A DNA stretch of 64,000 bases, from positions 57,073 through 121,072 of the forward strand of contig NZ_QRVG01000004.1 of the NCBI RefSeq assembly GCF_003459245.1. The letters run 5' to 3'. Below, one piece after another: positions 1 through 64,000 of this stretch (positions within the stretch are counted from its first letter, which is position 1; each line of letters opens with the position of its first letter). The notes below the pieces were generated by a model. The model ran no database searches and was not told the origin of the DNA. It saw nothing but the letters and a program-made list of their open reading frames with translations. The stretch is from Collinsella sp. AF23-2 (GTDB lineage Bacteria; Actinomycetota; Coriobacteriia; Coriobacteriales; Coriobacteriaceae). Both the position numbers and the translations under genes were made by a program.

Positions 1-63
1 CAATCGCGCCGTATTTTCTTCTGCCCGATTTGCGGTCGCAAGCTGACGAAGGAGGACGAATGA
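1..63 (+). CDS. C-terminal end of a small zinc-ribbon phage protein (partial)
   Basis: Frame 1 is open from the window edge and ends with TGA at 61-63. The visible tail reads FFCPICGRKLTKEDE, a CxxC knuckle followed by a short basic and acidic end. It closely resembles the end of the protein at 1139-1393 (NFCPKCGKRV), so both probably belong to one family of small zinc-ribbon proteins. The stop overlaps the start of the next gene as ATGA, which indicates translational coupling. The function is unknown. Confidence 0.6.
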   Translation, partial: QSRRIFFCPICGRKLTKEDE

Positions 64-290
64 CGGCTAAGGCATCGACCCGGTACAAGGTGAGTAAGAA
101 GGTTATCAAGCGCTACCTAGCCGACCATGACCTCACGCAGAAACAGTTGGCACAGATGGCGGGTATCACGCCCAGTGCGCTTAGCGCCCTCATTCGTTGC
201 CAGCGTGACATGCGCGTGGGCAACTTGTTCGCGCTCGCCGACGCGATGCGTATGGATCCGCGTGACCTTGTTGAGAAGGTGGACGAATGA
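60..290 (+). CDS. XRE-family helix-turn-helix protein
   Basis: 76 residues if the ATG at 60 is used; it follows a GGAGG ribosome-binding site at 51-55 and overlaps the previous stop, so it is preferred over an in-frame upstream start at 30. Residues about 19-70 form a Cro/C1-type HTH with DHDLTQKQLAQMAGITPSAL as helices 1-3. The protein is little more than the DNA-binding domain, so it could be a Cro-like regulator or a transcription accessory factor. It lies in an operon-like chain with the next gene (overlap ATGA at 287-290). No operator could be assigned. Confidence 0.8.
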   Translation: MTAKASTRYKVSKKVIKRYLADHDLTQKQLAQMAGITPSALSALIRCQRDMRVGNLFALADAMRMDPRDLVEKVDE

Positions 291-502
291 GCTACGAGAT
301 AACCGAAGAAGCCCAGATAGCCGCCGACTACACAAAAGCCGTTAGCAGGCTGGTTGAGGATCGCGAGGAGTGGATTGACTCGTATCACCCGGAGTACGAG
401 AAGATGCCACGCGAACTAAGCAGGACGAACGTTCTGAACAGCATCCGTTCGGCGCGTGTGTTGCTGCTCAGGCTCTACAAGATGGTGGAGGTAGATGAAT
501 GA
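287..502 (+). CDS. Small hypothetical phage protein
   Basis: 71 residues, start overlapping the HTH gene stop by ATGA. The sequence is charged and predicted largely helical (YEITEEAQIAADYTKAVSRL at the N-terminus, then a Leu/Arg-rich segment near residue 60). I do not recognise a family. Its position in the coupled chain of small early genes suggests an accessory or host-takeover role, which is inference only. Confidence 0.6.
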   Translation: MSYEITEEAQIAADYTKAVSRLVEDREEWIDSYHPEYEKMPRELSRTNVLNSIRSARVLLLRLYKMVEVDE

Positions 503-546
503 TTACCGATGAAGAACGCCGCAATGTAGCGGCGAAGGAGGTCTAG
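499..546 (+). CDS. 15-residue remnant or leader ORF
   Basis: ATG at 499 overlaps the previous stop; the peptide begins MITDEERRNVAAKEV and stops at 546. Its start resembles the N-terminus of the ORF at 1045 (DEERREIAENLRRE), so it may be a decayed copy of the same N-terminal module. Its last codons overlap the GGAGG ribosome-binding site of the next gene, so it could also act only to couple translation. Confidence 0.3.
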   Translation: MITDEERRNVAAKEV

Positions 547-548
547 CC

Positions 549-1058
549 ATGGCATACAGCGACTACGGCGCGTTCGTGTACCTAAACGGCGAGCGCAGAA
601 CCGACAAGGAGGACGTAGGCGTATGCGACACCGACGAGGCTTCATTGCCTACTGGACTTCGCATATACGCGAACATCATGAAACACTCTGGCGGCTGCGA
701 GTGGTTCGAGTTCTCGCACCACGGAGTCATGGGAGACGGCAACGTCCGCGTCGGGTGCTACAAGCAGTATTGGCCAGAGGTCTACGAGTGGGAGGACGGC
801 AAGGATAAGCCGACCAAATACACGTTCGATGACCTTTCCCGCAAGTTCGGGTGGGACGATTACGAGGAGTACGACAACACGAGGTACGCCGCCGACAAGT
901 ACGACAAGGAGTTCGACTTTTTGGGATGGCACTTCCACTTCTGGGGCGACGATAACGGCGGTACTCCGAGGTACGGAGCGACCATGAGCCGCGACGGAGA
1001 GATCTGGGAGTGCGACTACGACTGTATGTTCGGAGCTGGTTTTGATGACATTCACTAG
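549..1058 (+). CDS. Hypothetical phage protein, aromatic and acidic
   Basis: 169 residues starting at an ATG with AAGGAGG upstream (536-542). It is rich in Trp, Tyr, Asp and Glu, with clusters such as GWDDYEEYDNTRY and LGWHFHFWGDDNGG, and has an estimated acidic charge. No signal peptide, membrane segment or catalytic motif is visible. I do not recognise a family. It sits among early genes; strongly acidic early phage proteins are sometimes DNA mimics, but nothing here proves that. Confidence 0.6.
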   Translation: MAYSDYGAFVYLNGERRTDKEDVGVCDTDEASLPTGLRIYANIMKHSGGCEWFEFSHHGVMGDGNVRVGCYKQYWPEVYEWEDGKDKPTKYTFDDLSRKFGWDDYEEYDNTRYAADKYDKEFDFLGWHFHFWGDDNGGTPRYGATMSRDGEIWECDYDCMFGAGFDDIH

Positions 1059-1152
1059 CGACGAAGAGCGCCGCGAGATAGCCGAGAATCTGCGCCGCGA
1101 GATCCTATACACGCGCGGGTCACTGGGGCGATTGGTGGATGCGTCTCCATGA
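1045..1152 (+). pseudogene. N-terminal fragment of a split zinc-ribbon gene
   Basis: ATG at 1045 lies inside the end of the previous gene and encodes 35 residues beginning MTFTSDEERREIAENLRREI before a TGA at 1150-1152. The overlapping frame used by the gene at 1139 is open upstream of its ATG and reads GHWGDWWMRLHEAVTG, which looks like protein sequence. Together the two frames look like one gene interrupted by a frameshift between about 1095 and 1115. A programmed shift or a sequencing error are alternatives. Confidence 0.45.
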
Positions 1153-1393
1153 GGCCGTGACTGGCTCTGAGGACTTCCCGTGTCCCCAAGAGACCATGGC
1201 TGCAATCGCCGACCTAATCGACCGCGGCGAGTGCGAGAACGTCTACGACGAGAACGAAATGGGAGCCTGCGACAACGGCTTCGAGTGCTCGGTCTGCGGA
1301 TGCAGGGTCGAGGACGAGGAGCACTACCACGTGAGCGGAGAGTGGAACTTCTGTCCCAAATGCGGCAAGAGAGTGCGGCCGAAAAATGAGTGA
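1139..1393 (+). CDS. Small zinc-ribbon phage protein (C-terminal part of split gene)
   Basis: 84 residues as annotated from ATG 1139, but the frame is open further upstream. The C-terminal half carries CSVCGC at about residues 45-50 and CPKCGK at about 73-78, a four-cysteine zinc ribbon. The middle contains ETMAAIADLIDRGE, a helix seen before the ribbon. The likely N-terminal part is in another frame at 1045-1152. Function unknown; small zinc-ribbon proteins of this type recur in early regions of this prophage (also at 1-63 and 2257-2430). Confidence 0.55.
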   Translation: MRLHEAVTGSEDFPCPQETMAAIADLIDRGECENVYDENEMGACDNGFECSVCGCRVEDEEHYHVSGEWNFCPKCGKRVRPKNE

Positions 1394-1631
1394 CGTCTAC
1401 AAGCTGACGCAGAAGAGCGTCTGGACAAACAATATCGGCAGGCACACCACCTGGTATCTGCTGGATGAGCACAAGATGGGCTATTACATCGACTACATCG
1501 AGTGGACGGTGCAGCGAGGCTGGGGGCTTCTCAGGCTAGATTCCGAGTGCATGGCCTTCCGCTACAACGGCAAGAAGGGTTGCGTGACCAGCTGGAGCGA
1601 AGTCGATACCGTTCTCGGCATGGGACCGTAA
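1386..1631 (+). CDS. Hypothetical phage protein, possibly shortened by a nonsense codon
   Basis: 81 residues, ATG overlapping the previous gene. The protein is Trp/Tyr-rich and unrecognised. After the TAA at 1629-1631 the same frame stays open for 17 further codons (1632-1682, EAFETICEHLGIKVRYL) before TAG at 1683. That extension has natural-looking protein composition and directly continues the sequence, so the TAA may be a recent nonsense mutation (for example from GAA). Confidence 0.5.
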   Translation: MSDVYKLTQKSVWTNNIGRHTTWYLLDEHKMGYYIDYIEWTVQRGWGLLRLDSECMAFRYNGKKGCVTSWSEVDTVLGMGP

Positions 1632-1703
1632 GAGGCATTCGAGACCATCTGCGAGCACCTCGGGATTAAGGTGAGATACCTCTAGCTGGAAAGGCCGGAA
1701 CAA

Positions 1704-1799
1704 TTGAATAGCAAGGGAAGGACGGTCGTGTATATGGCGACCGTCCTTTTTTCAATCGCCGCGATAATCGCGGTCTGTCTTTACGGAGAAATGAAATGA
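1704..1799 (+). CDS. Very small single-pass membrane peptide
   Basis: A TTG at 1704, preceded by GGAAAGG at 1688-1694, opens a 31-codon frame; an internal ATG at 1734 is an alternative start. The peptide contains a hydrophobic stretch MATVLFSIAAIIAVCLYG typical of one membrane span. The stop (1797-1799) overlaps the dUTPase start at 1796, the same coupling used throughout this region. The hairpin at 1718-1747 followed by six T residues overlaps this frame, so a terminator reading competes with the coding reading. Confidence 0.4.
   Translation: MNSKGRTVVYMATVLFSIAAIIAVCLYGEMK
1718..1752 (+). terminator. Possible Rho-independent terminator upstream of phage dUTPase
   Basis: AGGACGGTCG pairs with CGACCGTCCT around a short loop and is followed by a run of T residues. 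The structure is textbook, but it lies inside the small membrane-peptide frame at 1704-1799 and the next gene is tightly spaced, so it may be an attenuator or a chance palindrome. Confidence 0.45.
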
Positions 1800-2257
1800 A
1801 TCCCAAAGGACCTAATCTCAAGGTCGTGCCGATCATGCTTGACGGCGATGACCTTTTGCCGAAGTACGCCCACGGCGTGGAAGACGCCGGGTGCGACCTC
1901 AAAGCGAACATTCCCAACCCAATTACCATCGAGCCTTGGAAATCGGTTTGGGTCGGCACGGGAGTTCATCTGGCGATGCCGGAGGGCATGTTCGCGCTCC
2001 AGGCACCTCGCTCGGGACTCAGCTGCAACCATGGCATCACGCTCGCAAATGCGCCGGGAATCATCGACCCCGGCTATCGCGGCGAGATTCGCTGCAAGCT
2101 GGTGAACCTGAGCGATGAGCCCTACACGGTCTACCCGCTGGAGCGAATCGCCCAGCTGGTGTTCCTGCCGTTCGTCAATGCCGTGTTTACAACGTACGAC
2201 AGCCTGCCGGAAAGCTCTCGCGGCGAGGACGGCTACGGTAGCACGGGGGCGATGTGA
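1796..2257 (+). CDS. dut: Phage deoxyuridine 5'-triphosphate nucleotidohydrolase
   Basis: 153 residues, the usual size of a homotrimeric dUTPase, which hydrolyses dUTP to dUMP and pyrophosphate and keeps uracil out of DNA. All five family motifs are present in order: AGCDLKA, PRSGLS, GIIDPGYRGEI with the catalytic Asp, RIAQLVF, and the C-terminal RGEDGYGSTG arm that closes over the active site. It starts with ATG overlapping the upstream small ORF and ends by overlapping the next. A second, clearly different dUTPase of the host is at 52775-53218, so this copy is a phage-borne nucleotide-pool enzyme, not a duplication. Confidence 0.96.
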   Translation: MNPKGPNLKVVPIMLDGDDLLPKYAHGVEDAGCDLKANIPNPITIEPWKSVWVGTGVHLAMPEGMFALQAPRSGLSCNHGITLANAPGIIDPGYRGEIRCKLVNLSDEPYTVYPLERIAQLVFLPFVNAVFTTYDSLPESSRGEDGYGSTGAM

Positions 2258-2430
2258 TGGCAGATCAGGTGGGGAAGCGCTGCGCCACGTGCAGGTTCGC
2301 AAAGAACCCGCACACGACCAAGAGCACCGTGGTCGAGGTCAAGTACCTGACGTGCTGGCACAACCTGCCGCACGAGTGCCAACCGTGGAACAGGTGCAAT
2401 TTCTGGGAGTCGAAGGAGGTCGAGCGATGA
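2257..2430 (+). CDS. Small Cys-rich, probable zinc-binding protein
   Basis: 57 residues beginning at the ATG that overlaps the dUTPase stop. It has CATC near residue 9, then single Cys residues in LTCWHNLPHEC and NRCNFW, giving a C-x2-C ... C ... C ... C pattern that could hold one zinc ion. The frame ends with TGA at 2428-2430, overlapping the next ATG at 2427. The codon spacing and tight coupling on both sides support a real gene. Function unknown. Confidence 0.6.
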   Translation: MADQVGKRCATCRFAKNPHTTKSTVVEVKYLTCWHNLPHECQPWNRCNFWESKEVER

Positions 2431-2618
2431 ACGGCGTCGACAAGCTAGTCCAGAAGAAACTGATGGAAGCCGCACGCGCGGTCGTTTTCTTGGAGGGAAT
2501 GAGCACGTGGCTTTGGACGAAGGTCGGTCCCGATCTCGCCGATGAAGCCGTTGTCGAGTTCGAGAGGCGCGTCTCCGCGATAGCCGAGTGTTTCGGTCTG
2601 GACAGGGAGAACCGCTGA
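2427..2618 (+). CDS. Small hypothetical phage protein
   Basis: 63 residues from an ATG preceded by GGAGGTCGAGCG and overlapping the previous stop. The open frame extends far upstream, but the overlap and ribosome-binding site favour this start. The sequence is a simple helical protein (LVQKKLMEAARAVVFLEGMS). No family recognised. Confidence 0.55.
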   Translation: MNGVDKLVQKKLMEAARAVVFLEGMSTWLWTKVGPDLADEAVVEFERRVSAIAECFGLDRENR

Positions 2619-2968
2619 TGTGCCAAGTGATGGGAATCGATATGACTGAAAACGAGATAACGCTGACGAGGGATGCCGGGTGTCCCGAGCACTACAGAGG
2701 TGATGGGTTCATCACGTGCTCCCGTGCCATGAAGTCGGCGCTCGCCATGTGGCCTGCCGCCATGGTGCTGTGCAGCACGATGTCCATCTGGTGGTGGTGC
2801 TGCGCATTCAAGTACATGTGGAGGTGCATGGTCAAGGGCAAGACGCTCGAGTACATCGACAAGGCAATCGACTGTCTGTACAGGCTGCGCAAGGAGATCA
2901 AGCCGTGCGTGAAGTCGCAGATGAAGGCCGACCGCATTATCGTCGGCAAGAGCGTTGAAGACCGATGA
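2618..2968 (+). CDS. Hypothetical phage protein with Trp/Cys/Met-rich middle
   Basis: 116 residues; the ATG at 2618 overlaps the preceding TGA and is preferred over an upstream in-frame start at 2588. Cysteines near the N-terminus (AGCPEHY, ITCSRAM) precede an unusual Trp/Cys-rich stretch SIWWWCCAFKYMWRCM. The C-terminal half is helical and basic with EYIDKAIDCLYRLRKEIK. The middle could be a short membrane-associated segment or a metal site. No known family recognised. Confidence 0.5.
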   Translation: MCQVMGIDMTENEITLTRDAGCPEHYRGDGFITCSRAMKSALAMWPAAMVLCSTMSIWWWCCAFKYMWRCMVKGKTLEYIDKAIDCLYRLRKEIKPCVKSQMKADRIIVGKSVEDR

Positions 2969-2999
2969 GCTCGCAAAAGAGAGGGAAAGGACAAGACAG

Positions 3000-3260
3000 A
3001 TGGCAGGACATGAGACCGTGCGCTCGACCGACCTGAGCGCACTCCAGGGCATCTTCTTCGAGGAGCTGGACAACTTGATGTCGCTCGACATCAGCGGCGA
3101 TGACGAGGCGATCGAGCGCGAGATCAACCGCGCGAAGGCGGTGTCCGATGTGGGCGCACGCGCCATCGAGAACGCGAACACCGCCGTGGTCATCATCCGC
3201 GCACGCTCCGAGATGGCCGGCGCGAAGCTCGCGAGCGTCCCCGCGATGCTGAAGGCCTAA
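3000..3260 (+). CDS. Conserved-type early phage protein, helical
   Basis: 86 residues from the ATG at 3000, which has AAAGGA about 8 bases upstream; a TTG at 2955 would add 15 residues. The protein contains LFF-type helix then ISGDDEAIEREINRAKAVSD, an acidic/basic helical repeat resembling small phage proteins of unknown function that precede replication genes. No catalytic motif is seen. It is followed after 5 bases by the HNH gene. Confidence 0.6.
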   Translation: MAGHETVRSTDLSALQGIFFEELDNLMSLDISGDDEAIEREINRAKAVSDVGARAIENANTAVVIIRARSEMAGAKLASVPAMLKA

Positions 3261-3265
3261 AGACG

Positions 3266-4285
3266 ATGAGCAGGGTCATGACGAAGGCGGAACATGCGTG
3301 GCTTCTCGACATGGCTCCGCGATTCCGCTCATGGGACGATCTTCTCGCCTCGTTCGAGTGTGCTTTCGGCTACCGACCGAAGCGCGAGACGGCACAGAGC
3401 TATACGTCCAGGCACGGCGTGAAGCTGATGAGCACCACCGTCCGCTGGCTGGAGCATCCGGAGTTTGACGAGTTCCTGCGTGAATTCGTTCCCGGTCACA
3501 GCCAGGGCGAGATCATCGACGAGTTCGATAAAAGGTTCGATATAAGGTTGAGGGTTACCCAGCTCAAAGACCGCGAGGCGACGCTGGGCCTGAAGCAGGG
3601 CACGTTTGGAGGCAGGTTCGCGCCGGGCACCGTTCCGCCCAACAAGGGCAAGAAGCTGACCGACTACGTCAAGGACGAGGCGAAGCTTGCGAACATCCGC
3701 AGGTGCCAGTTCAAGAAGGGCGAGGAAGTCCACAACGAGTGTCCCATAGGAACCGAGCGCGTGAGCAGGGACGGGTATATCGAGGTCAAGGTGCCCAAGG
3801 AGGATGCCGACGACCGCCCCCACGGATGGTGGAAGCCGAAGCACCGGCTCATTTGGGAGCAGGTCAACGGTCGAAAGCTCCAGAAGGGCGAGAGCGTCAT
3901 GTTCGGAGACCGCGACATGACGAACTTCGACCCCGAGAACCTCGTGATGGTCACGCAGGCGCAGCGGCTTTTCATCAACAGGCACAACATTCCCTACCAC
4001 GATGCCGAGTCGCTGCGCACCGCCGTCTCCATGGCGAAGCTGAACGAGGCGATCGTGACCGCCGAGCTGAGGCCGCGCAAGTGCCCGTGTTGCGGCAAGA
4101 CATACAGGCCGCAGTACAAGGCGCAGCGCACCTGCCGCGAGTGCCTGGACTCGGGGCGCAAGGCTAAACGCAGCTACGGCATCGCCGTGTGCGCGAAATG
4201 CGGTGCGACATTCGAGAAGCTGAGCGTGCGGGGGAAGTATTGCCCAAAGTGCAGGAAGAGGAAATTCAGAAAGGAGAAGAGCTGA
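3266..4285 (+). CDS. HNH endonuclease with two C-terminal zinc ribbons
   Basis: 339 residues. Residues 1-120 hold two HTH-like segments (WLLDMAPRFRSWDDLLASFE and DEFLREFVPGHSQGEIIDEF), typical of phage HNH proteins that recognise DNA. Residues about 185-230 contain the HNH core: KHRLIWEQVNG, then FGDRDMTNFDPENLVMVT. Two four-cysteine ribbons end the protein (CPCCGK ... CREC near 272-294 and CAKCG ... CPKC near 311-330). This architecture fits free-standing homing-type or phage HNH nucleases. It overlaps the primase-helicase start by TGATG. The biological target is unknown. Confidence 0.85.
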   Translation: MSRVMTKAEHAWLLDMAPRFRSWDDLLASFECAFGYRPKRETAQSYTSRHGVKLMSTTVRWLEHPEFDEFLREFVPGHSQGEIIDEFDKRFDIRLRVTQLKDREATLGLKQGTFGGRFAPGTVPPNKGKKLTDYVKDEAKLANIRRCQFKKGEEVHNECPIGTERVSRDGYIEVKVPKEDADDRPHGWWKPKHRLIWEQVNGRKLQKGESVMFGDRDMTNFDPENLVMVTQAQRLFINRHNIPYHDAESLRTAVSMAKLNEAIVTAELRPRKCPCCGKTYRPQYKAQRTCRECLDSGRKAKRSYGIAVCAKCGATFEKLSVRGKYCPKCRKRKFRKEKS

Positions 4286-6594
4286 TGGAAGACCATAGCG
4301 ACCTTCTGGACGCGCTCTCGGCAATCGACCCGTCCACGTTGAACTACCAGGAATGGCTGGACGTCGGCATGGCGCTCCATGAGAGCGGGCTTCCGCTCGA
4401 TGCCTGGGACGAGTGGAGCCGCAGGGACGCCGGCAGGTACCACGAGGGCGAGTGCGAGCGCAAATGGCGCGGATTCGGCTCGGGGCAGACCAGGGTCAAG
4501 TCGGGCACGCTCGCGAAGATGGCGACCGAGCGCGGATGGGTCCCCCCGCGCATGTCCCAGGGAATGGGCGAGGCGCTGTCGTGGGACGGCGAGATCTCGA
4601 CCGCGCTCATCGACCCGTCATGGGTGGAGCCGGTCGAGCTGCCCGAGACCGACAAGGCAGGTCCCGAGGAGCTTGTCGAGTATCTCGGCCACCTGTTCGA
4701 CGAGGATGATGTGGTCGGCTACGTGTGCGAGAGCTGGGACCGCGAGGGCAAGTGGCTCCCCAAGTCCAAGGGCTGCTACTCGCGCACCGCCGGCGAGCTG
4801 ATGCGCGAGCTGAAGAAGTACGGCTCCATCGAGCAGGCCCTGGGCTCATACGACGACCGCGCCGGCGCATGGATCCGCATCAACCCGCTCGACGGCAAGG
4901 GCGTGGGCAACGCGAACGTCTCCGAGTTCAAGTACGCGCTGGTCGAGTCCGACACGCTGCCCAAGGAGAAGCAGCTGGCGCTCATGCAGGAGCTTCAGCT
5001 GCCGTGCGCCGCAATCGTCGATTCCGGAAAGAAGAGCCTGCACGCCGTGGTGAAGGTCGACGCCCGCGATTACAACGAGTACCGCGACCGCGTCATGCGC
5101 CTGTACGACGTTTGCCGCAAGAACGGTCTCGACCCCGACACCCAGAACAAGAACCCGAGCCGCCTGTCGAGGATGCCCGGTGCCATGCGCTCGGGCGAGC
5201 GGCAGCGCCTCGTGAGCGGACCGTGCGGCAAGGCGTCGTGGGCCGAGTGGTGGGACTGGATGCAGGAGACGACCGACGACCTGCCCGACCCCGAGAACCT
5301 GGCATCCGAGTGGGAGAACATGCCAGAGCTCGCGCCTCCGCTCATCGACGGAGTGCTGCGCCAAGGCCACAAGATGCTTATCGCGGGGCCGTCCAAGGCG
5401 GGCAAGTCGTTCGCGCTCATCGAGCTGTGCGTGTCGCTCGCCGAGGGAAAGCCGTGGTTCGGCTGGGAGTGCGCGCAGGGGAGGGTGCTCTACGTCAACC
5501 TCGAGCTCGATTCCGCGAGCTGCCTCCATCGTTTTAAAGACGTGTACAGGGCGCTCGGTTACGCGCCCGAGAACGTCGGCAACATCGACATCTGGAACCT
5601 GCGAGGGCGCTCCGTCCCCATGGACAGGCTGGCGCCGTCGCTCATCCGCCGGGCGCTCAAGACGCGCCCCATCGCCGTGGTGATCGACCCCATCTACAAG
5701 GTCATCACGGGAGACGAGAACAGCGCCGACCAGATGGCGGCGTTCTGCAACCAGTTCGACAAGGTCGCCCAGCAGGTCGGGTGCGCCGTCATCTACTGCC
5801 ACCACCACTCCAAGGGCCTGCAGGGACAGAAGCGCTCGATGGACCGCGCGTCCGGCTCCGGCGTGTTCGCGCGAGACCCGGACGCGCTGCTGGACATGAC
5901 CGCGCTCGAGCTGACGGACGAGTGCACCAAGGCGCACTACGACTGGCGCAGGCAGCACGCGATCTGGGATGCTTTCGACAGGTTTTTGCCGGAATGGCGC
6001 TCGGATGAGAAGTTCGTCGGCATCGATTCCGCCGACGATCTGCAGAAGTGGGCGAACGAGTCGGCAAACGGCGCACCCATCGAGTTGCGCCGCGAGCTCG
6101 AATCCATCCACGAGGGCTTGCGGGAATCGTCGCGCGGATGGGCGGCGTGGCGCATCGAGGGCACGCTTCGCGAGTTCCGCAGCTTCAAGCCCAAGAACCT
6201 GTGGTTCGAGTATCCCGTTCATTTACCGGATGAGACGGGTGCCTTGGCGGACTTGAAATGCGAGGGCGAGTACGACCCGAGGGCGAGCCACTCGAAGGGT
6301 AGGGAGGCATCCCAGAAGACCTTCAAATCGGAGCAGCAGCAGAAGGTGAGCCTGATCCGTGAGGCAATGGGGCAGTGCGCCGAGGACGGGGTTGAACCGA
6401 CAAGGGTCAACGTGCTCGAGCGCATCGGCGAGGTCGAGTTCAGGGGCAAACCCTTTGACATGAGGGCGCTGAAATACGCAACTGGAAACAACGCAAAATG
6501 GAGTCCATTCCGAGTAAAGGAAGGCACCGATTTGCTCTATGACAAGAACAATCAGGCGCTTGATTTCGACGGTGAAATCGACCTTTCGAACTAG
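4285..6594 (+). CDS. Primase-helicase: PriCT-2 domain plus RepA-like AAA ATPase
   Basis: 769 residues from the ATG at 4285 (AAGGAG upstream, overlap with the HNH stop). Residues about 5-85 match a PriCT-2-like domain (YQEWLDVGMALHESG ... ECERKWRGF ... GTLAKMA). A central region with LHAVVKVDA and LSRMPGAMR resembles the primase part of phage replication proteins. Residues about 360-560 are a RecA/RepA-type ATPase with Walker A GPSKAGKS at about 368-375, Walker B IAVVIDPIYK, and a CHHHSKG motif. It would unwind and prime DNA at the phage origin; the iteron-like region directly downstream supports that. The C-terminal 150 residues are unassigned. Confidence 0.88.
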   Translation: MEDHSDLLDALSAIDPSTLNYQEWLDVGMALHESGLPLDAWDEWSRRDAGRYHEGECERKWRGFGSGQTRVKSGTLAKMATERGWVPPRMSQGMGEALSWDGEISTALIDPSWVEPVELPETDKAGPEELVEYLGHLFDEDDVVGYVCESWDREGKWLPKSKGCYSRTAGELMRELKKYGSIEQALGSYDDRAGAWIRINPLDGKGVGNANVSEFKYALVESDTLPKEKQLALMQELQLPCAAIVDSGKKSLHAVVKVDARDYNEYRDRVMRLYDVCRKNGLDPDTQNKNPSRLSRMPGAMRSGERQRLVSGPCGKASWAEWWDWMQETTDDLPDPENLASEWENMPELAPPLIDGVLRQGHKMLIAGPSKAGKSFALIELCVSLAEGKPWFGWECAQGRVLYVNLELDSASCLHRFKDVYRALGYAPENVGNIDIWNLRGRSVPMDRLAPSLIRRALKTRPIAVVIDPIYKVITGDENSADQMAAFCNQFDKVAQQVGCAVIYCHHHSKGLQGQKRSMDRASGSGVFARDPDALLDMTALELTDECTKAHYDWRRQHAIWDAFDRFLPEWRSDEKFVGIDSADDLQKWANESANGAPIELRRELESIHEGLRESSRGWAAWRIEGTLREFRSFKPKNLWFEYPVHLPDETGALADLKCEGEYDPRASHSKGREASQKTFKSEQQQKVSLIREAMGQCAEDGVEPTRVNVLERIGEVEFRGKPFDMRALKYATGNNAKWSPFRVKEGTDLLYDKNNQALDFDGEIDLSN

Positions 6595-6615
6595 GTTCTG
6601 ATTTATATAACCCAC

Positions 6616-6702
6616 GGGGTACAAACCCTAGGTATTACAGGTTTGTAGGGGTACAAAAACAGGGGTACAAACCTATTACTACGTAATAGGGGTTTGTACC
6701 CT
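6616..6702. repeat. Iteron-like repeats, candidate phage replication origin
   Basis: The motif GGGGTACAAA occurs at 6616-6625, 6648-6657 and 6662-6671, and inverted as TTTGTACCC at 6693-6701, with a further inverted half TTTGTA at 6642-6647. The block 6661-6702 is a near-perfect dyad centred on an AT-rich TATTACTACGTAATA. The stretch lies immediately after the primase-helicase gene and in an otherwise non-coding 273-base gap. Repeated, dyad-symmetric, AT-containing DNA next to a replication initiator is the usual layout of a phage origin. A transcriptional operator is the alternative. Confidence 0.6.
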
Positions 6703-6730
6703 ACACCCAAGGGTGAGTACAGACACGTGC

Positions 6731-6755
6731 GTGCGGGCTAAAGCCGCGCCCGCAC
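6731..6755. repeat. Perfect 8-bp stem hairpin downstream of iterons
   Basis: GTGCGGGC (6731-6738) pairs with GCCCGCAC (6748-6755) over a 9-base loop. No T run follows, so it is not a standard terminator. It may be part of the origin or a leader for the operon starting at 6868. Confidence 0.4.
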
Positions 6756-6867
6756 TCGTACGCGTGTGGCTAACGGTCTGTACACACCCCCGCGGTGTAA
6801 ACGGGAATTCCGCGTTTCGCCGCTTTTCAAATTTTTCGACAACTGAATCAAACGAGAGGGGTTCGCT

Positions 6868-6990
6868 ATGAAATTCGACCCATGGACATTCGTCGGCTAT
6901 CTGGTCGCGCTGGCATTGGTCGCGCTCGGGCTGCTGCTCATCCTGTGGGGCTGCCTCGCCGTGCTCGCGCAGATCAGGGGGCTGTGCTGA
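6868..6990 (+). CDS. Small single-pass membrane protein
   Basis: 40 residues, ATG with AGAGGGG upstream. It begins MKFDPWTF and then has a long hydrophobic helix (VALALVALGLLLILWGCLAVLA), followed by a short basic end. The stop overlaps the RusA start at 6990. Such tiny membrane proteins are common between phage replication genes; the function is unknown. Confidence 0.6.
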   Translation: MKFDPWTFVGYLVALALVALGLLLILWGCLAVLAQIRGLC

Positions 6991-7439
6991 TGGCGGGGGA
7001 GTGGTCGGCGTTTCTCGCCATGCCCGTGCCCACCGTCACGCACAACGCCCTCGAGCCGTTCATGCGCAAGGGCAAGCCAAGTATCCGCAAGTCCGATGAG
7101 CTGAAGGAGGCCGAGGACAGGATCATCGCCCGCATTATCGCCAAGGGCGTGCCGGACAAGCCGCTCGGCGGAGCGCTGAGGCTGCACGTGACGTGGTGCT
7201 TCCACGTGACCGGCGACCACCGGCAGGGCGAGCCGCACCTCACGAAGCCGGACACCAGCAACCTGCTGAAGACGCTCGAGGACTGCCTGACCAGATGCGG
7301 GGTGATCGGGGACGACTCGTTCATCTGCTCGCACGACCTGACCAAGGGATGGTCGGACCCGCAGGGAATCTACGTCCGCGTCGAGTGCATCGGCTTCGAT
7401 TCGGGGGACGGCGCCGCGACTATTGGCACAGGGAAGTAA
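6990..7439 (+). CDS. rusA: RusA-family Holliday junction resolvase
   Basis: 149 residues from the ATG at 6990 that overlaps the preceding stop; the frame is open further upstream but the overlap decides the start. The family core is visible: PVPTVTHN near the N-terminus, a basic segment FMRKGKPSIRKSDE, then KPDTSNLLKTLEDCL with the metal-binding Asp and conserved Lys, and VIGDDSFICSHDLTKGW. RusA dimers cut four-way DNA junctions and are found in many phages, resolving recombination intermediates before packaging. Its place between replication and packaging genes fits. Confidence 0.85.
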   Translation: MAGEWSAFLAMPVPTVTHNALEPFMRKGKPSIRKSDELKEAEDRIIARIIAKGVPDKPLGGALRLHVTWCFHVTGDHRQGEPHLTKPDTSNLLKTLEDCLTRCGVIGDDSFICSHDLTKGWSDPQGIYVRVECIGFDSGDGAATIGTGK

Positions 7440-7459
7440 CGGGAGAAGGGACACAGGCA

Positions 7460-7771
7460 ATGGGAGGAAACAGCGCGGGCCGCGTGCAGACGCGTAGGTT
7501 CCACAGGCTCAAGGCGGAGTTCTTCGCCAGGTGCCAGGCAGAGCGCCCGGTGTGCTGGCTCTGCGGTCAGCCCATCGACTACTCGGCCGACCCCGGCACG
7601 ACCGCCGACTCGCTGACGCTTGACCACCGCGTGCCCGTGAGCAAGCGACCTGACCTGCAGGAAGACCCGGCGAACTTCGAGCCGGCACACTTCGCGTGCA
7701 ACTCGAGACGAGGCAACGGCGAGCCGCCCGTGAGCCTGGGAGTGCTGAGCCGCAAGTGGACTGCGGACTGA
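7460..7771 (+). CDS. Small HNH endonuclease next to terminase
   Basis: 103 residues from ATG 7460 (AGAAGGGA upstream). It carries the classical HNH pattern: CWLCGQPID, then LTLDHRVPVSKRP with the central His, then FEPAHFACNSRRGNGE. Small HNH proteins placed just before the terminase genes occur in many cos-type HK97-like phages, where some have been shown to be needed for genome cutting by terminase. The position here is the same, so a role in packaging is likely by analogy. Confidence 0.88.
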   Translation: MGGNSAGRVQTRRFHRLKAEFFARCQAERPVCWLCGQPIDYSADPGTTADSLTLDHRVPVSKRPDLQEDPANFEPAHFACNSRRGNGEPPVSLGVLSRKWTAD

Positions 7772-7791
7772 CGGGGAGGGGCGGTAAGCGA

Positions 7792-7877
7792 TCTACCTGC
7801 GGGTTTGGCGGACTACCATCCGCGTGTGCCTTCTTCCTCTCTCCCCGATATTTCGATTTGGAATAACCGCAGGTAGA
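7792..7877. other. Dyad between HNH and terminase genes, candidate cos/terminase site
   Basis: TCTACCTGCGG (7792-7802) is repeated in inverted form as CCGCAGGTAGA (7867-7877), separated by 64 bases of non-coding sequence. The gap 7772-7942 is the only non-coding space between packaging genes. In HNH-containing cos phages the cos site usually lies here. No overhang sequence can be read from sequence alone, so this is only a candidate. Confidence 0.35.
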
Positions 7878-7942
7878 GGGGTGTTTTTGATTGATGTTCG
7901 GGGAAGATGCCCTGAAAAAGCCGGCGGACGAGGTGATTTTGG

Positions 7943-8281
7943 ATGAAGTTGGATGAACTTAAAGGCTTCTCAGAGACGTTTGAAGATGCCGTTTTGCACG
8001 CCGACTGGCTGAGAGACCAGTACGGCAATATTGCCCCGAAATTCGTGGCTACGGTCCGTCTGGGGCGGTCTTTAGCGAAGAAACTCGATAAGCTTGAGCA
8101 GCACGACTGGATAAACGCTGCCGACAAGCCCGACACGACCACCGTGAGCCAGTACCTGAAAGTCCTGGATGCGCTGAAGCTCAACCCGAGCTGCGACAAG
8201 TCCATCAAGGCCGAGCCGCAGAGGAAGAAGACGAGCTCGCTGGCGGCATTCACATCAGGATTCAAGGTCGTGAACGGCTGA
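7943..8281 (+). CDS. Terminase small subunit (P27-like)
   Basis: 112 residues, start with GAGGTG upstream; the stop overlaps the TerL start at 8281. The protein is helical and basic, with DAVLHADWLRDQYGNIAPKF and a segment rich in Lys before a short tail. The assignment rests mainly on size and position directly before the large terminase. Small terminases bind the packaging site and regulate the large subunit. Confidence 0.7.
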   Translation: MKLDELKGFSETFEDAVLHADWLRDQYGNIAPKFVATVRLGRSLAKKLDKLEQHDWINAADKPDTTTVSQYLKVLDALKLNPSCDKSIKAEPQRKKTSSLAAFTSGFKVVNG

Positions 8282-9864
8282 TGGGCGTGCTCTGCGTCAA
8301 GGTAGACGAGAAGGGCTACGCCGAGCCGCGAATCTGGACGAAGCCGCTGCGCGAGCTCACGCCCGAGACCTCGCTCGGCTTCGAGGTCATCGACTACGCC
8401 CGCGAGGTGCTCCACGTGGAGCTGCGACCTTGGCAGAAGTGGTTGCTCATCCACGCGCTCGAGCTGAACGAGGACGGCAGCTACCGCTTCAAGAAGGTCA
8501 TCGTTCTCGTCGCTCGACAGAACGGCAAGACGATGCTCGCCAGCGTGCTTTCCAGCTGGTGGCTGTTCGTCGATTCGCAGCGCCATCCCGAGCGCGTGCC
8601 GCCCGTGAAGTTCAAGATCGTCGGAACCGCCCAGAACCTCGACATCGCGCGCGAGCCCTGGTCGCAGGTGCGGCTGTGGTGCAATCCCGAACCGCCAAGC
8701 GAGGCGGAATCGGAAGTCGCGATAGCCGATCTGCAGGAGGCGACCAACAAGGTCTCGGACACCAACGGCAAGGAGTACATCCAGGCGGCATCGCTGGCTC
8801 ATTACGAGATCCGCGCCGCCAAGAACGCCCGCGGCAAGCCCGCCGCCCGCGTCCTCATGGACGAGCTGCGCGAGCAGGAGAACTGGGTCGCGTGGAACGC
8901 CACCTCGCAGACCACCAAGTCGTTCTGGAGCGGTCAGCTCTGGGGAATCTCGAACGCCGGCGATGCGAAGTCGGTCGTTCTCGCCGCCCAGCGCAAGGCC
9001 GCCCTCAAGGTGGTCGCCAGCTGGGAGAAGCTTGTCGAGAAGCGCGGCATGGATCCGTTCGAGTGGGCGGACAAGCACGACAACGCGATAGGCATCTTCG
9101 AGTGGTCGGGCCGTGACGGCTGCGAGCTCGACAGCGACGAGGACCTCCTGCAGGCGAACCCCTCGTGCGGCTACGGCGGCATGACGCTCAAGTCGCTCAA
9201 GTCCGACATCGACGGCATGACCGAGGCGTCCTTCCGCACCGAGGTGCTCTGCCAATGGGTCACGGCCGACGTGGACCCTTACGTCGACGTCGAGACATGG
9301 GAGTCGCTCACGGACAACGACAGCCGAATCCCCGAGGACGAGCGCGTCGTGCTCGCCATCGACACCAGCGAGGACCGCAAGACGACCTACATCGCGGTCG
9401 CTGGAGCGAGGGGCGACGGCCTTGATCATGTCGAGGTCATCGCTCGCCGAGACGGCAACCTGTGGGTATCGAAGTACCTCAAGTCCGTGCAGGAGGCGTG
9501 GGGCATCGACGAGGTCGCCTTGCAGTCGAAGGGATGCCCTGCGGGGGACTTCCGCGACATGCTTGAGGAAGAAGGATGGACGGTCCATGCCATCGAGGGC
9601 AGCAAGCTCGGCTCCGTAGCAGGCAGCTTCAAGGATGCGGTGCTCGACGGGACCATCCGACACACCGACCAGCCGGTCCTCACGCAGCAGCTCAAGTGCG
9701 CCGTGACGCGAAAGCTCGGCGAGGTCGATGTCTGGACGCGCAGGGCATCGCAGGGTCAGATCTCGGCGGTTGTCGCCGCGAGCGAGGCGCTCTGGGCGCT
9801 GCGCAACTGCGAGCGACCGAAGCCCAAGGCCAAGCCTTCGCCCTATCCGCTGACGATTATCTAG
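8281..9864 (+). CDS. Terminase large subunit
   Basis: 527 residues. The N-terminal ATPase has the terminase-type Walker A variant VARQNGKT at residues 77-84 and a Walker B RVLMDELRE near 190-200. The C-terminal RNase H-like nuclease domain starts near residue 350 with VVLAIDTSEDRKT, the first metal-binding Asp, and further acidic residues follow. It powers DNA translocation into the procapsid and cuts the concatemer. Together with the HNH protein and HK97-type head genes this indicates a cos-type packaging motor, which is an inference. Confidence 0.95.
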   Translation: MGVLCVKVDEKGYAEPRIWTKPLRELTPETSLGFEVIDYAREVLHVELRPWQKWLLIHALELNEDGSYRFKKVIVLVARQNGKTMLASVLSSWWLFVDSQRHPERVPPVKFKIVGTAQNLDIAREPWSQVRLWCNPEPPSEAESEVAIADLQEATNKVSDTNGKEYIQAASLAHYEIRAAKNARGKPAARVLMDELREQENWVAWNATSQTTKSFWSGQLWGISNAGDAKSVVLAAQRKAALKVVASWEKLVEKRGMDPFEWADKHDNAIGIFEWSGRDGCELDSDEDLLQANPSCGYGGMTLKSLKSDIDGMTEASFRTEVLCQWVTADVDPYVDVETWESLTDNDSRIPEDERVVLAIDTSEDRKTTYIAVAGARGDGLDHVEVIARRDGNLWVSKYLKSVQEAWGIDEVALQSKGCPAGDFRDMLEEEGWTVHAIEGSKLGSVAGSFKDAVLDGTIRHTDQPVLTQQLKCAVTRKLGEVDVWTRRASQGQISAVVAASEALWALRNCERPKPKAKPSPYPLTII

Positions 9865-9874
9865 GAGCTGATAC

Positions 9875-11200
9875 ATGCGTTTTTCCGACCGCATCAGGGC
9901 GGCTTACGATGGCTTCACGGGCAAATCCGAGACTGCCGAGAATGCCGCCAAGCAGTCCGAGACCACCGCGCAGCACGCTGTTCCGTATGCGCCGATGGTT
10001 TCCCCCGGTCTCGCCGAGGACATCGCATTCGGCGATTACGACCGCCGCGACCTGTGGGCCGCCGAGTACAACGTGCGCATGGTGGTCGATTTCGTGGCGA
10101 GCAAGATCGCGGCGCTGCCCTTCCATGCGTACCGCGTGAAGCCGAACGGCGACCGCGAGGAGGCTCCGGACTCCGAAATCGGCAAGCTCATCGCGGACCC
10201 CAGCTACGTCGCGAACGAGACCCGTTACCGTCTCATCCACTCGCTGGTGGTCGACATGATGCTCAACGACCAGTGGCTGATGCTGCTCACGATGGACAAC
10301 GACTACGACTACCGCCTGCGCCGCATCCCGTACGGCACGTACTCCGTGCGGTACAACGCGCTCGCGGAGCCGACTGGCGTCCAGATCACGCTGCCCAACG
10401 GTCAGGTCAACTACGAGCTGCCTAACAAGAACGTCCTGCTGTCACTCGGCTACCCCGGCGCGGTCGGCAACCCCAAGCCCATGTCCGGCGCTTTGGGGCC
10501 GCTGCTCACCGAGGCGCGCGAGCTGGCGAGCTATCGCCGCTTCATCGCCCAGAACGGCGGTCGCATCCCCGCCTACGTCAAGCGACCCGCCGGTATGCCG
10601 TGGGCGAGCGAGAATGCGCGGAATGACTTCATCCAGGGTATGCGCGCCTACCGCAAGGGCGGCGGCAAGGACGGCGGCTGGCCCCTGCTCGAGGACGGCA
10701 TGGAGATCGTCACGGTCGACGCTTTCAAGCCCGTCGACATGGCCGACCTCGACGCACGCGACCGTATCGGTATTGCCGTGTGCAATGCCTACCATATCTC
10801 GCCCGAGAACGTCGGTATCCGCACTGGCAACAAGTCGAGCGTGGAGGCCTACAAGGACCAGCTTTGGAACGTTGAGCTGTCGCCTTACGTCGTCCAGCTC
10901 GAGCAGCAGCTGAATCAGGTCATCCCCAAGGCGGTCGGCGAGGAGGACGTATTCATCCTCGCGAACATGGATGCGCAGCTGCGGGGTACCCCCAGCGAAC
11001 AATATAAGGCGTTGAGCACGGCCACCGGTCGCCCGTTCATGTCCCTGAATGAGGGCCGACGCAAGCTCAACCTTCCCGCCAAGGAGGACGGCGACGAGGT
11101 GATCGTCCCGCTCAACGTCACCCAAGGCGGTCAGCCGTCCCCGCAGGACGGCGGCAATACCCAGAACGCCCAGACGGGCGCGAGCCCGAACGGGAGGTAA
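9875..11200 (+). CDS. Portal protein, HK97 family
   Basis: 441 residues, RBS AGGAG 9 bases upstream of ATG. Typical portal features are visible: NVRMVVDFVASKIAALPFHAYR near residue 65, the conserved HSLVVDMMLNDQWLM region, and a C-terminal part with NVGIRTGNKSSVEAYKDQLW. The dodecameric portal is the DNA entry channel and connector of the head. It is followed closely by the protease and capsid genes in the standard HK97 order. Confidence 0.94.
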   Translation: MRFSDRIRAAYDGFTGKSETAENAAKQSETTAQHAVPYAPMVSPGLAEDIAFGDYDRRDLWAAEYNVRMVVDFVASKIAALPFHAYRVKPNGDREEAPDSEIGKLIADPSYVANETRYRLIHSLVVDMMLNDQWLMLLTMDNDYDYRLRRIPYGTYSVRYNALAEPTGVQITLPNGQVNYELPNKNVLLSLGYPGAVGNPKPMSGALGPLLTEARELASYRRFIAQNGGRIPAYVKRPAGMPWASENARNDFIQGMRAYRKGGGKDGGWPLLEDGMEIVTVDAFKPVDMADLDARDRIGIAVCNAYHISPENVGIRTGNKSSVEAYKDQLWNVELSPYVVQLEQQLNQVIPKAVGEEDVFILANMDAQLRGTPSEQYKALSTATGRPFMSLNEGRRKLNLPAKEDGDEVIVPLNVTQGGQPSPQDGGNTQNAQTGASPNGR

Positions 11201-11204
11201 CTAG

Positions 11205-11894
11205 ATGAGCAAGCTCGATTTCCTCAATTTCGAGGTAAAGGCAGTCCCCGAGGAGGAGGGCGTGTTCGAGGGATACGCCTCCACCTGGGAGCGCGACCTC
11301 ATCGACGACGAGATCACCAAGGGCGCATACGCCGAGACGCTTTCCGCCGACTACCCGGACGGCGGCGCGGGAATCCCGCTCTACTGGGGCCACAACTACG
11401 ATTCCCCGCTCAACTGCATCGGCGAGTCCCTTTCCGCCTGCGAGGACGAGAAGGGACTGAACGTCAAGTTCAAGTTCGACCTCGACACGAATGAGGGCAA
11501 GAAGGCGTACGACCTGCTCAAGCGTGGCCTCGTGCACCAGATGTCGGTCGGCTTCCTCGCCCAGAAGACCGCTTGGGTCAAGGACGAGGGCGACCAGTGG
11601 TCGCACCGCCGAATCGAGAAGATCAAGCTCTTCGAGGTTTCCGTGGTGCCCATCGCCTGCAACCAGCAGGCCGAGGTCACCAACGTCAAGAGCGGTCGAG
11701 CCATCTCCAAGGACAACGAGTCCCTCATCCAGCAGGCCGTCGATTGCCTGCAGGATGTGCTCAAGAATGTCGGCTCCGATGACGATTCCGATGAGGATGA
11801 GTCCGAGGAGACCGACGAGAAGGCTCATGCACTTGCCGAGCGCAAGTCTGAGATAGAGAAAATCGCCGAATACTTCGGCGGAGTCACCGATTAG
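11205..11894 (+). CDS. HK97-type prohead maturation protease
   Basis: 229 residues. The N-terminal 165 residues match the U35/S78-type prohead protease: FEGYASTWERD, the catalytic His in YWGHNYDSPL, the Ser in HQMSVGFL, and a conserved KLFEVSVVPIACNQQA. The last 60 residues are very acidic. The enzyme cleaves the capsid scaffold during head maturation. It lies 10 bases before the capsid gene. Confidence 0.95.
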   Translation: MSKLDFLNFEVKAVPEEEGVFEGYASTWERDLIDDEITKGAYAETLSADYPDGGAGIPLYWGHNYDSPLNCIGESLSACEDEKGLNVKFKFDLDTNEGKKAYDLLKRGLVHQMSVGFLAQKTAWVKDEGDQWSHRRIEKIKLFEVSVVPIACNQQAEVTNVKSGRAISKDNESLIQQAVDCLQDVLKNVGSDDDSDEDESEETDEKAHALAERKSEIEKIAEYFGGVTD

Positions 11895-11904
11895 GAGGAC
11901 AAAC

Positions 11905-13239
11905 ATGCGCATTAAGGAGCGTATCGCCGCCGAGAAGAAGGCGGCACAGGACATCCTCGCCAAGGGCGAGGAGAATCTCACCGATGAGGAGTTCGAGCAG
12001 CTGAAGCAGCACGTTGCCGAGTCCAAGAAGCTCGAGGAGCGTGCCGCCCTGCTCAAGGACGGAGCCGAGATCCTCGACAACGCCGCCGAGGGCAAGAACC
12101 TCGAGCAGAAGAAGGAGGAGAACGCCGTGGCCGCCAAGAGCATCGGCGAGCATTTCGCCAACGAGCTGAAGGCCAAGGGCATCGACGTCGCTCAGGCGAA
12201 GACCATCAACTTCGAGACCTCCGAGTTCAACGTCAAAGCCTCTACCGACGTGAATGTCACCGGCGGTCCCGCCGGCTCTAACGCCCCGTACCTCACCGAG
12301 CTCGACACCCCCGTGTTCGCTCCTCGCCAGGATCTGCTCATCGTCAACCTGTTCGGCACCGGCACCATGGGCGGTCAGGTGCTGAAGTACCCGGTCTACG
12401 GCAAGCTCGAGGGCAAGCCCGGCGAGACCGCCGAGGGCGCAGCCGCCGCGCACACCCACTTCCCCGACCCCACCTGGGAGAATGATTCCCTCCACACCAT
12501 CACGGACCTGTGGGAGATCACCGACGACATGATCGACGACCTGCCTTACGTGGTGTCCGAGATCAACGACCACAACGACTATGAGTTCGACTTGGTCAAG
12601 GAGGACAAGATCTGGAACGGCGACGGCACCAGCGACAACATCAAGGGCCTTGTCGCTCGAATCCCGGCTGACTCCGTGATCGACAACACCAGCACCGAGC
12701 CGCTCGAGGACCGTATCTTCACGGCAGTCACGATGATCAAGAAGAACGTCAACCGCACGGCTGACGGTCTGGTCATCAACCCCGAGGACTATAAGACCCT
12801 GCGCCTGAAGCGTGACAAGAACGGCCAGTACTACGGTGGCGGCTTCTTCCTGCCGCCCTACAACGGCACCGGCACCCTCGTCATCCAGCAGACCCCGTGG
12901 GGCCTGCCGACCGTGGTCACCCCGACCCAGGCGAAGGGCAACTGCGTGGTCGGCGCCTTCAAGACCGGCAAGGTCCTGTCCCGCGGCGCGCGCACGCTGA
13001 AGACCAGCGACTCCCACAAGGAGAACTTCGGCTCCGGCATCACCGCCTTCCGCCTGAAGGAGCGCTGCACGCTCCAGGTCAAGTACCCGTACGCCTTCGT
13101 CAAGGTGTCCACGGACGAGACCAAGGTCGTCGCGCAGTCCGACGATTCCGGCATCGAGGTCCAGTCCGACGAGCCCGTGGCCGATGCCGAGACCGCCGAG
13201 GCCACCAAGACCGCCAAGACCGCCAAGGCTGCGAAATAG
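11905..13239 (+). CDS. Major capsid protein, HK97 fold
   Basis: 444 residues, strong RBS AGGAGG. Residues 1 to about 105 form a charged coiled coil (EEFEQLKQHVAESKKLEERA), the delta-type scaffold domain normally removed by the protease encoded just upstream. The rest is the HK97-fold shell, with PVYGKLEGKPGETAEG and a PWGLPTVVTPTQAKGNCVVG segment near the end of the P-domain. The final 40 residues are an Ala/Thr/Lys-rich tail (AEATKTAKTAKAAK), which may be a low-complexity extension. Confidence 0.95.
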   Translation: MRIKERIAAEKKAAQDILAKGEENLTDEEFEQLKQHVAESKKLEERAALLKDGAEILDNAAEGKNLEQKKEENAVAAKSIGEHFANELKAKGIDVAQAKTINFETSEFNVKASTDVNVTGGPAGSNAPYLTELDTPVFAPRQDLLIVNLFGTGTMGGQVLKYPVYGKLEGKPGETAEGAAAAHTHFPDPTWENDSLHTITDLWEITDDMIDDLPYVVSEINDHNDYEFDLVKEDKIWNGDGTSDNIKGLVARIPADSVIDNTSTEPLEDRIFTAVTMIKKNVNRTADGLVINPEDYKTLRLKRDKNGQYYGGGFFLPPYNGTGTLVIQQTPWGLPTVVTPTQAKGNCVVGAFKTGKVLSRGARTLKTSDSHKENFGSGITAFRLKERCTLQVKYPYAFVKVSTDETKVVAQSDDSGIEVQSDEPVADAETAEATKTAKTAKAAK

Positions 13240-13268
13240 CCTCGGCTGACTGATTGGAAGGGGGCATC

Positions 13269-13799
13269 ATGACCGAATCTTTCCTCGGCGACCATACCGA
13301 CTACAGCGGGCTCGATGCCCCCATGTTCAACGCCGCCGCCGTGAGCGCCATCCGCGGCTACTGCGGGTGGCATATCGCGCCGTCCATGGAGTTGTCCGGC
13401 AGGGTCGGTTCCGCTGGCGGCAAGATCATCCGCATCCCCGCGCTCAACGTGACCGAGGTCACGAAGCTCGCGCTGACCGACGGCACTGACCTTCTGGACG
13501 GTGCCCAGTGGAACACGGCAGGCCTTGTCGAGCTTGCCGCGCCCGTCGAGCCGTGCCTGAGCGCCATCGAGTACACCGTCACCGCCGGATTCAACACGGA
13601 TGACGTGCCAGATCTCATCGCGGTCGCGCTTCAGGTCTCCCGACGAGCCGCCAGCGCCCCCGCGGGCACCGTGCGCTCCCAGAGCGTCAACGGCGCTTCG
13701 GTGAGCTATGCATTCAGCGGGTCCGGCGCGACTTCCATCCAGCTCATGCAGGACGAGCGCGAGATTCTCGACAGGTACAGGATTGCGAGGCTCCCGTGA
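13269..13799 (+). CDS. Head-tail connector protein
   Basis: 176 residues from ATG 13269 with GGAAGGGGG upstream; a TTG at 13254 is less likely. The N-terminus (YSGLDAPMFNAAAVSAIRGYCGW) and the C-terminal DEREILDRYRIARLP are typical of gp6-like connector proteins, which bind beneath the portal. Assignment is by position (directly after the capsid gene) and size. Confidence 0.7.
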   Translation: MTESFLGDHTDYSGLDAPMFNAAAVSAIRGYCGWHIAPSMELSGRVGSAGGKIIRIPALNVTEVTKLALTDGTDLLDGAQWNTAGLVELAAPVEPCLSAIEYTVTAGFNTDDVPDLIAVALQVSRRAASAPAGTVRSQSVNGASVSYAFSGSGATSIQLMQDEREILDRYRIARLP

Positions 13800-14158
13800 G
13801 TGGCTCGGATTTCGGCAACTTCGGTCGACCGCTCAAGCGCCTCCGCGCACCCCTTGTGGAAGACCCGTACAATCCCGCACGCACTGTGTCTGACTGGGAC
13901 GGTGAGGTCGATGAGCTCGCGTTCAACGGCTTCATCGCCACGGCATCCTCAGTCATGACGCCAGATGGCGCACGCGAGCAGGCGGCAACAGCCGTCACGC
14001 TCACGGTGGCTGATCCGAATGTCGACATCAAGCGCGGCGACCGAATCAAGGACGGTGCACACGTCTACACGGTTGATGTCGTGCCGTCGGTCGATGCTAA
14101 CCCGTTCACGGGCTGGCAGCCTACCCTCGAGGTAGGTCTTCAGGAGGTGGAGGGCTGA
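13796..14158 (+). CDS. Head closure / head-tail stopper-like protein
   Basis: 120 residues from a GTG at 13796 overlapping the previous stop. The central part is beta-rich with VTLTVADPNVDIKRGDRIKD and HVYTVDVVPSVDANPF, the arrangement found in phage head closure proteins. It lies second after the capsid in the usual order connector, stopper, neck protein, tail terminator. Confidence 0.65.
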   Translation: MSGSDFGNFGRPLKRLRAPLVEDPYNPARTVSDWDGEVDELAFNGFIATASSVMTPDGAREQAATAVTLTVADPNVDIKRGDRIKDGAHVYTVDVVPSVDANPFTGWQPTLEVGLQEVEG

Positions 14159-14445
14159 TGCCTGCAGCAGGACAGACGAAGGTCAAGTTCAACGACAAGT
14201 TCTTCGATGACATCCTCCACAGCGCAGGCGTCGAGAACATGTGCCTGTCCAAGGCGCAGCAGGCGCTTGCGAACATCCGCGCGACCGCGCCCGTCGACAC
14301 CGGCGCGTACCGCGATGGGTTCCGCATCGAGGTCCACAAATCGGCGCACCGAAACAGCTACCGCGTGGTAGGTCACGACTGGAAGACGATTCTCCTTGAG
14401 TACGAGGGCGGCTATCTCGCCCGAGCCCTGAAAGCGGTGAAGTAG
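14158..14445 (+). CDS. HK97 gp10-like neck protein
   Basis: 95 residues, ATG overlapping the preceding TGA. The motif ATAPVDTGAYRDGFRIEV followed by SYRVVGHDWKTILLEYEGG is the signature of the HK97 gp10/neck family. The protein is at the head-tail junction. Good agreement in both motif and gene order. Confidence 0.82.
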   Translation: MPAAGQTKVKFNDKFFDDILHSAGVENMCLSKAQQALANIRATAPVDTGAYRDGFRIEVHKSAHRNSYRVVGHDWKTILLEYEGGYLARALKAVK

Positions 14446-14859
14446 ATGCAGATGGTTGTCCCTCCCGATCTGGAGATGTTCCTCTGTGGGTATCTCCGCG
14501 CCGTCCTCGGCACGAATATCGAGGTCGACAATCGCGAGCCGTCAGACTTCGACGGCGGCACACCCTATTGCGTGGTGCGCGACGATGGGGGCCAGAAGAC
14601 CGGTCTCACCACCTTCGACCGCTCGGTCGGCATCTCCATCTATGCGGGGAACCGGCAGAGCACACTCAAGGCCGGAGAGCTTGCCAGACGCGCCTTCGCC
14701 GCGCTCACATCGCCGACCATCGCCCACGAGAAGGGGTCTCCCATCGCGGCGGTCATCGATGACGGCTGCAACGGGCCGTACCGCGTGACGGACCAGCACG
14801 ATTCGAGCAAGTGCTACATGACGGTCGAGTACTCGGTCGTCGGTGCAATAGAGGATTAA
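14446..14859 (+). CDS. Tail terminator-like protein
   Basis: 137 residues directly abutting the neck gene. The sequence contains IEVDNREPSDFDGGTPYCVVRDDGG and a long central DRSVGISIYAGNRQSTLKAG strand-helix pattern seen in tail-completion proteins that cap the tail tube. It precedes the major tail protein as expected. Confidence 0.72.
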   Translation: MQMVVPPDLEMFLCGYLRAVLGTNIEVDNREPSDFDGGTPYCVVRDDGGQKTGLTTFDRSVGISIYAGNRQSTLKAGELARRAFAALTSPTIAHEKGSPIAAVIDDGCNGPYRVTDQHDSSKCYMTVEYSVVGAIED

Positions 14860-14891
14860 GGTTAGGGCTTTGCCCTGGAAAGGAGCTTGCA

Positions 14892-15518
14892 ATGGCTAAA
14901 GACAAGCAGGGTAACGACCTCGCAAACGTAGGTGTGCCCGTAACCGGTGCGATCTGCATCGTCCCGTACGCCGAGGGCAACGTCATCACCCGCACCATGA
15001 TCAGCAAGAAGAACGCCACGCCGAAGCTGCCCGAGGTGTACGCCCGCGGTACCTCCTGCCTCGGTCTCATCGCCGGCGACGGTGCACCGCAGGATTCCAC
15101 CGAGAAGGGCGACCCCATCGAGTTTTGGCAGGGGGGCTACACCCTCAACGGCGAGACTGCCATCTACACAGCCTTCACCATCGCCGAGGACACCGACCTC
15201 TCTCGAGAGCTCTGTTTCGGCGAGAAGCCCGATGCCGACGGCGTTATCGCGGTCGACACCTACACGCCCGACACCAAGTGGATGGCGTACGAGGAGATCA
15301 CCTACAAGAACGGCAACGTCGACCGCCGCGCCGGCGTCATCAAGGTGACCGCCAACGAGCCGGGTCAGGCCGAGCGCGGCTCCGTCCTCGGTCGCGCCGT
15401 CACCGTCGAGTGGGTGCGCGATGACCTCTACGAGGGCAAGGCTTACATCGAGGCTCACTGCACGCCCGCCGATGTCACGGTAGCCGCCTCTTCTGCCGCC
15501 GCTGGCAAGAATTCCTAA
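14892..15518 (+). CDS. Major tail protein
   Basis: 208 residues from ATG 14892 (AAAGGAG upstream); the open frame extends back to 14811 but without a ribosome-binding site. It is a beta-rich protein with the region GGYTLNGETAIYTAFTIAED and a C-terminal EWVRDDLYEGKAYIEAHC. It is followed by a strong terminator, common after a highly expressed tube gene. It polymerises to form the tail tube. Confidence 0.85.
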   Translation: MAKDKQGNDLANVGVPVTGAICIVPYAEGNVITRTMISKKNATPKLPEVYARGTSCLGLIAGDGAPQDSTEKGDPIEFWQGGYTLNGETAIYTAFTIAEDTDLSRELCFGEKPDADGVIAVDTYTPDTKWMAYEEITYKNGNVDRRAGVIKVTANEPGQAERGSVLGRAVTVEWVRDDLYEGKAYIEAHCTPADVTVAASSAAAGKNS

Positions 15519-15546
15519 GCGAAACACAGCTTTCCCTTCTCTCGTT

Positions 15547-15579
15547 GGGCATCGCGCTTCGGCGCGGTGCCCTTTTTTT
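15547..15579 (+). terminator. Rho-independent terminator after major tail protein
   Basis: GGGCATCGCGC (15547-15557) pairs with GCGCGGTGCCC (15562-15572) over a TTCG tetraloop with one wobble pair, followed by seven T residues. It likely lowers expression of the downstream tail genes relative to the tube protein. Confidence 0.9.
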
Positions 15580-15645
15580 ATCGGGGGACCCCAGCCGAAC
15601 AATGTCCATGTCGTAAGAGGCCATTCGAGAGAAGGGAAAGTCGAG

Positions 15646-16026
15646 ATGGCTGAAGAGAAAGAGTTCGAGCCGACCATCGAGGACTTCGAGAACTGGACCG
15701 AGGAGAAGGAGCAGGCCGAGTTCGAGCGCATCGCCGATGCGAACAAGGTCATGTATGTGATCGGCGACAACACGCTGTTCGTCCGCACGTCCGCCGGCAA
15801 CGTCTACCGCCTGCCGATGTGCCCGAGCTATGCAGAGGTGTCCGCAATCCAGAGCGGCACCGATAACGATGCCTTCGAGCACCTTTGCACGCTTATCGAG
15901 GGCGGCAAGGGCGGCACCGATGCCGTCGAGCGCTTCAAGGCCGAGCCGCTCCAGACGATGGTCAAGATCCTCGAGGTATTCGGCGAGAAGTTGGCTAAGA
16001 CCCAGGGAGCGACCCTGGGGGAATAG
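15646..16026 (+). CDS. Tail assembly chaperone, short form (gpG-like)
   Basis: 126 residues. It is acidic at the N-terminus (EEKEFEPTIEDFENWTEEKE) and ends TQGATLGE at a TAG. It lies between the tube and the tape measure genes, the standard place for the two overlapping chaperones of siphoviruses. The short form is made by normal termination; a longer form probably arises by a -1 frameshift at the G run just before the stop. Confidence 0.85.
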   Translation: MAEEKEFEPTIEDFENWTEEKEQAEFERIADANKVMYVIGDNTLFVRTSAGNVYRLPMCPSYAEVSAIQSGTDNDAFEHLCTLIEGGKGGTDAVERFKAEPLQTMVKILEVFGEKLAKTQGATLGE

Positions 16027-16385
16027 CCCGCTTCATCGCCGAGCTGAAGGAGCACGAGGACGCCGCGAGGGCAGATTTCGCGGCAAGGGGATGGAGCCTG
16101 CAGGCCGACCTCGGAAGCAGGCTCCGCTATGCGGACGCGATCGCGCTGTTCAGGGCGCTCTCAGGAGACCCGGCGACCTCAACGGGTGCGCACGTGGCAG
16201 GCCTCAAGTATCCGACCAGCTTCGCTGACATGTTCGTCGTGGCGGCGCTGACGCAGAACAAGTTCCCATCTCCCATCCCGACCGAAGAGGAGCAGTTCCG
16301 AGCTGCCTCCTTCAAGGCCTCTGGCGATGAAGCGCAGAAGGCGGCAGAGAACATGGCGCCGCTGTTCGCTTCGCTTTACGAGTAA
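15646..16385 (+). CDS. Tail assembly chaperone, frameshift fusion (gpGT-like)
   Basis: A -1 shift after the GGG codon at 16018-16020 joins the first 125 residues to a 121-codon open frame (16020-16385, GIARFIAELKEHEDAARADF then RLRYADAIALFRALSG and a PTEEEQFRAAS tail). The second frame has no good independent start near its beginning; the first ATG-like start is far inside at 16194. The fusion would be 246 residues, the usual size of gpGT. The gene order and a GGGGG slippery run support it. Confidence 0.82.
16001..16023 (+). promoter_or_regulatory. Slippery run and overlapping hairpin for -1 frameshift
   Basis: Zero-frame codons CTG GGG GAA TAG contain five G residues (16017-16021), allowing a tRNA-Gly to re-pair with GGG one base back. 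CCCAGGG (16001-16007) can pair with CCCTGGG (16013-16019), a stem just upstream of and over the run. The termination codon one codon further adds a pause. The site is not a classical two-codon slip, because the GAA codon would not re-pair well; a P-site slip is inferred. Confidence 0.65.
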
Positions 16386-16406
16386 CGAGATCGGGGGAGA
16401 TCGCGC

Positions 16407-19400
16407 ATGTCATCTGAGGTCGGTTCCGCACATATATCGATTTTTCCCGTAATGACGGGCTTCCGCTCAAAGGTCAACAAAGAGGTAAAGTCGACCGGCG
16501 ACGAAGCCAGCAATTCATTTAAAAGCGCATTCAGGAACGCAGGCGGCATCAGCGGTCGGCAGCTTGGAAAGCAGCTGAAGGAATCCTTCGCCGCATCCTC
16601 CAAGGGCTTAGCCGACGATGCCCTCAAGGTCTTCACCGATGACGTGAAGGCCGCGACCAACGAGCTGAGCAAGGCTCGCATGAAGCAGGCAGACGATGCC
16701 GGCAGGGTCCGTGTGGCCGAGATGAAGCTGCAGGATGCCGTCGCCAAGTACGGCGAGGGCTCCACGCAGGCAGTCGCCGCCGAGGAGCGCCTGGCATCCG
16801 CACGCCGTAAATCCGAGCAGAGCGCCGCCGCCGTAAAGGACGCGACCGAGAAGCTGAACGTCGCCAACGAGTTCGCCGCCAAGGCGCAGCAGGATTTGGC
16901 GCAATATACGAACCAATCGTCCAACGCCTTCGCCCGCGCCGCCAAGAATTTCCTTGCCGGTGCTAAGTCGCTGGATGCGGGCAAGAGCTCCGCTACCGGC
17001 ATGGCAGGCGCTTTGGGTTCCATCGTCCGCGCCGCATCCGGTATCGACATGTGGGGGCCGATCGCGGCGAAGGCGACAGCCGGTCTCGCCAGGGTGAAGG
17101 CATCGATCGCCGACTTCGCCAGCAGCGCCAAGAACAGGATGCAGATTGCCGCAGCCGAGATCGGAAACGCCATCTCGGACGGCCTGTCCCGTGCTGGCAG
17201 CAAGGTGCAGGCTGTTGTTGGCAACATCGCATCGAAGCTGCCGCAACCGATTAAAAGCGTCTGCTCGACCGCGCATACGTGGTTCGCCAATGTCGAGACC
17301 GCGGCTAAATCCGTCTTCGACAAGCTGCCCGATTCCGCGAAATCGGGCATCGAGGGCGCGAAGAGCGCAATCTCCTCCGGCTTGTCCGCACTCGGCAGCA
17401 TCGGCTCCGCCGCCGCCAACGCCTTCAAGGACGTGTCCACGGCTATCGTGGGCGTGGGTGCGGGTGTCACCGTGGCGCTCGGCAAGATGGCGCTCACGGG
17501 TGGCTTCAACCGCGCCCTCAGCATCGAGGACGCGCGAGCGAAGCTGAAGGGTCTCGGCCACGATGCCGGCAGCATCGACGAGATCATGAACAACGCCCTG
17601 GCTTCGGTCAAGGGCACCGCCTACGGTCTGGGAGACGCGGCGACAACGGCGTCACAGCTCGTGGCGTCCGGCGTCAAGCAGGGCGACCAGCTCACGAGCG
17701 TCCTCAAGACGGTCGGCGATTCCGCGCAAATCTCAGGCCGAGACTTCACGGAGATGGGCTCGATCTTCTCCAAGGTAGCCGCATCCAATAAGCTCCAGGG
17801 CGAGCAGGTCAACCAGATTCTCGACTCCGGCATCCCCATCCTGCAATTCCTTGCCAAGCACTACGGCATCACCGCCGAGGAGGCCCAGAAGATGGTGTCC
17901 TCCGGCAAGGTCGACTTCGAGAACTTCGCAGCCGCCATGCAGGAGAACCTCGGCGGTGCGGCGCAGTCCGCGGGAACCACGTTCAAGGGCGCGATGGCTA
18001 ACGTCAAGGCAGCTTTCAGCCGTCTCGGCGAGAAGGCCATGACCCCCGTCCTGAACGGCCTGCGCGACATCTTCAACGCCGCAATCCCGCTGGTCGATGC
18101 CGTCACGACCAAGCTGACTCCCGTATTCGAGCAATGGGGTGACCTGGTCTCCAACACCATCGCGCCGAAGATTGTCGATGCATTCGAGAAGATCACATCC
18201 GTGCTCAGCGGCGACAGCTTCTCGGGTTTTTCCAGCGGGATCATGGCGGCAATCCCATTGGTCGGCTCCCTGGTCGCCGCCATGGGAGGCACGGGGCTTC
18301 TCGGCACCATCGGCGAGCTTCTCGTCAACGTGCCCATGGTCGGCCCGGCCCTGAAAGGTCTCGTAGGGGAGTCCGCGCTTCTCGGCAACGCGCTCAAGCT
18401 GCTCGGCGGTCCTGTCGGTGTCGTGCTGTCGCTTCTCGCCGGTCTCGTGATGATCAGCCCGACATTGCAGCAAACCCTGAGTCAGGTCGCCGGCACCATC
18501 GGCTCATCGCTGATGGATGCCTTCAGCACGCTCGCCCCCATCGCGCAGGACATTCTCGGCAAGCTGTCTCAGGCGGCATCCGAGATCTTCCCCGTCCTCG
18601 AGGATTGTCTCGGTCAGCTCTTCTCGGCAATCGGCAATGTGGTGGCTCAGCTGGCTCCGGTCGCCGCCGAAATCCTGCAACCGCTGCTCGACTGCATATC
18701 CCAGCTCATCGAGCCGCTGACCAACATCCTGACGGTCATCATGCCACCACTCACGAGCATCCTCGACGGCGTGATAGTCCTAATCGGCAGCGTCCTGTCG
18801 TTTGTCGGCCAGCTGGTCGCGGGAATCGAGTCGCTGCTGCTGCCCATCATCACGGCGGTCATTCAGGGCATCTCCGACCTGCTGACCAAGTGCAGCCCTT
18901 GGCTCGACCAGCTCGGTTCCACCTTTGAGACCGTCATGGACCTCATCGGCGATGCGCTTGAGGTGGTCGGCAGCGCACTCAACCAATTCATGTCTGTCGC
19001 GGGCTACGTAATCGAGCAGGTCGTTCAGTTTTTGGTGAGCACCCTTGAGCCCGCCTTTGCGGCGATGGCCCCGTTTATCTCGGGAATCGTCGCATCCGTA
19101 AACCAGGTGATTAGCTCGATTGCCCAGATCGTTCAGGGCGTCGTCAATTTGGTTGCCGGGCTGATTTCGGGGAATTGGTCCCAGGTCTGGCAGAGCTGCC
19201 AGCAAATCGCCAGCGGCGCCGTCGGTGCGCTCGGCGGCATCCTGAGCGGAATCTACAACGCCGCGATGGCTGCGGTCTCTGGCGCGGGGACTTGGCTCTG
19301 GAATGCAGGCAGCCAGATCATCGCCGGTCTCTGGAACGGCATCTCGGGTGCCATCGGCGGCCTGTACAACAACATCAGGAATGCGCTTTCTGGCTTGGTC

Positions 19401-19805
19401 GACGAGGCGATGAGCGCACTCGGCATCCATTCGCCTTCGCGCGTCTTCCGCGACAAGGTCGGCAAGTTCATCCCGTCCGGTATCGGCGTCGGCATCAAGC
19501 GGAACACCCCGGCGCTGCTCTCAGATGCCGACAAGATGATCGATGCCCTCGTCGACCGCGTGAGCGGCGCGTCCGCGGCTGTTGACGTGGCTGCTGGTAT
19601 GTCGCTCGCATCTGGCGCAAACGGCGCTCAGGGGGCATCTGGCGGCGCTGGCGGTCTATCCGTGGATGACATCGTGCTCGCAATCGTCACGGCACTCAGC
19701 AAGATCGGTGCGCTCAAGCTCGATGTCGACCTCAAGACGCTCGCCATGCTGCTCGCGCCTTGTATCGACTCTGAGCTCGGCAAGCGCGACGCAATGGAGG
19801 TCTAA
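16407..19805 (+). CDS. Tape measure protein
   Basis: 1132 residues, the longest phage gene. The N-terminal 300 residues are Ala/Lys-rich coiled coil (FRSKVNKEVKSTGDEASNSF is typical of actinobacterial tape measures). Residues about 330-560 match the TP901-type core (GFNRALSIEDARAKLKGLGH, SIFSKVAASNKLQGEQVN). Several hydrophobic segments (around residues 610-690 and 720-860) follow. The C-terminus has the common LGIHSPSRVFRDKVG motif. The length of this protein sets tail length; at about 0.15 nm per residue it would mean roughly 170 nm, an inference from the general rule. Confidence 0.95.
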   Translation: MSSEVGSAHISIFPVMTGFRSKVNKEVKSTGDEASNSFKSAFRNAGGISGRQLGKQLKESFAASSKGLADDALKVFTDDVKAATNELSKARMKQADDAGRVRVAEMKLQDAVAKYGEGSTQAVAAEERLASARRKSEQSAAAVKDATEKLNVANEFAAKAQQDLAQYTNQSSNAFARAAKNFLAGAKSLDAGKSSATGMAGALGSIVRAASGIDMWGPIAAKATAGLARVKASIADFASSAKNRMQIAAAEIGNAISDGLSRAGSKVQAVVGNIASKLPQPIKSVCSTAHTWFANVETAAKSVFDKLPDSAKSGIEGAKSAISSGLSALGSIGSAAANAFKDVSTAIVGVGAGVTVALGKMALTGGFNRALSIEDARAKLKGLGHDAGSIDEIMNNALASVKGTAYGLGDAATTASQLVASGVKQGDQLTSVLKTVGDSAQISGRDFTEMGSIFSKVAASNKLQGEQVNQILDSGIPILQFLAKHYGITAEEAQKMVSSGKVDFENFAAAMQENLGGAAQSAGTTFKGAMANVKAAFSRLGEKAMTPVLNGLRDIFNAAIPLVDAVTTKLTPVFEQWGDLVSNTIAPKIVDAFEKITSVLSGDSFSGFSSGIMAAIPLVGSLVAAMGGTGLLGTIGELLVNVPMVGPALKGLVGESALLGNALKLLGGPVGVVLSLLAGLVMISPTLQQTLSQVAGTIGSSLMDAFSTLAPIAQDILGKLSQAASEIFPVLEDCLGQLFSAIGNVVAQLAPVAAEILQPLLDCISQLIEPLTNILTVIMPPLTSILDGVIVLIGSVLSFVGQLVAGIESLLLPIITAVIQGISDLLTKCSPWLDQLGSTFETVMDLIGDALEVVGSALNQFMSVAGYVIEQVVQFLVSTLEPAFAAMAPFISGIVASVNQVISSIAQIVQGVVNLVAGLISGNWSQVWQSCQQIASGAVGALGGILSGIYNAAMAAVSGAGTWLWNAGSQIIAGLWNGISGAIGGLYNNIRNALSGLVDEAMSALGIHSPSRVFRDKVGKFIPSGIGVGIKRNTPALLSDADKMIDALVDRVSGASAAVDVAAGMSLASGANGAQGASGGAGGLSVDDIVLAIVTALSKIGALKLDVDLKTLAMLLAPCIDSELGKRDAMEV

Positions 19806-20600
19806 ATGGCTGATTCTAGGTTAGGTATCTACTTGCGCAACAAGATGTTCGTCGATGACGGCACGGTCACCGTGAACGGCGTCAGGCTCGGCGATATGGG
19901 CTGGTATCTGACCTCCGCGCCGGAGGTCGATGCCATCTCGTTCGACACGTCCTACACGACCGTCACCGGAGCCCACGGCTCCCGTGATCTTTCGCTGACA
20001 GACGGCAGCGGTCTCGCCTATGCCGGCAGGCGCACGGTGACGCTCCACCTGCGTACGGTCGGCACGTGGCAGGAGGCGGTCAAGTCCAAGATTGCGCTCG
20101 GCTCCATCGTCGGTCGCGATGCTCGCGTCACATGGCGTGCGCTCCCCGGCGATTTCGTCGGCAGGCTCGAATCGTCAAGCCCCAGCGAGGTCTGGCAGCG
20201 CGGTGTGTTCGCCTACTACGAAATCGACCTGACGATGAGCGCTATGCCAATGCTGTACGGCAGGAAAACGGCGGTGAGCGGTACGAAATTGACCGTGAGC
20301 GGCAACTGCCGGGTGTTCCCGACATTCACCGCCACGCTCAAGGCCGAGAAGAAGCTGAAGATTTCCCGCGCGGACGGCGTGTTCATCGAGGTCGATGCCG
20401 AGAGGATCTTTGCCGCCGGCGCCGTCGCCGTCATCGAGACCTCGCCGGCCAAATCGCGCGGCGTGTACATCAATGACGTCTTGACCTGCCCGACACTCAC
20501 ATCGGATTTCTTCGACCTGCCAGTTGGGGACTCGACCATCACAGTGGTCGGTGCAAGCAGCATCACGACATCATATGAGCCGCTCTGGCTCATCCCCTAG
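19806..20600 (+). CDS. Distal tail protein (Dit)
   Basis: 264 residues, start one base after the tape measure stop (GGAGG at 19796-19800). The N-terminal half has the Dit/siphovirus tail component pattern (GVRLGDMGWYLTSAPEVDA, then HGSRDLSLTDGSG, then RRTVTLHLRTVG), and the C-terminal part is beta-rich ending in YEPLWLIP. Dit hexamers join the tube to the baseplate. Order tape measure, Dit, Tal is canonical. Confidence 0.88.
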   Translation: MADSRLGIYLRNKMFVDDGTVTVNGVRLGDMGWYLTSAPEVDAISFDTSYTTVTGAHGSRDLSLTDGSGLAYAGRRTVTLHLRTVGTWQEAVKSKIALGSIVGRDARVTWRALPGDFVGRLESSSPSEVWQRGVFAYYEIDLTMSAMPMLYGRKTAVSGTKLTVSGNCRVFPTFTATLKAEKKLKISRADGVFIEVDAERIFAAGAVAVIETSPAKSRGVYINDVLTCPTLTSDFFDLPVGDSTITVVGASSITTSYEPLWLIP

Positions 20601-20611
20601 GAGACGGTCAG

Positions 20612-23497
20612 ATGTCCAAGAGATTCATCCATTTCAGCCGTTTCGGCGCATACCTCGGCGAGCTCACGCCGATGCAGGCCACGCGCACGCGCAATGTCGA
20701 CCAGTGCGGCGTTGACAAGGTGGAGCTCGTCCTGATGGACAACGGTGTCAACAAGTACGACCGCATCGTGTTCTGTGATTCCATGGGGCGCACGTGCGAA
20801 TGGATCGTCATGTCCTCGCGCGAGTCGAGGGCGAAGAGCATACCTATCTGCACCGTCAACTGCTACGGCTCCATGCAGGAGCTATCGCGACATTTCATGC
20901 CGACGCTACGCCGCGGCTCCAAAGACACGCCCGAGCAGGCTCTTGCAAAGGCACTCGATGGCACCAGATGGTCGGTAGGCCAGTGCGACGAGGGCAGCGG
21001 CGAATACAGCGTCTACCACAAGTCCTCGCTGGCTTCCGTCAAAGATATAGCCGAAGCCTACAAAATGGAGGTCGAGCCGGTAATCGAGTTGTCTGCAGAC
21101 GGCAACTCCATCGCCAAGCGCTCGGTCTGCCTGGTCAAGCGCCTCGGTCGTGCCAATACTGCGCTGCGTCTCGACTACGGTAGCGGTCTGTCCGGCATTG
21201 ACCGAGTTCTGTCCGCAGATGACGTGGTTACGCGCTTATATTGCTACGGCAAGGGCGTACAGACAACGGATGACGATGGAAATGCGACTGGCGGATATTC
21301 GCGTAAGATCACATTTGCCGACATCAACGGCGGCAAAGAGTACATCCAGGATGATTCACTGCTCGAGGTCTGGGGCGTGCCAGGTCCCGATGGGTCGCTC
21401 ATGCACACCGAGGGCATCTTTGAGGACGGAGACTGCGAGGACAAGGCAACGCTTCTCGCCGAGGGCAGGGCTGCGCTCGCCGAGCGCTCGAAGCCCATCG
21501 TGAGCTACGAGGGTACGGTCGAAGCCCTCGGTCGCGCGGGATTCGATGCCAGCGCCTGCGACCTCGGCGATAACCTCCAGATGGTCGACACCACGTTCCC
21601 AAAGCCGCTGCGACTGAGCGGTCGCGTGCTTGAGATCGTGGAAGACCTGCTCAGTGACGGCTCGCCGTCCACCGTGAAGGTCGGCAACGTCATCGAGGGC
21701 ATCGTCAAGCGCTCCGATCGCGTGCAGCAGACAATCGACCGCCTGACGAGCAGCGCCGGCAGTTGGGACAGCGCCGCCACGCTCGGCAGCGCCTACCTCA
21801 ATGGGCTTATCGACGGCCTGAACAAGGTGATGAACGAGACCGGCGGCTACACCTACATCAAGCCCGGCAAGGGCCTGTTCGTCTACGACAAACCGGAGGA
21901 TGCCAACCCGACCATGTGCATCCAGATCGGCGGCGGCTACTTCCGCATCGCCGACGGCAAGAATTCGGACGGCACGTGGAACTTCCGCACGCTCGGCAAC
22001 GGGCATGGTTTGGTGGCCGATGCGATCGTCTCCGGCACCATCAGCGCCAACCTGATCAAGGCCGGCATCATCAAAGACAAAAGCGGCAAGAACTACTGGA
22101 ATCTCGATGCCAGCGAGGTCCGTCTAGGCCCCGGCGCCAAGCTTGACGGCAAGGACATCGCAACAACGAACACTGTGGTCAAGTCCACGGTGAAGCTCTA
22201 CGCGAAGAATCAGTCCGACACAGTGCCGCCTCTGAACATGCAGAATCCCGAGTTGGGATGGTCTGAGGACATACCGCAATGGTCGAACGGCTATTTCATC
22301 TGGGAGATGGACCGCATCACCTACGGCGACGGCTCGGTCAACCATTCAACGCCCGTCCTCGTGGCTGCGCTGAATAAGGCGAACCAGAGTGCCTACGACC
22401 TCAACCAATCTCTCAACGACCTCGATACCACGGTCAACGACCTCGCCACAGACGGCGTCGTGACCGAGGCTGAGAAGGCTGCGGTCAAGAAGATTCAGCA
22501 GACCATCGACAAGGAGAAGGACGAGCTGACAACGCAGTTCAACGGTCTGAAGTCCAACAAGTCGTTGAATCAATATTTCATCGGCAATGTCCTAGGCCCA
22601 ACGTACAATTCTGCTTTCGGTACAGGCGGCTCATACGGCTCGCTCAACACCGCCATCTCGGACGTGCTCAAATGCACCACGAAGGAAGCGCTGGACAGCG
22701 CCATGGCTACCTATAAGTCCTGCTACAACACGCACTCAGGTAATGTCAACACATATACCGCCGCGGCACGTCAGGCGCAGCATGCCATCGAGCAACAGGA
22801 TGCCAAGTCTATGGCGCAGGGTCTGCTCGACAACTACGACGATGATTTGAACCAGCTCAAGATTTTCAACCGTCTGACAAACAACGGTACCGAGCAGGGC
22901 ATCTACATGCAGGACAACAAGCTGTACATGAACGCCAGCTACCTTGCCGCAGGCATCATCGCAGACGTGACCAACACGAACAGCTGGAATCTCAAGACCG
23001 GTTATCTCAAGACGACGCGCGGCACCATCGGCGGATTCACCATCGACAAATATAACATCTCCAACAACAGGCTGTCGCTTCAGGACGACGGTCCTCATTT
23101 CATCTATGACGGCAAAGACATCGGCTTCATCGGTAGCAACCATCTCGTCGAGCACCCAAGCGTATACGGACTTAACTTCAATCTGAAAGAGTCCGGCGGC
23201 TATATGTCTTGGGCTGCGATGAAGAACGCAGACGATCCGTATTACGCAATGAAGCTGACGTATGCGAACAAGCCAAACATCGGTTTCACGGCCTATGCGC
23301 TCAACGCCGGATGCGATCTGGACATGCACAACTGGTCGATTAAAAACATCGGCAACGGATGTACCAATACGCTTCGATTTACCGTTGTCACCAACGCCAA
23401 CAAAGACGGAAGCTTTACGTTCTCAAACGGATGCAGCATGAAGTTCGAGGGCGGTTTGCTTACACACTTTGCATGGCCTGTGAATAACTATTCGTAG
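20612..23497 (+). CDS. Tail-associated lysin/Tal-like baseplate hub protein
   Basis: 961 residues. The N-terminal 380 residues match the prophage tail hub fold (MSKRFIHFSRFGAYLGEL, VDQCGVDKVELVLMDNG, LRLSGRVLEIVEDLL). The middle holds a typical ADAIVSGTISANLIKAGIIK motif, then a coiled-coil region with AVKKIQQTIDKEKDELTTQF. The C-terminal third is beta-rich with GYLKTTRGTIGGFTIDKYNI, often seen before tip domains. It likely forms the hub trimer that opens the tube and contacts the cell surface. No peptidase motif was identified. Confidence 0.85.
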   Translation: MSKRFIHFSRFGAYLGELTPMQATRTRNVDQCGVDKVELVLMDNGVNKYDRIVFCDSMGRTCEWIVMSSRESRAKSIPICTVNCYGSMQELSRHFMPTLRRGSKDTPEQALAKALDGTRWSVGQCDEGSGEYSVYHKSSLASVKDIAEAYKMEVEPVIELSADGNSIAKRSVCLVKRLGRANTALRLDYGSGLSGIDRVLSADDVVTRLYCYGKGVQTTDDDGNATGGYSRKITFADINGGKEYIQDDSLLEVWGVPGPDGSLMHTEGIFEDGDCEDKATLLAEGRAALAERSKPIVSYEGTVEALGRAGFDASACDLGDNLQMVDTTFPKPLRLSGRVLEIVEDLLSDGSPSTVKVGNVIEGIVKRSDRVQQTIDRLTSSAGSWDSAATLGSAYLNGLIDGLNKVMNETGGYTYIKPGKGLFVYDKPEDANPTMCIQIGGGYFRIADGKNSDGTWNFRTLGNGHGLVADAIVSGTISANLIKAGIIKDKSGKNYWNLDASEVRLGPGAKLDGKDIATTNTVVKSTVKLYAKNQSDTVPPLNMQNPELGWSEDIPQWSNGYFIWEMDRITYGDGSVNHSTPVLVAALNKANQSAYDLNQSLNDLDTTVNDLATDGVVTEAEKAAVKKIQQTIDKEKDELTTQFNGLKSNKSLNQYFIGNVLGPTYNSAFGTGGSYGSLNTAISDVLKCTTKEALDSAMATYKSCYNTHSGNVNTYTAAARQAQHAIEQQDAKSMAQGLLDNYDDDLNQLKIFNRLTNNGTEQGIYMQDNKLYMNASYLAAGIIADVTNTNSWNLKTGYLKTTRGTIGGFTIDKYNISNNRLSLQDDGPHFIYDGKDIGFIGSNHLVEHPSVYGLNFNLKESGGYMSWAAMKNADDPYYAMKLTYANKPNIGFTAYALNAGCDLDMHNWSIKNIGNGCTNTLRFTVVTNANKDGSFTFSNGCSMKFEGGLLTHFAWPVNNYS

Positions 23498-23515
23498 AGA
23501 AGAGAAAGGATCGCA

Positions 23516-23707
23516 ATGGAGGATATGAAGTACGTAATGGAAGCAGGTGTTCCGACGGCAGGGGCTGGTGAGCCAGTTGAAGTCCAGGGGACCAGCACGA
23601 CTTTGGCACGTGATGTCAAGCGCATCGATTCCAAGGTGAATCTGCTTTTGAAAGCCTTGGGAGTAAGCACAGCAAGCCTGGAGGACGATACCGTTGAAGC
23701 TAACTAA
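23516..23707 (+). CDS. Small tail-region protein
   Basis: 63 residues from ATG 23516 with GAAAGGA upstream. The sequence has an acidic N-terminus and TTLARDVKRIDSKVNLLLKA, a short amphipathic or coiled-coil helix. The end overlaps the next gene. The function is unknown; small coiled-coil proteins between hub and baseplate genes can be assembly factors. Confidence 0.6.
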   Translation: MEDMKYVMEAGVPTAGAGEPVEVQGTSTTLARDVKRIDSKVNLLLKALGVSTASLEDDTVEAN

Positions 23708-24074
23708 CGAGAAGATCGCTGCAATGTGCCGAGACCTCGACAACGGCGTGCTGGATAACGTCGGCATCGTGGGCTACACGGCGGCGCGAAACTACCGCGC
23801 CTTGCACGACGTGGCTGAACCATTCCTCACCCAGCGCAACAAGTTGATCGTGGAGTACGGCGAAGCGCAGTACGACGATGACGGCAACATCAACGATTAT
23901 GTGGTCGACCCCAAATCGGAGAAGTTCGCCGAGTTCGCCGCTAAGTACCAGGAGCTTGCCGATATTGAGTGTGAGGTCGAGATTCTGACTCTGCCAGAGG
24001 AGAAAGCAATTGACGCCATCAGTGGCGCTCAGCTGCTCCAACTCGATTGGATGTTCGAGCGCGACCGAGACTGA
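23694..24074 (+). CDS. Conserved phage protein, DUF1617-like
   Basis: 126 residues; the likely start is the TTG at 23694, which has GGAGG at 23680-23684 and overlaps the previous gene. The pattern MKLTNEKIAAMCRDLDNGVL, RNYRALHDVAEPFLTQRNKL and the acidic middle agree with DUF1617-type proteins found between tail and lysis genes of Gram-positive phages. Function unknown. Confidence 0.65.
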   Translation: MKLTNEKIAAMCRDLDNGVLDNVGIVGYTAARNYRALHDVAEPFLTQRNKLIVEYGEAQYDDDGNINDYVVDPKSEKFAEFAAKYQELADIECEVEILTLPEEKAIDAISGAQLLQLDWMFERDRD

Positions 24075-24131
24075 TCCGGCGGGGGACAGCTGTCCGATTA
24101 TTGACCGCAGCAAGCAACTAAGGGGGTCAGA

Positions 24132-24926
24132 ATGGCTCTAGACAACTTCCGTCGCATCACCATCAATGTGGACACGGCAAATGATTACATCCCGCCAGTG
24201 ACGCTCTCCGGCGGCGATTCAAACGGTCGCACGCTTTTGGTCAAGCTTACGGACAACGGTAAGGCGATCACGTCCGCCGCCGGCATCACGGCGAAGCTGG
24301 CGTACGCCGATGGGTGCGGCAACAGCGGCTACAAGACGATGACCCCGGTCAGCGGTTATGAGACCGCCGCCTGGGAGTGCGCGGCACCCGGCAGCGTGCT
24401 CAAGACCGATTCAGCGCATCTGTGCGTACAGTTCTGGCAGGGCTCCGATGTGGTCTGCACACGTGTCTTCCATGCTTCGGTCGACCGAAATCTCGTATCG
24501 CTCGAATCCGGCACGACCAGCGGCGATGCGGTCAAGGAGCTTTACGACACGATCGCGAACCTCAATCAGGTCATTAATCGCGCCAACGCATCAGCGAACA
24601 AGGCTGATTCGTCCGCCGCTTCGGCAGATGCGAACGCCGACGCCGCGAACAGGGCGGCAAGCGCAGCCACCGCCGCAGCAAAGCAGGCCAACGCCGCGGC
24701 ATCCGCGACCAAGCCATACTACATGCAGGCCGCGGAGCCCGCCCGCGACAAACGCGTGGACGGCATGCTCTGGATGCAGACCAACGAGAGCACCAAGAAG
24801 ATCGCGGCATTCAACCGCTGGGATGCAGGGCTTCCCGGCACGGCGCTGTGGCCCGGCGCCACGACATTCCCCTCCGACAGCACATTCCCCGATGAAAAGG
24901 GCGCTTGGACCGCCTTCGGTATCTAA
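24132..24926 (+). CDS. BppU-like baseplate upper protein
   Basis: 264 residues, RBS GGGGG upstream. The N-terminal 125 residues have the BppU/DUF2479 pattern (DNFRRITINVDTANDYIPPV, FWQGSDVVCTRVFHASVD). Residues about 150-195 are an Ala/Asn/Ser-rich coiled coil (NASANKADSSAASADANADA). The C-terminal 60 residues are a small globular tip (RVDGMLWMQTNESTKKIAAF). In lactococcal-type phages BppU holds the receptor-binding proteins on the baseplate. It lies directly before the variable tail gene, which is the likely partner. Confidence 0.75.
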   Translation: MALDNFRRITINVDTANDYIPPVTLSGGDSNGRTLLVKLTDNGKAITSAAGITAKLAYADGCGNSGYKTMTPVSGYETAAWECAAPGSVLKTDSAHLCVQFWQGSDVVCTRVFHASVDRNLVSLESGTTSGDAVKELYDTIANLNQVINRANASANKADSSAASADANADAANRAASAATAAAKQANAAASATKPYYMQAAEPARDKRVDGMLWMQTNESTKKIAAFNRWDAGLPGTALWPGATTFPSDSTFPDEKGAWTAFGI

Positions 24927-24941
24927 CGAAAGGACACCATA

Positions 24942-25295
24942 ATGGCATTCGAGAAAATCGTATTCGCAATGAAGACTTGGAAGGACAAGGTCTCCGGTAA
25001 CACTCCCGTCACCGCCGCGGAGCTGAACCGAATCGAGAAGGGAATCAGCGACTGCGCGAAGCAGACCAATGCTCTCGGGGATTCCGTATCCCAGAAACTC
25101 GGGAAGATACAGGAGGCAAGTTATGCAGGCATGGCTTGGCTCACCATCGGGAAAAGCGAAGATGACCCGGATAGACGAGGGCTAGCCTGGTCGGACAACG
25201 AGCTCGTTGTTATTCGCGGCGGAAAGCATGTTGCGAAAGTTAAGCTGACGCCGATAAACGTATCGTCCGACCAGACGGACGCAGAGCTTAGCTAG
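24942..25295 (+). CDS. Tail receptor-binding-type protein with invertible C-terminus (expressed variant)
   Basis: 117 residues. Residues 1-50 are the constant part (MAFEKIVFAMKTWKDKVSGN and a TPVTAAELNRIEKGISD helix, typical of phage tail fibre start modules). The recombination site TTCCGTATCCC covers codons 48-50 (Ser-Val-Ser). Residues 51-117 (QKLGKIQEASYAGM to the end) are the exchangeable tip. Swapping in the other four cassettes would give proteins of 113, 106, 97 and 132 residues, all sharing the first 50. The constant part probably anchors the protein on the BppU-like protein, and the tips probably bind different surface structures. Confidence 0.88.
   Translation: MAFEKIVFAMKTWKDKVSGNTPVTAAELNRIEKGISDCAKQTNALGDSVSQKLGKIQEASYAGMAWLTIGKSEDDPDRRGLAWSDNELVVIRGGKHVAKVKLTPINVSSDQTDAELS
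25082..25092 (+). repeat. Shufflon site A (forward, inside expressed gene)
   Basis: TTCCGTATCCC. With flanking bases the site reads GGGAT-TCCGT-ATCCC (25078-25092), 5-bp perfect inverted arms around a 5-base centre, as expected for a tyrosine recombinase core site. Confidence 0.85.
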
Positions 25296-25296
25296 G

Positions 25297-25488
25297 CTAC
25301 TTCGACAGCGCGACCTTGGTTGATTCACCCGTCGCGCTGTTCATGTAGCTGAACTTGTCGGCAGAAAAACCGAGCGTCACGACCGAATCGTCGGACATCG
25401 TAACCTCGACGATCACATCGGTCGTGTTGTTGTTCGACTGCCTGAATCGCACGTTTTTGACCGTTGCCGTAACGTACTTCTCGCAGCG
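25297..25488 (-). pseudogene. Silent C-terminal cassette 1
   Basis: From site B the frame runs 63 codons after Ser-Val-Ser and ends with TAG at 25299-25297. The tip begins RCEKYVTATVKNVRFRQSNN and contains a beta-like VVTLGFSADKFSYMNSATG. No start codon or ribosome-binding site of its own is present, as expected for a silent cassette. Joined to the constant part it would give a 113-residue protein. Confidence 0.85.
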
Positions 25489-25498
25489 GGATACGGAA
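25488..25498 (-). repeat. Shufflon site B (inverted)
   Basis: GGGATACGGAA on the plus strand, the exact reverse complement of site A. It heads silent cassette 1 (25297-25488) and lies 2 bases from the stop of cassette 2. Confidence 0.85.
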
Positions 25499-25500
25499 AA

Positions 25501-25671
25501 CTATTTGTCCTTGTTAAATAGAGCGATTCTTTTACTCTCGGTCTCGTTAAAGACGAGAATACTGTCACTTAAGAAGTTCACCGTAATCCTGGTTGCTCCG
25601 AGTTGAAAACCGAAGGTTGGCAAATTTTGGTTATTAAGTTCCACTTTCGCCGTAATGTCGTTGGAAGTCCG
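25501..25671 (-). pseudogene. Silent C-terminal cassette 2
   Basis: 56 codons from site C to TAG at 25503-25501, beginning RTSNDITAKVELNNQNLPTF and ending IALFNKDK. It is AT-richer than the surrounding phage genes. Joined product 106 residues. Confidence 0.82.
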
Positions 25672-25681
25672 GAATACGGAA
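25671..25681 (-). repeat. Shufflon site C (inverted, one mismatch)
   Basis: GGAATACGGAA differs from the consensus at one base, changing the encoded Ser-Val-Ser to Ser-Val-Phe. It may recombine less often. It heads silent cassette 2. Confidence 0.8.
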
Positions 25682-25683
25682 TG

Positions 25684-25827
25684 CTACTGAACACTCTGCG
25701 AAAAATTGGAGTTTTTGAAGTAGATGCTTACGGTTTTCCCGTCGTTTCTTTTGATGTCGATTGATGCGCCGCCATCATTCCACACCGAGAAGTACACAGC
25801 GACAGCCTGTTGCTTTAGGCCAAATCG
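25684..25827 (-). pseudogene. Silent C-terminal cassette 3
   Basis: 47 codons from site D to TAG at 25686-25684, beginning RFGLKQQAVAVYFSVWNDGG with the segment KTVSIYFKNSNF. It is the shortest tip; joined product 97 residues. Confidence 0.82.
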
Positions 25828-25837
25828 GGATACGGAA
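25827..25837 (-). repeat. Shufflon site D (inverted)
   Basis: Exact GGGATACGGAA. It heads silent cassette 3 and is 4 bases from the stop of cassette 4. Confidence 0.85.
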
Positions 25838-25841
25838 TGCT

Positions 25842-26090
25842 CTAGCTCAGCGTCACGTACTTCCAGTCAGTCCAATTTGAGCCGTTGCGTTTGTTTCTGA
25901 TCGCTATCTTGTCGGAGCCGAATCCAAACGCGAGCTGCGCCGAGTAGGTTTTATCACCGAAATTTTGCTGGATGACAATGCAACTATTTCCTCCAAGTTT
26001 AGACGGGAACCCTTTCGGGTCGGGTGACGTATTAAGAATGAGCGCCGTGGGTGGGTTGTCCAAATCGTTAACTTCCATCGCGTAAACGCG
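25842..26090 (-). pseudogene. Silent C-terminal cassette 4
   Basis: 82 codons from site E to TAG at 25844-25842. The tip contains NPPTALILNTSPDPKGFPS and ends with NGSNWTDWKYVTLS, a pattern common at the ends of phage tail fibres and pyocin-type tips. It has an internal Met, so it could be mistaken for a 78-residue gene on its own, but no ribosome-binding site precedes it. Joined product 132 residues. Confidence 0.85.
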
Positions 26091-26100
26091 GGATACGGAA
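26090..26100 (-). repeat. Shufflon site E (inverted, touching the recombinase gene)
   Basis: Exact GGGATACGGAA, ending at 26100; the recombinase stop codon (TCA on the plus strand) starts at 26101. It heads silent cassette 4. Inversions therefore never disturb the recombinase gene. Confidence 0.85.
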
Positions 26101-26967
26101 TCACATCTCCATCGCCGCTGTGTACGAATCGCTCGCCCTAGCCACGACCGTGCGGAAACTCTGCAAATAGTGGCTCATGGCCGTATTCACCGTTGAATGC
26201 CCCAGCGCCACGACGATGTCCTCGATGGCTGCACCGTGCTCAAGCGATATGGTCGCCCACGAGTGGCGCAGACAAGTCATGGGCACATGCGGCAGGCTGA
26301 ATCGCTTACAGAATGCGCGGAACTTGCGGGCGACGGCGTTGGGGTCGAGCAGGCACAGGCGCCCAGACCTACGCGCCCCACGTATCGCACGAAGGCGCTC
26401 CAATGCAAAGCGCGGCAGTTTTAGCTTGCGGTCAGACAGCTTGGTCTTGCATCCCGTCTCGATGACCTCGCCGCCCACGACGTGCAGGCCACGCTGTACG
26501 TGAACCCATCCCGAGCGCCAGTCCACATCCTCGATTCTCACGGCGCACGCCTCACATCGGCGAAGCCCGAGAGCGGCACCCAAGAGCACGGCGGCCTCAA
26601 ATGGCTGTCCCACGATTGCTTTCAGCGTAGTGCGCTCCTGCTCAGCGGTCAGTGTCGGTCGGCGCACGGTTGGCTTTTGCGGCAGCTCCACGCCCTGCGT
26701 AACGTCCCAGATGCGCAGTTGGTGGCGGCGCAAGACCCAGCGGTATATCTGGCGGAATGTCTTGTAGGCCTTCTCGGCGGCACCGGGCAGGTCGAACGAA
26801 TCCACCCAATCCTGTACCTCTCCAAAGCTGATCGTCTCTATCTCGCGCCCGCCCCACATCGGCATCAGGTGGCAGCGGATGGCGCTTCGGTAGCCCTCCA
26901 GCGTGGTGGCGCGCAGGCGCTTACATTTGTCGGCCATGTACTCAGTGACGGCGGTGGAAAACAGCAT
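26101..26967 (-). CDS. Tyrosine recombinase, probable shufflon invertase
   Basis: 288 residues; the ATG at 26967 is fixed by an in-frame stop two codons upstream. Residues 1-85 form a SAM-like core-binding domain (RLRATTLEGYRSAIRCHLMP). The catalytic part has the first Arg in GAALGLRRCEACAVR, the beta-hairpin Lys in KTKLSDRKLKLP, box II TCLRHSWAT, then ALGHSTVNTAMSHY with His and the nucleophile Tyr. The usual first His of HxxR is Thr here. It lacks the N-terminal arm-binding domain of lambda-type integrases, like Rci and Xer. Its 3' end touches site E. It may also serve as the phage integrase, as no other integrase is seen in the window. Confidence 0.85.
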   Translation of the reverse strand: MLFSTAVTEYMADKCKRLRATTLEGYRSAIRCHLMPMWGGREIETISFGEVQDWVDSFDLPGAAEKAYKTFRQIYRWVLRRHQLRIWDVTQGVELPQKPTVRRPTLTAEQERTTLKAIVGQPFEAAVLLGAALGLRRCEACAVRIEDVDWRSGWVHVQRGLHVVGGEVIETGCKTKLSDRKLKLPRFALERLRAIRGARRSGRLCLLDPNAVARKFRAFCKRFSLPHVPMTCLRHSWATISLEHGAAIEDIVVALGHSTVNTAMSHYLQSFRTVVARASDSYTAAMEM

Positions 26968-26990
26968 TTTTGATCAATCCAATCTCTTAG

Positions 26991-27039
26991 AAATCCCAGA
27001 CGTTTCGCATGGTAGACCTCCGCGTTTCGTCTGGGATTT
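26991..27039 (+). terminator. Dyad before lysis genes, probable terminator
   Basis: AAATCCCAGACG (26991-27002) pairs with CGTCTGGGATTT (27028-27039) over 25 bases, followed by TTT. It lies between the divergent recombinase and lysis operon. It could stop plus-strand tail transcripts; a recombinase-related binding site is an alternative. Confidence 0.5.
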
Positions 27040-27112
27040 TTGGCTTTAAAGCGCGGGGGACATGGCTTGGATACTCGCAATAAATACCAAGCGTAGGAGG
27101 GGAGGTGAGTGG

Positions 27113-27526
27113 ATGGAAGTGCTAAAGCTCTTTGCGCCTTATGGCCCTGGCTGGCTCGGCGGCGCGGCACTGGCGCTCATCGCCTTTTATTTCGGAAAGC
27201 AATTTCTCGAAGAGTACAAGCGTCAGAACGAGCGCAAGGCCGGCATCGACCTCAAACGCGAGGAGCGGAAGCAGGCCGAGGTCGACGAGCGCGCGCAGCG
27301 GGACCGCGAGCGCTCGCAGATGGAAGGCCGCATCGCCGCGCAGATGGAGCGAAGCAACAGCCTCATGGAGGCCATGAAGACCCTCATGGAGTCGGTCGTG
27401 GCGTCCAACGAGGTCCTGCACAACGACCTTGCGCACAGCCAGGCGAGAAGCCAAGGCATGGCGCAGAAGGTCGACCACATCTGCGACCGGGTTGACCTGC
27501 TCTACGACAAAGAAACATGCAGATAG
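27113..27526 (+). CDS. Membrane-anchored coiled-coil protein in lysis cassette
   Basis: 137 residues from the ATG at 27113, which has the strong RBS AGGAGGGGAGG upstream; an open upstream extension to 27062 has none. One N-terminal membrane span (GWLGGAALALIAFYFG) is followed by a long charged coiled coil (RKAGIDLKREERKQAEVDER and NSLMEAMKTLMESVVASN). Proteins like this occur just before holins in Gram-positive phages and may be a second holin or holin partner. Function not proven. Confidence 0.65.
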   Translation: MEVLKLFAPYGPGWLGGAALALIAFYFGKQFLEEYKRQNERKAGIDLKREERKQAEVDERAQRDRERSQMEGRIAAQMERSNSLMEAMKTLMESVVASNEVLHNDLAHSQARSQGMAQKVDHICDRVDLLYDKETCR

Positions 27527-27534
27527 GAGGAAAA

Positions 27535-27765
27535 ATGACTACCGATGACATTATCCACAAGCTGACGAGCCGCAAGTTCTGGCTGTGCACGGCTGCCTTT
27601 TTGGGCTCCGTCGCGACCAGCGTGGCCGGCATCGCCACGGACAACCAGACCGTCGCCGCCATCGGCACGGTGTGCGGGGTCGCGAGTGCGGCCATCTACG
27701 CCGCGGCCGAGCAGGCCGTGGACGCCGCGCGACTCAAGTCGGGAGGCGAGCATGACGGAGACTAA
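27535..27765 (+). CDS. Phage holin
   Basis: 76 residues from ATG 27535 (AGGAGG upstream). It begins MTTDDIIHKLTSRKFWLCTA, has two hydrophobic segments (about residues 16-36 and 43-62, AAIGTVCGVASAAIYAAAEQ), and a charged C-terminus. This matches small holins of phages infecting Gram-positive bacteria. The stop lies inside the endolysin start region, an overlapping lysis pair. Holins set the time of lysis by forming pores. Confidence 0.78.
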   Translation: MTTDDIIHKLTSRKFWLCTAAFLGSVATSVAGIATDNQTVAAIGTVCGVASAAIYAAAEQAVDAARLKSGGEHDGD

Positions 27766-28891
27766 CGCCGAGCCTAAGCGCAAGCTGCCGTTGCGTAGCG
27801 CCTTTGCCGTTGTCCTCGCCCTTGTGGCAGCGCTCGCCGCCCCGCTCAGCGCCGAAGCCTACCAGAGCCAAGATGCCTACGTGAGCAATGGACACGGCTA
27901 CCTCAACGCCCAGTACTTGGTTATCCATGAGACGGCGAACCCCGGCGCATCCGCGTGGAACCACGTGCTGTACTGGCGCGGCAATGATACCTACGCGGTA
28001 CATCACGTCATGGAGCTGGACGGCTCCACGGTCTACAACACGGTCGAGGAGAATCGATTGTGCTGGCATGTCGGAAACGGCAACGGCTACACGATCGGCA
28101 TCGAGTTGGCGCATGCCACCAATGCCTCTGACTTCTCCAAGCAGTGGAATGAAGCAGTCAAGTGGGCGGGCGATGAGCTCCGCGCCCACGGTTGGGACAC
28201 GTCTCGACTCTTGAGCCACTACGAGGCAGCTCAACGCTGGGGCGGCAGCGACCATACCGACCCGAACGGATATTTCCGTCAGTACGGCAAGACGTGGTAC
28301 GAATTCAAGCAGGCTGTCGCGGCTTATCTCGGCAGCGGCTATGTCGCACCCATCGCTCCCACCAACGGTAATGGGGGAACGTACCAGCCATCCACTTCTG
28401 CCACGCGCACGAGTTTCCCGAAGTCCACGGGCAAGAGCGTCAACATCCACTACGCTTTGCACAATCGCGGCGGCGGCTGGAACGAAGTCGTGACCAATTT
28501 CGACGACAGCACCAGCGAGGGCTTTGCCGGCGTACCCTATGGATCGCACGACATGCTCATTGCCTGGGTTGATTCTGGCACCCTCATGTATCGAGTCCAC
28601 ACCAAGGAAAGCGGCTGGCTCGACTACGTCCAGACCGCCAACTACGGTGACTCCGTCAACGGCATGGCGGGCATCTGGGGCCAGACCATCGACGGCGTGA
28701 TGATGTACTACATCACCCCGTCTGGCGAATGGAAACAGGTCTACTACCGTGCTCAGGACGTTGCACACGCAAACTGGCACGATGAGGTCTGCGATGACGG
28801 CTCCACCTACGGCGGCGATGACTACGCTGGCATCTATGGCTATGCGCTTGATCGTCTCCAGTGCTACGTGTCTGACGGTACCCGCCGATGA
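27752..28891 (+). CDS. Endolysin: secreted N-acetylmuramoyl-L-alanine amidase
   Basis: 379 residues from ATG 27752 overlapping the holin end. Residues about 10-36 form a clear signal peptide (basic KRK, hydrophobic AFAVVLALVAALAAPL, then SAEA before YQSQ). Residues about 45-200 match the Amidase_2 fold: LVIHETANPG with zinc His, YAVHHVM, IGIELAH and LLSHYEAAQRW. The C-terminal 160 residues contain Trp-rich repeats (GGGWNEVVTN, SGWLDYV, SGEWKQVYYR) that probably bind the cell wall. A signal peptide implies export by the host Sec system, so the holin may trigger activation instead of release. Confidence 0.9.
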   Translation: MTETNAEPKRKLPLRSAFAVVLALVAALAAPLSAEAYQSQDAYVSNGHGYLNAQYLVIHETANPGASAWNHVLYWRGNDTYAVHHVMELDGSTVYNTVEENRLCWHVGNGNGYTIGIELAHATNASDFSKQWNEAVKWAGDELRAHGWDTSRLLSHYEAAQRWGGSDHTDPNGYFRQYGKTWYEFKQAVAAYLGSGYVAPIAPTNGNGGTYQPSTSATRTSFPKSTGKSVNIHYALHNRGGGWNEVVTNFDDSTSEGFAGVPYGSHDMLIAWVDSGTLMYRVHTKESGWLDYVQTANYGDSVNGMAGIWGQTIDGVMMYYITPSGEWKQVYYRAQDVAHANWHDEVCDDGSTYGGDDYAGIYGYALDRLQCYVSDGTRR

Positions 28892-28986
28892 TGGGCATCG
28901 TCGTAGCCTTTATCCTCGGCTCCACCTTCGGCAGCCTGATTTTCTTCATGGCTTTGTGCATTGTTGGCGCGTTTCGAGACGATTAA
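28888..28986 (+). CDS. Small membrane peptide, DUF3789-like
   Basis: 32 residues; the ATG overlaps the endolysin stop. It is almost entirely one membrane helix (VAFILGSTFGSLIFFMALCI) with a short acidic end. The pattern with Gly residues and a MALCI end matches small DUF3789-type phage peptides. It may assist lysis or exclusion. It is the last phage gene before the terminator. Confidence 0.6.
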   Translation: MMGIVVAFILGSTFGSLIFFMALCIVGAFRDD

Positions 28987-29020
28987 AATAAAGGCGCAAT
29001 ACAAACCTCATTTGAGGTTA

Positions 29021-29062
29021 TTGGCCCCGCTCCCGAATTGATGGAAATGGGGCCAATTTTTT
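29021..29062 (+). terminator. Rho-independent terminator ending the prophage operon
   Basis: TTGGCCCC (29021-29028) pairs with GGGGCCAA (29049-29056), followed by six T residues. Strong structure after the last lysis gene. Confidence 0.88.
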
Positions 29063-29118
29063 ATCTAGCGGTTGCGCCCGCGTCCTAACTCAGACCATAA
29101 GTTCTGAAATATGCAGGT

Positions 29119-29178
29119 CTATGGAGACCTTACAAACTGTATAACTGCACTATGGAGCACTATGCTAACCTATGGGAG
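29119..29178. repeat. CTATGG direct repeats, possible prophage right junction
   Basis: CTATGGAG occurs at 29119-29126 and 29150-29157 and CTATGGGAG at 29170-29178, with a related CTATGC at 29160. The first copy sits in a small palindrome AGGTCT-ATGG-AGACCT. The cluster lies between the last phage terminator and the host gene pnp, where an attachment site must be. The other junction is outside the window, so no core can be confirmed. In the rest of 29063-29353 only a terminator and a leader hairpin are seen. Confidence 0.3.
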
Positions 29179-29219
29179 CCTTGGTATGTGTAACATCCAG
29201 TAAGGATTTGTACATGCTA

Positions 29220-29250
29220 AGAGCGTCCTGCGCAGCGGGGCGCTCTTTTT
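29220..29250 (+). terminator. Terminator upstream of pnp
   Basis: AGAGCGTCC pairs with GGGGCGCTCT with wobbles over a CG-rich loop, followed by five T residues. It may end the host gene that lay left of pnp before integration, or act as an attenuator in the pnp leader. Confidence 0.7.
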
Positions 29251-29317
29251 GTGTAAGGGCGCGAACAATCACGCTCTGAAGCGTGGCGGGGGCAGGGGGC
29301 CCGCGTCACATGAGAAG

Positions 29318-29340
29318 CCCACAGGCAAGGGGCCTGTGGG
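29318..29340 (+). promoter_or_regulatory. Hairpin in the pnp leader adjoining the ribosome-binding site
   Basis: CCCACAGGC (29318-29326) pairs perfectly with GCCTGTGGG (29332-29340), 4 bases before the AAAGGAG ribosome-binding site at 29343. In Escherichia coli PNPase controls its own mRNA through a leader stem, so this is a candidate for similar control. Confidence 0.5.
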
Positions 29341-29353
29341 GTAAAGGAGAACA

Positions 29354-31600
<2,247 letters not shown>

Positions 31601-31625
31601 CAGCCGTACATAAGCAGCTCATGCA

Positions 31626-31656
31626 AGGGCGACTCCTAAGGGGTCGCCCTTTTGTT
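31626..31656 (+). terminator. Terminator after pnp
   Basis: AGGGCGAC (31626-31633) pairs with GTCGCCCT (31643-31650), followed by TTTTGTTT. Its descending arm also takes part in the large dyad of the next element. Confidence 0.85.
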
Positions 31657-31794
31657 TGCGCCCGGGAGGGCCGCATATGAAGTTTCCTGCTCTACAGTCC
31701 TGCGCAAGACGGAAAGCACATTAAGTGCTTTCCTTTGCGTGCGGAACTCGCGATAAACTTCATATGCGCCCCTCCCGGTCGCAAGCAAAAGGGC
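31646..31794 (-). repeat. Structured intergenic element A1
   Basis: Outer arms of 40 bases (31646-31685 with 31755-31794) pair with only two true mismatches. Inside is a 9-bp perfect hairpin (GGAAAGCAC at 31711-31719 with GTGCTTTCC at 31725-31733, loop ATTAA) and a short helper stem. Two blocks, 31677-31703 and 31738-31763, are identical in reverse complement to blocks in element A2, while the stems differ. It contains no gene. Candidate structured RNA, or a small mobile or palindromic element. Confidence 0.7.
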
Positions 31795-31918
31795 TGGTTA
31801 GTGTCGCTCGCTATTTAGTTAGACAGTCTATTCAGTAGTCAGATTTCAGATCTGTAGATAGCCGCAGCAGCATCTTCCCATATAAAACCGACCAAAACAA
31901 ACCTGTCCTTTTTTGGCA

Positions 31919-32051
31919 GGTTTCCCGTGGGGCGGGCGCTGATGAAGTTTATCGCGAGTTCCGCACGAACAGGAGGCCACTTAATGTGGCCTCCGTCGTG
32001 AGCAGGACTGTAGAGCAGGAAACTTCATCAGCGCCCGCCCCACGGGAAACC
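31919..32051 (+). repeat. Structured intergenic element A2
   Basis: Perfect 32-bp outer arms (31919-31950 with 32020-32051). Inside, GGAGGCCAC (31972-31980) pairs with GTGGCCTCC (31986-31994) over loop TTAAT; a helper stem CACGA/TCGTG surrounds it. The blocks 31942-31967 and 32002-32028 match A1 exactly, in opposite orientation. Compared with A1 the stem bases are changed on both sides together. Between A1 and A2 (31795-31918) nothing else is recognisable apart from a weak hairpin at 31899-31923. Confidence 0.72.
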
Positions 32052-32239
32052 GGCGGGATAGACCAGTTCAGATGGGGCTTTGATGCATGGGTGGTCTGTT
32101 GTTGTGCAAATGGGTATCATACTGGGGTTACTGCATCGACTCGGTGATGCATGTTTGTACGTTCCCGGCGGTCGGTTTGCCAGAAGCGCCCCGTCGGTTG
32201 TTCCAGACCCGTTTCGAAGAAAGGAAACAACACTCACTT

Positions 32240-33910
32240 ATGGCAGCTAAAAAATCATCTCCCTTGAAGATCATCCCGCTCGGCGGCCTTGACGGCATCG
32301 GCAAGAACATGACGGTCTTCGAGTGCGGCGACGACATGGTGCTCGTCGACGCCGGTCTCATGTTCCCGGATGACTCCCAGCCCGGTATCGACCTGGTGCT
32401 TCCCGACTACACCTATGTTCTAGAAAACGAGGAGAAGCTACGCGGTATCGTCGTTACCCACGGCCACGAGGACCACACCGGTTCGCTTCCGTATCTGCTG
32501 CAGGATCTCAACAATAAGGTGCCCATCTTCTCGAGCAAGCTGACGCTTGGCTTTATCGAGGGCAAGCTCTCCGAGTTTCGCATCCGCGCACCTAAGTTCC
32601 GCGAGGTCAAGGGCGGCAGCCATGTCAACCTCGGCGGCATCTCGCTCGACTTCTTCTCGATGACGCACTCCATTCCCGGCGCTCTGGGCGTGTTCATCCG
32701 CACCAATCAGGGCACCGTCATGCACACGGGCGACTTTAAGCTCGACCAGACGCCCATCGATGGCGTCACGCCCGACTATGCCGCTATCAGCCGCTTTGCC
32801 AAGCAGGGCATCGACCTGCTGCTTTCCGACTCCACCAACGCCACGGTTCCGGGCTTTACCAAGTCTGAGGCCGAGGTTGGTCCCAACCTGCTGCACGCCA
32901 TCAAGAATGCGCCGGGTCGCGTGTTCGTCGCGTCGTTCTCGAGCCACATCCATCGTCTGCAGCAGATCTGCGATGCCGCCCGCAAGTGCGGCCGTAAGGT
33001 CGTCGTGACCGGTCGCTCCATGCTCACGAACACCCGCGTGGCGCGTGAGCTTGGCTACCTCAACATCGACGACGCCGATATCATCGATGCCTTCGACATT
33101 GACAACCTGCCCGACGACAAGATTGTCGTCATGTGTACCGGTTCGCAGGGCGAGCCTCTGTCGGCCCTTTCGCGCATGGCCAACGGCGAGCACAAGACGC
33201 TCTCCATCCACGAGGGCGATACCGTCATCCTCTCGGCAACGCCGGTCCCCGGTAACGAGAAGGCCGTTCAGCAGGTCGTCAACAGCCTGGCCAAGCTCGG
33301 CTGCGACGTGTGGGATAAGAACCGCGCTCTCGTTCACGTCTCCGGTCACGGTAGCCAGGAGGAGCTCAAGCTCCTGATGGCCATGGCCAAGCCCACGTAC
33401 TTTATGCCGGTTCACGGTGAAGCCGTGCATCTGCGCGCCCATGCCCAGCTGGCCCGCAAGATGGGTCTCAAGGACGATCATATCTTTATCCTCGACAACG
33501 GCGACACGCTCGAGATGCGTGGCGGTATCGTTAAGCGCGGTACGCCCGTCGAGTCCGGCGTCGTCTACGTCGACGGCCTGCGTATCGGCGATACCGACCC
33601 CATCGTCTTGCGCGATCGTCAGAAGCTCGCCAACGACGGTATGGTTACCGCTGTTGCCATCGTCTCGCTTAAGCACAAGAAGATCGAGGCCATCGAGTTC
33701 TCGGGCCGTGGTGTCTCGTTTGCCATCGACGACCAGTTCTCCGAGGATGCCTCCGCATCCATTATGAAGACGATCGAGAAGGGCAAGTTCGGCTTTACGA
33801 GCAGCGGTTCCGATGCCATTCGCAAGGCCGTACGCGATTCGCTCTCTAACTTTATCTGGAGCCGTACGCGCACCCGCCCGATGATCATCCCGGTCGTCAT
33901 GGAGGTTTAG
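32240..33910 (+). CDS. rnj: Ribonuclease J
   Basis: 556 residues from the ATG at 32240 (AAGGA upstream); the frame is open back to 32087 but the family starts here (KIIPLGGLDGIGKNMTVFE). The metallo-beta-lactamase core has THGHEDHTG at about residue 72-80, HTGDFKLDQTP, a beta-CASP region (LSDSTNATVPG, CTGSQGEPLSAL) and VHGEAVHLRAH. RNase J is a 5' exonuclease and endonuclease in RNA decay and rRNA processing. It is the first gene of a run through cinA; ftsK begins one base after its stop. Confidence 0.97.
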   Translation: MAAKKSSPLKIIPLGGLDGIGKNMTVFECGDDMVLVDAGLMFPDDSQPGIDLVLPDYTYVLENEEKLRGIVVTHGHEDHTGSLPYLLQDLNNKVPIFSSKLTLGFIEGKLSEFRIRAPKFREVKGGSHVNLGGISLDFFSMTHSIPGALGVFIRTNQGTVMHTGDFKLDQTPIDGVTPDYAAISRFAKQGIDLLLSDSTNATVPGFTKSEAEVGPNLLHAIKNAPGRVFVASFSSHIHRLQQICDAARKCGRKVVVTGRSMLTNTRVARELGYLNIDDADIIDAFDIDNLPDDKIVVMCTGSQGEPLSALSRMANGEHKTLSIHEGDTVILSATPVPGNEKAVQQVVNSLAKLGCDVWDKNRALVHVSGHGSQEELKLLMAMAKPTYFMPVHGEAVHLRAHAQLARKMGLKDDHIFILDNGDTLEMRGGIVKRGTPVESGVVYVDGLRIGDTDPIVLRDRQKLANDGMVTAVAIVSLKHKKIEAIEFSGRGVSFAIDDQFSEDASASIMKTIEKGKFGFTSSGSDAIRKAVRDSLSNFIWSRTRTRPMIIPVVMEV

Positions 33911-33911
33911 T

Positions 33912-36686
33912 TTGGCGCGCGGATCTGCACAAAACGCCAAAGGCAATAAGGCCAATAACCAACCGGCATCTGCTAAGGGTGCCGGTTCCCATCTGCGTGC
34001 CAATAAGGGCCACGAGTCCGAGTTTGATGAGTTCGAGCCCCTGGTCGAGCCCTCAGCCAATCGCGATATCGCCGGTGTGGTCATCGCCGTTTTGGCGATC
34101 GCGTCCTTCATTGCCGTGATCTCTCCGGCAACAGCGCCCGTGACGGCTGCGGTTGCCGGTTTCTACCACCTGGGCTTTGGTCTGGGCGCCTACGTGCTGC
34201 CGATCGTCATCTTGCTGTTTGCCGCCACGCTCTTTTTGGGTGAGGACTCGCCGCTCAACGTGCGCTCTGTTGCGGGCGGCGCCTTGGTCTTTATCGCCGT
34301 CGTCTCCATTCTTTCGCTGATGGTGCCGGGCACGAGCGATTCGTGCGACCTTATGTTTACGCCGCAGAACCTTTCCGTGTCGGGCGGCTACATTGGCGCC
34401 TTTATCGCAAGTGCCTTGCAAAACGCCCTGGGTAAACCTATCGCCATGGTTGTCTTGCTGGGGCTTGTCGTCGTTGGTTTGGTCATTATCGGCTTTTCGG
34501 TGGGTGGCGTTTTGCGCTCCGCACGCGATCGCGCTGCCGATTTTGCCGAGCGTCGACGTGCCGATGTCAATGCGAGCCCGTGGGGCGATGAAGAGGCCCT
34601 GTCTGTTCCCGGCGTCGCTCGTCCGCACCTGAGCATTCTGCGCCAGAAGGGGACTGACGCCGCGGTGACCACGGTCATGGGTGGCGATGTCGACCCGGTT
34701 TTGGATGACGACGAGGACGATGACCCATTTGTCGACGTATCCGAGTCGGTTGAAGCCGAGCGCGCCAAGACCACGCTGCTGCCGCGCCGCCATGCCAAGA
34801 AGGGCAAGGCTGCGCCCAAGCTCAACACAAGCGAGCCCGACCCGTCTTGGTCCGATAGCGAGATTGAGCTCACCGAGGGTGACGACGAGGACGACGAGGC
34901 TCCGCTCGAGACCGCCAAGACAACCTTGCTGCCGCGTCGCCACGCCAAGCGCGGGCAGGTCACTGGACAGCTTTCGATGGAGGACGATCCGGACAAGGTT
35001 GACGAGTCCGAGCCGCCGTTTGCCGTGAACCCTGTTTCGGCCGCACCTCAGATTCCCGACTTCTTAAAGCATCCCAAGGTTGCCGATGCGCCTGCCACGA
35101 GTGCTATCGAATCGGCTGCGGCTCGTGATGGGGGAGTGGACGACGGCGCCGCAGATAACGAGGGCGAAGAGGAGGACGGCCTCAAGCTTCCGCCGCTCGA
35201 AATCCTGCATGCCAACCCGCAGTCGGCTTCCGCCGCGTCTTCGGACAAGGAGCTGGAGCAGACCGCTGAGTCACTGCAATCCACCTTGCTTGAGTTTGGC
35301 CGCAGTGCCCGCGTGGTCGGCTGGATCGCCGGCCCCACGGTGACGACCTTTAAGCTGCAGCCCGGTGAGGGCGAGCGTGTGAGCAAAATCTCGAGCCTCG
35401 AGGACGATATCGCGCTTTCGCTCGCTGCCCAGTCGGTGCGTATCTTTGCCCCGATCCCCGGCACCTCGCTCGTGGGCATCGAGATTCCCAACCGCAAGCG
35501 CCAGAACGTCAATCTGGGCGACGTGCTGCCCTATGTGAAGGGCGGTCCGCTCGAGCTCGCCATCGGCCGCGACGCCGAGGGCACGCCGGTTGTCGCCGAC
35601 CTCGCCAAGATGCCTCACCTGTTGATTGCCGGTACGACCGGTTCTGGTAAGTCGGTGATGATCAACTCCATCATCACGACCTTGCTCATGCGCGCCCTTC
35701 CCGAGGACGTTCGCCTGATTATGGTCGACCCCAAGCGCGTCGAGCTTGCGGGCTATAACGGTCTTCCGCATCTCTATGTGCCCGTGGTGACCGAGCCTAA
35801 GCAGGCCGCGAGCGCTCTGCAATGGGCTGTGTCCGAGATGGAGCGTCGCCTGAAGGTCTTCGAGCGTCTCAACGTGCGTAAGATCTCGACCTACAACGAA
35901 AAGCAGGCTGCTGGCGAGTTTGAGCATTACGACAACCCGCCGCAAAAGATGCCCTACCTGGTCATTATCATTGACGAGCTCTCTGACCTGATGATGGTCG
36001 CCGGTAAGGATGTCGAGGCCTCGATCGTGCGTATTGCACAGCTGGGCCGTGCCGCCGGTATTCACCTTATCGTTGCCACGCAGCGCCCCAGCTCCAACGT
36101 GGTGACGGGCCTTATCAAGGCCAACATCACCAACCGCATCGCCTTTAACGTCGCCACGGGCATCGACTCGCGCGTCATCATCGACCAGATGGGTGCCGAG
36201 AAGCTCACCGGTTTGGGCGACATGCTGTTCTCCAAGGTCGACTGGGGCAAGCCCCGCCGTATCCAGGGCTGCTTTGTCTCGGACGACGAAATCAACGAGA
36301 TTGTCGAGTTCGTCAAGTCGCAGAGCGAGCCCGACTACCACGAGGAGATTCTGTCCGCCGTGGCGCCCGCTTCCATGTCCATGGCTGGTGGCGGCATTGT
36401 CCGCACCGGAGTCGCCGAGCCGCAAGACGATGATCCGCTCATTTGGGAAGCCGCCCATATTGTGGTGGAATCGCAGCTGGGCTCCACATCTGGCCTGCAA
36501 CGCCGCCTGAAGGTTGGCTATGCGCGTGCCGGGCGTATTATGGACATGCTGGAAGAAAAGGGTGTCGTCGGCCCGCCCGACGGTTCCAAGCCGCGCGAGG
36601 TCCTGTTGGACGAGGAAGGGCTTGCCGCGCTGGAATCTGTCGACGCCGAGATGGCACGTGAAGATCGTGAGTTTGGAGGATTCTGA
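33912..36686 (+). CDS. ftsK: DNA translocase FtsK
   Basis: 924 residues from a TTG at 33912 whose GGAGG lies in the end of rnj. Hydrophobic segments between residues about 53 and 205 give around four membrane spans. The linker (about 210-420) is acidic and holds a duplicated AKTTLLPRRHAK motif at about 285-296 and 335-346. The motor has Walker A GTTGSGKS at 574-581, ELSDLMMVAG and IDQMGAEKLTGLGDML. The C-terminal gamma winged helix (QRRLKVGYARAGRIMDMLEE) recognises polar DNA motifs. It moves chromosome termini at division. Confidence 0.97.
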   Translation: MARGSAQNAKGNKANNQPASAKGAGSHLRANKGHESEFDEFEPLVEPSANRDIAGVVIAVLAIASFIAVISPATAPVTAAVAGFYHLGFGLGAYVLPIVILLFAATLFLGEDSPLNVRSVAGGALVFIAVVSILSLMVPGTSDSCDLMFTPQNLSVSGGYIGAFIASALQNALGKPIAMVVLLGLVVVGLVIIGFSVGGVLRSARDRAADFAERRRADVNASPWGDEEALSVPGVARPHLSILRQKGTDAAVTTVMGGDVDPVLDDDEDDDPFVDVSESVEAERAKTTLLPRRHAKKGKAAPKLNTSEPDPSWSDSEIELTEGDDEDDEAPLETAKTTLLPRRHAKRGQVTGQLSMEDDPDKVDESEPPFAVNPVSAAPQIPDFLKHPKVADAPATSAIESAAARDGGVDDGAADNEGEEEDGLKLPPLEILHANPQSASAASSDKELEQTAESLQSTLLEFGRSARVVGWIAGPTVTTFKLQPGEGERVSKISSLEDDIALSLAAQSVRIFAPIPGTSLVGIEIPNRKRQNVNLGDVLPYVKGGPLELAIGRDAEGTPVVADLAKMPHLLIAGTTGSGKSVMINSIITTLLMRALPEDVRLIMVDPKRVELAGYNGLPHLYVPVVTEPKQAASALQWAVSEMERRLKVFERLNVRKISTYNEKQAAGEFEHYDNPPQKMPYLVIIIDELSDLMMVAGKDVEASIVRIAQLGRAAGIHLIVATQRPSSNVVTGLIKANITNRIAFNVATGIDSRVIIDQMGAEKLTGLGDMLFSKVDWGKPRRIQGCFVSDDEINEIVEFVKSQSEPDYHEEILSAVAPASMSMAGGGIVRTGVAEPQDDDPLIWEAAHIVVESQLGSTSGLQRRLKVGYARAGRIMDMLEEKGVVGPPDGSKPREVLLDEEGLAALESVDAEMAREDREFGGF

Positions 36687-38197
36687 TGGCTGCACGCTTT
36701 GGTGACATGCTGCTCGAGCAGCGTCGCCGAATGGGCCTTTCCATTCAGCAGGTCGCCAACACCATCAAAATCAGGCCGCAGATCATCGAGTTTTTCGAGA
36801 CCGGTAACTTTGCTTCGATGCCGCCGCGCGGCTATGCGCAGGGCATGATTTCGAGCTATGCTCGTTTTTTGGGCCTCAATCCGCGCGAGGTCGTCAATGC
36901 CTACTTTGACGAACTGATGGCATACGAACGCGAGACGTCGCAGCAGGGCGGTCGTTTCCAGGACGCCGCCGGCTACGTCAATTCGCGTTCCTCTGTCGAT
37001 AACGGGCGCTTCCTGATGGTTCAGGGCGGTCGTTCGACTCGCTATGGACAGCGTCCTCAGCAGGCCGGTTATATTACCGAGACGGGTTCGGGCGAGGAGA
37101 TTCGCTCGCAGCGTGACCGGTTCCGCAGTACGCCGATGCCCGAGGACCGTGCACTTCCCGCTGCCCGCGGCGTGGCGCGTGACCCTCGTGCCGGCTACGG
37201 CGACGGCGGCTATTCCGATCGCGGTCACCGTGGTATCTCTGCCGGTCGTGCTCGCGGCGGCTATGCGGACGCCGATACCACGCAGGTGACGCCGCGTCTT
37301 CGCTCTCAATCACAGCCGTATGGCCAGCGCTCTTCGGCTCCGCGTGCGGGCCAGCGTGGCTATCAAGGCCGCGGTGAACTTGCGCCCCGATCGGGTCAGC
37401 GCAGCCTTCAGGGCCAGGGTGGCTATCGCGGCCGTTCCGATAGCCATCGTGGCCGTATGCCTCAGGGAGGCGGCCGCAGCAGTTCCAGTCGTGGACGCGG
37501 CGGTTCCCGTGCTCCTCAAAACAACGGACTCGATCCGCGTATCGTCTACGCCGGTATCGGTGCCGTGGCGTTGCTGCTGATCGTGCTCATCGTGGTACTT
37601 CTGCGCGGCTGCGCATCTTCGACGCCCGAGACCACGCCCGAGACGCCCACTGCTACCAAGACGACGACCAAGAAGTCTTCTAAGAAGACCGAAATCGTCG
37701 ACGAGGATGAGGACACCGATGAGGCGACGGATGAGTCGACCGATTCGGACGCCACCAAGACGACGGCTAAAAAGGAAGAAAACGAGGTAACGAAGGTCAA
37801 GGTCTCCGTTGCCAAGGGAAAGACCGCCTGGATTGAGGTCAAGGTCGATGGCAAGTCGGTCTATGGCGCCCAGGCGACTGGCCCCTTTGAGCAGGAGTAC
37901 ACGCCTGAGTCCTCGATCGAGATCACCACGTCCAAGCCTTCCGATGTCACCGTTACCAAGAACGGCGAAAAGGTCCGTTACGATACCAAGACCTCGGGCG
38001 TGGCGCGTGTGACGATCACCGTTCCCAAGAAGGAGACGACTGGTTCCGAGAATGGTGAAAGTTCTGATGGTACCGACACCACCGATGGTACCGACACCAC
38101 CGACGGCACCGATGCCCAGTCCACGGATGGCGCCGATACCGCAACTGACGGCCAGACGTCCACCGATTCTACCGACTATTCGTACGATAGCTACTAA
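36686..38197 (+). CDS. RodZ-like membrane protein with cytoplasmic HTH
   Basis: 503 residues, ATG overlapping the ftsK stop. Residues 1-75 are an HTH_25-type domain (FGDMLLEQRRRMGLSIQQVA, PRGYAQGMISSYARFLGL). A long Arg/Gly/Gln/Ser-rich linker follows to about 280, then one membrane span (IGAVALLLIVLIVVLLRG) at about 291-308. Outside is an acidic Thr-rich stretch, a RodZ C-terminal DUF4115-like beta domain (AWIEVKVDGKSVYGAQATGP), and a low-complexity tail of DGTDTT repeats. RodZ links MreB to wall synthesis; here it may act in cell shape or division with FtsK next to it. Confidence 0.85.
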   Translation: MAARFGDMLLEQRRRMGLSIQQVANTIKIRPQIIEFFETGNFASMPPRGYAQGMISSYARFLGLNPREVVNAYFDELMAYERETSQQGGRFQDAAGYVNSRSSVDNGRFLMVQGGRSTRYGQRPQQAGYITETGSGEEIRSQRDRFRSTPMPEDRALPAARGVARDPRAGYGDGGYSDRGHRGISAGRARGGYADADTTQVTPRLRSQSQPYGQRSSAPRAGQRGYQGRGELAPRSGQRSLQGQGGYRGRSDSHRGRMPQGGGRSSSSRGRGGSRAPQNNGLDPRIVYAGIGAVALLLIVLIVVLLRGCASSTPETTPETPTATKTTTKKSSKKTEIVDEDEDTDEATDESTDSDATKTTAKKEENEVTKVKVSVAKGKTAWIEVKVDGKSVYGAQATGPFEQEYTPESSIEITTSKPSDVTVTKNGEKVRYDTKTSGVARVTITVPKKETTGSENGESSDGTDTTDGTDTTDGTDAQSTDGADTATDGQTSTDSTDYSYDSY

Positions 38198-38223
38198 GTC
38201 GCTCGTACGCGAAAGGAAACATC

Positions 38224-38721
38224 ATGGCTAAAGATTCCAGCTTCGACGTCGTGTCCGAGGTCAACATGCAAGAGGTCGACAACGCCTTCCAGCAAACCAC
38301 GCGCGAGATTTCCCAGCGCTATGACCTGAAGGATTCCGGCGCCACGATCGAGCTTTCGAAGGGCGACAAGCTCTTTACGATCAACGCCCCGGCCGACTTT
38401 GTCTCCAAGCAGATTATCGACGTGCTGAGCTCCAAGCTCATCAAGCGCGGCATCGACCTCAAGGCTGTCTCGTGGGATGCTCCGCAGGCGGCATCGGGCG
38501 GCACCGTGCGCGTGCTCGGCCATATCGTCGAGGGTATCGACCAGGCGACCGCCAAGAAGATCAACAAGGACATCAAGGACCAAAAGCTCAAGGTCAAGGT
38601 GACTATCGAGGCCGATAAGCTGCGTGTTTCCTCTGCTTCGAAGGACGCGTTGCAGACCGTGATCCAGTTCCTGCGCGACCAGGACTACGGCCAGCCGCTG
38701 CAGTTCACCAACTACCGCTAA
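38224..38721 (+). CDS. YajQ family nucleotide-binding protein
   Basis: 165 residues, the standard family length. It begins with SSFDVVSEVNMQEVDNAFQQ and contains KGDKLFTINAPADF and the C-terminal LQTVIQFLRDQDYGQPLQFT, all characteristic of YajQ (DUF520). Family members bind nucleotides or tRNA, and some bind cyclic di-GMP. The gene has its own AAAGGAA ribosome-binding site and lies in the rnj-to-cinA run. Confidence 0.93.
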   Translation: MAKDSSFDVVSEVNMQEVDNAFQQTTREISQRYDLKDSGATIELSKGDKLFTINAPADFVSKQIIDVLSSKLIKRGIDLKAVSWDAPQAASGGTVRVLGHIVEGIDQATAKKINKDIKDQKLKVKVTIEADKLRVSSASKDALQTVIQFLRDQDYGQPLQFTNYR

Positions 38722-38748
38722 TATCATTCGAAAGGACTGCTCTCCAAC

Positions 38749-40098
38749 ATGGATACACCGTTGGGCTCCGTGCTCTACATCACCCTCGGGTGCGCTAAGA
38801 ACGAGGTTGACACCGACCGCATGCGTTCTCTTTTGACCGCCGCGGGCTACGAGGAGGCATTCGACCCACAGGATGCCGATATCGCCATCGTCAATACATG
38901 CTCGTTCCTCGCCTCCGCAACGTCCGAGAGCATCGAGACCACGCTCGAGCTCGCCAACGAGGTTCAGGACGGCGTTCGTTCTTGTCCCATCGTCATGTGC
39001 GGCTGTGTGCCGTCGCGCTATGGCGACGACCTGCCTGACGAGCTGCCCGAGGTCGCTGCCTTTGTGAAGGCCGACGAGGAGGACGGCGTCGTGGCGGTCA
39101 TCGATGGCGTGCTGGGTGTCGAGCGTGAGATCGCTGCCTATATTCCGCAAGTCAAGCGCACTGTCGAGGGCGCCGTTGCTTACGTCAAGATTTCCGATGG
39201 CTGCAACCGCTTCTGCAGCTTCTGCATGATCCCGTATATCCGCGGTCGTTATCACTCGCGCAATGCCGAGAGCATTATCTCCGAGGTACGCGACCTGGTT
39301 GCCGGCGGTGTGCGCGAGATCGTGCTGATCGGCCAGGACACGGGTATTTGGGGCACCGACTTTGCCGACGAAGACGCCACCGATGGCTCGCCGCGCAATC
39401 TGGCGCAGCTGCTGCATGCCGTCGCCGAGGCCGTGCGCCCGCACAACGTCTGGGTCCGCGTGCTCTATCTGCAGCCCGAGGGCATGACCGACGAGCTTAT
39501 CGATACGATTCGCGATATGCCCGAGGTGCTGCCCTATATCGATATCCCCGTGCAGCACTGCGACGCGCGCATCCTCAAGGCTATGCGCCGTTCTGGTTCG
39601 CGCCAGGAGCTCGAGGACCTGTTCCGCGATCTGCGTGAGCGTATCCCCGGCATCGTGATCCGTTCCACGGCCATGGTCGGCTTCCCGACCGAGACCGACG
39701 ACGAGTTCCGCGACCTTATCGACTTTATGGACACCGTCGGCTTTGACTACACGAGTGTCTTTGCCTACTCGCAGGAGGAGGGCAGCCTGGCCGCTAAGAT
39801 GGAGGGTCAGGTCGATGAGGAGGTCAAGCTCGAGCGCGCCCAGGAGGCCATGGACCTGGCCGAGTCGCTCGGTTTTGCCGCCACCGCCGCACATGTGGGC
39901 GAGCGCGCCCAGGTGATTGTCGACGGCATCGAGGAGACCGAGGACGGCGCCGAGCTGATCGGCCATGCTTGGTTCCAGGCGCCCGATTCGGATGGCGCGG
40001 TGCACTTGGACGCCAGTGAGGCGTCCGTGGGCGATATTCTGACGGTCGAGTTTACCGATAGCTTCTGCTATGAGCTTATCGGCCATGTTGTGGAGTAG
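38749..40098 (+). CDS. rimO: Ribosomal protein S12 methylthiotransferase RimO
   Basis: 449 residues. It has the N-terminal UPF0004 domain (LYITLGCAKNEVDTDRMRSL), the radical-SAM cluster Cys residues C152, C156 and C159 in CNRFCSFCMIPYIRGR, and a C-terminal TRAM domain (ELIGHAWFQAP). The LGCAKNEVD motif and the short variant of the SAM loop favour RimO over MiaB, which is separately present at 46732. It adds a methylthio group to an Asp of protein S12. Confidence 0.95.
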   Translation: MDTPLGSVLYITLGCAKNEVDTDRMRSLLTAAGYEEAFDPQDADIAIVNTCSFLASATSESIETTLELANEVQDGVRSCPIVMCGCVPSRYGDDLPDELPEVAAFVKADEEDGVVAVIDGVLGVEREIAAYIPQVKRTVEGAVAYVKISDGCNRFCSFCMIPYIRGRYHSRNAESIISEVRDLVAGGVREIVLIGQDTGIWGTDFADEDATDGSPRNLAQLLHAVAEAVRPHNVWVRVLYLQPEGMTDELIDTIRDMPEVLPYIDIPVQHCDARILKAMRRSGSRQELEDLFRDLRERIPGIVIRSTAMVGFPTETDDEFRDLIDFMDTVGFDYTSVFAYSQEEGSLAAKMEGQVDEEVKLERAQEAMDLAESLGFAATAAHVGERAQVIVDGIEETEDGAELIGHAWFQAPDSDGAVHLDASEASVGDILTVEFTDSFCYELIGHVVE

Positions 40099-40107
40099 GA
40101 GAGCATC

Positions 40108-40746
40108 GTGGCAAACGAGAGCAATAAGGAACTGACGAGTGTTTGGACGCCCGCCAACATCGTGACGTGCGTTCGCATCGTCTTTATCCCGGTGTTCATG
40201 ATCGTGTCGGCGCTTTCTCACACGAGTGTTGCCGGTACAGATTGGAGCACCTTCGACGGCCCGCTCGCCGCCGCTGCCTTCATTCTGTATGTGATCCTGT
40301 CGTGCACCGATAAGGTCGACGGTTATCTGGCGCGTTCGCGCAATGAGATTACCGACTTCGGTAAATTCTTGGACCCCATTGCCGATAAGCTGCTGGTGTT
40401 CTCGGCTCTGCTGCTGTTCTTGGATTTTGGCGCTGTGACCGTGTGGTCCGTGTTCATTATCCTGTTCCGTGAGCTTCTGGTGAGCGCCCTTCGCATGGTC
40501 GCGAGTGCCGCCGGCGTGGTCGTTGCCGCCGATAAGCTTGGCAAGTACAAGACGGCGACCACGATGGTCTCCATCTGCGGTTACCTGTGCGTCTTTGCTA
40601 TGGCCGGCTTGCACCTTGGCCCGCTGGCGCTGACGCTCGGCATCTACTCGGTGTCGCGCTTCCTGTACGCCGTTGCCGTTGTCCTGACCGTTATCTCGGG
40701 CGCCCAGTACTTCTGGAACTGCCGCAAGATCGTCTTTTCGGTCTAG
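40108..40746 (+). CDS. pgsA: CDP-diacylglycerol-glycerol-3-phosphate phosphatidyltransferase
   Basis: 212 residues from a GTG at 40108 (AGGAG upstream). The CDP-alcohol transferase motif is complete: D68, D71, G72, A75, R76, G85, D89 and D93 in CTDKVDGYLARSRNEITDFG and the following FLDPIADK. Five or six hydrophobic segments fit a membrane enzyme. It makes phosphatidylglycerol phosphate, the first step to anionic phospholipids. A second family member is at 61024-61728. It follows rimO and precedes cinA, as in many actinobacteria and firmicutes. Confidence 0.93.
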   Translation: MANESNKELTSVWTPANIVTCVRIVFIPVFMIVSALSHTSVAGTDWSTFDGPLAAAAFILYVILSCTDKVDGYLARSRNEITDFGKFLDPIADKLLVFSALLLFLDFGAVTVWSVFIILFRELLVSALRMVASAAGVVVAADKLGKYKTATTMVSICGYLCVFAMAGLHLGPLALTLGIYSVSRFLYAVAVVLTVISGAQYFWNCRKIVFSV

Positions 40747-40758
40747 GTTCTGGTGGGT

Positions 40759-41289
40759 ATGACGGACTCTTTTGAGCAGATCTCCGCACATAACGAGGAG
40801 CTGGCGCGTCATATTGTCGAGCGCGCGAGCGCTCGGGGCGTGACGGTTTCGACGGCTGAGTCGCTGACAGCAGGTATGATCGCCTCGACGATTGCCGATA
40901 TCCCGGGCGCCTCGGCGGTGCTGCGTGGCGGTGCGGTGACCTACTGCGATGAGATCAAGCATCGCGTTTTGGGTGTTGATCAGGAGACGCTCGACCGCTA
41001 TACCGCGGTGTCGCATCAGACCGCGCGCGAGATGGCGGCGGGTTCGCTGGAGCTGTACCAGAGCGATATTGCAGTGAGCGCAACGGGTTATGCCGGCCCC
41101 GGCGGCGGCACTGAGGACGATCCGGCTGGCACTTTCTATATTGGCTGGGCGTATCGCGCGGCTGATGGGGAAGTGCCGGTCGTGGACTCTGTGCGCTGCC
41201 ACTATGAGGGCGACCGTTCGTGTGTTCGTGCCCATGCGGTCGCGGAGGCATTGGGACGCATTGCCCTTGTGCTCAACTCTATGGAATAG
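40759..41289 (+). CDS. pncC: CinA C-terminal domain protein, nicotinamide-nucleotide amidase
   Basis: 176 residues from ATG 40759; a GTG six bases earlier is possible. Only the C-terminal CinA domain is present, with VSTAESLTAGMIASTIADIP, VLRGGAVTYCDEIKHRVLGV and VSATGYAGPGGGTEDDPAGT. The domain deamidates nicotinamide mononucleotide in pyridine-nucleotide recycling. The gene often lies before recA, as here. Confidence 0.93.
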   Translation: MTDSFEQISAHNEELARHIVERASARGVTVSTAESLTAGMIASTIADIPGASAVLRGGAVTYCDEIKHRVLGVDQETLDRYTAVSHQTAREMAAGSLELYQSDIAVSATGYAGPGGGTEDDPAGTFYIGWAYRAADGEVPVVDSVRCHYEGDRSCVRAHAVAEALGRIALVLNSME

Positions 41290-41296
41290 ACGTGTT

Positions 41297-41320
41297 TTAA
41301 GGGGCCTTCGGGCCCCTTAA
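41297..41320 (+). terminator. Hairpin terminator after cinA
   Basis: TTAAGGGGCC (41297-41306) pairs perfectly with GGCCCCTTAA (41311-41320) over TTCG. The T run after it is weak; the TTTTAA before it makes it symmetrical. Confidence 0.78.
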
Positions 41321-41487
41321 TTGTGGAGATAGGGACCCCTGACGAATTTAGCGTTTGCGCTGGTCATAGGTGTATTTTTGCCTTTCTTGTTCTTATTTGC
41401 CCCTTTGTGGTCAAGCATTTGGTCAGTGTTTGGTCGGCGTTTGGTTGGGTTTTGGAAAGACTGCCTGCATATGATTGGCCTGAACGG

Positions 41488-41516
41488 TTGACCACGAACA
41501 GCCGTTCGTTTATTAT
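41488..41516 (+). promoter_or_regulatory. recA promoter with LexA box
   Basis: TTGACC (41488-41493) and TATTAT (41511-41516) are separated by exactly 17 bases, a near-consensus sigma-70-type promoter. The spacer contains CGAACAGCCGTTCG (41495-41508), a perfect actinobacterial/firmicute-type SOS box GAAC-N4-GTTC. LexA binding here would block RNA polymerase directly. The rest of the gap 41321-41546 shows a T-rich run with repeated TTTGGT motifs (about 41410-41455) and no gene. Confidence 0.9.
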
Positions 41517-41546
41517 CGATGCAGGTTGTTAAGAGGAGGGCTATTC

Positions 41547-42695
41547 ATGGCCAAGAATTCAGGTCCCGTACGTACCGTTCATGCTCGCACGACGGGTAAA
41601 GAGCGCGATGAGATGATCGCCACCACCAAGGCCGAGATCGAGAAGAAGTTCGGTCAAGGCTCCATCATGAGGTATGGTGACGGCGGCCCCGAGCTTGAGG
41701 TTGAGGCCATCCCCACGGGCGCTCTGGCACTCGATGCCGCTCTGGGTATCGGCGGTGTGCCGCGCGGCCGTATCGTCGAGATTTACGGTCCTGAGTCCTC
41801 CGGTAAGACGACGCTTTCGCTCGAGATCCTGGCCGAAGCCCAGGCAATGGGTGGCGTGGTGGCATTTATCGATGCCGAGCACGCGCTCGATCCCACGTAT
41901 GCCGCGCGCATTGGCGTGGATATCGACGAGGTACTGATTTCCCAGCCTGATACGGGTGAGCAGGCGCTCGAGATTGTTGACATGCTCGTGCGTTCCGGCG
42001 CCATCGATGCCATCGTCGTCGACTCCGTCGCCGCGCTGACCCCGCGTGCCGAGATCGAGGGAGAGATCGGCGATACCACGGTCGGATTGCAAGCTCGTCT
42101 GATGAGTCAGGCGCTCCGCAAGCTCGCCGGCTCGCTGTCCAAGTCCAACACGACATGCATCTTCATTAACCAGCTGCGAGAGAAGATCGGCGTCATGTTC
42201 GGCAACCCTGAGACCACGACGGGCGGCCGCGCCCTTAAGTTCTTCTCTTCGGTGCGTATCGACATTCGCCGCATCGACAGCATTAAGCTTAAGGATGAGG
42301 TTATCGGTAACCGCGTGCGCGCCAAGGTCGTTAAGAACAAGGTGGCAGCTCCGTTCCGTTCTGCTGAGTTCGACATCATGTACGGTACGGGCATCTCTAA
42401 GGAGGGCTCGATTCTGGACATGGCTGTCGAGTGCGGCATTTGCAAGAAGATGGGCTCCTGGTTTGCCTATGGCGAGGACAAGCTCGGCAACGGTCGCGAG
42501 GCCGCCAAGGCGTTCCTGCGCGAACACCCCGATTGCGCCGACGAGATTGAGCATAAGGTCCGCCTTGCCTGCGGGCTTGAGTTTGATGACGATGCTCCGT
42601 CCGAGGTCGAGCTGACCGATCAGCCTGCGCCTGAGGAGTTTGACGAGCTTTACGCCATCGATGGTTCCGCCATGCTCGATGATGACGACGAGTAG
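41547..42695 (+). CDS. recA: Recombinase RecA
   Basis: 382 residues from ATG 41547 (AGAGGAGGG upstream). Walker A GPESSGKT is at residues 81-88, with [10 protein letters not shown], the [11 protein letters not shown]alker [21 protein letters not shown] for the DNA-binding loop region and a highly acidic C-terminal tail ([11 protein letters not shown]). It forms filaments on single-stranded DNA, drives strand exchange and triggers LexA self-cleavage. It is followed by recX 11 bases later. Confidence 0.99.
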
Positions 42696-42706
42696 CGGTT
42701 ACGCTC

Positions 42707-43399
42707 ATGTCGTATACGGTGACCGAGGCCACGGTTGTCCTTCCCGATAAGAAGGCGGCCTCCTCGTTCTCGAGCGGGTATGCGTCCAAAAAGCCTTGCG
42801 CACATATCGATTGTGAGCTTGAGGGCGGTTTTGAGCGGTCCATTTGGATTCCCGTGCGGGTCGCGCGCCTGTATGTCAAAAATCGCCCCGATCTTCCCTG
42901 TGATTGGGATAACTTTCGTGAAGCGGTGCAGCTCATCGAGCGTAAATGTGCACTTACCATGGTGACCGAGATGCTATCGCGACGCGACCATGCGACGGGT
43001 GAGGTCCGTGACAAGTTGGCACGCTACGGCTTTCGCCAGCCCGCGATCGATTTCGCCGTCGAGCGCGCCACCGAGTATCGCTTTTTAGACGAGAACCGCT
43101 TTTGCTCGTACTTTATCGAGGAACGCAAGCGGCGCGGTTGGGGACAGCGTAAAATCGAGACCGAGCTCAAGCGCCGTCATGTCGTGCTCGATGACATTCC
43201 CGGTTATCCCGAGGATTATTTTGCCGTCGAAGACGATTTGGCGCGTGCGTCAGCCCTGCTCGCCAAGCGGCGTGTTCCAGAGACGCGCGGATTCGAAAAA
43301 CTGGTTCGGTTTTTGATGGGCAAGGGCTTCTCGTATCACATCGCCGCCGATGCCGTTAAGGCACGTCTCGATGCCGAACGTGAGGAATGTGCGGTTTAG
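42707..43399 (+). CDS. recX: Regulatory protein RecX
   Basis: 230 residues. The N-terminal 75 residues are less conserved; the RecX repeats follow: ALTMVTEMLSRRDHATGEVR, YRFLDENRFCSYFIEERKRR and GWGQRKIETELKRRHV. It limits RecA filament growth by binding in the filament groove. Position directly downstream of recA is the usual arrangement and implies co-transcription from the SOS-controlled promoter. Confidence 0.93.
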   Translation: MSYTVTEATVVLPDKKAASSFSSGYASKKPCAHIDCELEGGFERSIWIPVRVARLYVKNRPDLPCDWDNFREAVQLIERKCALTMVTEMLSRRDHATGEVRDKLARYGFRQPAIDFAVERATEYRFLDENRFCSYFIEERKRRGWGQRKIETELKRRHVVLDDIPGYPEDYFAVEDDLARASALLAKRRVPETRGFEKLVRFLMGKGFSYHIAADAVKARLDAEREECAV

Positions 43400-43461
43400 G
43401 CGTATGCGTTTTGTGGCCCTGCCGTTCACCGCGTTTTAGCCGCCGTGCTGGGGCCATTTAT

Positions 43462-43490
43462 TTGACAGTTGTTGTGGTTCAACGTACGAT
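43462..43490 (+). promoter_or_regulatory. Promoter upstream of rny
   Basis: TTGACA (43462-43467), a 17-base spacer and TACGAT (43485-43490) form a strong promoter about 166 bases before rny. The gap 43400-43656 contains no gene. Confidence 0.8.
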
Positions 43491-43595
43491 AAACACTGTC
43501 ATTTGCTTTGTGATATGTGCTCATCTGTGATGAGTTTGTTTATATGTTTATCTGTATCCGACCCGCATAAGCTGCGCCCATATTACTCAAATGTC

Positions 43596-43621
43596 GCGAG
43601 CCGTTCGTAAGGACGGTTCGC
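43596..43621 (+). promoter_or_regulatory. Leader hairpin before rny, possible attenuator
   Basis: GCGAGCCGT (43596-43604) pairs with ACGGTTCGC (43613-43621) with one wobble, followed by TTTGTTGTGT. It is downstream of the promoter and 35 bases before the start codon, so it may act as an intrinsic attenuator in the rny leader. Confidence 0.5.
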
Positions 43622-43656
43622 TTTGTTGTGTAACGAATCCATAAAAAGGAGTGAGC

Positions 43657-45207
43657 ATGCCTATCATCGCAGCGCTCGTTGGCATCATTTTGGGTGCCAT
43701 CGCCGCCATTGCCTACATGCGCACCGCCAAGCAGGGTAGTCTTCACGAGGCCGACGAAAAAATCCAGTCGGCACACGCACAGGCTGAGTCCCTGATCGGT
43801 GATGCTAAGCGTCAGGCCGAGACCCTCAAAAAAGAGGCTCTGCTCGAGGCTAAAGAGGAGATCATCAAGAACAAGCAGGCCGCTGAGGCCGAGGACAAGC
43901 AGCGTAAGAACGAGATTCGTACGCTCGAGAACCGCGTGATGCAGCGCGAGGAATCTCTCGATCGCCGCAACGACGCTCTCGACAAGCGCGAGCATCAGCT
44001 GTCCAGCCAGGCCGGTCAGGTCGAGAAGCGCTCCCGTGAGCTCGAGGAGCTCTGCGCAAAGCAGACCTCCGAGCTCGAGCGTATCGCCGACCTTACCCGC
44101 GAGGACGCGCACAAGGAGCTCCTTGATAAGGTTCGCGGCGAGGTCACCCACGAGGCCGCCACGATCATTCGCGAGTCTGAGCAGCAGGTTCGCGCCGAGT
44201 GCCACAAGACCGCCCAGGAGATTCTGTCTCTGGCGATTCAGCGCTGCGCTGCCGATCACACTGCCGAGGTCACCGTTACCTCCGTGCACATTCCCTCTGA
44301 TGACCTCAAAGGCCGTATCATCGGTCGCGAGGGTCGCAACATCCGGACCTTCGAGCAGGTTTCCGGCGTCAACCTCGTGATCGACGACACGCCCGAGACC
44401 GTCGTTCTTTCGAGCTTCGACCCGGTCCGTCGTGAGACCGCCCGCGTCGCCCTCGAGAACCTCATCGCCGACGGCCGCATTCACCCTGCCCGTATCGAGG
44501 AGATGTATCACAAGGCCGCCGACCTGGTTCAGCAGCGCGTGCGCGAGGCTGGCGAGCAGGCTGCCTTCGATACCGGCATCCACGATCTGCACCCCGAGAT
44601 CGTCAAGACCCTTGGTGCCCTGCGCTACCGTACCTCGTTTGGTCAGAACGTGCTTCAGCATTCCCTCGAGGTCTCTGATCTGTGCGGCGTGATGGCTTCC
44701 GAGCTTGGCCTGGACGTTGTGACCGCCAAGCGCGCCGGCCTGCTTCATGACCTGGGCAAGGCAATCGACCACGACGTCGAGGGCCCGCACGCCGTCATCG
44801 GCGCCGAGCTTGCCCGCCGTTATGGCGAGAAGCCCGTTATCGTCCACGCTATTGAGGCTCACCATGCCGATGTCGACCCCAACACGGTGCTCGATGTCCT
44901 GGTGCAGGCCGCCGATGCTGTCTCTGCCTCTCGCCCCGGTGCCCGTCGCGAGTCTGCCGAGAACTACATCAAGCGTCTTGAGAAGCTTGAGGAGATCGCC
45001 AACTCCCATGACGGCGTCGAACGTACCTATGCCATGCAGGCCGGTCGCGAGGTCCACGTCATGGTCCAGCCGGACAAGATTTCCGATGCCCAGTCCACGG
45101 TTCTGGCTCACGATATCGCCCATCAGATCGAGGAAGAGATGGAGTATCCCGGTCAGGTGCGCGTCGTCGTGATTCGCGAGAGCCGCGCTGTCGATATCGC
45201 TAAATAA
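43657..45207 (+). CDS. rny: Ribonuclease Y
   Basis: 516 residues from ATG 43657 (AAAAAGGAG six bases upstream; a GTG at 43651 is too close to it). It has an N-terminal membrane anchor ([19 protein letters not shown]), a long coiled coil to about residue 200, a KH domain ([20 protein letters not shown]) and an HD domain with [12 protein letters not shown] and [13 protein letters not shown]. RNase Y is the membrane-bound endonuclease that starts mRNA decay. The next gene starts 2 bases after the stop. Confidence 0.98.
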
Positions 45208-45208
45208 C

Positions 45209-46294
45209 ATGAGCGACGCGAACGAGCTCATCTCATTTATCGCGTCGATGTCGGGGGAGGGCAACCTTCGCGTCGAGGAGAACCTTGGCGAGGGGTATGT
45301 CCGCCTCCGCGTTTCGGAGGCCGAGCGGCGCCAGGCTAAGCACGACATTCAGCATGTCGAGGACATCGTCATCGAAATGCTCCGTAATGCTCGCGATGCC
45401 GGCGCCGACAAGGTCTATCTCGCCACGACCAAGGAAGATGGCGTCCGCACGCTTGTCTTTCTGGATAACGGTTCTGGCGTTCCGCAGGATATGCAAGAGC
45501 GAATCTTTGATGCCCGCGTTACCTCCAAGCTCGAGAGCATGAAGATGGACCGTTGGGGCGTTCACGGTCGTGGCATGGCATTGTTTTCGATTAAGCAGAA
45601 CGCCGACGAGGCCCGTGTGGTCACGTCCGGCGTCGATCTTGGTTCAGCCTTCAAGGTGAGCGTTGCGGCCGACCGCCTCAGTGAGCGTGCCGATCAGTCC
45701 AGCTGGCCCCAGGCCGTCAAGGATGAGGACGGACGTTATGTCTGCGCTCGCGGTCCACATAATATTATTCGCGCTGCTTGTGAGTTTGCGCTCGAGGAGT
45801 TGCGTGGTTGCGATGTCTATCTCGGTTCTCCGTCTGAGATTGCCGCGACCCTTTATGCTCAAGCGTCAAGTCGGCTCGATACGTCTCGTCTCCTGTTCAT
45901 TGATGACGAGAGCGAGCTTCCGGTTGTCGATCGTTTAGGCCTTGCTTCTGATGCCGAGGACTTTATCCGTATTTGTTCGGGTTTGGGTCTTGAGATGTCC
46001 GAGCGCACGGCCCATCGCATTTTGGCAGGGCAGATTAAGCCCGTTCGCGGTGTGACCGCGCGTCTGCTGCGCGAGCGTGATTCGTCCTCGCATGCGCCGA
46101 CTCCTGTCGATCTCGCGAAGGATCGTCGCGGGCTACGTATTGCCAAGGATGACATGGCACAGTTTTCGCGCGCTGTGGAACGCGACTTTAATGACCTTGC
46201 CGCCCGGTACTATCTCAACCTTTGCGGCGACCCAAAGATCCGTGTTTCGCGTGATCGAATCACCGTGACCTTTGATCTTGCCAAAGAGGAATAG
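45209..46294 (+). CDS. GHKL-type ATP-binding protein of unknown role
   Basis: 361 residues, ATG one base after rny. The N-terminal 170 residues have the GHKL ATPase motifs: N box VEDIVIEMLRNARDAGA, G1 FLDNGSGVPQDM and G2 WGVHGRGMALFSIKQN. The remaining part (about 170-361) is unassigned, with a basic VRGVTARLLRERD stretch that could bind nucleic acid. No kinase His or response-regulator partner is present, so it is not a sensor kinase. Its place between rny and spoVS suggests a link to RNA or nucleoid metabolism, which is inference. Confidence 0.75.
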   Translation: MSDANELISFIASMSGEGNLRVEENLGEGYVRLRVSEAERRQAKHDIQHVEDIVIEMLRNARDAGADKVYLATTKEDGVRTLVFLDNGSGVPQDMQERIFDARVTSKLESMKMDRWGVHGRGMALFSIKQNADEARVVTSGVDLGSAFKVSVAADRLSERADQSSWPQAVKDEDGRYVCARGPHNIIRAACEFALEELRGCDVYLGSPSEIAATLYAQASSRLDTSRLLFIDDESELPVVDRLGLASDAEDFIRICSGLGLEMSERTAHRILAGQIKPVRGVTARLLRERDSSSHAPTPVDLAKDRRGLRIAKDDMAQFSRAVERDFNDLAARYYLNLCGDPKIRVSRDRITVTFDLAKEE

Positions 46295-46300
46295 TGCCTT

Positions 46301-46318
46301 TACCGAGTCCACTCGGTA
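46301..46318. promoter_or_regulatory. 18-bp palindrome upstream of spoVS
   Basis: TACCGAGT-CC-ACTCGGTA, perfect 8-bp arms around 2 bases, 51 bases before the spoVS start. It could be an operator or a short hairpin. It is not followed by T residues. Confidence 0.45.
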
Positions 46319-46368
46319 CGATACAGTTGTTGCAGTTAAAACGTACTTTTAAATGCAGGAGTTTCTTC

Positions 46369-46686
46369 ATGGATTGCCTGAAGGTATCAAGCAAATCATC
46401 GCCCGCGTCCGTTGCCGGCGCCATCGCCGGCATGGTCAAGGATGGTGTACCCGTCAACATCCAGTGTGTCGGCGCCGGTGCCGTCAACCAGGCTATTAAG
46501 GCCGTTGCTATCGCGCGCGGTTTTTTGATTCCAACCGGTTTTGATATTTCCTGCGCGCCCGTGTTCTCCGACATCCTCATTAACGGGGAGTCGCGCACGG
46601 CCATCCGCCTTTCTATCTACGTTCACCAGATCAATCGAGCTGCTATGGATAACGTCGTCATGGATGATGTTAAGCCTGTGGCATAG
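46369..46686 (+). CDS. spoVS: Stage V sporulation protein S homologue
   Basis: 105 residues from ATG 46369 (GCAGGAG upstream). The sequence LKVSSKSSPASVAGAIAGMV and GAGAVNQAIKAVAIARGFLI is the signature of SpoVS, a small Alba-like nucleic-acid-binding protein. The last 20 residues extend beyond the usual 86-residue Bacillus protein. The likely host does not sporulate, so the role must lie elsewhere, perhaps in RNA or septation control. It has its own leader and lies after the GHKL gene. Confidence 0.93.
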   Translation: MDCLKVSSKSSPASVAGAIAGMVKDGVPVNIQCVGAGAVNQAIKAVAIARGFLIPTGFDISCAPVFSDILINGESRTAIRLSIYVHQINRAAMDNVVMDDVKPVA

Positions 46687-46731
46687 CTTCTGCTTGCCTT
46701 GTTTCGCTCCCCATCGTTAGGACTTATGCAC

Positions 46732-48102
46732 ATGGACCAGCGTTCCGTACGCGATATTCTTGCCGGTAAAACCTACTTTATCCGCACCTTTGGCTGCCAG
46801 ATGAATCAGCACGACTCCGAGCGTGTGAGCGGTCTGCTTGATTCGTATGGCTGCCTCATGGCGCTCGATCCCGCGCATGCCGATATCGTTGTCTTCATGA
46901 CGTGCTGCGTGCGCGAGGCCGCCGATACTCGCCTGTACGGTCAGTGCAATTCCTGCAAAAGCCTGCCGCCTTCGCCTTCGGGCAAGCGCGTGGTTGCCGT
47001 TGGCGGTTGCATCGCGCAGCGCGATGGCGAGGGCCTGCTCACCAACGTCGATAACGTCAATGTCATCTTTGGCACGCATTCCATTGCACATGTGGCCGAG
47101 CTCATTGCCGAGGCGTTCCGTGATGGTAAGCGTCATATCCGCACCAATGAGCATGAGGATACGGATGCCATGAGCATGCCGTGGCATCGCGAGACTCAGT
47201 ATCACGCCTGGGTGCCCATCATGACGGGCTGCAATAATTTCTGCACCTATTGCATCGTGCCGTACGTGCGCGGTCGCGAAAAGAGCCGCCCCTTCGAGGA
47301 GATTGTCGACGAGGTGACCGGTTTGGTGCGCCAGGGCGTGCGTGAGATTACGCTGCTGGGCCAAAACGTTAACTCATATGGTCGCGATCTGTTTGGCAAG
47401 CCGCGTTTTGCCGATCTGCTGCGTGCCGTGGGCGATACGGGCGTGGAGCGCATCTTCTTTACGTCTTCGCATCCCAAGGACCTGTTGCCCGAGACCATCG
47501 ACGCCATGGCCGAGACGCCTGCCGTTATGCCGCAGCTGCACTTGGCCGTCCAGTCAGGTTCGACGCGGATCCTCAAAGAGATGAATCGCCGTTATACACG
47601 CGAGGACTATCTGGGCCTTGTCGATCGCATTCGCAACCGCATGCCCGATATCGCGCTCTCGACCGACATTATCGTTGGCTTCCCGGGTGAGACTGAAGAA
47701 GACTTTGAGCAGACGCTCTCACTTGCCGAGACGGTCCGCTATGCTCAGGCCTATACCTTCATCTATTCCAAGCGCGCCGGTACCCCGGCCGCCGAGATTG
47801 ACGATCCTACGCCGCATGAGGTTATTCTCGAGCGTTTCAACCGTCTGGTTAAGGTTATCGAGACCACGGCACACGAGTATAACCAGGGTGAGCTTCATAC
47901 TGTGGTTCCGGCGCTCATTGAGGGAACGAGTAAAAAGAACGACGCGGTCCTGCTGGGCAAGAGTCCCAAGAATCAGACCGTGCATGCGCCTATCCCCGAG
48001 GGTTACAGCATCGATCAGCTTGTTGGTAAGATCGTTGATGTTGACGTTGACGTTGCCAAGACCTGGTATTTGTCCGGCTCCGTTGTGGGCGAGCCGCGCT
48101 AA
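46732..48102 (+). CDS. miaB: tRNA-2-methylthio-N6-dimethylallyladenosine synthase MiaB
   Basis: 456 residues from ATG 46732, chosen because AGGA at 46719-46722 is well spaced for it and too close to the ATG at 46726. N-terminal FIRTFGCQMNQHDSERVSGL and the radical-SAM Cys residues C167, C171 and C174 in CNNFCTYCIVPYVRGREK identify MiaB. The C-terminal TRAM domain ends the protein. It methylthiolates i6A37 of tRNAs reading UNN codons. The stop overlaps the miaA start, so the two enzymes acting on the same base are coupled. Confidence 0.97.
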   Translation: MDQRSVRDILAGKTYFIRTFGCQMNQHDSERVSGLLDSYGCLMALDPAHADIVVFMTCCVREAADTRLYGQCNSCKSLPPSPSGKRVVAVGGCIAQRDGEGLLTNVDNVNVIFGTHSIAHVAELIAEAFRDGKRHIRTNEHEDTDAMSMPWHRETQYHAWVPIMTGCNNFCTYCIVPYVRGREKSRPFEEIVDEVTGLVRQGVREITLLGQNVNSYGRDLFGKPRFADLLRAVGDTGVERIFFTSSHPKDLLPETIDAMAETPAVMPQLHLAVQSGSTRILKEMNRRYTREDYLGLVDRIRNRMPDIALSTDIIVGFPGETEEDFEQTLSLAETVRYAQAYTFIYSKRAGTPAAEIDDPTPHEVILERFNRLVKVIETTAHEYNQGELHTVVPALIEGTSKKNDAVLLGKSPKNQTVHAPIPEGYSIDQLVGKIVDVDVDVAKTWYLSGSVVGEPR

Positions 48103-49040
48103 TGGTTTCTCCCGGGGCAGGTCTTTCCGCCGTTGCGATCGTCGGTCCGACGGCGGTTGGTAAGAGTGATGTTGCCGACCGTTTGGCAGCTCGTCTTTCG
48201 TCCGAAGTGCTGTCGTGCGATGCGATGCAAATCTATCGCGGCATGGACATCGGTACCGCAAAGATGGCGCCCGATGAGTGCACGGCGCCGCTGCGTCTCG
48301 TCGACATTGTAGAGCCGGGTGTGGCATATTCTGCTGCGCTTTATCAGGCCGACGCTCGCGCGCATGTTGAACGTCTCCTTGGTTCGGGTTGCCTGCCGGT
48401 TTTTTGCGGAGGTACGGGGCTGTATCTCAAGGCCGCCCTCGATGAGATGGACTTTCCCTCGGGTGAACTTGAGGACGATCGTCGTGCGGGCTATCAGGAG
48501 CTTGCCGAGCGTATTGGCGAGGAAGAACTGCATGCCTTGCTTGCCGAGCGCGATCCAGAATCGGCTGCTGTTATTCATCCCCATAACGTGCGCCGTGTGA
48601 TTCGTGCGCTCGAGATGCATGATGATGGCGTCTCCTATGCGCAGCAAAAGTCGCAGTTTAGTGTTCCGCACGAGCATTATCATGCCCTTTGGTTTGGTCT
48701 GACGCGTAATCGCGAGGTGCTCTACGAGCGCATTAACCAGCGCGTCGATCTGATGTTTGAGCAGGGTCTTGTCGATGAGGTCCGCGGTCTTATGGGCCAG
48801 GGGCTGGGTGATGCCCTGACGTCGATGCAGGCAATTGGCTATAAAGAGATCATTGATGCTTTCAATGGCGTGATGAGCATGGATGAGGCTCGCGAACTCA
48901 TTAAGATGCGTTCGCGTCGTTATGCCAAGCGTCAGCTTTCGTGGTTTAAGCGCGATGACCGTATCGTGTGGTTTGATATGGATGAATGTACGATCGATGA
49001 GGTCGTTGAGGATATCCTGCATCGTATTGAGGCTGCCTAA
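48102..49040 (+). CDS. miaA: tRNA dimethylallyltransferase MiaA
   Basis: 312 residues from the ATG at 48102 overlapping the miaB stop (TAATG). P-loop GPTAVGKS at residues 15-22, then DAMQIYRGMDIGTAK, FCGGTGLYLKAALD and a C-terminal SRRYAKRQLSWFKRD. It transfers the dimethylallyl group to A37 of tRNA, giving the substrate of MiaB. The stop overlaps hflX. Confidence 0.97.
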   Translation: MVSPGAGLSAVAIVGPTAVGKSDVADRLAARLSSEVLSCDAMQIYRGMDIGTAKMAPDECTAPLRLVDIVEPGVAYSAALYQADARAHVERLLGSGCLPVFCGGTGLYLKAALDEMDFPSGELEDDRRAGYQELAERIGEEELHALLAERDPESAAVIHPHNVRRVIRALEMHDDGVSYAQQKSQFSVPHEHYHALWFGLTRNREVLYERINQRVDLMFEQGLVDEVRGLMGQGLGDALTSMQAIGYKEIIDAFNGVMSMDEARELIKMRSRRYAKRQLSWFKRDDRIVWFDMDECTIDEVVEDILHRIEAA

Positions 49041-50329
49041 TGCCCCGTTTCCCCCTTGTTCCCACGGCACCCGAGCCCGAGCGTGCCATTTTAGTTGGTG
49101 TTGAGTGGCGCGACAATGCATGGCCGCTCGATCGCTCGCTTGATGAGCTGGAGCGTCTTGCCCACACAGCTGGTGCCCAGTGCGTGGCACGCTTGTCGCA
49201 GCGTTTGGTAAAGCCGTATCCTAAATCGTTTATCGGTTCCGGTAAGGTTGAAGAGCTGTGCGGCCTGGTGCATCGCATGGATGCCGATGTCGTTATTTTT
49301 GACGACGACCTGACCCCCTCGCAGCAATCCTATTTGGAGAAAGCCGTGGGCGAGCCGGTAAAGATTATCGATCGTACTGCACTGATCCTGGATATCTTTG
49401 GCCTGCATGCTCAGACGCGTGAGGGACGCCTGCAGGTACAGCTGGCACAGCTTCAATATTTGTTGCCTCGCCTGCGTGGCATGTGGAGCCATCTCGCTAA
49501 GGAGCAGACGCGCGGCGGCATCGGCTCACGTTTTGGTCAGGGCGAAAGTCAGCTCGAGGTCGACCGTCGCCTCATTCGTAATAAGATCGCTGCGCTTCGT
49601 CGTGAGCTCAAGCAGGTTGAACAGCGTCGCGATGTTCAATCCAAGAGTCGCATTGAGTCCCCGGCGTTTCGCGTCGCGTTAGCCGGTTATACCAATGCCG
49701 GTAAATCGACGTTGCTCAATCGTCTGACCGGCTCTACGGTACTTTCGCAGGACAAGCTGTTTGCTACGCTCGACCCGACGACGCGTTCGTATCGTCTGCC
49801 CGGCGGTCGCGGCATGACGATTACCGATACCGTCGGCTTTATTCAAAAGCTGCCGCATGGTCTGGTCGATGCCTTTAAATCGACGCTGTCCGAGGTTTTG
49901 GGTGCCGATCTAATTCTCAAAGTCGTAGATGCGTCTGACGAGGACTATGAGCGGCAGCTGGAGGCTGTCGACCGCGTGCTTGATGAGATCGGCGCCGGAG
50001 AGCGTTTAACGCTGACCGTATTCAATAAAATCGATCTTCTCGATAGCGTCGATCGATTGAGTTTCCGTCGTCGCTATCCGGAGGCCGTTCTGTTCTCGGC
50101 CCAAACGGGCGAGGGGCTCGACGATCTCGTCGACCGGATTGCTCGCGAGGCAGCTGCCACCGATGTGTTGCTCTCCGCTGATATCCCGTATCGTGAGGGC
50201 GCTCTCATCACGCTGGTGCATGAGCAGGGAACCCTTCTGCATGAGGAATATCTCGAGGACGGCGTTCGCATTGTGGCGAAACTGCCGGCTCGTATTGCAC
50301 CGCGGCTCGAGCGTTATCGTACGGAATAA
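49040..50329 (+). CDS. hflX: GTPase HflX
   Basis: 429 residues. N-terminal HflX domain (HTAGAQCVARLSQRLVKPYP, FDDDLTPSQQSYLEKAVG), Gly-rich linker (SHLAKEQTRGGIGSRFGQGE), then a G domain with GYTNAGKST at about 216-224, TVGFIQKLPHGL and FNKIDLLD. HflX splits stalled 70S ribosomes under stress. The 3' end overlaps the convergent gene at 50314 by 16 bases. The order miaA-hflX is common. Confidence 0.96.
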   Translation: MPRFPLVPTAPEPERAILVGVEWRDNAWPLDRSLDELERLAHTAGAQCVARLSQRLVKPYPKSFIGSGKVEELCGLVHRMDADVVIFDDDLTPSQQSYLEKAVGEPVKIIDRTALILDIFGLHAQTREGRLQVQLAQLQYLLPRLRGMWSHLAKEQTRGGIGSRFGQGESQLEVDRRLIRNKIAALRRELKQVEQRRDVQSKSRIESPAFRVALAGYTNAGKSTLLNRLTGSTVLSQDKLFATLDPTTRSYRLPGGRGMTITDTVGFIQKLPHGLVDAFKSTLSEVLGADLILKVVDASDEDYERQLEAVDRVLDEIGAGERLTLTVFNKIDLLDSVDRLSFRRRYPEAVLFSAQTGEGLDDLVDRIAREAAATDVLLSADIPYREGALITLVHEQGTLLHEEYLEDGVRIVAKLPARIAPRLERYRTE

Positions 50330-51018
50330 ACGATTTCCAGCACGCCTAGAATGACTGGCTGATGGAGCAGGTAGAACGGTAAGGCATGCCGACCCAGGAC
50401 TGCGAGCGCCGGGATAGGATTGGCGTATGCCCATGCTGGCGCTTCGAGACTTGATGCTTGTGCTGCCTGGGCAGCAAAAAAGCCGGTAAGGTACATAAAG
50501 ACAAACGGTATGAGCGGATAGTAATCTCCCGAAACAAAACCCGGGCCTGGGAATCCAAGCCATGCCAGGTAGGGGAGTGGGTAGACCGCCTTTGGAATGC
50601 CCCAGGTTAGGGCAAAAAGAACAAGGCACGCTGCGATGCCCCATGAGCCCGGTAATTTTTGGAGTAACGGACGGGTGAACGCAACCACCGCGGTGCACAC
50701 CGCCATGCAATAAATGATGCCAAAGTTCACTGAATCGTCGACCGATACGAGCGTTGTTGCGATCCAGACGACCAAAGCTGCGGCAGCGTACTTAGCCGCT
50801 CGTTTGGCATTGTTGCGTGAGAGCGTGCACATCCAACCCGCGATAAACAAAAATACCCAGCTGATGCTGGCGCGCCAGATGTCTTGAAAGACTGACTGGG
50901 TAAACCAGGGCATATCCCAGCCGTACAGGTAGGCGAGATCATAGCAAGCGTGAAATCCTGCCATAGAAATCATCGTAAACCCGCGGACGGTATCAAAGAT
51001 GGTGATGCGTTTTTGCAT
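50314..51018 (-). CDS. DUF1624/HGSNAT-type membrane acyltransferase-like protein
   Basis: 234 residues with six or seven hydrophobic segments. It begins ITIFDTVRGFTMISMAGFHA, with VFLFIAGWMCTLSRNN and GRHALPFYLLHQPVILGVLE, the pattern of the heparan-alpha-glucosaminide N-acetyltransferase catalytic family (DUF1624). Substrate unknown; probably modifies a surface sugar. The start (CAT at 51016-51018) overlaps the lexA stop, so it is likely co-transcribed with lexA and SOS-induced to some degree. Confidence 0.8.
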   Translation of the reverse strand: MQKRITIFDTVRGFTMISMAGFHACYDLAYLYGWDMPWFTQSVFQDIWRASISWVFLFIAGWMCTLSRNNAKRAAKYAAAALVVWIATTLVSVDDSVNFGIIYCMAVCTAVVAFTRPLLQKLPGSWGIAACLVLFALTWGIPKAVYPLPYLAWLGFPGPGFVSGDYYPLIPFVFMYLTGFFAAQAAQASSLEAPAWAYANPIPALAVLGRHALPFYLLHQPVILGVLEIVYSVR

Positions 51019-51662
51019 TACGAGAACCGGCGCATTAAACCGACAACTTTTCCCAAAATAACGGGGTTCGTCGCATAGATGGGCTCCATAGCGTCGTTCT
51101 CGGGCTGCAAGCGCACACGTCCCTGCTCCTTGTAGAACGTCTTGACGGTCGCCGAACCATCAATCATGGCCACGACAATTTCGCCGTTCATGGCACTTTT
51201 TTGTTCACGGACGATGATGTAATCGCCATTGAAGATGCCGACATTGATCATTGAGCTCCCATGCACCTCAAGGATAAAGGAACCCTGATCAGTGGCGATT
51301 TCGGTCGGGATAGTAAACGTGTCTTCGATATTCTGCTCGGCCAGAATGGGAATCCCAGCCGCGACGCGACCAACGAGCGGCAGCGAGACCGTTCCGCGAG
51401 GTGCGGTGGGCTCGTCAGATTTAGAAATTGAGACAGAGGAACCATCCTCGTTAAAGAGTTCCAGGGCGCGCGGTTTGGTGGCATCGCGCTTGAGTAGCCC
51501 GCGCGCTTCAAGGGCAGAGAGATGGGCGTGCACGGTGCTGGGGGAGGAAAGGCCCACGGCAGAAGCCATCTCGCGCACGCTGGGCGGATAACCCTTCTCC
51601 TGCTGATATTCCTTGATGAAGTCGTAAATTTGCTGCTGACGCTTGGTAATTTTGCGAGCCAT
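51018..51662 (-). CDS. lexA: SOS repressor LexA
   Basis: 214 residues from the start at 51662 (GAGAGGA upstream on the minus strand); the open frame continues to 51767 but runs through the operator region. N-terminal winged HTH (QQIYDFIKEYQQEKGYPPSV, VGLSSPSTVHAHLSALEARG), self-cleavage site Ala102-Gly103 in GRVAAGIPI, catalytic Ser137 in HGSSM and Lys174 in TVKTFY. Three LexA boxes in the upstream gap show autoregulation and control of the divergent LysM gene. Confidence 0.98.
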   Translation of the reverse strand: MARKITKRQQQIYDFIKEYQQEKGYPPSVREMASAVGLSSPSTVHAHLSALEARGLLKRDATKPRALELFNEDGSSVSISKSDEPTAPRGTVSLPLVGRVAAGIPILAEQNIEDTFTIPTEIATDQGSFILEVHGSSMINVGIFNGDYIIVREQKSAMNGEIVVAMIDGSATVKTFYKEQGRVRLQPENDAMEPIYATNPVILGKVVGLMRRFS

Positions 51663-51686
51663 CAGGGCATCCTCTCTACCCATGTC

Positions 51687-51698
51687 AAACAAATGTTC
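51687..51698. promoter_or_regulatory. Degenerate LexA box nearest lexA
   Basis: AAACAAATGTTC differs from GAAC-N4-GTTC at one base. It lies 25 bases before the lexA start codon and probably helps autoregulation. Confidence 0.6.
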
Positions 51699-51707
51699 GA
51701 ATTTTGC

Positions 51708-51736
51708 TTGACAGGAACAACTGTTCGAAGATAATA
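51708..51736 (+). promoter_or_regulatory. SOS promoter of the LysM gene with LexA box
   Basis: TTGACA (51708-51713), a 17-base spacer and ATAATA (51731-51736) form a promoter reading toward the LysM gene. The box GAACAACTGTTC (51715-51726) fills the spacer, so LexA would block polymerase. It also lies between the divergent genes and may serve lexA. Confidence 0.85.
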
Positions 51737-51742
51737 ATAACC

Positions 51743-51754
51743 GAACATTCGTTC
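51743..51754. promoter_or_regulatory. Third LexA box
   Basis: GAACATTCGTTC, a perfect GAAC-N4-GTTC match, just after the -10 element of the LysM promoter. Two boxes 16 bases apart suggest cooperative LexA binding. Confidence 0.85.
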
Positions 51755-51822
51755 TCGCGCTAGACATTTTTGTCCGCGCGGCTTGATAAAACTGTTCTCA
51801 GCAAAACACGCGAGAGGAGAAC

Positions 51823-52275
51823 ATGATGAACGTAACGAATATGGTCCAGGGAAACCTCGCCCTTAAGCTCGAGACGCCTGCAGAACCCACTTTTACTGTT
51901 GTTCAGGGTGGCCGCTCCGGCATTCAACCTTTGACCGTAAAGCCTGCTCGCAATCAGCAGGCTGTAGTCGCGCCGGCCCGCGTTGCCCTGAAGGTTCCGA
52001 CGATTGTCGCCGTCGCCGTTGCGCTTACGCTCTTCTTTGTCCTCGCTACTTCGGTCTTTAGCGCTCGTCACGCCGCGTATGCCGAGTCCGTTTCCAACAT
52101 TACTTACGAGACCATTCGCGTTCAGACTGGCGATTCTCTTTGGTCGCTTGCCGAGGAATATCCAATCGAAGGCCTTTCCACGCAAGAGACTTCCGACATG
52201 ATCCGTAACGTCAATCATCTGGAGCATGGTTCGCTCGCCGCCGGTGCGCATCTTAAGGTTCCTGCTCGTTCGTAA
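51823..52275 (+). CDS. SOS-controlled LysM membrane protein, ChiZ/YneA-like
   Basis: 150 residues (ATG 51823; ATG 51826 also possible) with GAGAGGAG upstream. A Pro/Val-rich cytoplasmic part precedes one membrane span (VPTIVAVAVALTLFFVLATS, about residues 60-79), then an external LysM domain (IRVQTGDSLWSLAEEY to the end). The order lexA, divergent LysM protein, nrdR equals that of mycobacterial Rv2720-Rv2719c-Rv2718c, where Rv2719c (ChiZ) slows division after DNA damage; Bacillus YneA is an analogous neighbour of lexA. An SOS division inhibitor is therefore likely. Confidence 0.85.
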   Translation: MMNVTNMVQGNLALKLETPAEPTFTVVQGGRSGIQPLTVKPARNQQAVVAPARVALKVPTIVAVAVALTLFFVLATSVFSARHAAYAESVSNITYETIRVQTGDSLWSLAEEYPIEGLSTQETSDMIRNVNHLEHGSLAAGAHLKVPARS

Positions 52276-52326
52276 TCATTATCGCGCTGCGCATGGTACC
52301 CTTGTTATCGTTTAAGAGGAGGTACC

Positions 52327-52770
52327 ATGCGCTGTCCCAAATGCGGCAAGGCACATACCCGCGTCGTTGATTCCCGTATGCAGGAGTCAAATAACACCAT
52401 TAAGCGCCGTCGCGAATGTTGCTCGTGTAACTATCGCTTTACAACGTTCGAGCGATGCGAGGACCCTATCGAGGTCATTAAGTCAGACGGAACCAAGCAG
52501 CGGTTCGATCGCAATAAGCTGCTCGTCGGCTTGATGCGCGCCACCATCAAGCGCGATATCGACACTAAGAAGCTCAATGAGATTATCGACGACATCGAGG
52601 TCGAGCTGCGCTCTCGCACACTGACGGCCGTCACGTCCCATGAGTTGGGTGACATGGTGCTCAAGCGCTTGGCCAAGATCGACAAGGTTGCGTACATCCG
52701 TTTTGCCTCGGTCTACCGCGATTTCAAAGACGTCGATGAATTTCTGCAAGAGCTCGACAAGCTAAGGTGA
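52327..52770 (+). CDS. nrdR: Transcriptional repressor NrdR
   Basis: 147 residues. It starts with the zinc ribbon [17 protein letters not shown] and [17 protein letters not shown], followed by an ATP-cone ([20 protein letters not shown]). NrdR binds dATP/ATP and represses ribonucleotide reductase genes. RBS AGAGGAGG. It is followed 4 bases later by dut, forming a small nucleotide-pool operon. Confidence 0.98.
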
Positions 52771-52774
52771 TTCC

Positions 52775-53218
52775 ATGTCCAACATTACCGTCAACATAAA
52801 GCGTCTCGACCCCACCGTCGAGCTTCCCAAATACGCCCATCCCACCGATGCCGGCTTGGATCTACGCTCCAACGAAGACTGCGTCCTGAAGCCCTTCGAA
52901 CGCCGTCTGGTCTCTACGGGGCTGGCCATCGCCCTGCCCGATGGCTACGCCGGCTTCGTCCAGCCCCGCAGCGGCTTGGCCATCAAGCAGGGCTTGTCTA
53001 TAGTCAACACGCCGGGCCTCATCGACGCTCACTACCGAGGAGAACTCAAGGTTATCCTCATCAACCTGGATCCCACCAACGACATCCAAATCAACAAAGG
53101 CGACCGCATAGCCCAACTCGTCATCCAAGAAGTCCCCACGGTCAATCTCATAGAAGTAGAAGAACTAGACAAAACCGACCGAGGAGCCGGCGGTTTCGGT
53201 TCTAGCGGCGTATTGTAA
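52775..53218 (+). CDS. dut: Host deoxyuridine 5'-triphosphate nucleotidohydrolase
   Basis: 147 residues with motifs [33 protein letters not shown] and [10 protein letters not shown] in order. It differs clearly from the prophage dUTPase at 1796-2257. Together with nrdR it points to dNTP-pool control. It is followed by a 458-base region of palindromic elements. Confidence 0.97.
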
Positions 53219-53223
53219 TGTCC

Positions 53224-53328
53224 GCTCACCCGTGGGAGGCCCCCTATATATCATTCCATGCTCAAACATTCTCGCTGCGCTGCGAAACTGCGCGTGGAAC
53301 GATATATAGGGGTCTCCCACGGGTGAGC
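53224..53328 (-). repeat. Structured intergenic element B1
   Basis: Outer arms 53224-53252 and 53301-53328 pair over about 28 bp with one bulge. The core holds blocks 53248-53276 and 53278-53303 that are exact reverse complements of blocks in element B2. The stems differ in sequence from B2 but keep pairing. The core itself can fold further (TTTCGCAGCG with CGCTGCGAAA type pairs). No gene inside. Confidence 0.7.
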
Positions 53329-53406
53329 TACGTTTACTTGCTAGCGGCTACGCCGGGTTCGCCCCAGTTAGAGCCTGCGAAGGTAGAAACAAATAATCTA
53401 ATAACA

Positions 53407-53453
53407 GTTAGTTGATACGACAAAGGAACTGTTCCTTTGTCGTATCAACTAAC
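53407..53453. repeat. 47-base perfect palindrome
   Basis: 23-bp perfect arms (53407-53429 and 53431-53453) around a single T, containing ACAAAGGAAC-T-GTTCCTTTGT. It lies between the convergent dut and glycosyltransferase genes. No T run follows the stem on either side. It may be a bidirectional terminator, a protein site or a remnant of a mobile element. Confidence 0.75.
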
Positions 53454-53487
53454 CAGTAAGAATAATATTGTTACAAGCAAGAAGCCT

Positions 53488-53590
53488 CCCGTTCGGGGCT
53501 CACCCATATCGTTCCACGCGCAGTTTCGCAGCGAGCGCAGCGAAGCGAGAATGTTTGAGCATGGAATGATATGGGTGAGCCCCGAACGGG
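53488..53590 (+). repeat. Structured intergenic element B2
   Basis: Arms 53488-53516 and 53562-53590 pair over 29 bp with a single G-T wobble. Core blocks 53508-53533 and 53544-53572 equal those of B1 in opposite orientation; B2 has about ten more bases in the middle. Same architecture as elements A1/A2 but a different core. Confidence 0.7.
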
Positions 53591-53607
53591 CGGGATTAGT
53601 GCGCCCT

Positions 53608-53643
53608 GCGCAGCGAGAATGTTTGAGCATGGGATGATATATA
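53608..53643 (+). repeat. Partial copy of element B (half element B3)
   Basis: Positions 53612-53640 match the second core block of B2 with one change, followed by a fragment of stem (GATATATAGG) that matches the B1 stem, not that of B2. The left half is missing, so it is a truncated remnant. Confidence 0.6.
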
Positions 53644-53676
53644 GGCGGGTCGGGCCGGTCAGCGGACAGTAAATCA

Positions 53677-54978
53677 CTACCTGATATGCGCGGGTTTTCC
53701 GCCCCAGTAGAAGCGGCAGAAGGCTCGTTTGCGCTTTTGGGGTTTGCCTACGAGCTCCATGGTTGCGATGGCTATGTCTTCGGCTGCGTGGGGGCGGCGT
53801 AGTACTTCGCCGTTGATGAGTAGGGCTTTGAGTGATTCGGGATGGTCGTGCAAGTGACGTAGGGTAACGATGAGCTCTCGTGCGGTGGTGACATGCATGC
53901 TGGCGCCCATGCCGGTGAGCATGGTGGTGTTGGCCTTTTCCTGGCCATAGGACTTGCCCAGCAGAATCATCGGCAGATGTGCGCATAGGCACTCGGTGAC
54001 CGTGAGTCCGCCCGATTTGAGGATTGCCAGGTCGCACCCGTGCATGAGGGCCGCCATGTCGTCGACATAGTCCAGCACCGTGACATTTTCGAGCTTCATG
54101 GCATCGAAGAGTGTCTTGAGGCGGGCGGCGTATTCCTTATCCTTGCCCGGCAAAAAGACAAAGTGCATGTCTTCGAAGCTGCGTAGGAAGGGGAGGGTGC
54201 GGTCCATCTCCGCGCGAAAGCGAACGTACGGTTGAGGCAAGCTGGCACCGGCCATTACCAGCACGACGGTCTTGTCGGTGGGGAGATTGAACTTCTCGAG
54301 TTCTTCCTCGCGATTGTAGTCCGTATCAAACCCGGCGCGAATGGGGATGCCTGTAATGCGGATTTTGGTCTCGGGAACTTTACGGGGGCGAAGTGTCTCG
54401 GCCATAAATTCGTTGGCTACGCAGAACAGGTCGGTGTCCTTGTGGGGCCAAAAGCCTTCGACTTCATAGTCTGTTGGTACGCAGATGACCGGATAATCGA
54501 TACCCGTAATTACGCGGGCGCCCACGGCAACATTGGCTGCTGTGATGTGCGTTGCAACCACGGCTATGGGCCTGCGGCTACGAATATATTCGTTGAAGGC
54601 GGGGAACATAATTCGCGACCATGCCGTTCCGCCACCCCAGAGAAGATGTCCCGTAAGCGTATATCGCCAGGTCAGGTCGTAAATGGGGCGCGTGGCTCCC
54701 GTAAAAGAAGCCGCGGTCTTATTGCCGTCGAATTTAATACGTCCAAAATCAAGGATATCGAGCACTTCAATCTCAATATCCTCGGGGATGCCATTGGTGC
54801 CGCGGATGAGGTCGAATGCCTGCGCAATCGCATTTGCGGCGGCCTTGTGGCCCGAGCCAACGGAGGCGTGCACGATGGTCACGAGAGGTTTTTGCTGAGC
54901 CAGGAGCGTGGTTTGCTCCGATTGGGGAGTGCTGTGCGTGAGCAGGGGAGCGTCGTCACTCGTCTGCGCCTGGTCCAT
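53677..54978 (-). CDS. GT28-type glycolipid glycosyltransferase
   Basis: 433 residues from the start at 54978 (GGGGAG upstream). After an acidic N-terminus comes the MGDG-synthase-type motif VTIVHASVGSGHKAAANAIA, then LIAVVATHITAANVAV-like and VICVPTDYEVEGFW. The C-terminal half has VLVMAGASLPQPY, LDYVDDMAALMHGCDLAILK and SGGLTVTECLCAHLPMIL, the UDP-sugar site. Family members add glucose or galactose to diacylglycerol. A role in glycolipid or lipoteichoic-acid anchor synthesis is likely; the exact sugar is unknown. Confidence 0.85.
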   Translation of the reverse strand: MDQAQTSDDAPLLTHSTPQSEQTTLLAQQKPLVTIVHASVGSGHKAAANAIAQAFDLIRGTNGIPEDIEIEVLDILDFGRIKFDGNKTAASFTGATRPIYDLTWRYTLTGHLLWGGGTAWSRIMFPAFNEYIRSRRPIAVVATHITAANVAVGARVITGIDYPVICVPTDYEVEGFWPHKDTDLFCVANEFMAETLRPRKVPETKIRITGIPIRAGFDTDYNREEELEKFNLPTDKTVVLVMAGASLPQPYVRFRAEMDRTLPFLRSFEDMHFVFLPGKDKEYAARLKTLFDAMKLENVTVLDYVDDMAALMHGCDLAILKSGGLTVTECLCAHLPMILLGKSYGQEKANTTMLTGMGASMHVTTARELIVTLRHLHDHPESLKALLINGEVLRRPHAAEDIAIATMELVGKPQKRKRAFCRFYWGGKPAHIR

Positions 54979-55096
54979 CGATAACTCCCCTTCAGCTTTG
55001 TAATACGGATTTATCATTGTAGTGCATGAGTGTCACGTTCACGTAAATTTGGGTATGAGCGCAAAGAACGACAACGTTTCGACGAAAGGACGCTTC

Positions 55097-56035
55097 ATGA
55101 CTACCGATAAGCCGATCGATGTTGCGATTATCGGTGGCGGCCCCGCGGGCTATGCTGCCGCCATTTATGCTGCGCGTGCTAACCTGACGACGACCGTGAT
55201 TGAGCAGGGCATGTCGGGAGGGCAGATCGCCACAACCAATGAGGTCGAGAACTATCCGGGTATCTCGCTCCTGAGTGGCGCCGAACTCGGCGAGCGTTTT
55301 CAGCAGCATGCAGAGGGCCTGGGAGCACAGGTTGCATGGAGCATGGTTACGGGTGTCGATTACGATGCCGATGCAGCGTTGTTTACGGTGCATCACGATA
55401 TGGGCGATACGCTGGCCCCGAGCGTTATCGCTTGCATGGGTGCCACGCCGCGTCCGGCAGGTTTCGCAGGCGAGGATACGTATCGCGGTCGTGGCGTTTC
55501 ATATTGCGCAACATGTGACGGCATGTTTTTCCGCGGCAAGCAGGTTTTTGTAATCGGTGGTGGCAATTCGGCATGCGAAGAGGCTCTGTTCCTGTCCGAC
55601 ATTGCCAACAGTGTGACCATCGTGCTGCGCCGCGACCAGTTCCGTGCGCCCGATGGTGTTGTTCAGAAAGTACTCGCAAAGGACAATATTACAGTTAGGT
55701 ACCAAACTAGTATTGTGGAGCTATCGGGCGAAGCCATGCCAACGACGATTACCTTTAAGGACAATGCATCCGGCGAGACTCATACCGAGTCATTTGAGCC
55801 CGGCTCGTTTGGCATCTTTGTTTTTACCGGAACGCAGCCCCATACCGAGCTTGTTGAGCATCTAGTCGATCTGGCGCCTGATGGCGGCATTCTGACTGAT
55901 GAATCCATGGCGACCCGCACGCCAGGTCTATTTGCCGCTGGCGATATCCGTTCCAAACGTTTACGCCAGGTTGTGACCGCTGTTTCGGACGGAGCCATAG
56001 CGGCAACGAGCGCATACGCGTTTCTCCGTGGATAA
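55097..56035 (+). CDS. trxB: Thioredoxin reductase-like flavoprotein
   Basis: 312 residues from ATG 55097 (AAAGGA upstream). FAD-binding IIGGGPAGYAAAIYAARANL, redox pair C137-x-x-C140 in YCATCDG, NADPH-binding VIGGGNSACEEALFL and a C-terminal TPGLFAAGDIRSKRLRQVV. Size and motifs match bacterial thioredoxin reductase, which reduces thioredoxin with NADPH. No thioredoxin gene is adjacent. Confidence 0.94.
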   Translation: MTTDKPIDVAIIGGGPAGYAAAIYAARANLTTTVIEQGMSGGQIATTNEVENYPGISLLSGAELGERFQQHAEGLGAQVAWSMVTGVDYDADAALFTVHHDMGDTLAPSVIACMGATPRPAGFAGEDTYRGRGVSYCATCDGMFFRGKQVFVIGGGNSACEEALFLSDIANSVTIVLRRDQFRAPDGVVQKVLAKDNITVRYQTSIVELSGEAMPTTITFKDNASGETHTESFEPGSFGIFVFTGTQPHTELVEHLVDLAPDGGILTDESMATRTPGLFAAGDIRSKRLRQVVTAVSDGAIAATSAYAFLRG

Positions 56036-56077
56036 GTACGATAATATATCTTATGTAAGGTTGCTATCTTTTAACAT

Positions 56078-56118
56078 AGTGGTTGGACAGTGCATCAATG
56101 TGCCGTCCAACCACTTTT
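56078..56118 (+). terminator. Terminator after trxB
   Basis: AGTGGTTGGAC (56078-56088) pairs with GTCCAACCACT (56105-56115), followed by TTTT. Confidence 0.88.
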
Positions 56119-56189
56119 ACTTTGCGGCTATGTAGTATGCAAAACTATATAACCTAGAATACAATATAGAAAACGAACGGGGGCCTCTT

Positions 56190-56801
56190 ATGAACCATGC
56201 TAAACATGTTATCCCGATGTCCGATACGTCGGTCAGCATTAAGCCTGAGGATATTCAGCCGACGGTTCTGCCGGATGCATTTATTCAGTCCGATATGGTG
56301 GGTAAACTCAACGCGTTGAGCCTGCCACGCTATGACCAGCTGCCCAACGTAACGCTCTATCGCGATCAGGTTATTGAATATGTTGCGCTGTGGATGGAGC
56401 CGCTTTCGATTTGCGTAGAGCAACCCGTTATCACGCCATCGATGATCAATAACTACGTAAAGGTCGGCCTCGTTCCTGCTCCGGTTAAAAAGCAGTATGG
56501 CCGTGAGCAGATTGCGCGTCTCATCGCCATTTGTATCTTTAAGCAGGTGCTGCCCATCGCTGCGGTTCAGGCGCTCTTTAATATTCAGCGCTTGAGCTAC
56601 GACGCTCCGACGGCTTTCGATTATGTTGTCGATCAGCTCGAGGCATCGATTCGTGCGGCGTTTTCTGTTGAGCAGACTCCCGTGCCCGATACCGCACATC
56701 AGGTTACGCGCGAATCGTTGCTCGTGCGCAGTGCGGTATCGTCCTTCGTTTCGAAGGCGTATCTGATGAGCTATCTCAAGTTCAATGGGTTTAATAGCTA
56801 A
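56190..56801 (+). CDS. DUF1836 protein, MerR-like fold
   Basis: 203 residues. The pattern LPRYDQLPNVTLYRDQVIEY, VITPSMINNYVKVGLVPAPV and YGREQIARLIAICIFKQVLP is DUF1836; the ITPSMINNYVKVGL segment looks like a winged-helix DNA-binding part. Many low-GC and coriobacterial genomes carry it; the function is not known. It is monocistronic with terminators on both sides. Confidence 0.88.
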   Translation: MNHAKHVIPMSDTSVSIKPEDIQPTVLPDAFIQSDMVGKLNALSLPRYDQLPNVTLYRDQVIEYVALWMEPLSICVEQPVITPSMINNYVKVGLVPAPVKKQYGREQIARLIAICIFKQVLPIAAVQALFNIQRLSYDAPTAFDYVVDQLEASIRAAFSVEQTPVPDTAHQVTRESLLVRSAVSSFVSKAYLMSYLKFNGFNS

Positions 56802-56813
56802 CCGAGGTATAAG

Positions 56814-56854
56814 ATGGGCGGGATAAAGAGCCAATGGCTCCTTATCCCGCCCAT
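56814..56854. terminator. Bidirectional terminator between convergent genes
   Basis: ATGGGCGGGATAA (56814-56826) pairs with TTATCCCGCCCAT (56842-56854), with an inner stem GAGCC/GGCTC, giving 18 bp. It separates the DUF1836 gene and degV. Confidence 0.85.
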
Positions 56855-56873
56855 ACGTTTGTCTAGTTGGATA

Positions 56874-57740
56874 TTATCGGCCCGACGCCACGCCCATACC
56901 GTAGCCGATAATGAGGCCGTGCATCTCGGCATAGTATGAATCTAGCCCGTTACAGGGCATGATAATCGTCTTGGAGCCGGGCCAATGCTCCACAATGCGG
57001 CTGGCAAGTGCTTGGGCGCCCACCTCATTCTCGACATGGTCGATAACGACCTCGCCGCCGGTAAAGCCTGCGGCCTCCATGGTGTCGACAATCTTGGTGA
57101 GCATCTTCTTTTCGCCGCGGGTGTGCCCAACGAGTTCAATTTTGCCCGCTTCGCTCGCCGTGCCCAAAATGCGGATATTGAGCTTGTTGGCAATGACGCC
57201 GGCTGCCTTAGGGATACGTCCGGCTTTGGCCAGGTTTTCGTAATTGCACAAGCTGAAGAGGATTTTGCTGTTCTGCTCAAGGCTATTGAAGTATGCGCAA
57301 GCGTCCTCGAATGAGACATCCGGATTGCTTGCAAGATACCGGTCGAACAGCAGTAAGATCAGGTCCATTTTGCCGCCGGCTCCGCGTGAATTGACCAAAT
57401 GAATTTGACGGTTCGGCTCCTCGGCAAGAACCAAATCGCGTGCCGTGGCGGCGGCGTTATAGCTCCCCGATACGCCCTCCGAGATGGGCATACAAATCGT
57501 CTTGTCGGCAAGCCTAAAGAGTTCGGTCCACTCGCCTACGCTCGGACAGGCGCTCGAAGAAGCGCTCGACTCCGCCTGCACGGCGCAATTGAGTTCGTGA
57601 ACGTCGAGCGTGAGGTCATCGACGAACTCGCGCTCCCCCACTCGAATTTTGAGGGGTGCAAATGCAAAGGTGGTATGGGGCGCGGTCGGTTGCCAATCGC
57701 GGAGGTTACAGCTCGAATCGGAGATAAGTGCCCAGCTCAT
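56874..57740 (-). CDS. DegV family fatty-acid-binding protein
   Basis: 288 residues. It begins MSWALISDSSCNLRDW and has TICMPISEGVSGSYNAAATA, LVNSRGAGGKMDLILLLFDR and LCNYENLAKAGRIPKAAGVI, the DegV/FakB pattern. FakB proteins present fatty acids to the FakA kinase for phospholipid synthesis; no fakA is nearby. The GAGG-type RBS is on the minus strand (AAAGGACCC). Confidence 0.93.
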   Translation of the reverse strand: MSWALISDSSCNLRDWQPTAPHTTFAFAPLKIRVGEREFVDDLTLDVHELNCAVQAESSASSSACPSVGEWTELFRLADKTICMPISEGVSGSYNAAATARDLVLAEEPNRQIHLVNSRGAGGKMDLILLLFDRYLASNPDVSFEDACAYFNSLEQNSKILFSLCNYENLAKAGRIPKAAGVIANKLNIRILGTASEAGKIELVGHTRGEKKMLTKIVDTMEAAGFTGGEVVIDHVENEVGAQALASRIVEHWPGSKTIIMPCNGLDSYYAEMHGLIIGYGMGVASGR

Positions 57741-57860
57741 AGAGGGTCCTTTCTATATGCTTCTCAATCATTATAGCTATATTGCTCACCGATGAAGCGT
57801 GCATCTAGTATTGAAAACTAGCACATTAGGATCATGTATGGAGCACGGTCATAAATAAAT

Positions 57861-57890
57861 GAACCTCGCAGCTCAAAGGCCACGAGGTTC
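57861..57890 (-). terminator. Terminator of the NlpC/P60 gene
   Basis: GAACCTCG (57861-57868) pairs with CGAGGTTC (57883-57890); on the minus strand it is followed by ATTTATTTAT. The gap 57741-57915 has no other feature. Confidence 0.75.
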
Positions 57891-57915
57891 ACCTTCGTTC
57901 GCTATACAGAGTGAC

Positions 57916-59037
57916 TTAGTAGCGCACGAAAATGTAGTTGTTGTTCATACCGGCTGCGACGGAACTGATGATGACGCCCGTTTTGTAGTCGGAAGCATGG
58001 ATCATCTGACCATTACCGATATAGATGCCGGTATGGTAGGAGTTAACCACAACATCGCCGGGTTGCGGATCGGACACACGGGTCCAACCCATGAAGTCGA
58101 CCGTGGTGCCCAGACGGCAGTAGCGTCCCGTGAGGCAATAGCTTACAAAACCGGAGCAGTCAAAGCTGTTCGGCCCAATGCCACCCCAAGAGTAAGCGTA
58201 TCCGAGCTTGCTATAGGCACGCGAAACAACGGAACCGCCGTCAACGGACTGGCTCGGTGCGGAAGGCGTCGGAGCCGGAGCCGGAGCCGGAGCGGGCGTC
58301 GGGGGCTGCGGAGTGGGAGCGGGCGCGGGCGTGTTTCCGCCGCCGTCGTTGGTCGTACCGCCACCCTTGTTGGTGTTCTCGGTCGTACCGGCAGTCTCGT
58401 TGCTCACCGTGGCCTTCTCGGCGGTGCTGGCGTTGATGCCGGCCTGCAGCGCGGCGTTGGCCTCGGCCTCGGCGGCAAGCTCGGCCTGCAGCTGCGAATC
58501 CAGGGAGTTTACGACGTTCTGGGCTTCAGCCTGCTGGGCGTTAAGCTCGTCGACCTTCTTTTGCGTGGCGGCGACGTTCTTCTCCTGCTCGGCCTGCTTA
58601 TCGGTGAGCTGCTGCTTAAGCTCCTTGACCTCTTGAATGGTCTGAGCTTGCTTATCGGAAACTTTGCCGTAGTAGAACAGACGGTTGAGCATATCGCTCA
58701 GGTCATCGACACCCGTCAGAACCTGAAGCAGGCTCAGACCGCCGGTTTTGTACTCGCCGGCGACATAGGTTGAGAGCTTAGCCTGACCATCGGCGATCTC
58801 CTGCTGCTTTTGCGTGATCTCGCCGGCAGTCTGATCGAGCGCCTGCGTCTGCGTGGCGAGCTCATCGTAAATCTGCTGAGTTTGGGTACCGATCTGCTCG
58901 AGCTTCGTACGAGCAGCGGCAAGGTCGGATGCGGTATCGGCGTAGGCAGGAGCCGCGAGGCCCAAGCCCAAAACACAAGCGAGGGTTGCCGTAGCAGCGC
59001 AGCGTGCCATGTTTTTGTGCGTGTTTGCTGTGCGCAT
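57916..59037 (-). CDS. Secreted NlpC/P60 peptidoglycan hydrolase
   Basis: 373 residues. Signal peptide (MARCAATATLACVLGLGLAA, cleavage after AYA), a long coiled coil to about residue 215, then an Asn/Thr/Gly and Pro-Ala linker (PAPAPTPQPPTPAPAPAPAP), then NlpC/P60. Catalytic Cys is C294 in FDCSGFV, His about 333 in HTGIYIG, with a third polar residue near MIHA. It resembles actinobacterial RipA-type and firmicute PcsB-type enzymes that open the wall during division. RBS GGAAAGGAAG. Confidence 0.94.
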   Translation of the reverse strand: MRTANTHKNMARCAATATLACVLGLGLAAPAYADTASDLAAARTKLEQIGTQTQQIYDELATQTQALDQTAGEITQKQQEIADGQAKLSTYVAGEYKTGGLSLLQVLTGVDDLSDMLNRLFYYGKVSDKQAQTIQEVKELKQQLTDKQAEQEKNVAATQKKVDELNAQQAEAQNVVNSLDSQLQAELAAEAEANAALQAGINASTAEKATVSNETAGTTENTNKGGGTTNDGGGNTPAPAPTPQPPTPAPAPAPAPTPSAPSQSVDGGSVVSRAYSKLGYAYSWGGIGPNSFDCSGFVSYCLTGRYCRLGTTVDFMGWTRVSDPQPGDVVVNSYHTGIYIGNGQMIHASDYKTGVIISSVAAGMNNNYIFVRY

Positions 59038-59069
59038 GTAGCTTCCTTTCCAGTAACTAAGGGTAACGG

Positions 59070-59600
59070 CTAGTCCACCGTCACCAGGCTAAAGAGCTCC
59101 ACATCGTCATCAGACGGCGTGAGCTTCTCGCGCGGGTTGAGAAACGCAAGCTCAAGGATACAACCGTAACCGATAAGCTTTGCGCCCATATCTCGCACCA
59201 GTTTACCTGTTGCCTCGACGGTTCCGCCCGTCGCGACCAAGTCGTCCAGAATCAACACGGTATCTTTAGAGCTGATAGCGTCGGCATGGATCTCAATGGA
59301 ATCCGTTCCGTACTCGAGCTCGTAGCTCTGGCTCACAGTCTTGCGCGGTAGCTTGCCCGGTTTACGTGCGGGAACAAAGCCGGCGCCAAGGGCTACAGCT
59401 ACCGGTACGCCAACCATAAAGCCGCGAGCCTCGGGACCCACGACCTTGGTGATTCCCATGCCGGCAAAGTGCTCGGCGAGGGCATCGGTCATGGCTTTGA
59501 GCGCCTCGGGATTGCCAAAGAGCGGCGTGATGTCTTTAAAGATGACTCCGGGCTCGGGATAGTCGGGGATGTCGACGATTTGAGATTCGAAGTCGTACAT
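59070..59600 (-). CDS. apt: Adenine phosphoribosyltransferase
   Basis: 176 residues from the start at 59600 (AAAGGT upstream), preferred over an ATG five codons earlier. It contains IPDYPEPGVIFKDITPLFGN, GPEARGFMVGVPVA and the PRPP-binding VLILDDLVATGGT at 115-127. It salvages adenine to AMP. Confidence 0.97.
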   Translation of the reverse strand: MYDFESQIVDIPDYPEPGVIFKDITPLFGNPEALKAMTDALAEHFAGMGITKVVGPEARGFMVGVPVAVALGAGFVPARKPGKLPRKTVSQSYELEYGTDSIEIHADAISSKDTVLILDDLVATGGTVEATGKLVRDMGAKLIGYGCILELAFLNPREKLTPSDDDVELFSLVTVD

Positions 59601-59640
59601 TGCATGACCTTTCAATGGGTTCCCGAAATTTCAGCAGCGG

Positions 59641-60519
59641 TTATTTGCCCGCGGTGGCGGTGCCGGATTGCGAAGGGGGGACGACCTTGAGCGGCTTGAC
59701 GAGAGAATCCTTGTGCGAAGCCGGCGCGGCTATCTCTTCGTTTTTGGCCTTGGTGGACTCGGAGCGAGTGATTTCCTCATCGAGTGCATCGATGTCGGCG
59801 TCCTCGACCACGGCGTTGAGCGACTCAAAAACGCGGTTCTTGAGCAGCGCGGTGTGCACGCCCTCCGTCAGGTCGTGAAGCTTCTTAAACGCACGCTCGA
59901 GCTTGGCGTCGCGCTCGTCATCGGAGGTATCCATGCCGAGCATGCTCACAAGCACCTGCTCAAACATCGAGGACTCGCGGTTGGCGGAAGACACGTACTG
60001 ACGCAGGTTGCGCGGCTCGATATGGAAGCGCGACAGCTCGGAGCAGTAGCGGATGATCGGAAAATCGCGACCATCGACAAGCTCGCGATTCTGCGGACTC
60101 TTGATGATGCGAATGAGGTCGTTCTCGGCGAGCGAGCGGATAAACGAAATTTCGACGCCCAACATATCGGGAATGGTCTCGATGGGATGCAGCTTTTGCT
60201 TAGTCTCCTTGGGCTCCGTCTTGAGCGGAACATCGGATAGCAAGCCCACCTCGTAGGCGAGCGTTGACAGGTCCGTGGCGTTTTCCAAGCGCTGCTTAAT
60301 CACGTTGAGCGGCATGTAGCGGGTCTTCTGCAAGTGCAGGATGACCTCCAGACGATCAACGTCCTCCTTAGAGTACTGACGGTATCCCTTAGGCGTACGA
60401 TGAGGGGTAATGAGCCCCTCATCCTCTAGAAATCTAATTTTTGAGTTCGAAAGATCGGGGTATGCGCCTCGAAGTAGGTTGACGACTTGGCCGATACTCA
60501 GATAGTTGCGTTCGGCCAT
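59641..60519 (-). CDS. MerR-family regulator, FtsR-like
   Basis: 292 residues, 3 bases after the FHA gene. The N-terminal MerR winged HTH reads LSIGQVVNLLRGAYPDLSNS, IRFLEDEGLITPHRTPKGYR and QYSKEDVDRLEVILHLQKTR. The rest is helical with a charged tail ending in KPLKVVPPSQSG. Actinobacteria carry a MerR gene (ftsR in Corynebacterium) right after the FHA gene garA/odhI, where it regulates ftsZ. The same adjacency here supports that assignment. Confidence 0.85.
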   Translation of the reverse strand: MAERNYLSIGQVVNLLRGAYPDLSNSKIRFLEDEGLITPHRTPKGYRQYSKEDVDRLEVILHLQKTRYMPLNVIKQRLENATDLSTLAYEVGLLSDVPLKTEPKETKQKLHPIETIPDMLGVEISFIRSLAENDLIRIIKSPQNRELVDGRDFPIIRYCSELSRFHIEPRNLRQYVSSANRESSMFEQVLVSMLGMDTSDDERDAKLERAFKKLHDLTEGVHTALLKNRVFESLNAVVEDADIDALDEEITRSESTKAKNEEIAAPASHKDSLVKPLKVVPPSQSGTATAGK

Positions 60520-60522
60520 GCC

Positions 60523-60957
60523 CTACTCACCGGTTTCGATGCGCTCCGGCGTGCTCTCGTGGTAGATGAGCGTAAACGTACCGATCTGAACGGAAGAACC
60601 GTCGTGCAGCGGGGCTGCATTGACAATGGCACCGTCGACCCAGGTACCATTGAGCGAGCCCAGGTCCTCGATGCGAGCGCCGAGGCCCTCGCGAATAATG
60701 CGCGCGTGGCTGCGCGAAACGGTCATGTCATTAAGGAAGATGCCGTTCGCGGGATCGCGGCCGATGGTGGTCACGTCGTCCTCGAGCTCAAAGGCGGCAC
60801 CAGTCTGCGGACCCTTGACGATGGACAGGACGGGGGCGGTGATGCGCACGTTGGCCATGAGGTCGGGAACGGTGACGTCGCTTGAAGGCACGCGGAATAC
60901 GCAGGTAGCGTCAGCAGTCTTATCATTCTGAGGCATATTGTTAACCATGTTGTCCAT
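60523..60957 (-). CDS. FHA-domain protein, GarA/OdhI-like
   Basis: 144 residues from the start at 60957 (AGGGG upstream). FHA motifs: GRDPANGIFLND at about 67-78, SRSHARI at 81-87 and LGSLNGTWVDG at 99-109. The N-terminal DATCVFRVP at about 16-24 lines up with the ETTSVFR phosphorylation motif of GarA/OdhI, keeping the Thr. GarA/OdhI inhibits 2-oxoglutarate-using enzymes unless phosphorylated by Ser/Thr kinases. Pathway targets in this organism are unknown. Confidence 0.85.
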   Translation of the reverse strand: MDNMVNNMPQNDKTADATCVFRVPSSDVTVPDLMANVRITAPVLSIVKGPQTGAAFELEDDVTTIGRDPANGIFLNDMTVSRSHARIIREGLGARIEDLGSLNGTWVDGAIVNAAPLHDGSSVQIGTFTLIYHESTPERIETGE

Positions 60958-61023
60958 GACAACCCCTAACTTATCGCGGACGTGCCGCAAATAATGAACC
61001 GTACGTAATCATACCCCAACGAA

Positions 61024-61728
61024 TCAGTCTTCGATTTCAGGGTTCAGAAAGTCGATGTCCTCGTCCTCGGGATGCGCGAGAGCCTGTTTAATGGCCACTC
61101 CGCCCTTAATGGAGTAGATGACAGCCGTGAGCATGGAGAAGATCACGCCGCCGTACACAAAGAAGATGCCGAGGGGCACCGAGCTTCCGTTGAGGCCCGG
61201 GAAGGCCGTAAGGGTTGAAGATAAAAGGTGCAGGCCGTCAATAACGGGGAAACCGAGCAGCATGAGTGAGAAGCCGGTCATGAGCAGCGCCGTGGCAATC
61301 TTTCCGGGAAAGACCACATCGATGGGGCGACGGTGATAATGACGCACGATAAGCGTGCCGATGCCCAGATAGATGTCGCGGCCAATAATGAGTACGCAGA
61401 CCCAGATGGGCAGCTCTCCGCGGACCACCAGTCCAAGTACGCCGGTGAACAGCAGCGCACGGTCGCAAATGGGATCCATGACCTTGCCGAGCCACGAGAC
61501 CGTCTTAGTCATGCGGGCGATCTGACCGTCCATCCAGTCGGTGGAGGCGGCAACGGCGTAGATAACGATGGCGATGACACGGTTGTTATCCGTCACAAAC
61601 AGGTACAGAAATACCAGGGTGAGGATCAGGCGCGTAAAGGTGATGAAATTGGAGATCGTAAAGATCTTATTCGACGGGTAATCGGAAGTGCCGATAAGCT
61701 CCTTTTTGATCTTCTTTTTGATGCCCAC
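61024..61728 (-). CDS. Second CDP-alcohol phosphatidyltransferase
   Basis: 234 residues from a GTG at 61728, chosen because GGGGGAG lies just upstream; longer in-frame starts have none. The motif D64-x2-DG-x2-AR-x8-G-x3-D-x3-D is complete in STDWMDGQIARMTKTVSWLG and VMDPICDR. About six membrane spans are visible. It could make phosphatidylglycerol phosphate, cardiolipin or phosphatidylinositol phosphate; it differs strongly from PgsA at 40108, so the two likely have different products. It is often next to the FHA gene in actinobacteria. Confidence 0.85.
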   Translation of the reverse strand: MGIKKKIKKELIGTSDYPSNKIFTISNFITFTRLILTLVFLYLFVTDNNRVIAIVIYAVAASTDWMDGQIARMTKTVSWLGKVMDPICDRALLFTGVLGLVVRGELPIWVCVLIIGRDIYLGIGTLIVRHYHRRPIDVVFPGKIATALLMTGFSLMLLGFPVIDGLHLLSSTLTAFPGLNGSSVPLGIFFVYGGVIFSMLTAVIYSIKGGVAIKQALAHPEDEDIDFLNPEIED

Positions 61729-61856
61729 AGGACTCCCCCGCTGGTTAACGACAAAACTTTCGATACTATACCCGTTCCAGCGATGTCTATCCAGCGCAGC
61801 CATAGAGAGTCCAGACATGTGGAGGGCGCCTCTGGGCTGCGCTGGATTCTGCATTT

Positions 61857-61913
61857 GTGTACATCAGCCTCCAAAAGCGACATTTTTCGGCATCTTTGGT
61901 GGCTGGTGTACAC
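61857..61913. repeat. 19-base inverted repeat in the gap before the ABC operon
   Basis: Positions 61857-61875 and 61895-61913 are inverted copies with two mismatches (GTGTACAYCAGCC core), followed by GTTTTG. It may be a terminator or operator. The rest of 61729-62116 shows no gene. Confidence 0.55.
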
Positions 61914-62062
61914 GTTTTGATTCGGTGATTACATCGATCGGGAAAGTTGTTGCTTTAAGCAAATGCGTACGGGTCGAGAAGGGCTGGCACCAAAAGAGCC
62001 CAACGGCCGTTACGGCTTCGTTAGAAACGCGCCCCATCATGGATGGTGAACCCGAAAGGTAA

Positions 62063-62095
62063 GGCGCGCGGGCACGGCGACTCGGCCCGCGCGCC
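62063..62095 (+). promoter_or_regulatory. GC-rich hairpin just before the ABC operon
   Basis: GGCGCGCGGG (62063-62072) pairs perfectly with CCCGCGCGCC (62086-62095), 6 bases before the AGAGAAAGGA ribosome-binding site. It may limit translation of the operon or be an operator. Confidence 0.45.
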
Positions 62096-62116
62096 CGGAA
62101 GAGAAAGGATAAGCCC

Positions 62117-62841
<725 letters not shown>

Positions 62842-62845
<4 letters not shown>

Positions 62846-63612
62846 CGGGCGAGAAAGGCGGCCTGCTCGCGGGCCTGCGCGCCGAGGCCCTGAAGTCGCG
62901 CCACGCGGCACCGGTTCGCCTGGCCGTGCTCATGGCGCTGCCGATGCCGCTGCTCGGCGCGATGCCCTACCGGGGCGTGCAGATCTTCAGCGCGTGGAAC
63001 TACTGGTACGCGCTCTTCCTGCCCGTGTCTCTCTCGCTCGTGGTGGCGTGCGTCGCGCGGGCGGACGCTCGCACGCGGATGCGGGGGCTTCTGGGCCTGG
63101 GCTTCCCGCTCGGGCGCGCCTGGTGGGCCAAGGCGCTCTGGTGCCTCGCTCTCTGCACGCTCTCGAACCTCGTGGTCTTCGGCATCTACCTCGCGGGATC
63201 GGCGTTCTCCTCGCAGGGCCTCACGGCCGCGGGCACCCTCACGATGCTCCTCTGCGCGCTCGCCAACACGGTGACCGCGGCGTGGATGATCCCCGCAGGG
63301 CTCTTCCTCACGGCGCGGCTCGGAATGCTCGCGGGCATCTTCTGCCCGCTCGCCGCGCAGCTCGTGGGCGGGTTCGCCTGGTCGCTGGTGCCGCTGCCGC
63401 AGCTCTTTCCGCCGTCGGCGAGCATGGTCATACCCACGAGCTTCATCCCCGTGCTGCCGAGTGGCGAGCCACTCGCGGCGGACATGGCGCTCGGCGGGGC
63501 GCTCGCGGCGGACGGCATGCTCACGCTAGCGGGCCTTGCGGTCAGCGCGCTCGCGTTCGCCGCGCTCACGGCGGCGGGCGCGGCCTGGTTCGCGCGCTCC
63601 GAGGAGAGGTGA
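62842..63612 (+). CDS. Lantibiotic-immunity-type ABC permease (LanE-like)
   Basis: 256 residues with six hydrophobic segments. EALKSRHAAPVRLAVLMALP at the start and WNYWYALFLPVSLSLVVACV follow the MutE/EpiE permease pattern; the TASMVIPTSFIPVLPSGE-like loop near residue 195 is also typical. It is coupled to the ATPase gene and to the following permease gene. Confidence 0.82.
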
Positions 63613-64000
63613 TGGCCATGACACGACTCTCCGACCCGACGCCGCGCATGACTCTCCCGCGGGCCCTGCTCTCCGAGGCCCTGCGCCTGGCGCGCTCCCC
63701 GCTCACGGCGGTGCACCTCGTCTGCGGCCTGGCAGCCGGTCTTGCCTGCGGCGAGTACTTCTCCGTAACCCGATGGGACCCGGCGCTGGGCGCGGACGCC
63801 TACGCCCAGTTCCTCGGCGCCCTCATGCCGCTCATGTCCGCCATCGTCTGTGGGCTCACCGTGGACGACGAGCGCGCTGCCGGGCGTCTCGCCAACCTCA
63901 CGGCGGTCCCCTCGCGCGGGCGCGCCGTCGCGGCGAAGCTACTCGCCCTTGCGGCGCTCGGCGCGGGCGCGCTGGCCGTGGCGCTCGGCGTGTTCGGGGC
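63612..64000 (+). CDS. Lantibiotic-immunity-type ABC permease (LanG-like), partial
   Basis: The frame opens at ATG 63612, which overlaps the previous stop (TGATGG; ATG 63618 is an alternative), and runs off the window end after 129 codons. ALLSEALRLARSPLTAVHLV, DAYAQFLGALMPLMSAIVCG and DDERAAGRLANLTAVPSRGR match MutG/SpaG-type permeases. With LanF and LanE it would form an immunity exporter against a lantibiotic, possibly with a two-component system beyond the window. Confidence 0.8.
   Translation, partial: MAMTRLSDPTPRMTLPRALLSEALRLARSPLTAVHLVCGLAAGLACGEYFSVTRWDPALGADAYAQFLGALMPLMSAIVCGLTVDDERAAGRLANLTAVPSRGRAVAAKLLALAALGAGALAVALGVFG

What the first reader, a model, noticed from the sequence alone, without database searches (positions are those of the whole stretch)
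25078..26100. A five-variant shufflon for a phage tail protein C-terminus
The site TTCCGTATCCC lies inside the expressed tail gene (codons 48-50) and recurs inverted four times downstream (25488, 25671, 25827, 26090). Each inverted copy opens a minus-strand frame in the same phase as the expressed gene and runs 63, 56, 47 and 82 codons to a stop located 1-5 bases from the next boundary. All cassette lengths are exact multiples of three from the site. This is direct evidence of an inversion-driven switch of the tip of a receptor-binding-type protein. Shufflons are known from R64 pilV with Rci, from Mu/P1-type tail fibre inversion with serine recombinases, and similar tyrosine-recombinase systems have been described in Bifidobacterium prophages; I know of no description for this site family in a Coriobacteriia prophage.
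Basis: partly seen in the sequence, partly recalled or inferred. Interest (0 to 1): 0.97.

Follow-up and report, generated by a model that had tools for sequence, protein, structure and literature searches.

The report
Rin-type shufflon of a Collinsella prophage
A prophage in a gut bacterium (likely a Collinsella) carries five alternative ends for one predicted tail-region protein, laid out so that the neighbouring recombinase would flip any of four stored ends into the working gene; arrays of the same kind are found in flipped states in related phages, and a published precedent exists in Eggerthella lenta.

Summary
TTCCGTATCCC lies at 25082 (+) and inverted at 25488, 25671 (one mismatch), 25827 and 26090; at up to one mismatch these are the window's only copies (0.64 expected). 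The inverted copies open cassettes of 63, 56, 47 and 82 codons in the phase of the 50-codon constant part, beside a 288-aa tyrosine recombinase. It is an inversion shufflon of the published Rin type; the claim of no Coriobacteriia precedent fails, since PMC8778435 describes one in E. lenta prophages with ttccgtat. The window shows one state only. In relatives, two record pairs, about 100% identical, differ by inversions breaking at the sites, in one pair within TTCCGTA. Near-identical constant parts in public proteins carry about 20 clusters of ends; a cassette 98% like the silent one at 25488 occurs fused in frame. New here: the working site usually has a full dyad, GGGAT-TCCGT-ATCCC (GGGA in 19 of 23), other sites rarely (4 of 87), apparently a DNA-level constraint; and some cassettes are shared, bounded by sites, between divergent phages.

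The parts
24942..25091 (+). constant N-terminal part (Rc), 50 codons, of the expressed 117-aa protein (whole ORF 24942-25295)
   Evidence: PHROG matches 'head fiber protein' (4.1e-9, residues 8-68) and 'minor tail protein' (2.8e-4, residues 8-49); N-terminus shared at 98% or more by 35 of 120 listed public proteins, the window's own among them
25078..25092 (+). crossover site in the expressed gene: core TTCCGTATCCC at 25082-25092, extended to the dyad GGGAT-TCCGT-ATCCC
   Evidence: dyad comparison
25092..25295 (+). currently expressed cassette (67 codons from the junction, plus stop)
   Evidence: the same end at 68-93% identity in 13 other public proteins
25297..25488 (-). silent cassette 1, 63 codons plus stop
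   Evidence: found 98.4% identical over 63 aa and fused in frame to a constant part in P0074
25488..25498 (-). inverted crossover site, exact
25501..25671 (-). silent cassette 2, 56 codons plus stop
25671..25681 (-). inverted crossover site, TTCCGTATTCC (1 mismatch)
25684..25827 (-). silent cassette 3, 47 codons plus stop
25827..25837 (-). inverted crossover site, exact
25842..26090 (-). silent cassette 4, 82 codons plus stop
   Evidence: relatives in frame on a constant part: P0089 66%, P0047 54%, P0041 51%
26090..26100 (-). inverted crossover site, exact, abutting the stop codon of the recombinase gene
26101..26967 (-). tyrosine recombinase, 288 aa, Rin-like, predicted invertase
   Evidence: Pfam Phage_integrase 3.6e-10 and Phage_int_SAM_3 8.8e-9 starting at residue 3; R136, K174, R234, H257 and Y267 shared by all 29 aligned array recombinases
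24132..24926 (+). upstream neighbour, weak BppU_N-like (baseplate upper protein) N-terminus
   Evidence: Pfam 1.9e-4, 21.6 bits, below the curated cut-off of 23.1
20612..23497 (+). tail endopeptidase/Tal-like protein; with a Dit-like gene 19806-20600 and the tape measure gene 16407-19805 it places the array at the end of the tail module

Best explanation
Five alternative C-terminal cassettes of one predicted phage tail-region gene lie here around a shared 11-bp site beside a tyrosine recombinase, which is predicted to invert the DNA between the site in the working gene and any stored site facing it, so that the 50-residue constant part would gain a different end. Shown directly: sites, phases, cassettes, an intact recombinase gene, and one state in this window. 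Shown in relatives: inversion with breakpoints at the sites in two pairs, and dissimilar ends on near-identical constant parts. Inferred: that this recombinase does it in this prophage, that the protein is a tail tip or fibre, and that the switch changes which cells the phage attaches to. The host is likely a Collinsella (best flank segments 83-85% identical to two Collinsella genomes, 74% to Slackia).
For: Sites and frames. Recombinase; a separate 376-aa integrase-family protein lies at the left end of the matching virus record (L015:1-1131). Same layout in relatives: 16 of 396 class genomes carry a relative at E<=1e-50; 2 of the 16 (L042, L048) have too little 3' sequence, and the other 14 all have TTCC-like repeats directly 3' of the gene (motifs were read off each locus; L038 and L041 have just two sites, and L040 shows four in one direction before its contig ends). 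State pairs: L005 and L014 are 100% identical in three blocks and differ by one whole-array inversion; neighbouring blocks overlap by 7 bp, TTCCGTA. L010 and L009 are about 100% identical and differ by two inversions. All cassettes are kept in both pairs. Protein record: 35 of 120 listed homologues share the constant part at 98% or more and carry 20 clusters of C-termini at a 30% threshold (24 at 50%). A cassette 98.4% identical to silent cassette 1 is fused in frame in P0074.
Against: No read data, so switching is not shown in this prophage; the only other copy held (G002/L006) is in the same state. Five other sets of matching records show no difference: L003/L012, L034/L072, L039/L063 and, over part of the array, L035/L055 and L050/L051; some may be copies of the same assemblies. 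No Pfam domain in the expressed protein or its four silent cassettes; both structure models are of low confidence (pLDDT 62.8 and 44.5), so receptor binding rests on position and analogy. Silent cassette 2 has only a weak partial match and cassette 3 none among the listed public proteins. One site has a mismatch.
Confidence: 0.93

Rival explanations
1. The array is a fossil: the recombinase once shuffled the cassettes but is now inactive in this prophage, and only the current end is ever made.
For: Only one state is seen, the same in the window and in G002; one site carries a mismatch.
Against: Recombinase ORF intact with the catalytic positions kept; the four silent frames are open to the expected end; a cassette 98% identical to silent cassette 1 is found in use elsewhere; in L009/L010 a site with a mismatch at position 10 took part in an inversion.
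Confidence: 0.06
2. The 288-aa recombinase is the prophage integrase and the repeats are unrelated to it, the cassettes being moved by another enzyme or by homologous recombination.
For: Annotated relatives are called 'integrase' and the PHROG matches are integrases.
Against: A second tyrosine-recombinase-family protein of 376 aa sits at the other end of the virus record; 14 of 14 testable relatives at E<=1e-50 in the class survey have repeats directly 3' of the gene; breakpoint blocks overlap by 7 bp in one pair, too short for ordinary homologous recombination.
Confidence: 0.03
3. The inverted cassettes are separate small genes transcribed from the minus strand rather than alternative ends.
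For: They are open frames on the minus strand.
Against: They are in phase with the constant part at the site, and C-termini like cassettes 1 and 4 are found fused to the constant part in P0074, P0089, P0047 and P0041. Their own start codons were not examined.
Confidence: 0.02

Closest known systems
Rin shufflon of Eggerthella lenta clade 1 prophages (PMC8778435; passages seen)
   Same: Class Coriobacteriia; tyrosine recombinase distinct from the integrase at the opposite wing; tandem small Rv genes; Rc gene with an internal site; repeat ttccgtat equals the first 8 bases of this site.
   Different: Different genus (likely Collinsella here); the constant part here is only 50 codons, while that paper calls Rc 'a much larger gene'; its Rv genes often have H-type lectin domains, and Pfam found none here. 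The passages seen infer shuffling from alignments.
Rin shufflon of Bifidobacterium prophages (PMC6109161; section 8 read, other passages seen)
   Same: Armless tyrosine recombinase, 11-bp rix (TTCCCTAACCC there), constant N-terminus plus several dissimilar C-terminal cassettes, inversion seen in prophage and virion DNA.
   Different: A Bifidobacterium phage, PMBT6, has a 38% identical recombinase beside TTCCGTAACCC sites.
R64 pilV shufflon with Rci (passages of PMC11852207 seen)
   Same: Tyrosine recombinase, many asymmetric sites with a poorly conserved left arm and a 7-bp core, C-terminal switching.
   Different: Rci sites have a 12-bp right arm and Rci has an extra C-terminal domain; here conservation ends about 4 bp past the 7-bp stretch and the recombinase ends 21 residues after its tyrosine.
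Gin/Cin/Min tail-fibre inversion of Mu, P1 and p15B (recalled, and as told in PMC6109161)
   Same: Phage tail protein variants by inversion.
   Different: Serine recombinases; a tyrosine recombinase here.

Membership tests
Rin shufflon | Tyrosine-family recombinase without an N-terminal arm-binding domain beside the array | tested here: met
   288 aa; SAM-like core-binding domain starts at residue 3, catalytic domain 125-270; gene abuts the last site
Rin shufflon | Recombinase distinct from the prophage integrase | tested here: met
   376-aa Phage_integrase protein at the left end of the matching virus record G002
Rin shufflon | Short asymmetric repeat (rix) before each cassette and inside the constant gene, rare elsewhere | tested here: met
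   Five copies within 1.02 kb, none elsewhere in the window at up to one mismatch
Rin shufflon | Constant N-terminus plus several mutually dissimilar C-terminal cassettes in one phase | tested here: met
   none of the window's five cassettes matches another of the 128 cassettes at E<=1e-5
Rin shufflon | Inversions seen at the sites | tested here: inconclusive
   Seen in relatives (L005/L014 and L009/L010); not seen in this prophage, where one state is held
Rin shufflon | Second, directly oriented site just after the stop of the full-length gene (described for the published state) | tested here: inconclusive
   Absent in the window's state, where the expressed cassette meets silent cassette 1 tail to tail; it depends on the state, being present in the arrays L005, L007 and L009
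Rin shufflon | Sequence homology to the Bifidobacterium Rin protein | tested here: inconclusive
   Bb423phi1 Rin was not at hand; indirect: 38% identity to the PMBT6 recombinase
Rin shufflon | Switch changes host range | not testable with these tools
   The Bifidobacterium paper's section 8 also leaves it to future studies
R64 Rci shufflon | Conserved 12-bp right arm after a 7-bp core | tested here: not met
   Information content is 0.43 bits or less at each position after 11 in 129 sites of 29 arrays
R64 Rci shufflon | Extra C-terminal domain of the recombinase | tested here: not met
   Catalytic tyrosine at 267 of 288 residues
Gin/Cin/Min serine-invertase switches | Serine recombinase | tested here: not met
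   Phage_integrase family, R/K/R/H/Y positions conserved

The most novel reading that the evidence does not exclude
The switch has a built-in hierarchy of sites: the slot in the working gene keeps a complete palindromic site (GGGAT-TCCGT-ATCCC) whose left arm can never be flipped away, while stored cassettes carry half-sites, so the working gene is the obligate or preferred partner and stored cassettes rarely recombine with each other. This would answer how an armless tyrosine recombinase shuffles without shredding its library, and site-bounded cassettes circulate between divergent Coriobacteriia phages like a shared library of tips.
Probability: 0.35. Interest if true: 0.75.

Novelty: new member of a known kind. 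Interest (0 to 1): 0.5.

Why it matters
It extends a published but little-studied phage switch from Eggerthella and Bifidobacterium to Collinsella, Slackia and other Coriobacteriia, and gives natural before-and-after pairs, one of which places the crossover within 7 bp. The Sci Rep 2018 paper names directionality (inversion without deletion) as an open question of this enzyme; the arm difference between the working site and the stored sites makes that question testable with natural site pairs. The 20 or so clusters of ends on one near-identical constant part show how large the shared pool of tail ends may be.

Tried and rejected
Host assembly: not held, and no reads are at hand. Phage DNA search with the 5-kb region: no match. 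Exact 42-base junction in viral contigs: only the matching record, so no second state of this very prophage was found. Pfam on the expressed protein and silent cassettes: nothing; of five cassettes of relatives tried, one (L013) matches Gp10_C. Structure: two models of low confidence, so no fold search was run. Orientation bookkeeping: 30 of 31 arrays have no '-+' neighbour, but by my reasoning any inversion between facing sites keeps this, so it does not separate 'working site only' from 'any pair'. The L010 to L009 change has two shortest paths of two inversions; one uses the working site in both steps, the other in one, so it does not decide either. Rows dropped: duplicate loci of one sequence (L012, L016, L055, L062-L064, L066, L071-L073 and the like); 13 loci without a recombinase match; L056 and L069, which have one, and the weak relatives L076 and L077, were not parsed; L042 and L048 had too little 3' DNA. 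For the arm comparison L049, L051, L059 and L067 were left out because the pattern that fetched them contained the arm. Of the four last sites without GGGA, L043's is not in an open frame and L004's is the inverted copy of a stored site at a contig end, so both may not be working sites; L037 and L038 are true exceptions. Against the arm pattern: at 80% recombinase clustering 12 of 16 clusters have a stronger dyad at the working site, 2 are equal, 2 weaker; L039 has GGGA at two of its three other sites.

Full report
WHAT IS THERE. The site TTCCGTATCCC lies at 25082 on the plus strand and inverted at 25488, 25671 (TTCCGTATTCC), 25827 and 26090; with one mismatch allowed these are the only five in 64 kb, against 0.64 expected, and 0 of 100 shuffles reach five. 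The expressed ORF is 24942-25295 (117 aa). Reading from the inverted sites in the phase of the constant part gives cassettes of 63, 56, 47 and 82 codons, hence alternative proteins of 113, 106, 97 and 132 aa sharing their first 50 residues, ending ...GDSVS. In dinucleotide shuffles, the chance that the first in-phase stop falls within 5 nt of the end is 0.0104, 0.0046, 0.0116 and 0.0034 for the four cassettes. The last site abuts the stop codon of a 288-aa tyrosine recombinase gene, 26101-26967 minus.

SURROUNDINGS. Upstream run portal, capsid, tape measure, Dit-like and Tal-like genes; downstream a weakly holin-like gene and an amidase endolysin. A virus record, G002, matches the region at 100%; its left end carries a separate 376-aa integrase-family protein. 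Similarity to the nearest genome starts near 29192, at 94%; the best segments of the same flank match two Collinsella genomes at 83 and 85% (others 77-81%) and Slackia at 74%, so the host is likely a Collinsella.

RELATIVES. Recombinase relatives were found in Slackia isoflavoniconvertens (83%), an uncultured Collinsella (61%) and C. stercoris (56%), in nine viral records, one of them the record matching the window, and in 16 of 396 genomes of the class at E<=1e-50. Two of the 16 have too little 3' sequence; the other 14 all have TTCC-like repeats directly 3' of the gene, in L038 and L041 just two sites. In 29 parsed arrays the site varies with the locus (ATCCGTATCCC, TTCCTTGTCCC, TTCCATATCCC, TTCCGTAACCC and others); the first site always reads away from the recombinase, and the last faces it in all but L008 and L040, which end at a contig end.

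SWITCHING IN RELATIVES. L014 and L005 (C. stercoris) are 100% identical in three blocks but the whole array is inverted; neighbouring blocks overlap by exactly 7 bp, TTCCGTA, which bounds the crossover. L014 is an IMG virus record whose strain name I did not see. L010 and L009, from two IMG/VR records, are about 100% identical and differ by two inversions, with different expressed cassettes and all seven cassettes kept. L004, a contig of a metagenome bin, ends in a 119-bp inverted copy of its own array, as expected if the assembler met two states. Five other sets of matching records are in the same state, two of them compared over part of the array; some may be copies of the same assemblies.

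PUBLIC PROTEINS. Of 139 homologues of the expressed protein, 120 were listed. A junction was recognised in 115 of 120; 44 keep the constant part at 90% or more and 35 at 98% or more, the window's own protein included; the C-termini of those 35 fall into 20 clusters at a 30% threshold and 24 at 50%. Silent cassette 1 appears 98.4% identical over all 63 residues, fused in frame to a constant part 86% identical to this one (P0074); cassette 4 has fused relatives at 66, 54 and 51% (P0089, P0047, P0041), the last two on a constant part 100% identical to this one. Cassette 2 had only a weak partial match (44% over 32 residues) and cassette 3 none.

ARM ASYMMETRY. The working site reads GGGAT-TCCGT-ATCCC, a 15-bp dyad centred on the 7-bp crossover stretch. 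Outside the four arrays fetched with a pattern containing the arm, GGGA is found at 19 of 23 last (working) sites and 4 of 87 others (Fisher P = 7e-14, not corrected for kinship). Of the four without it, L043's is out of frame and L004's is a contig-end copy of a stored site; L037 and L038 are true exceptions. At 80% recombinase clustering, 13 of 16 clusters have GGGA in the majority of working sites, 2 of 16 at the others; the dyad is stronger at the working site in 12, equal in 2, weaker in 2. The residue coded there is Gly, Arg or Trp (once Gln), yet 7 of 8 Gly are GGG and 8 of 9 Arg are CGG, codons used for 4.4% and 5.5% of these residues in 11 window genes (codon use of the other genomes was not measured). 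The sequence rather than the residue seems to be kept. Since the crossover lies right of this arm, the arm stays with the working gene through every inversion. That it steers partner choice is inference.

CASSETTE TRAFFIC. Of 128 cassettes, 59 have a relative at E<=1e-5. L008 and L013 share a cassette at 91% aa (95% DNA), the matching block running from 3 bp before one site to the end of the next, while their recombinases are 67% identical; L010 and L011 (recombinases 91%) share a block bounded in the same way at 84% DNA. L045 and L051 share cassettes at 98, 92 and 80% aa with recombinases 68% identical; their DNA boundaries were not checked. None of the window's cassettes has a relative in that set.

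COMPARISON WITH THE LITERATURE. The term 'Rin shufflon' occurs in three held papers. PMC6109161 (section 8 read; other passages) described it in Bifidobacterium prophages with rix TTCCCTAACCC and inversions in prophage and virion DNA, and asks how deletion is avoided. PMC8778435 (passages seen) describes it in E. lenta prophages with ttccgtat. PMC12282274 was seen only in the listing. The four site strings searched, as whole words, occur in no other held paper, and a search for shufflon with Collinsella gave none. Rci facts come from passages of PMC11852207. I saw no mention of a dyad at the working site in section 8 of PMC6109161 or in the passages of PMC8778435 (there 'palindrom' and 'symmetric' as word starts: 0); the rest of these papers was not read for it, and most subscription papers are not held.

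VERDICT. A real, probably active Rin-type shufflon: a new member of a known kind, ordinary in mechanism, with two observations (arm asymmetry and site-bounded cassette sharing) that I did not see described and that merit a follow-up.

Noticed in passing
L034, sites 6444 (-) and 6498 (+): The only array of 31 with a '-+' neighbour pair: two sites about 50 bp apart with no cassette between them, an empty slot.
   Followed up: partly
L047, sites at 4304 (+) and 5246 (-) as parsed: One array holds the same 57-aa cassette twice, in the first stored slot and in the last slot; real duplication or assembly of two states.
   Followed up: no
L037:3501-7730: Pieces of the locus recur, direct and inverted, near the contig end; possibly assembly of mixed states.
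   Followed up: no
window 26101-26967 and the 28 aligned relatives: The position three residues before the second catalytic arginine, usually His in tyrosine recombinases (recalled), is Thr here and Thr, Lys, Gln, Arg, Glu or Met in the relatives, including those whose arrays inverted.
   Followed up: partly
L013:6290-6688: One stored cassette of a relative matches Gp10_C (baseplate structural protein C-terminal domain, 1.2e-15), a hint that tips come from other tail proteins.
   Followed up: no
window about 31660-32050: Stretch with two copies in opposite orientation of an element of roughly 80-120 bp that recurs at many places in the nearest genome G001.
   Followed up: no
P0018 against window 25263-25292: A protein with a different cassette ends in SSDQTGAELS, almost the last residues of the window's expressed cassette (SSDQTDAELS), suggesting exchange also inside cassettes.
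   Followed up: no
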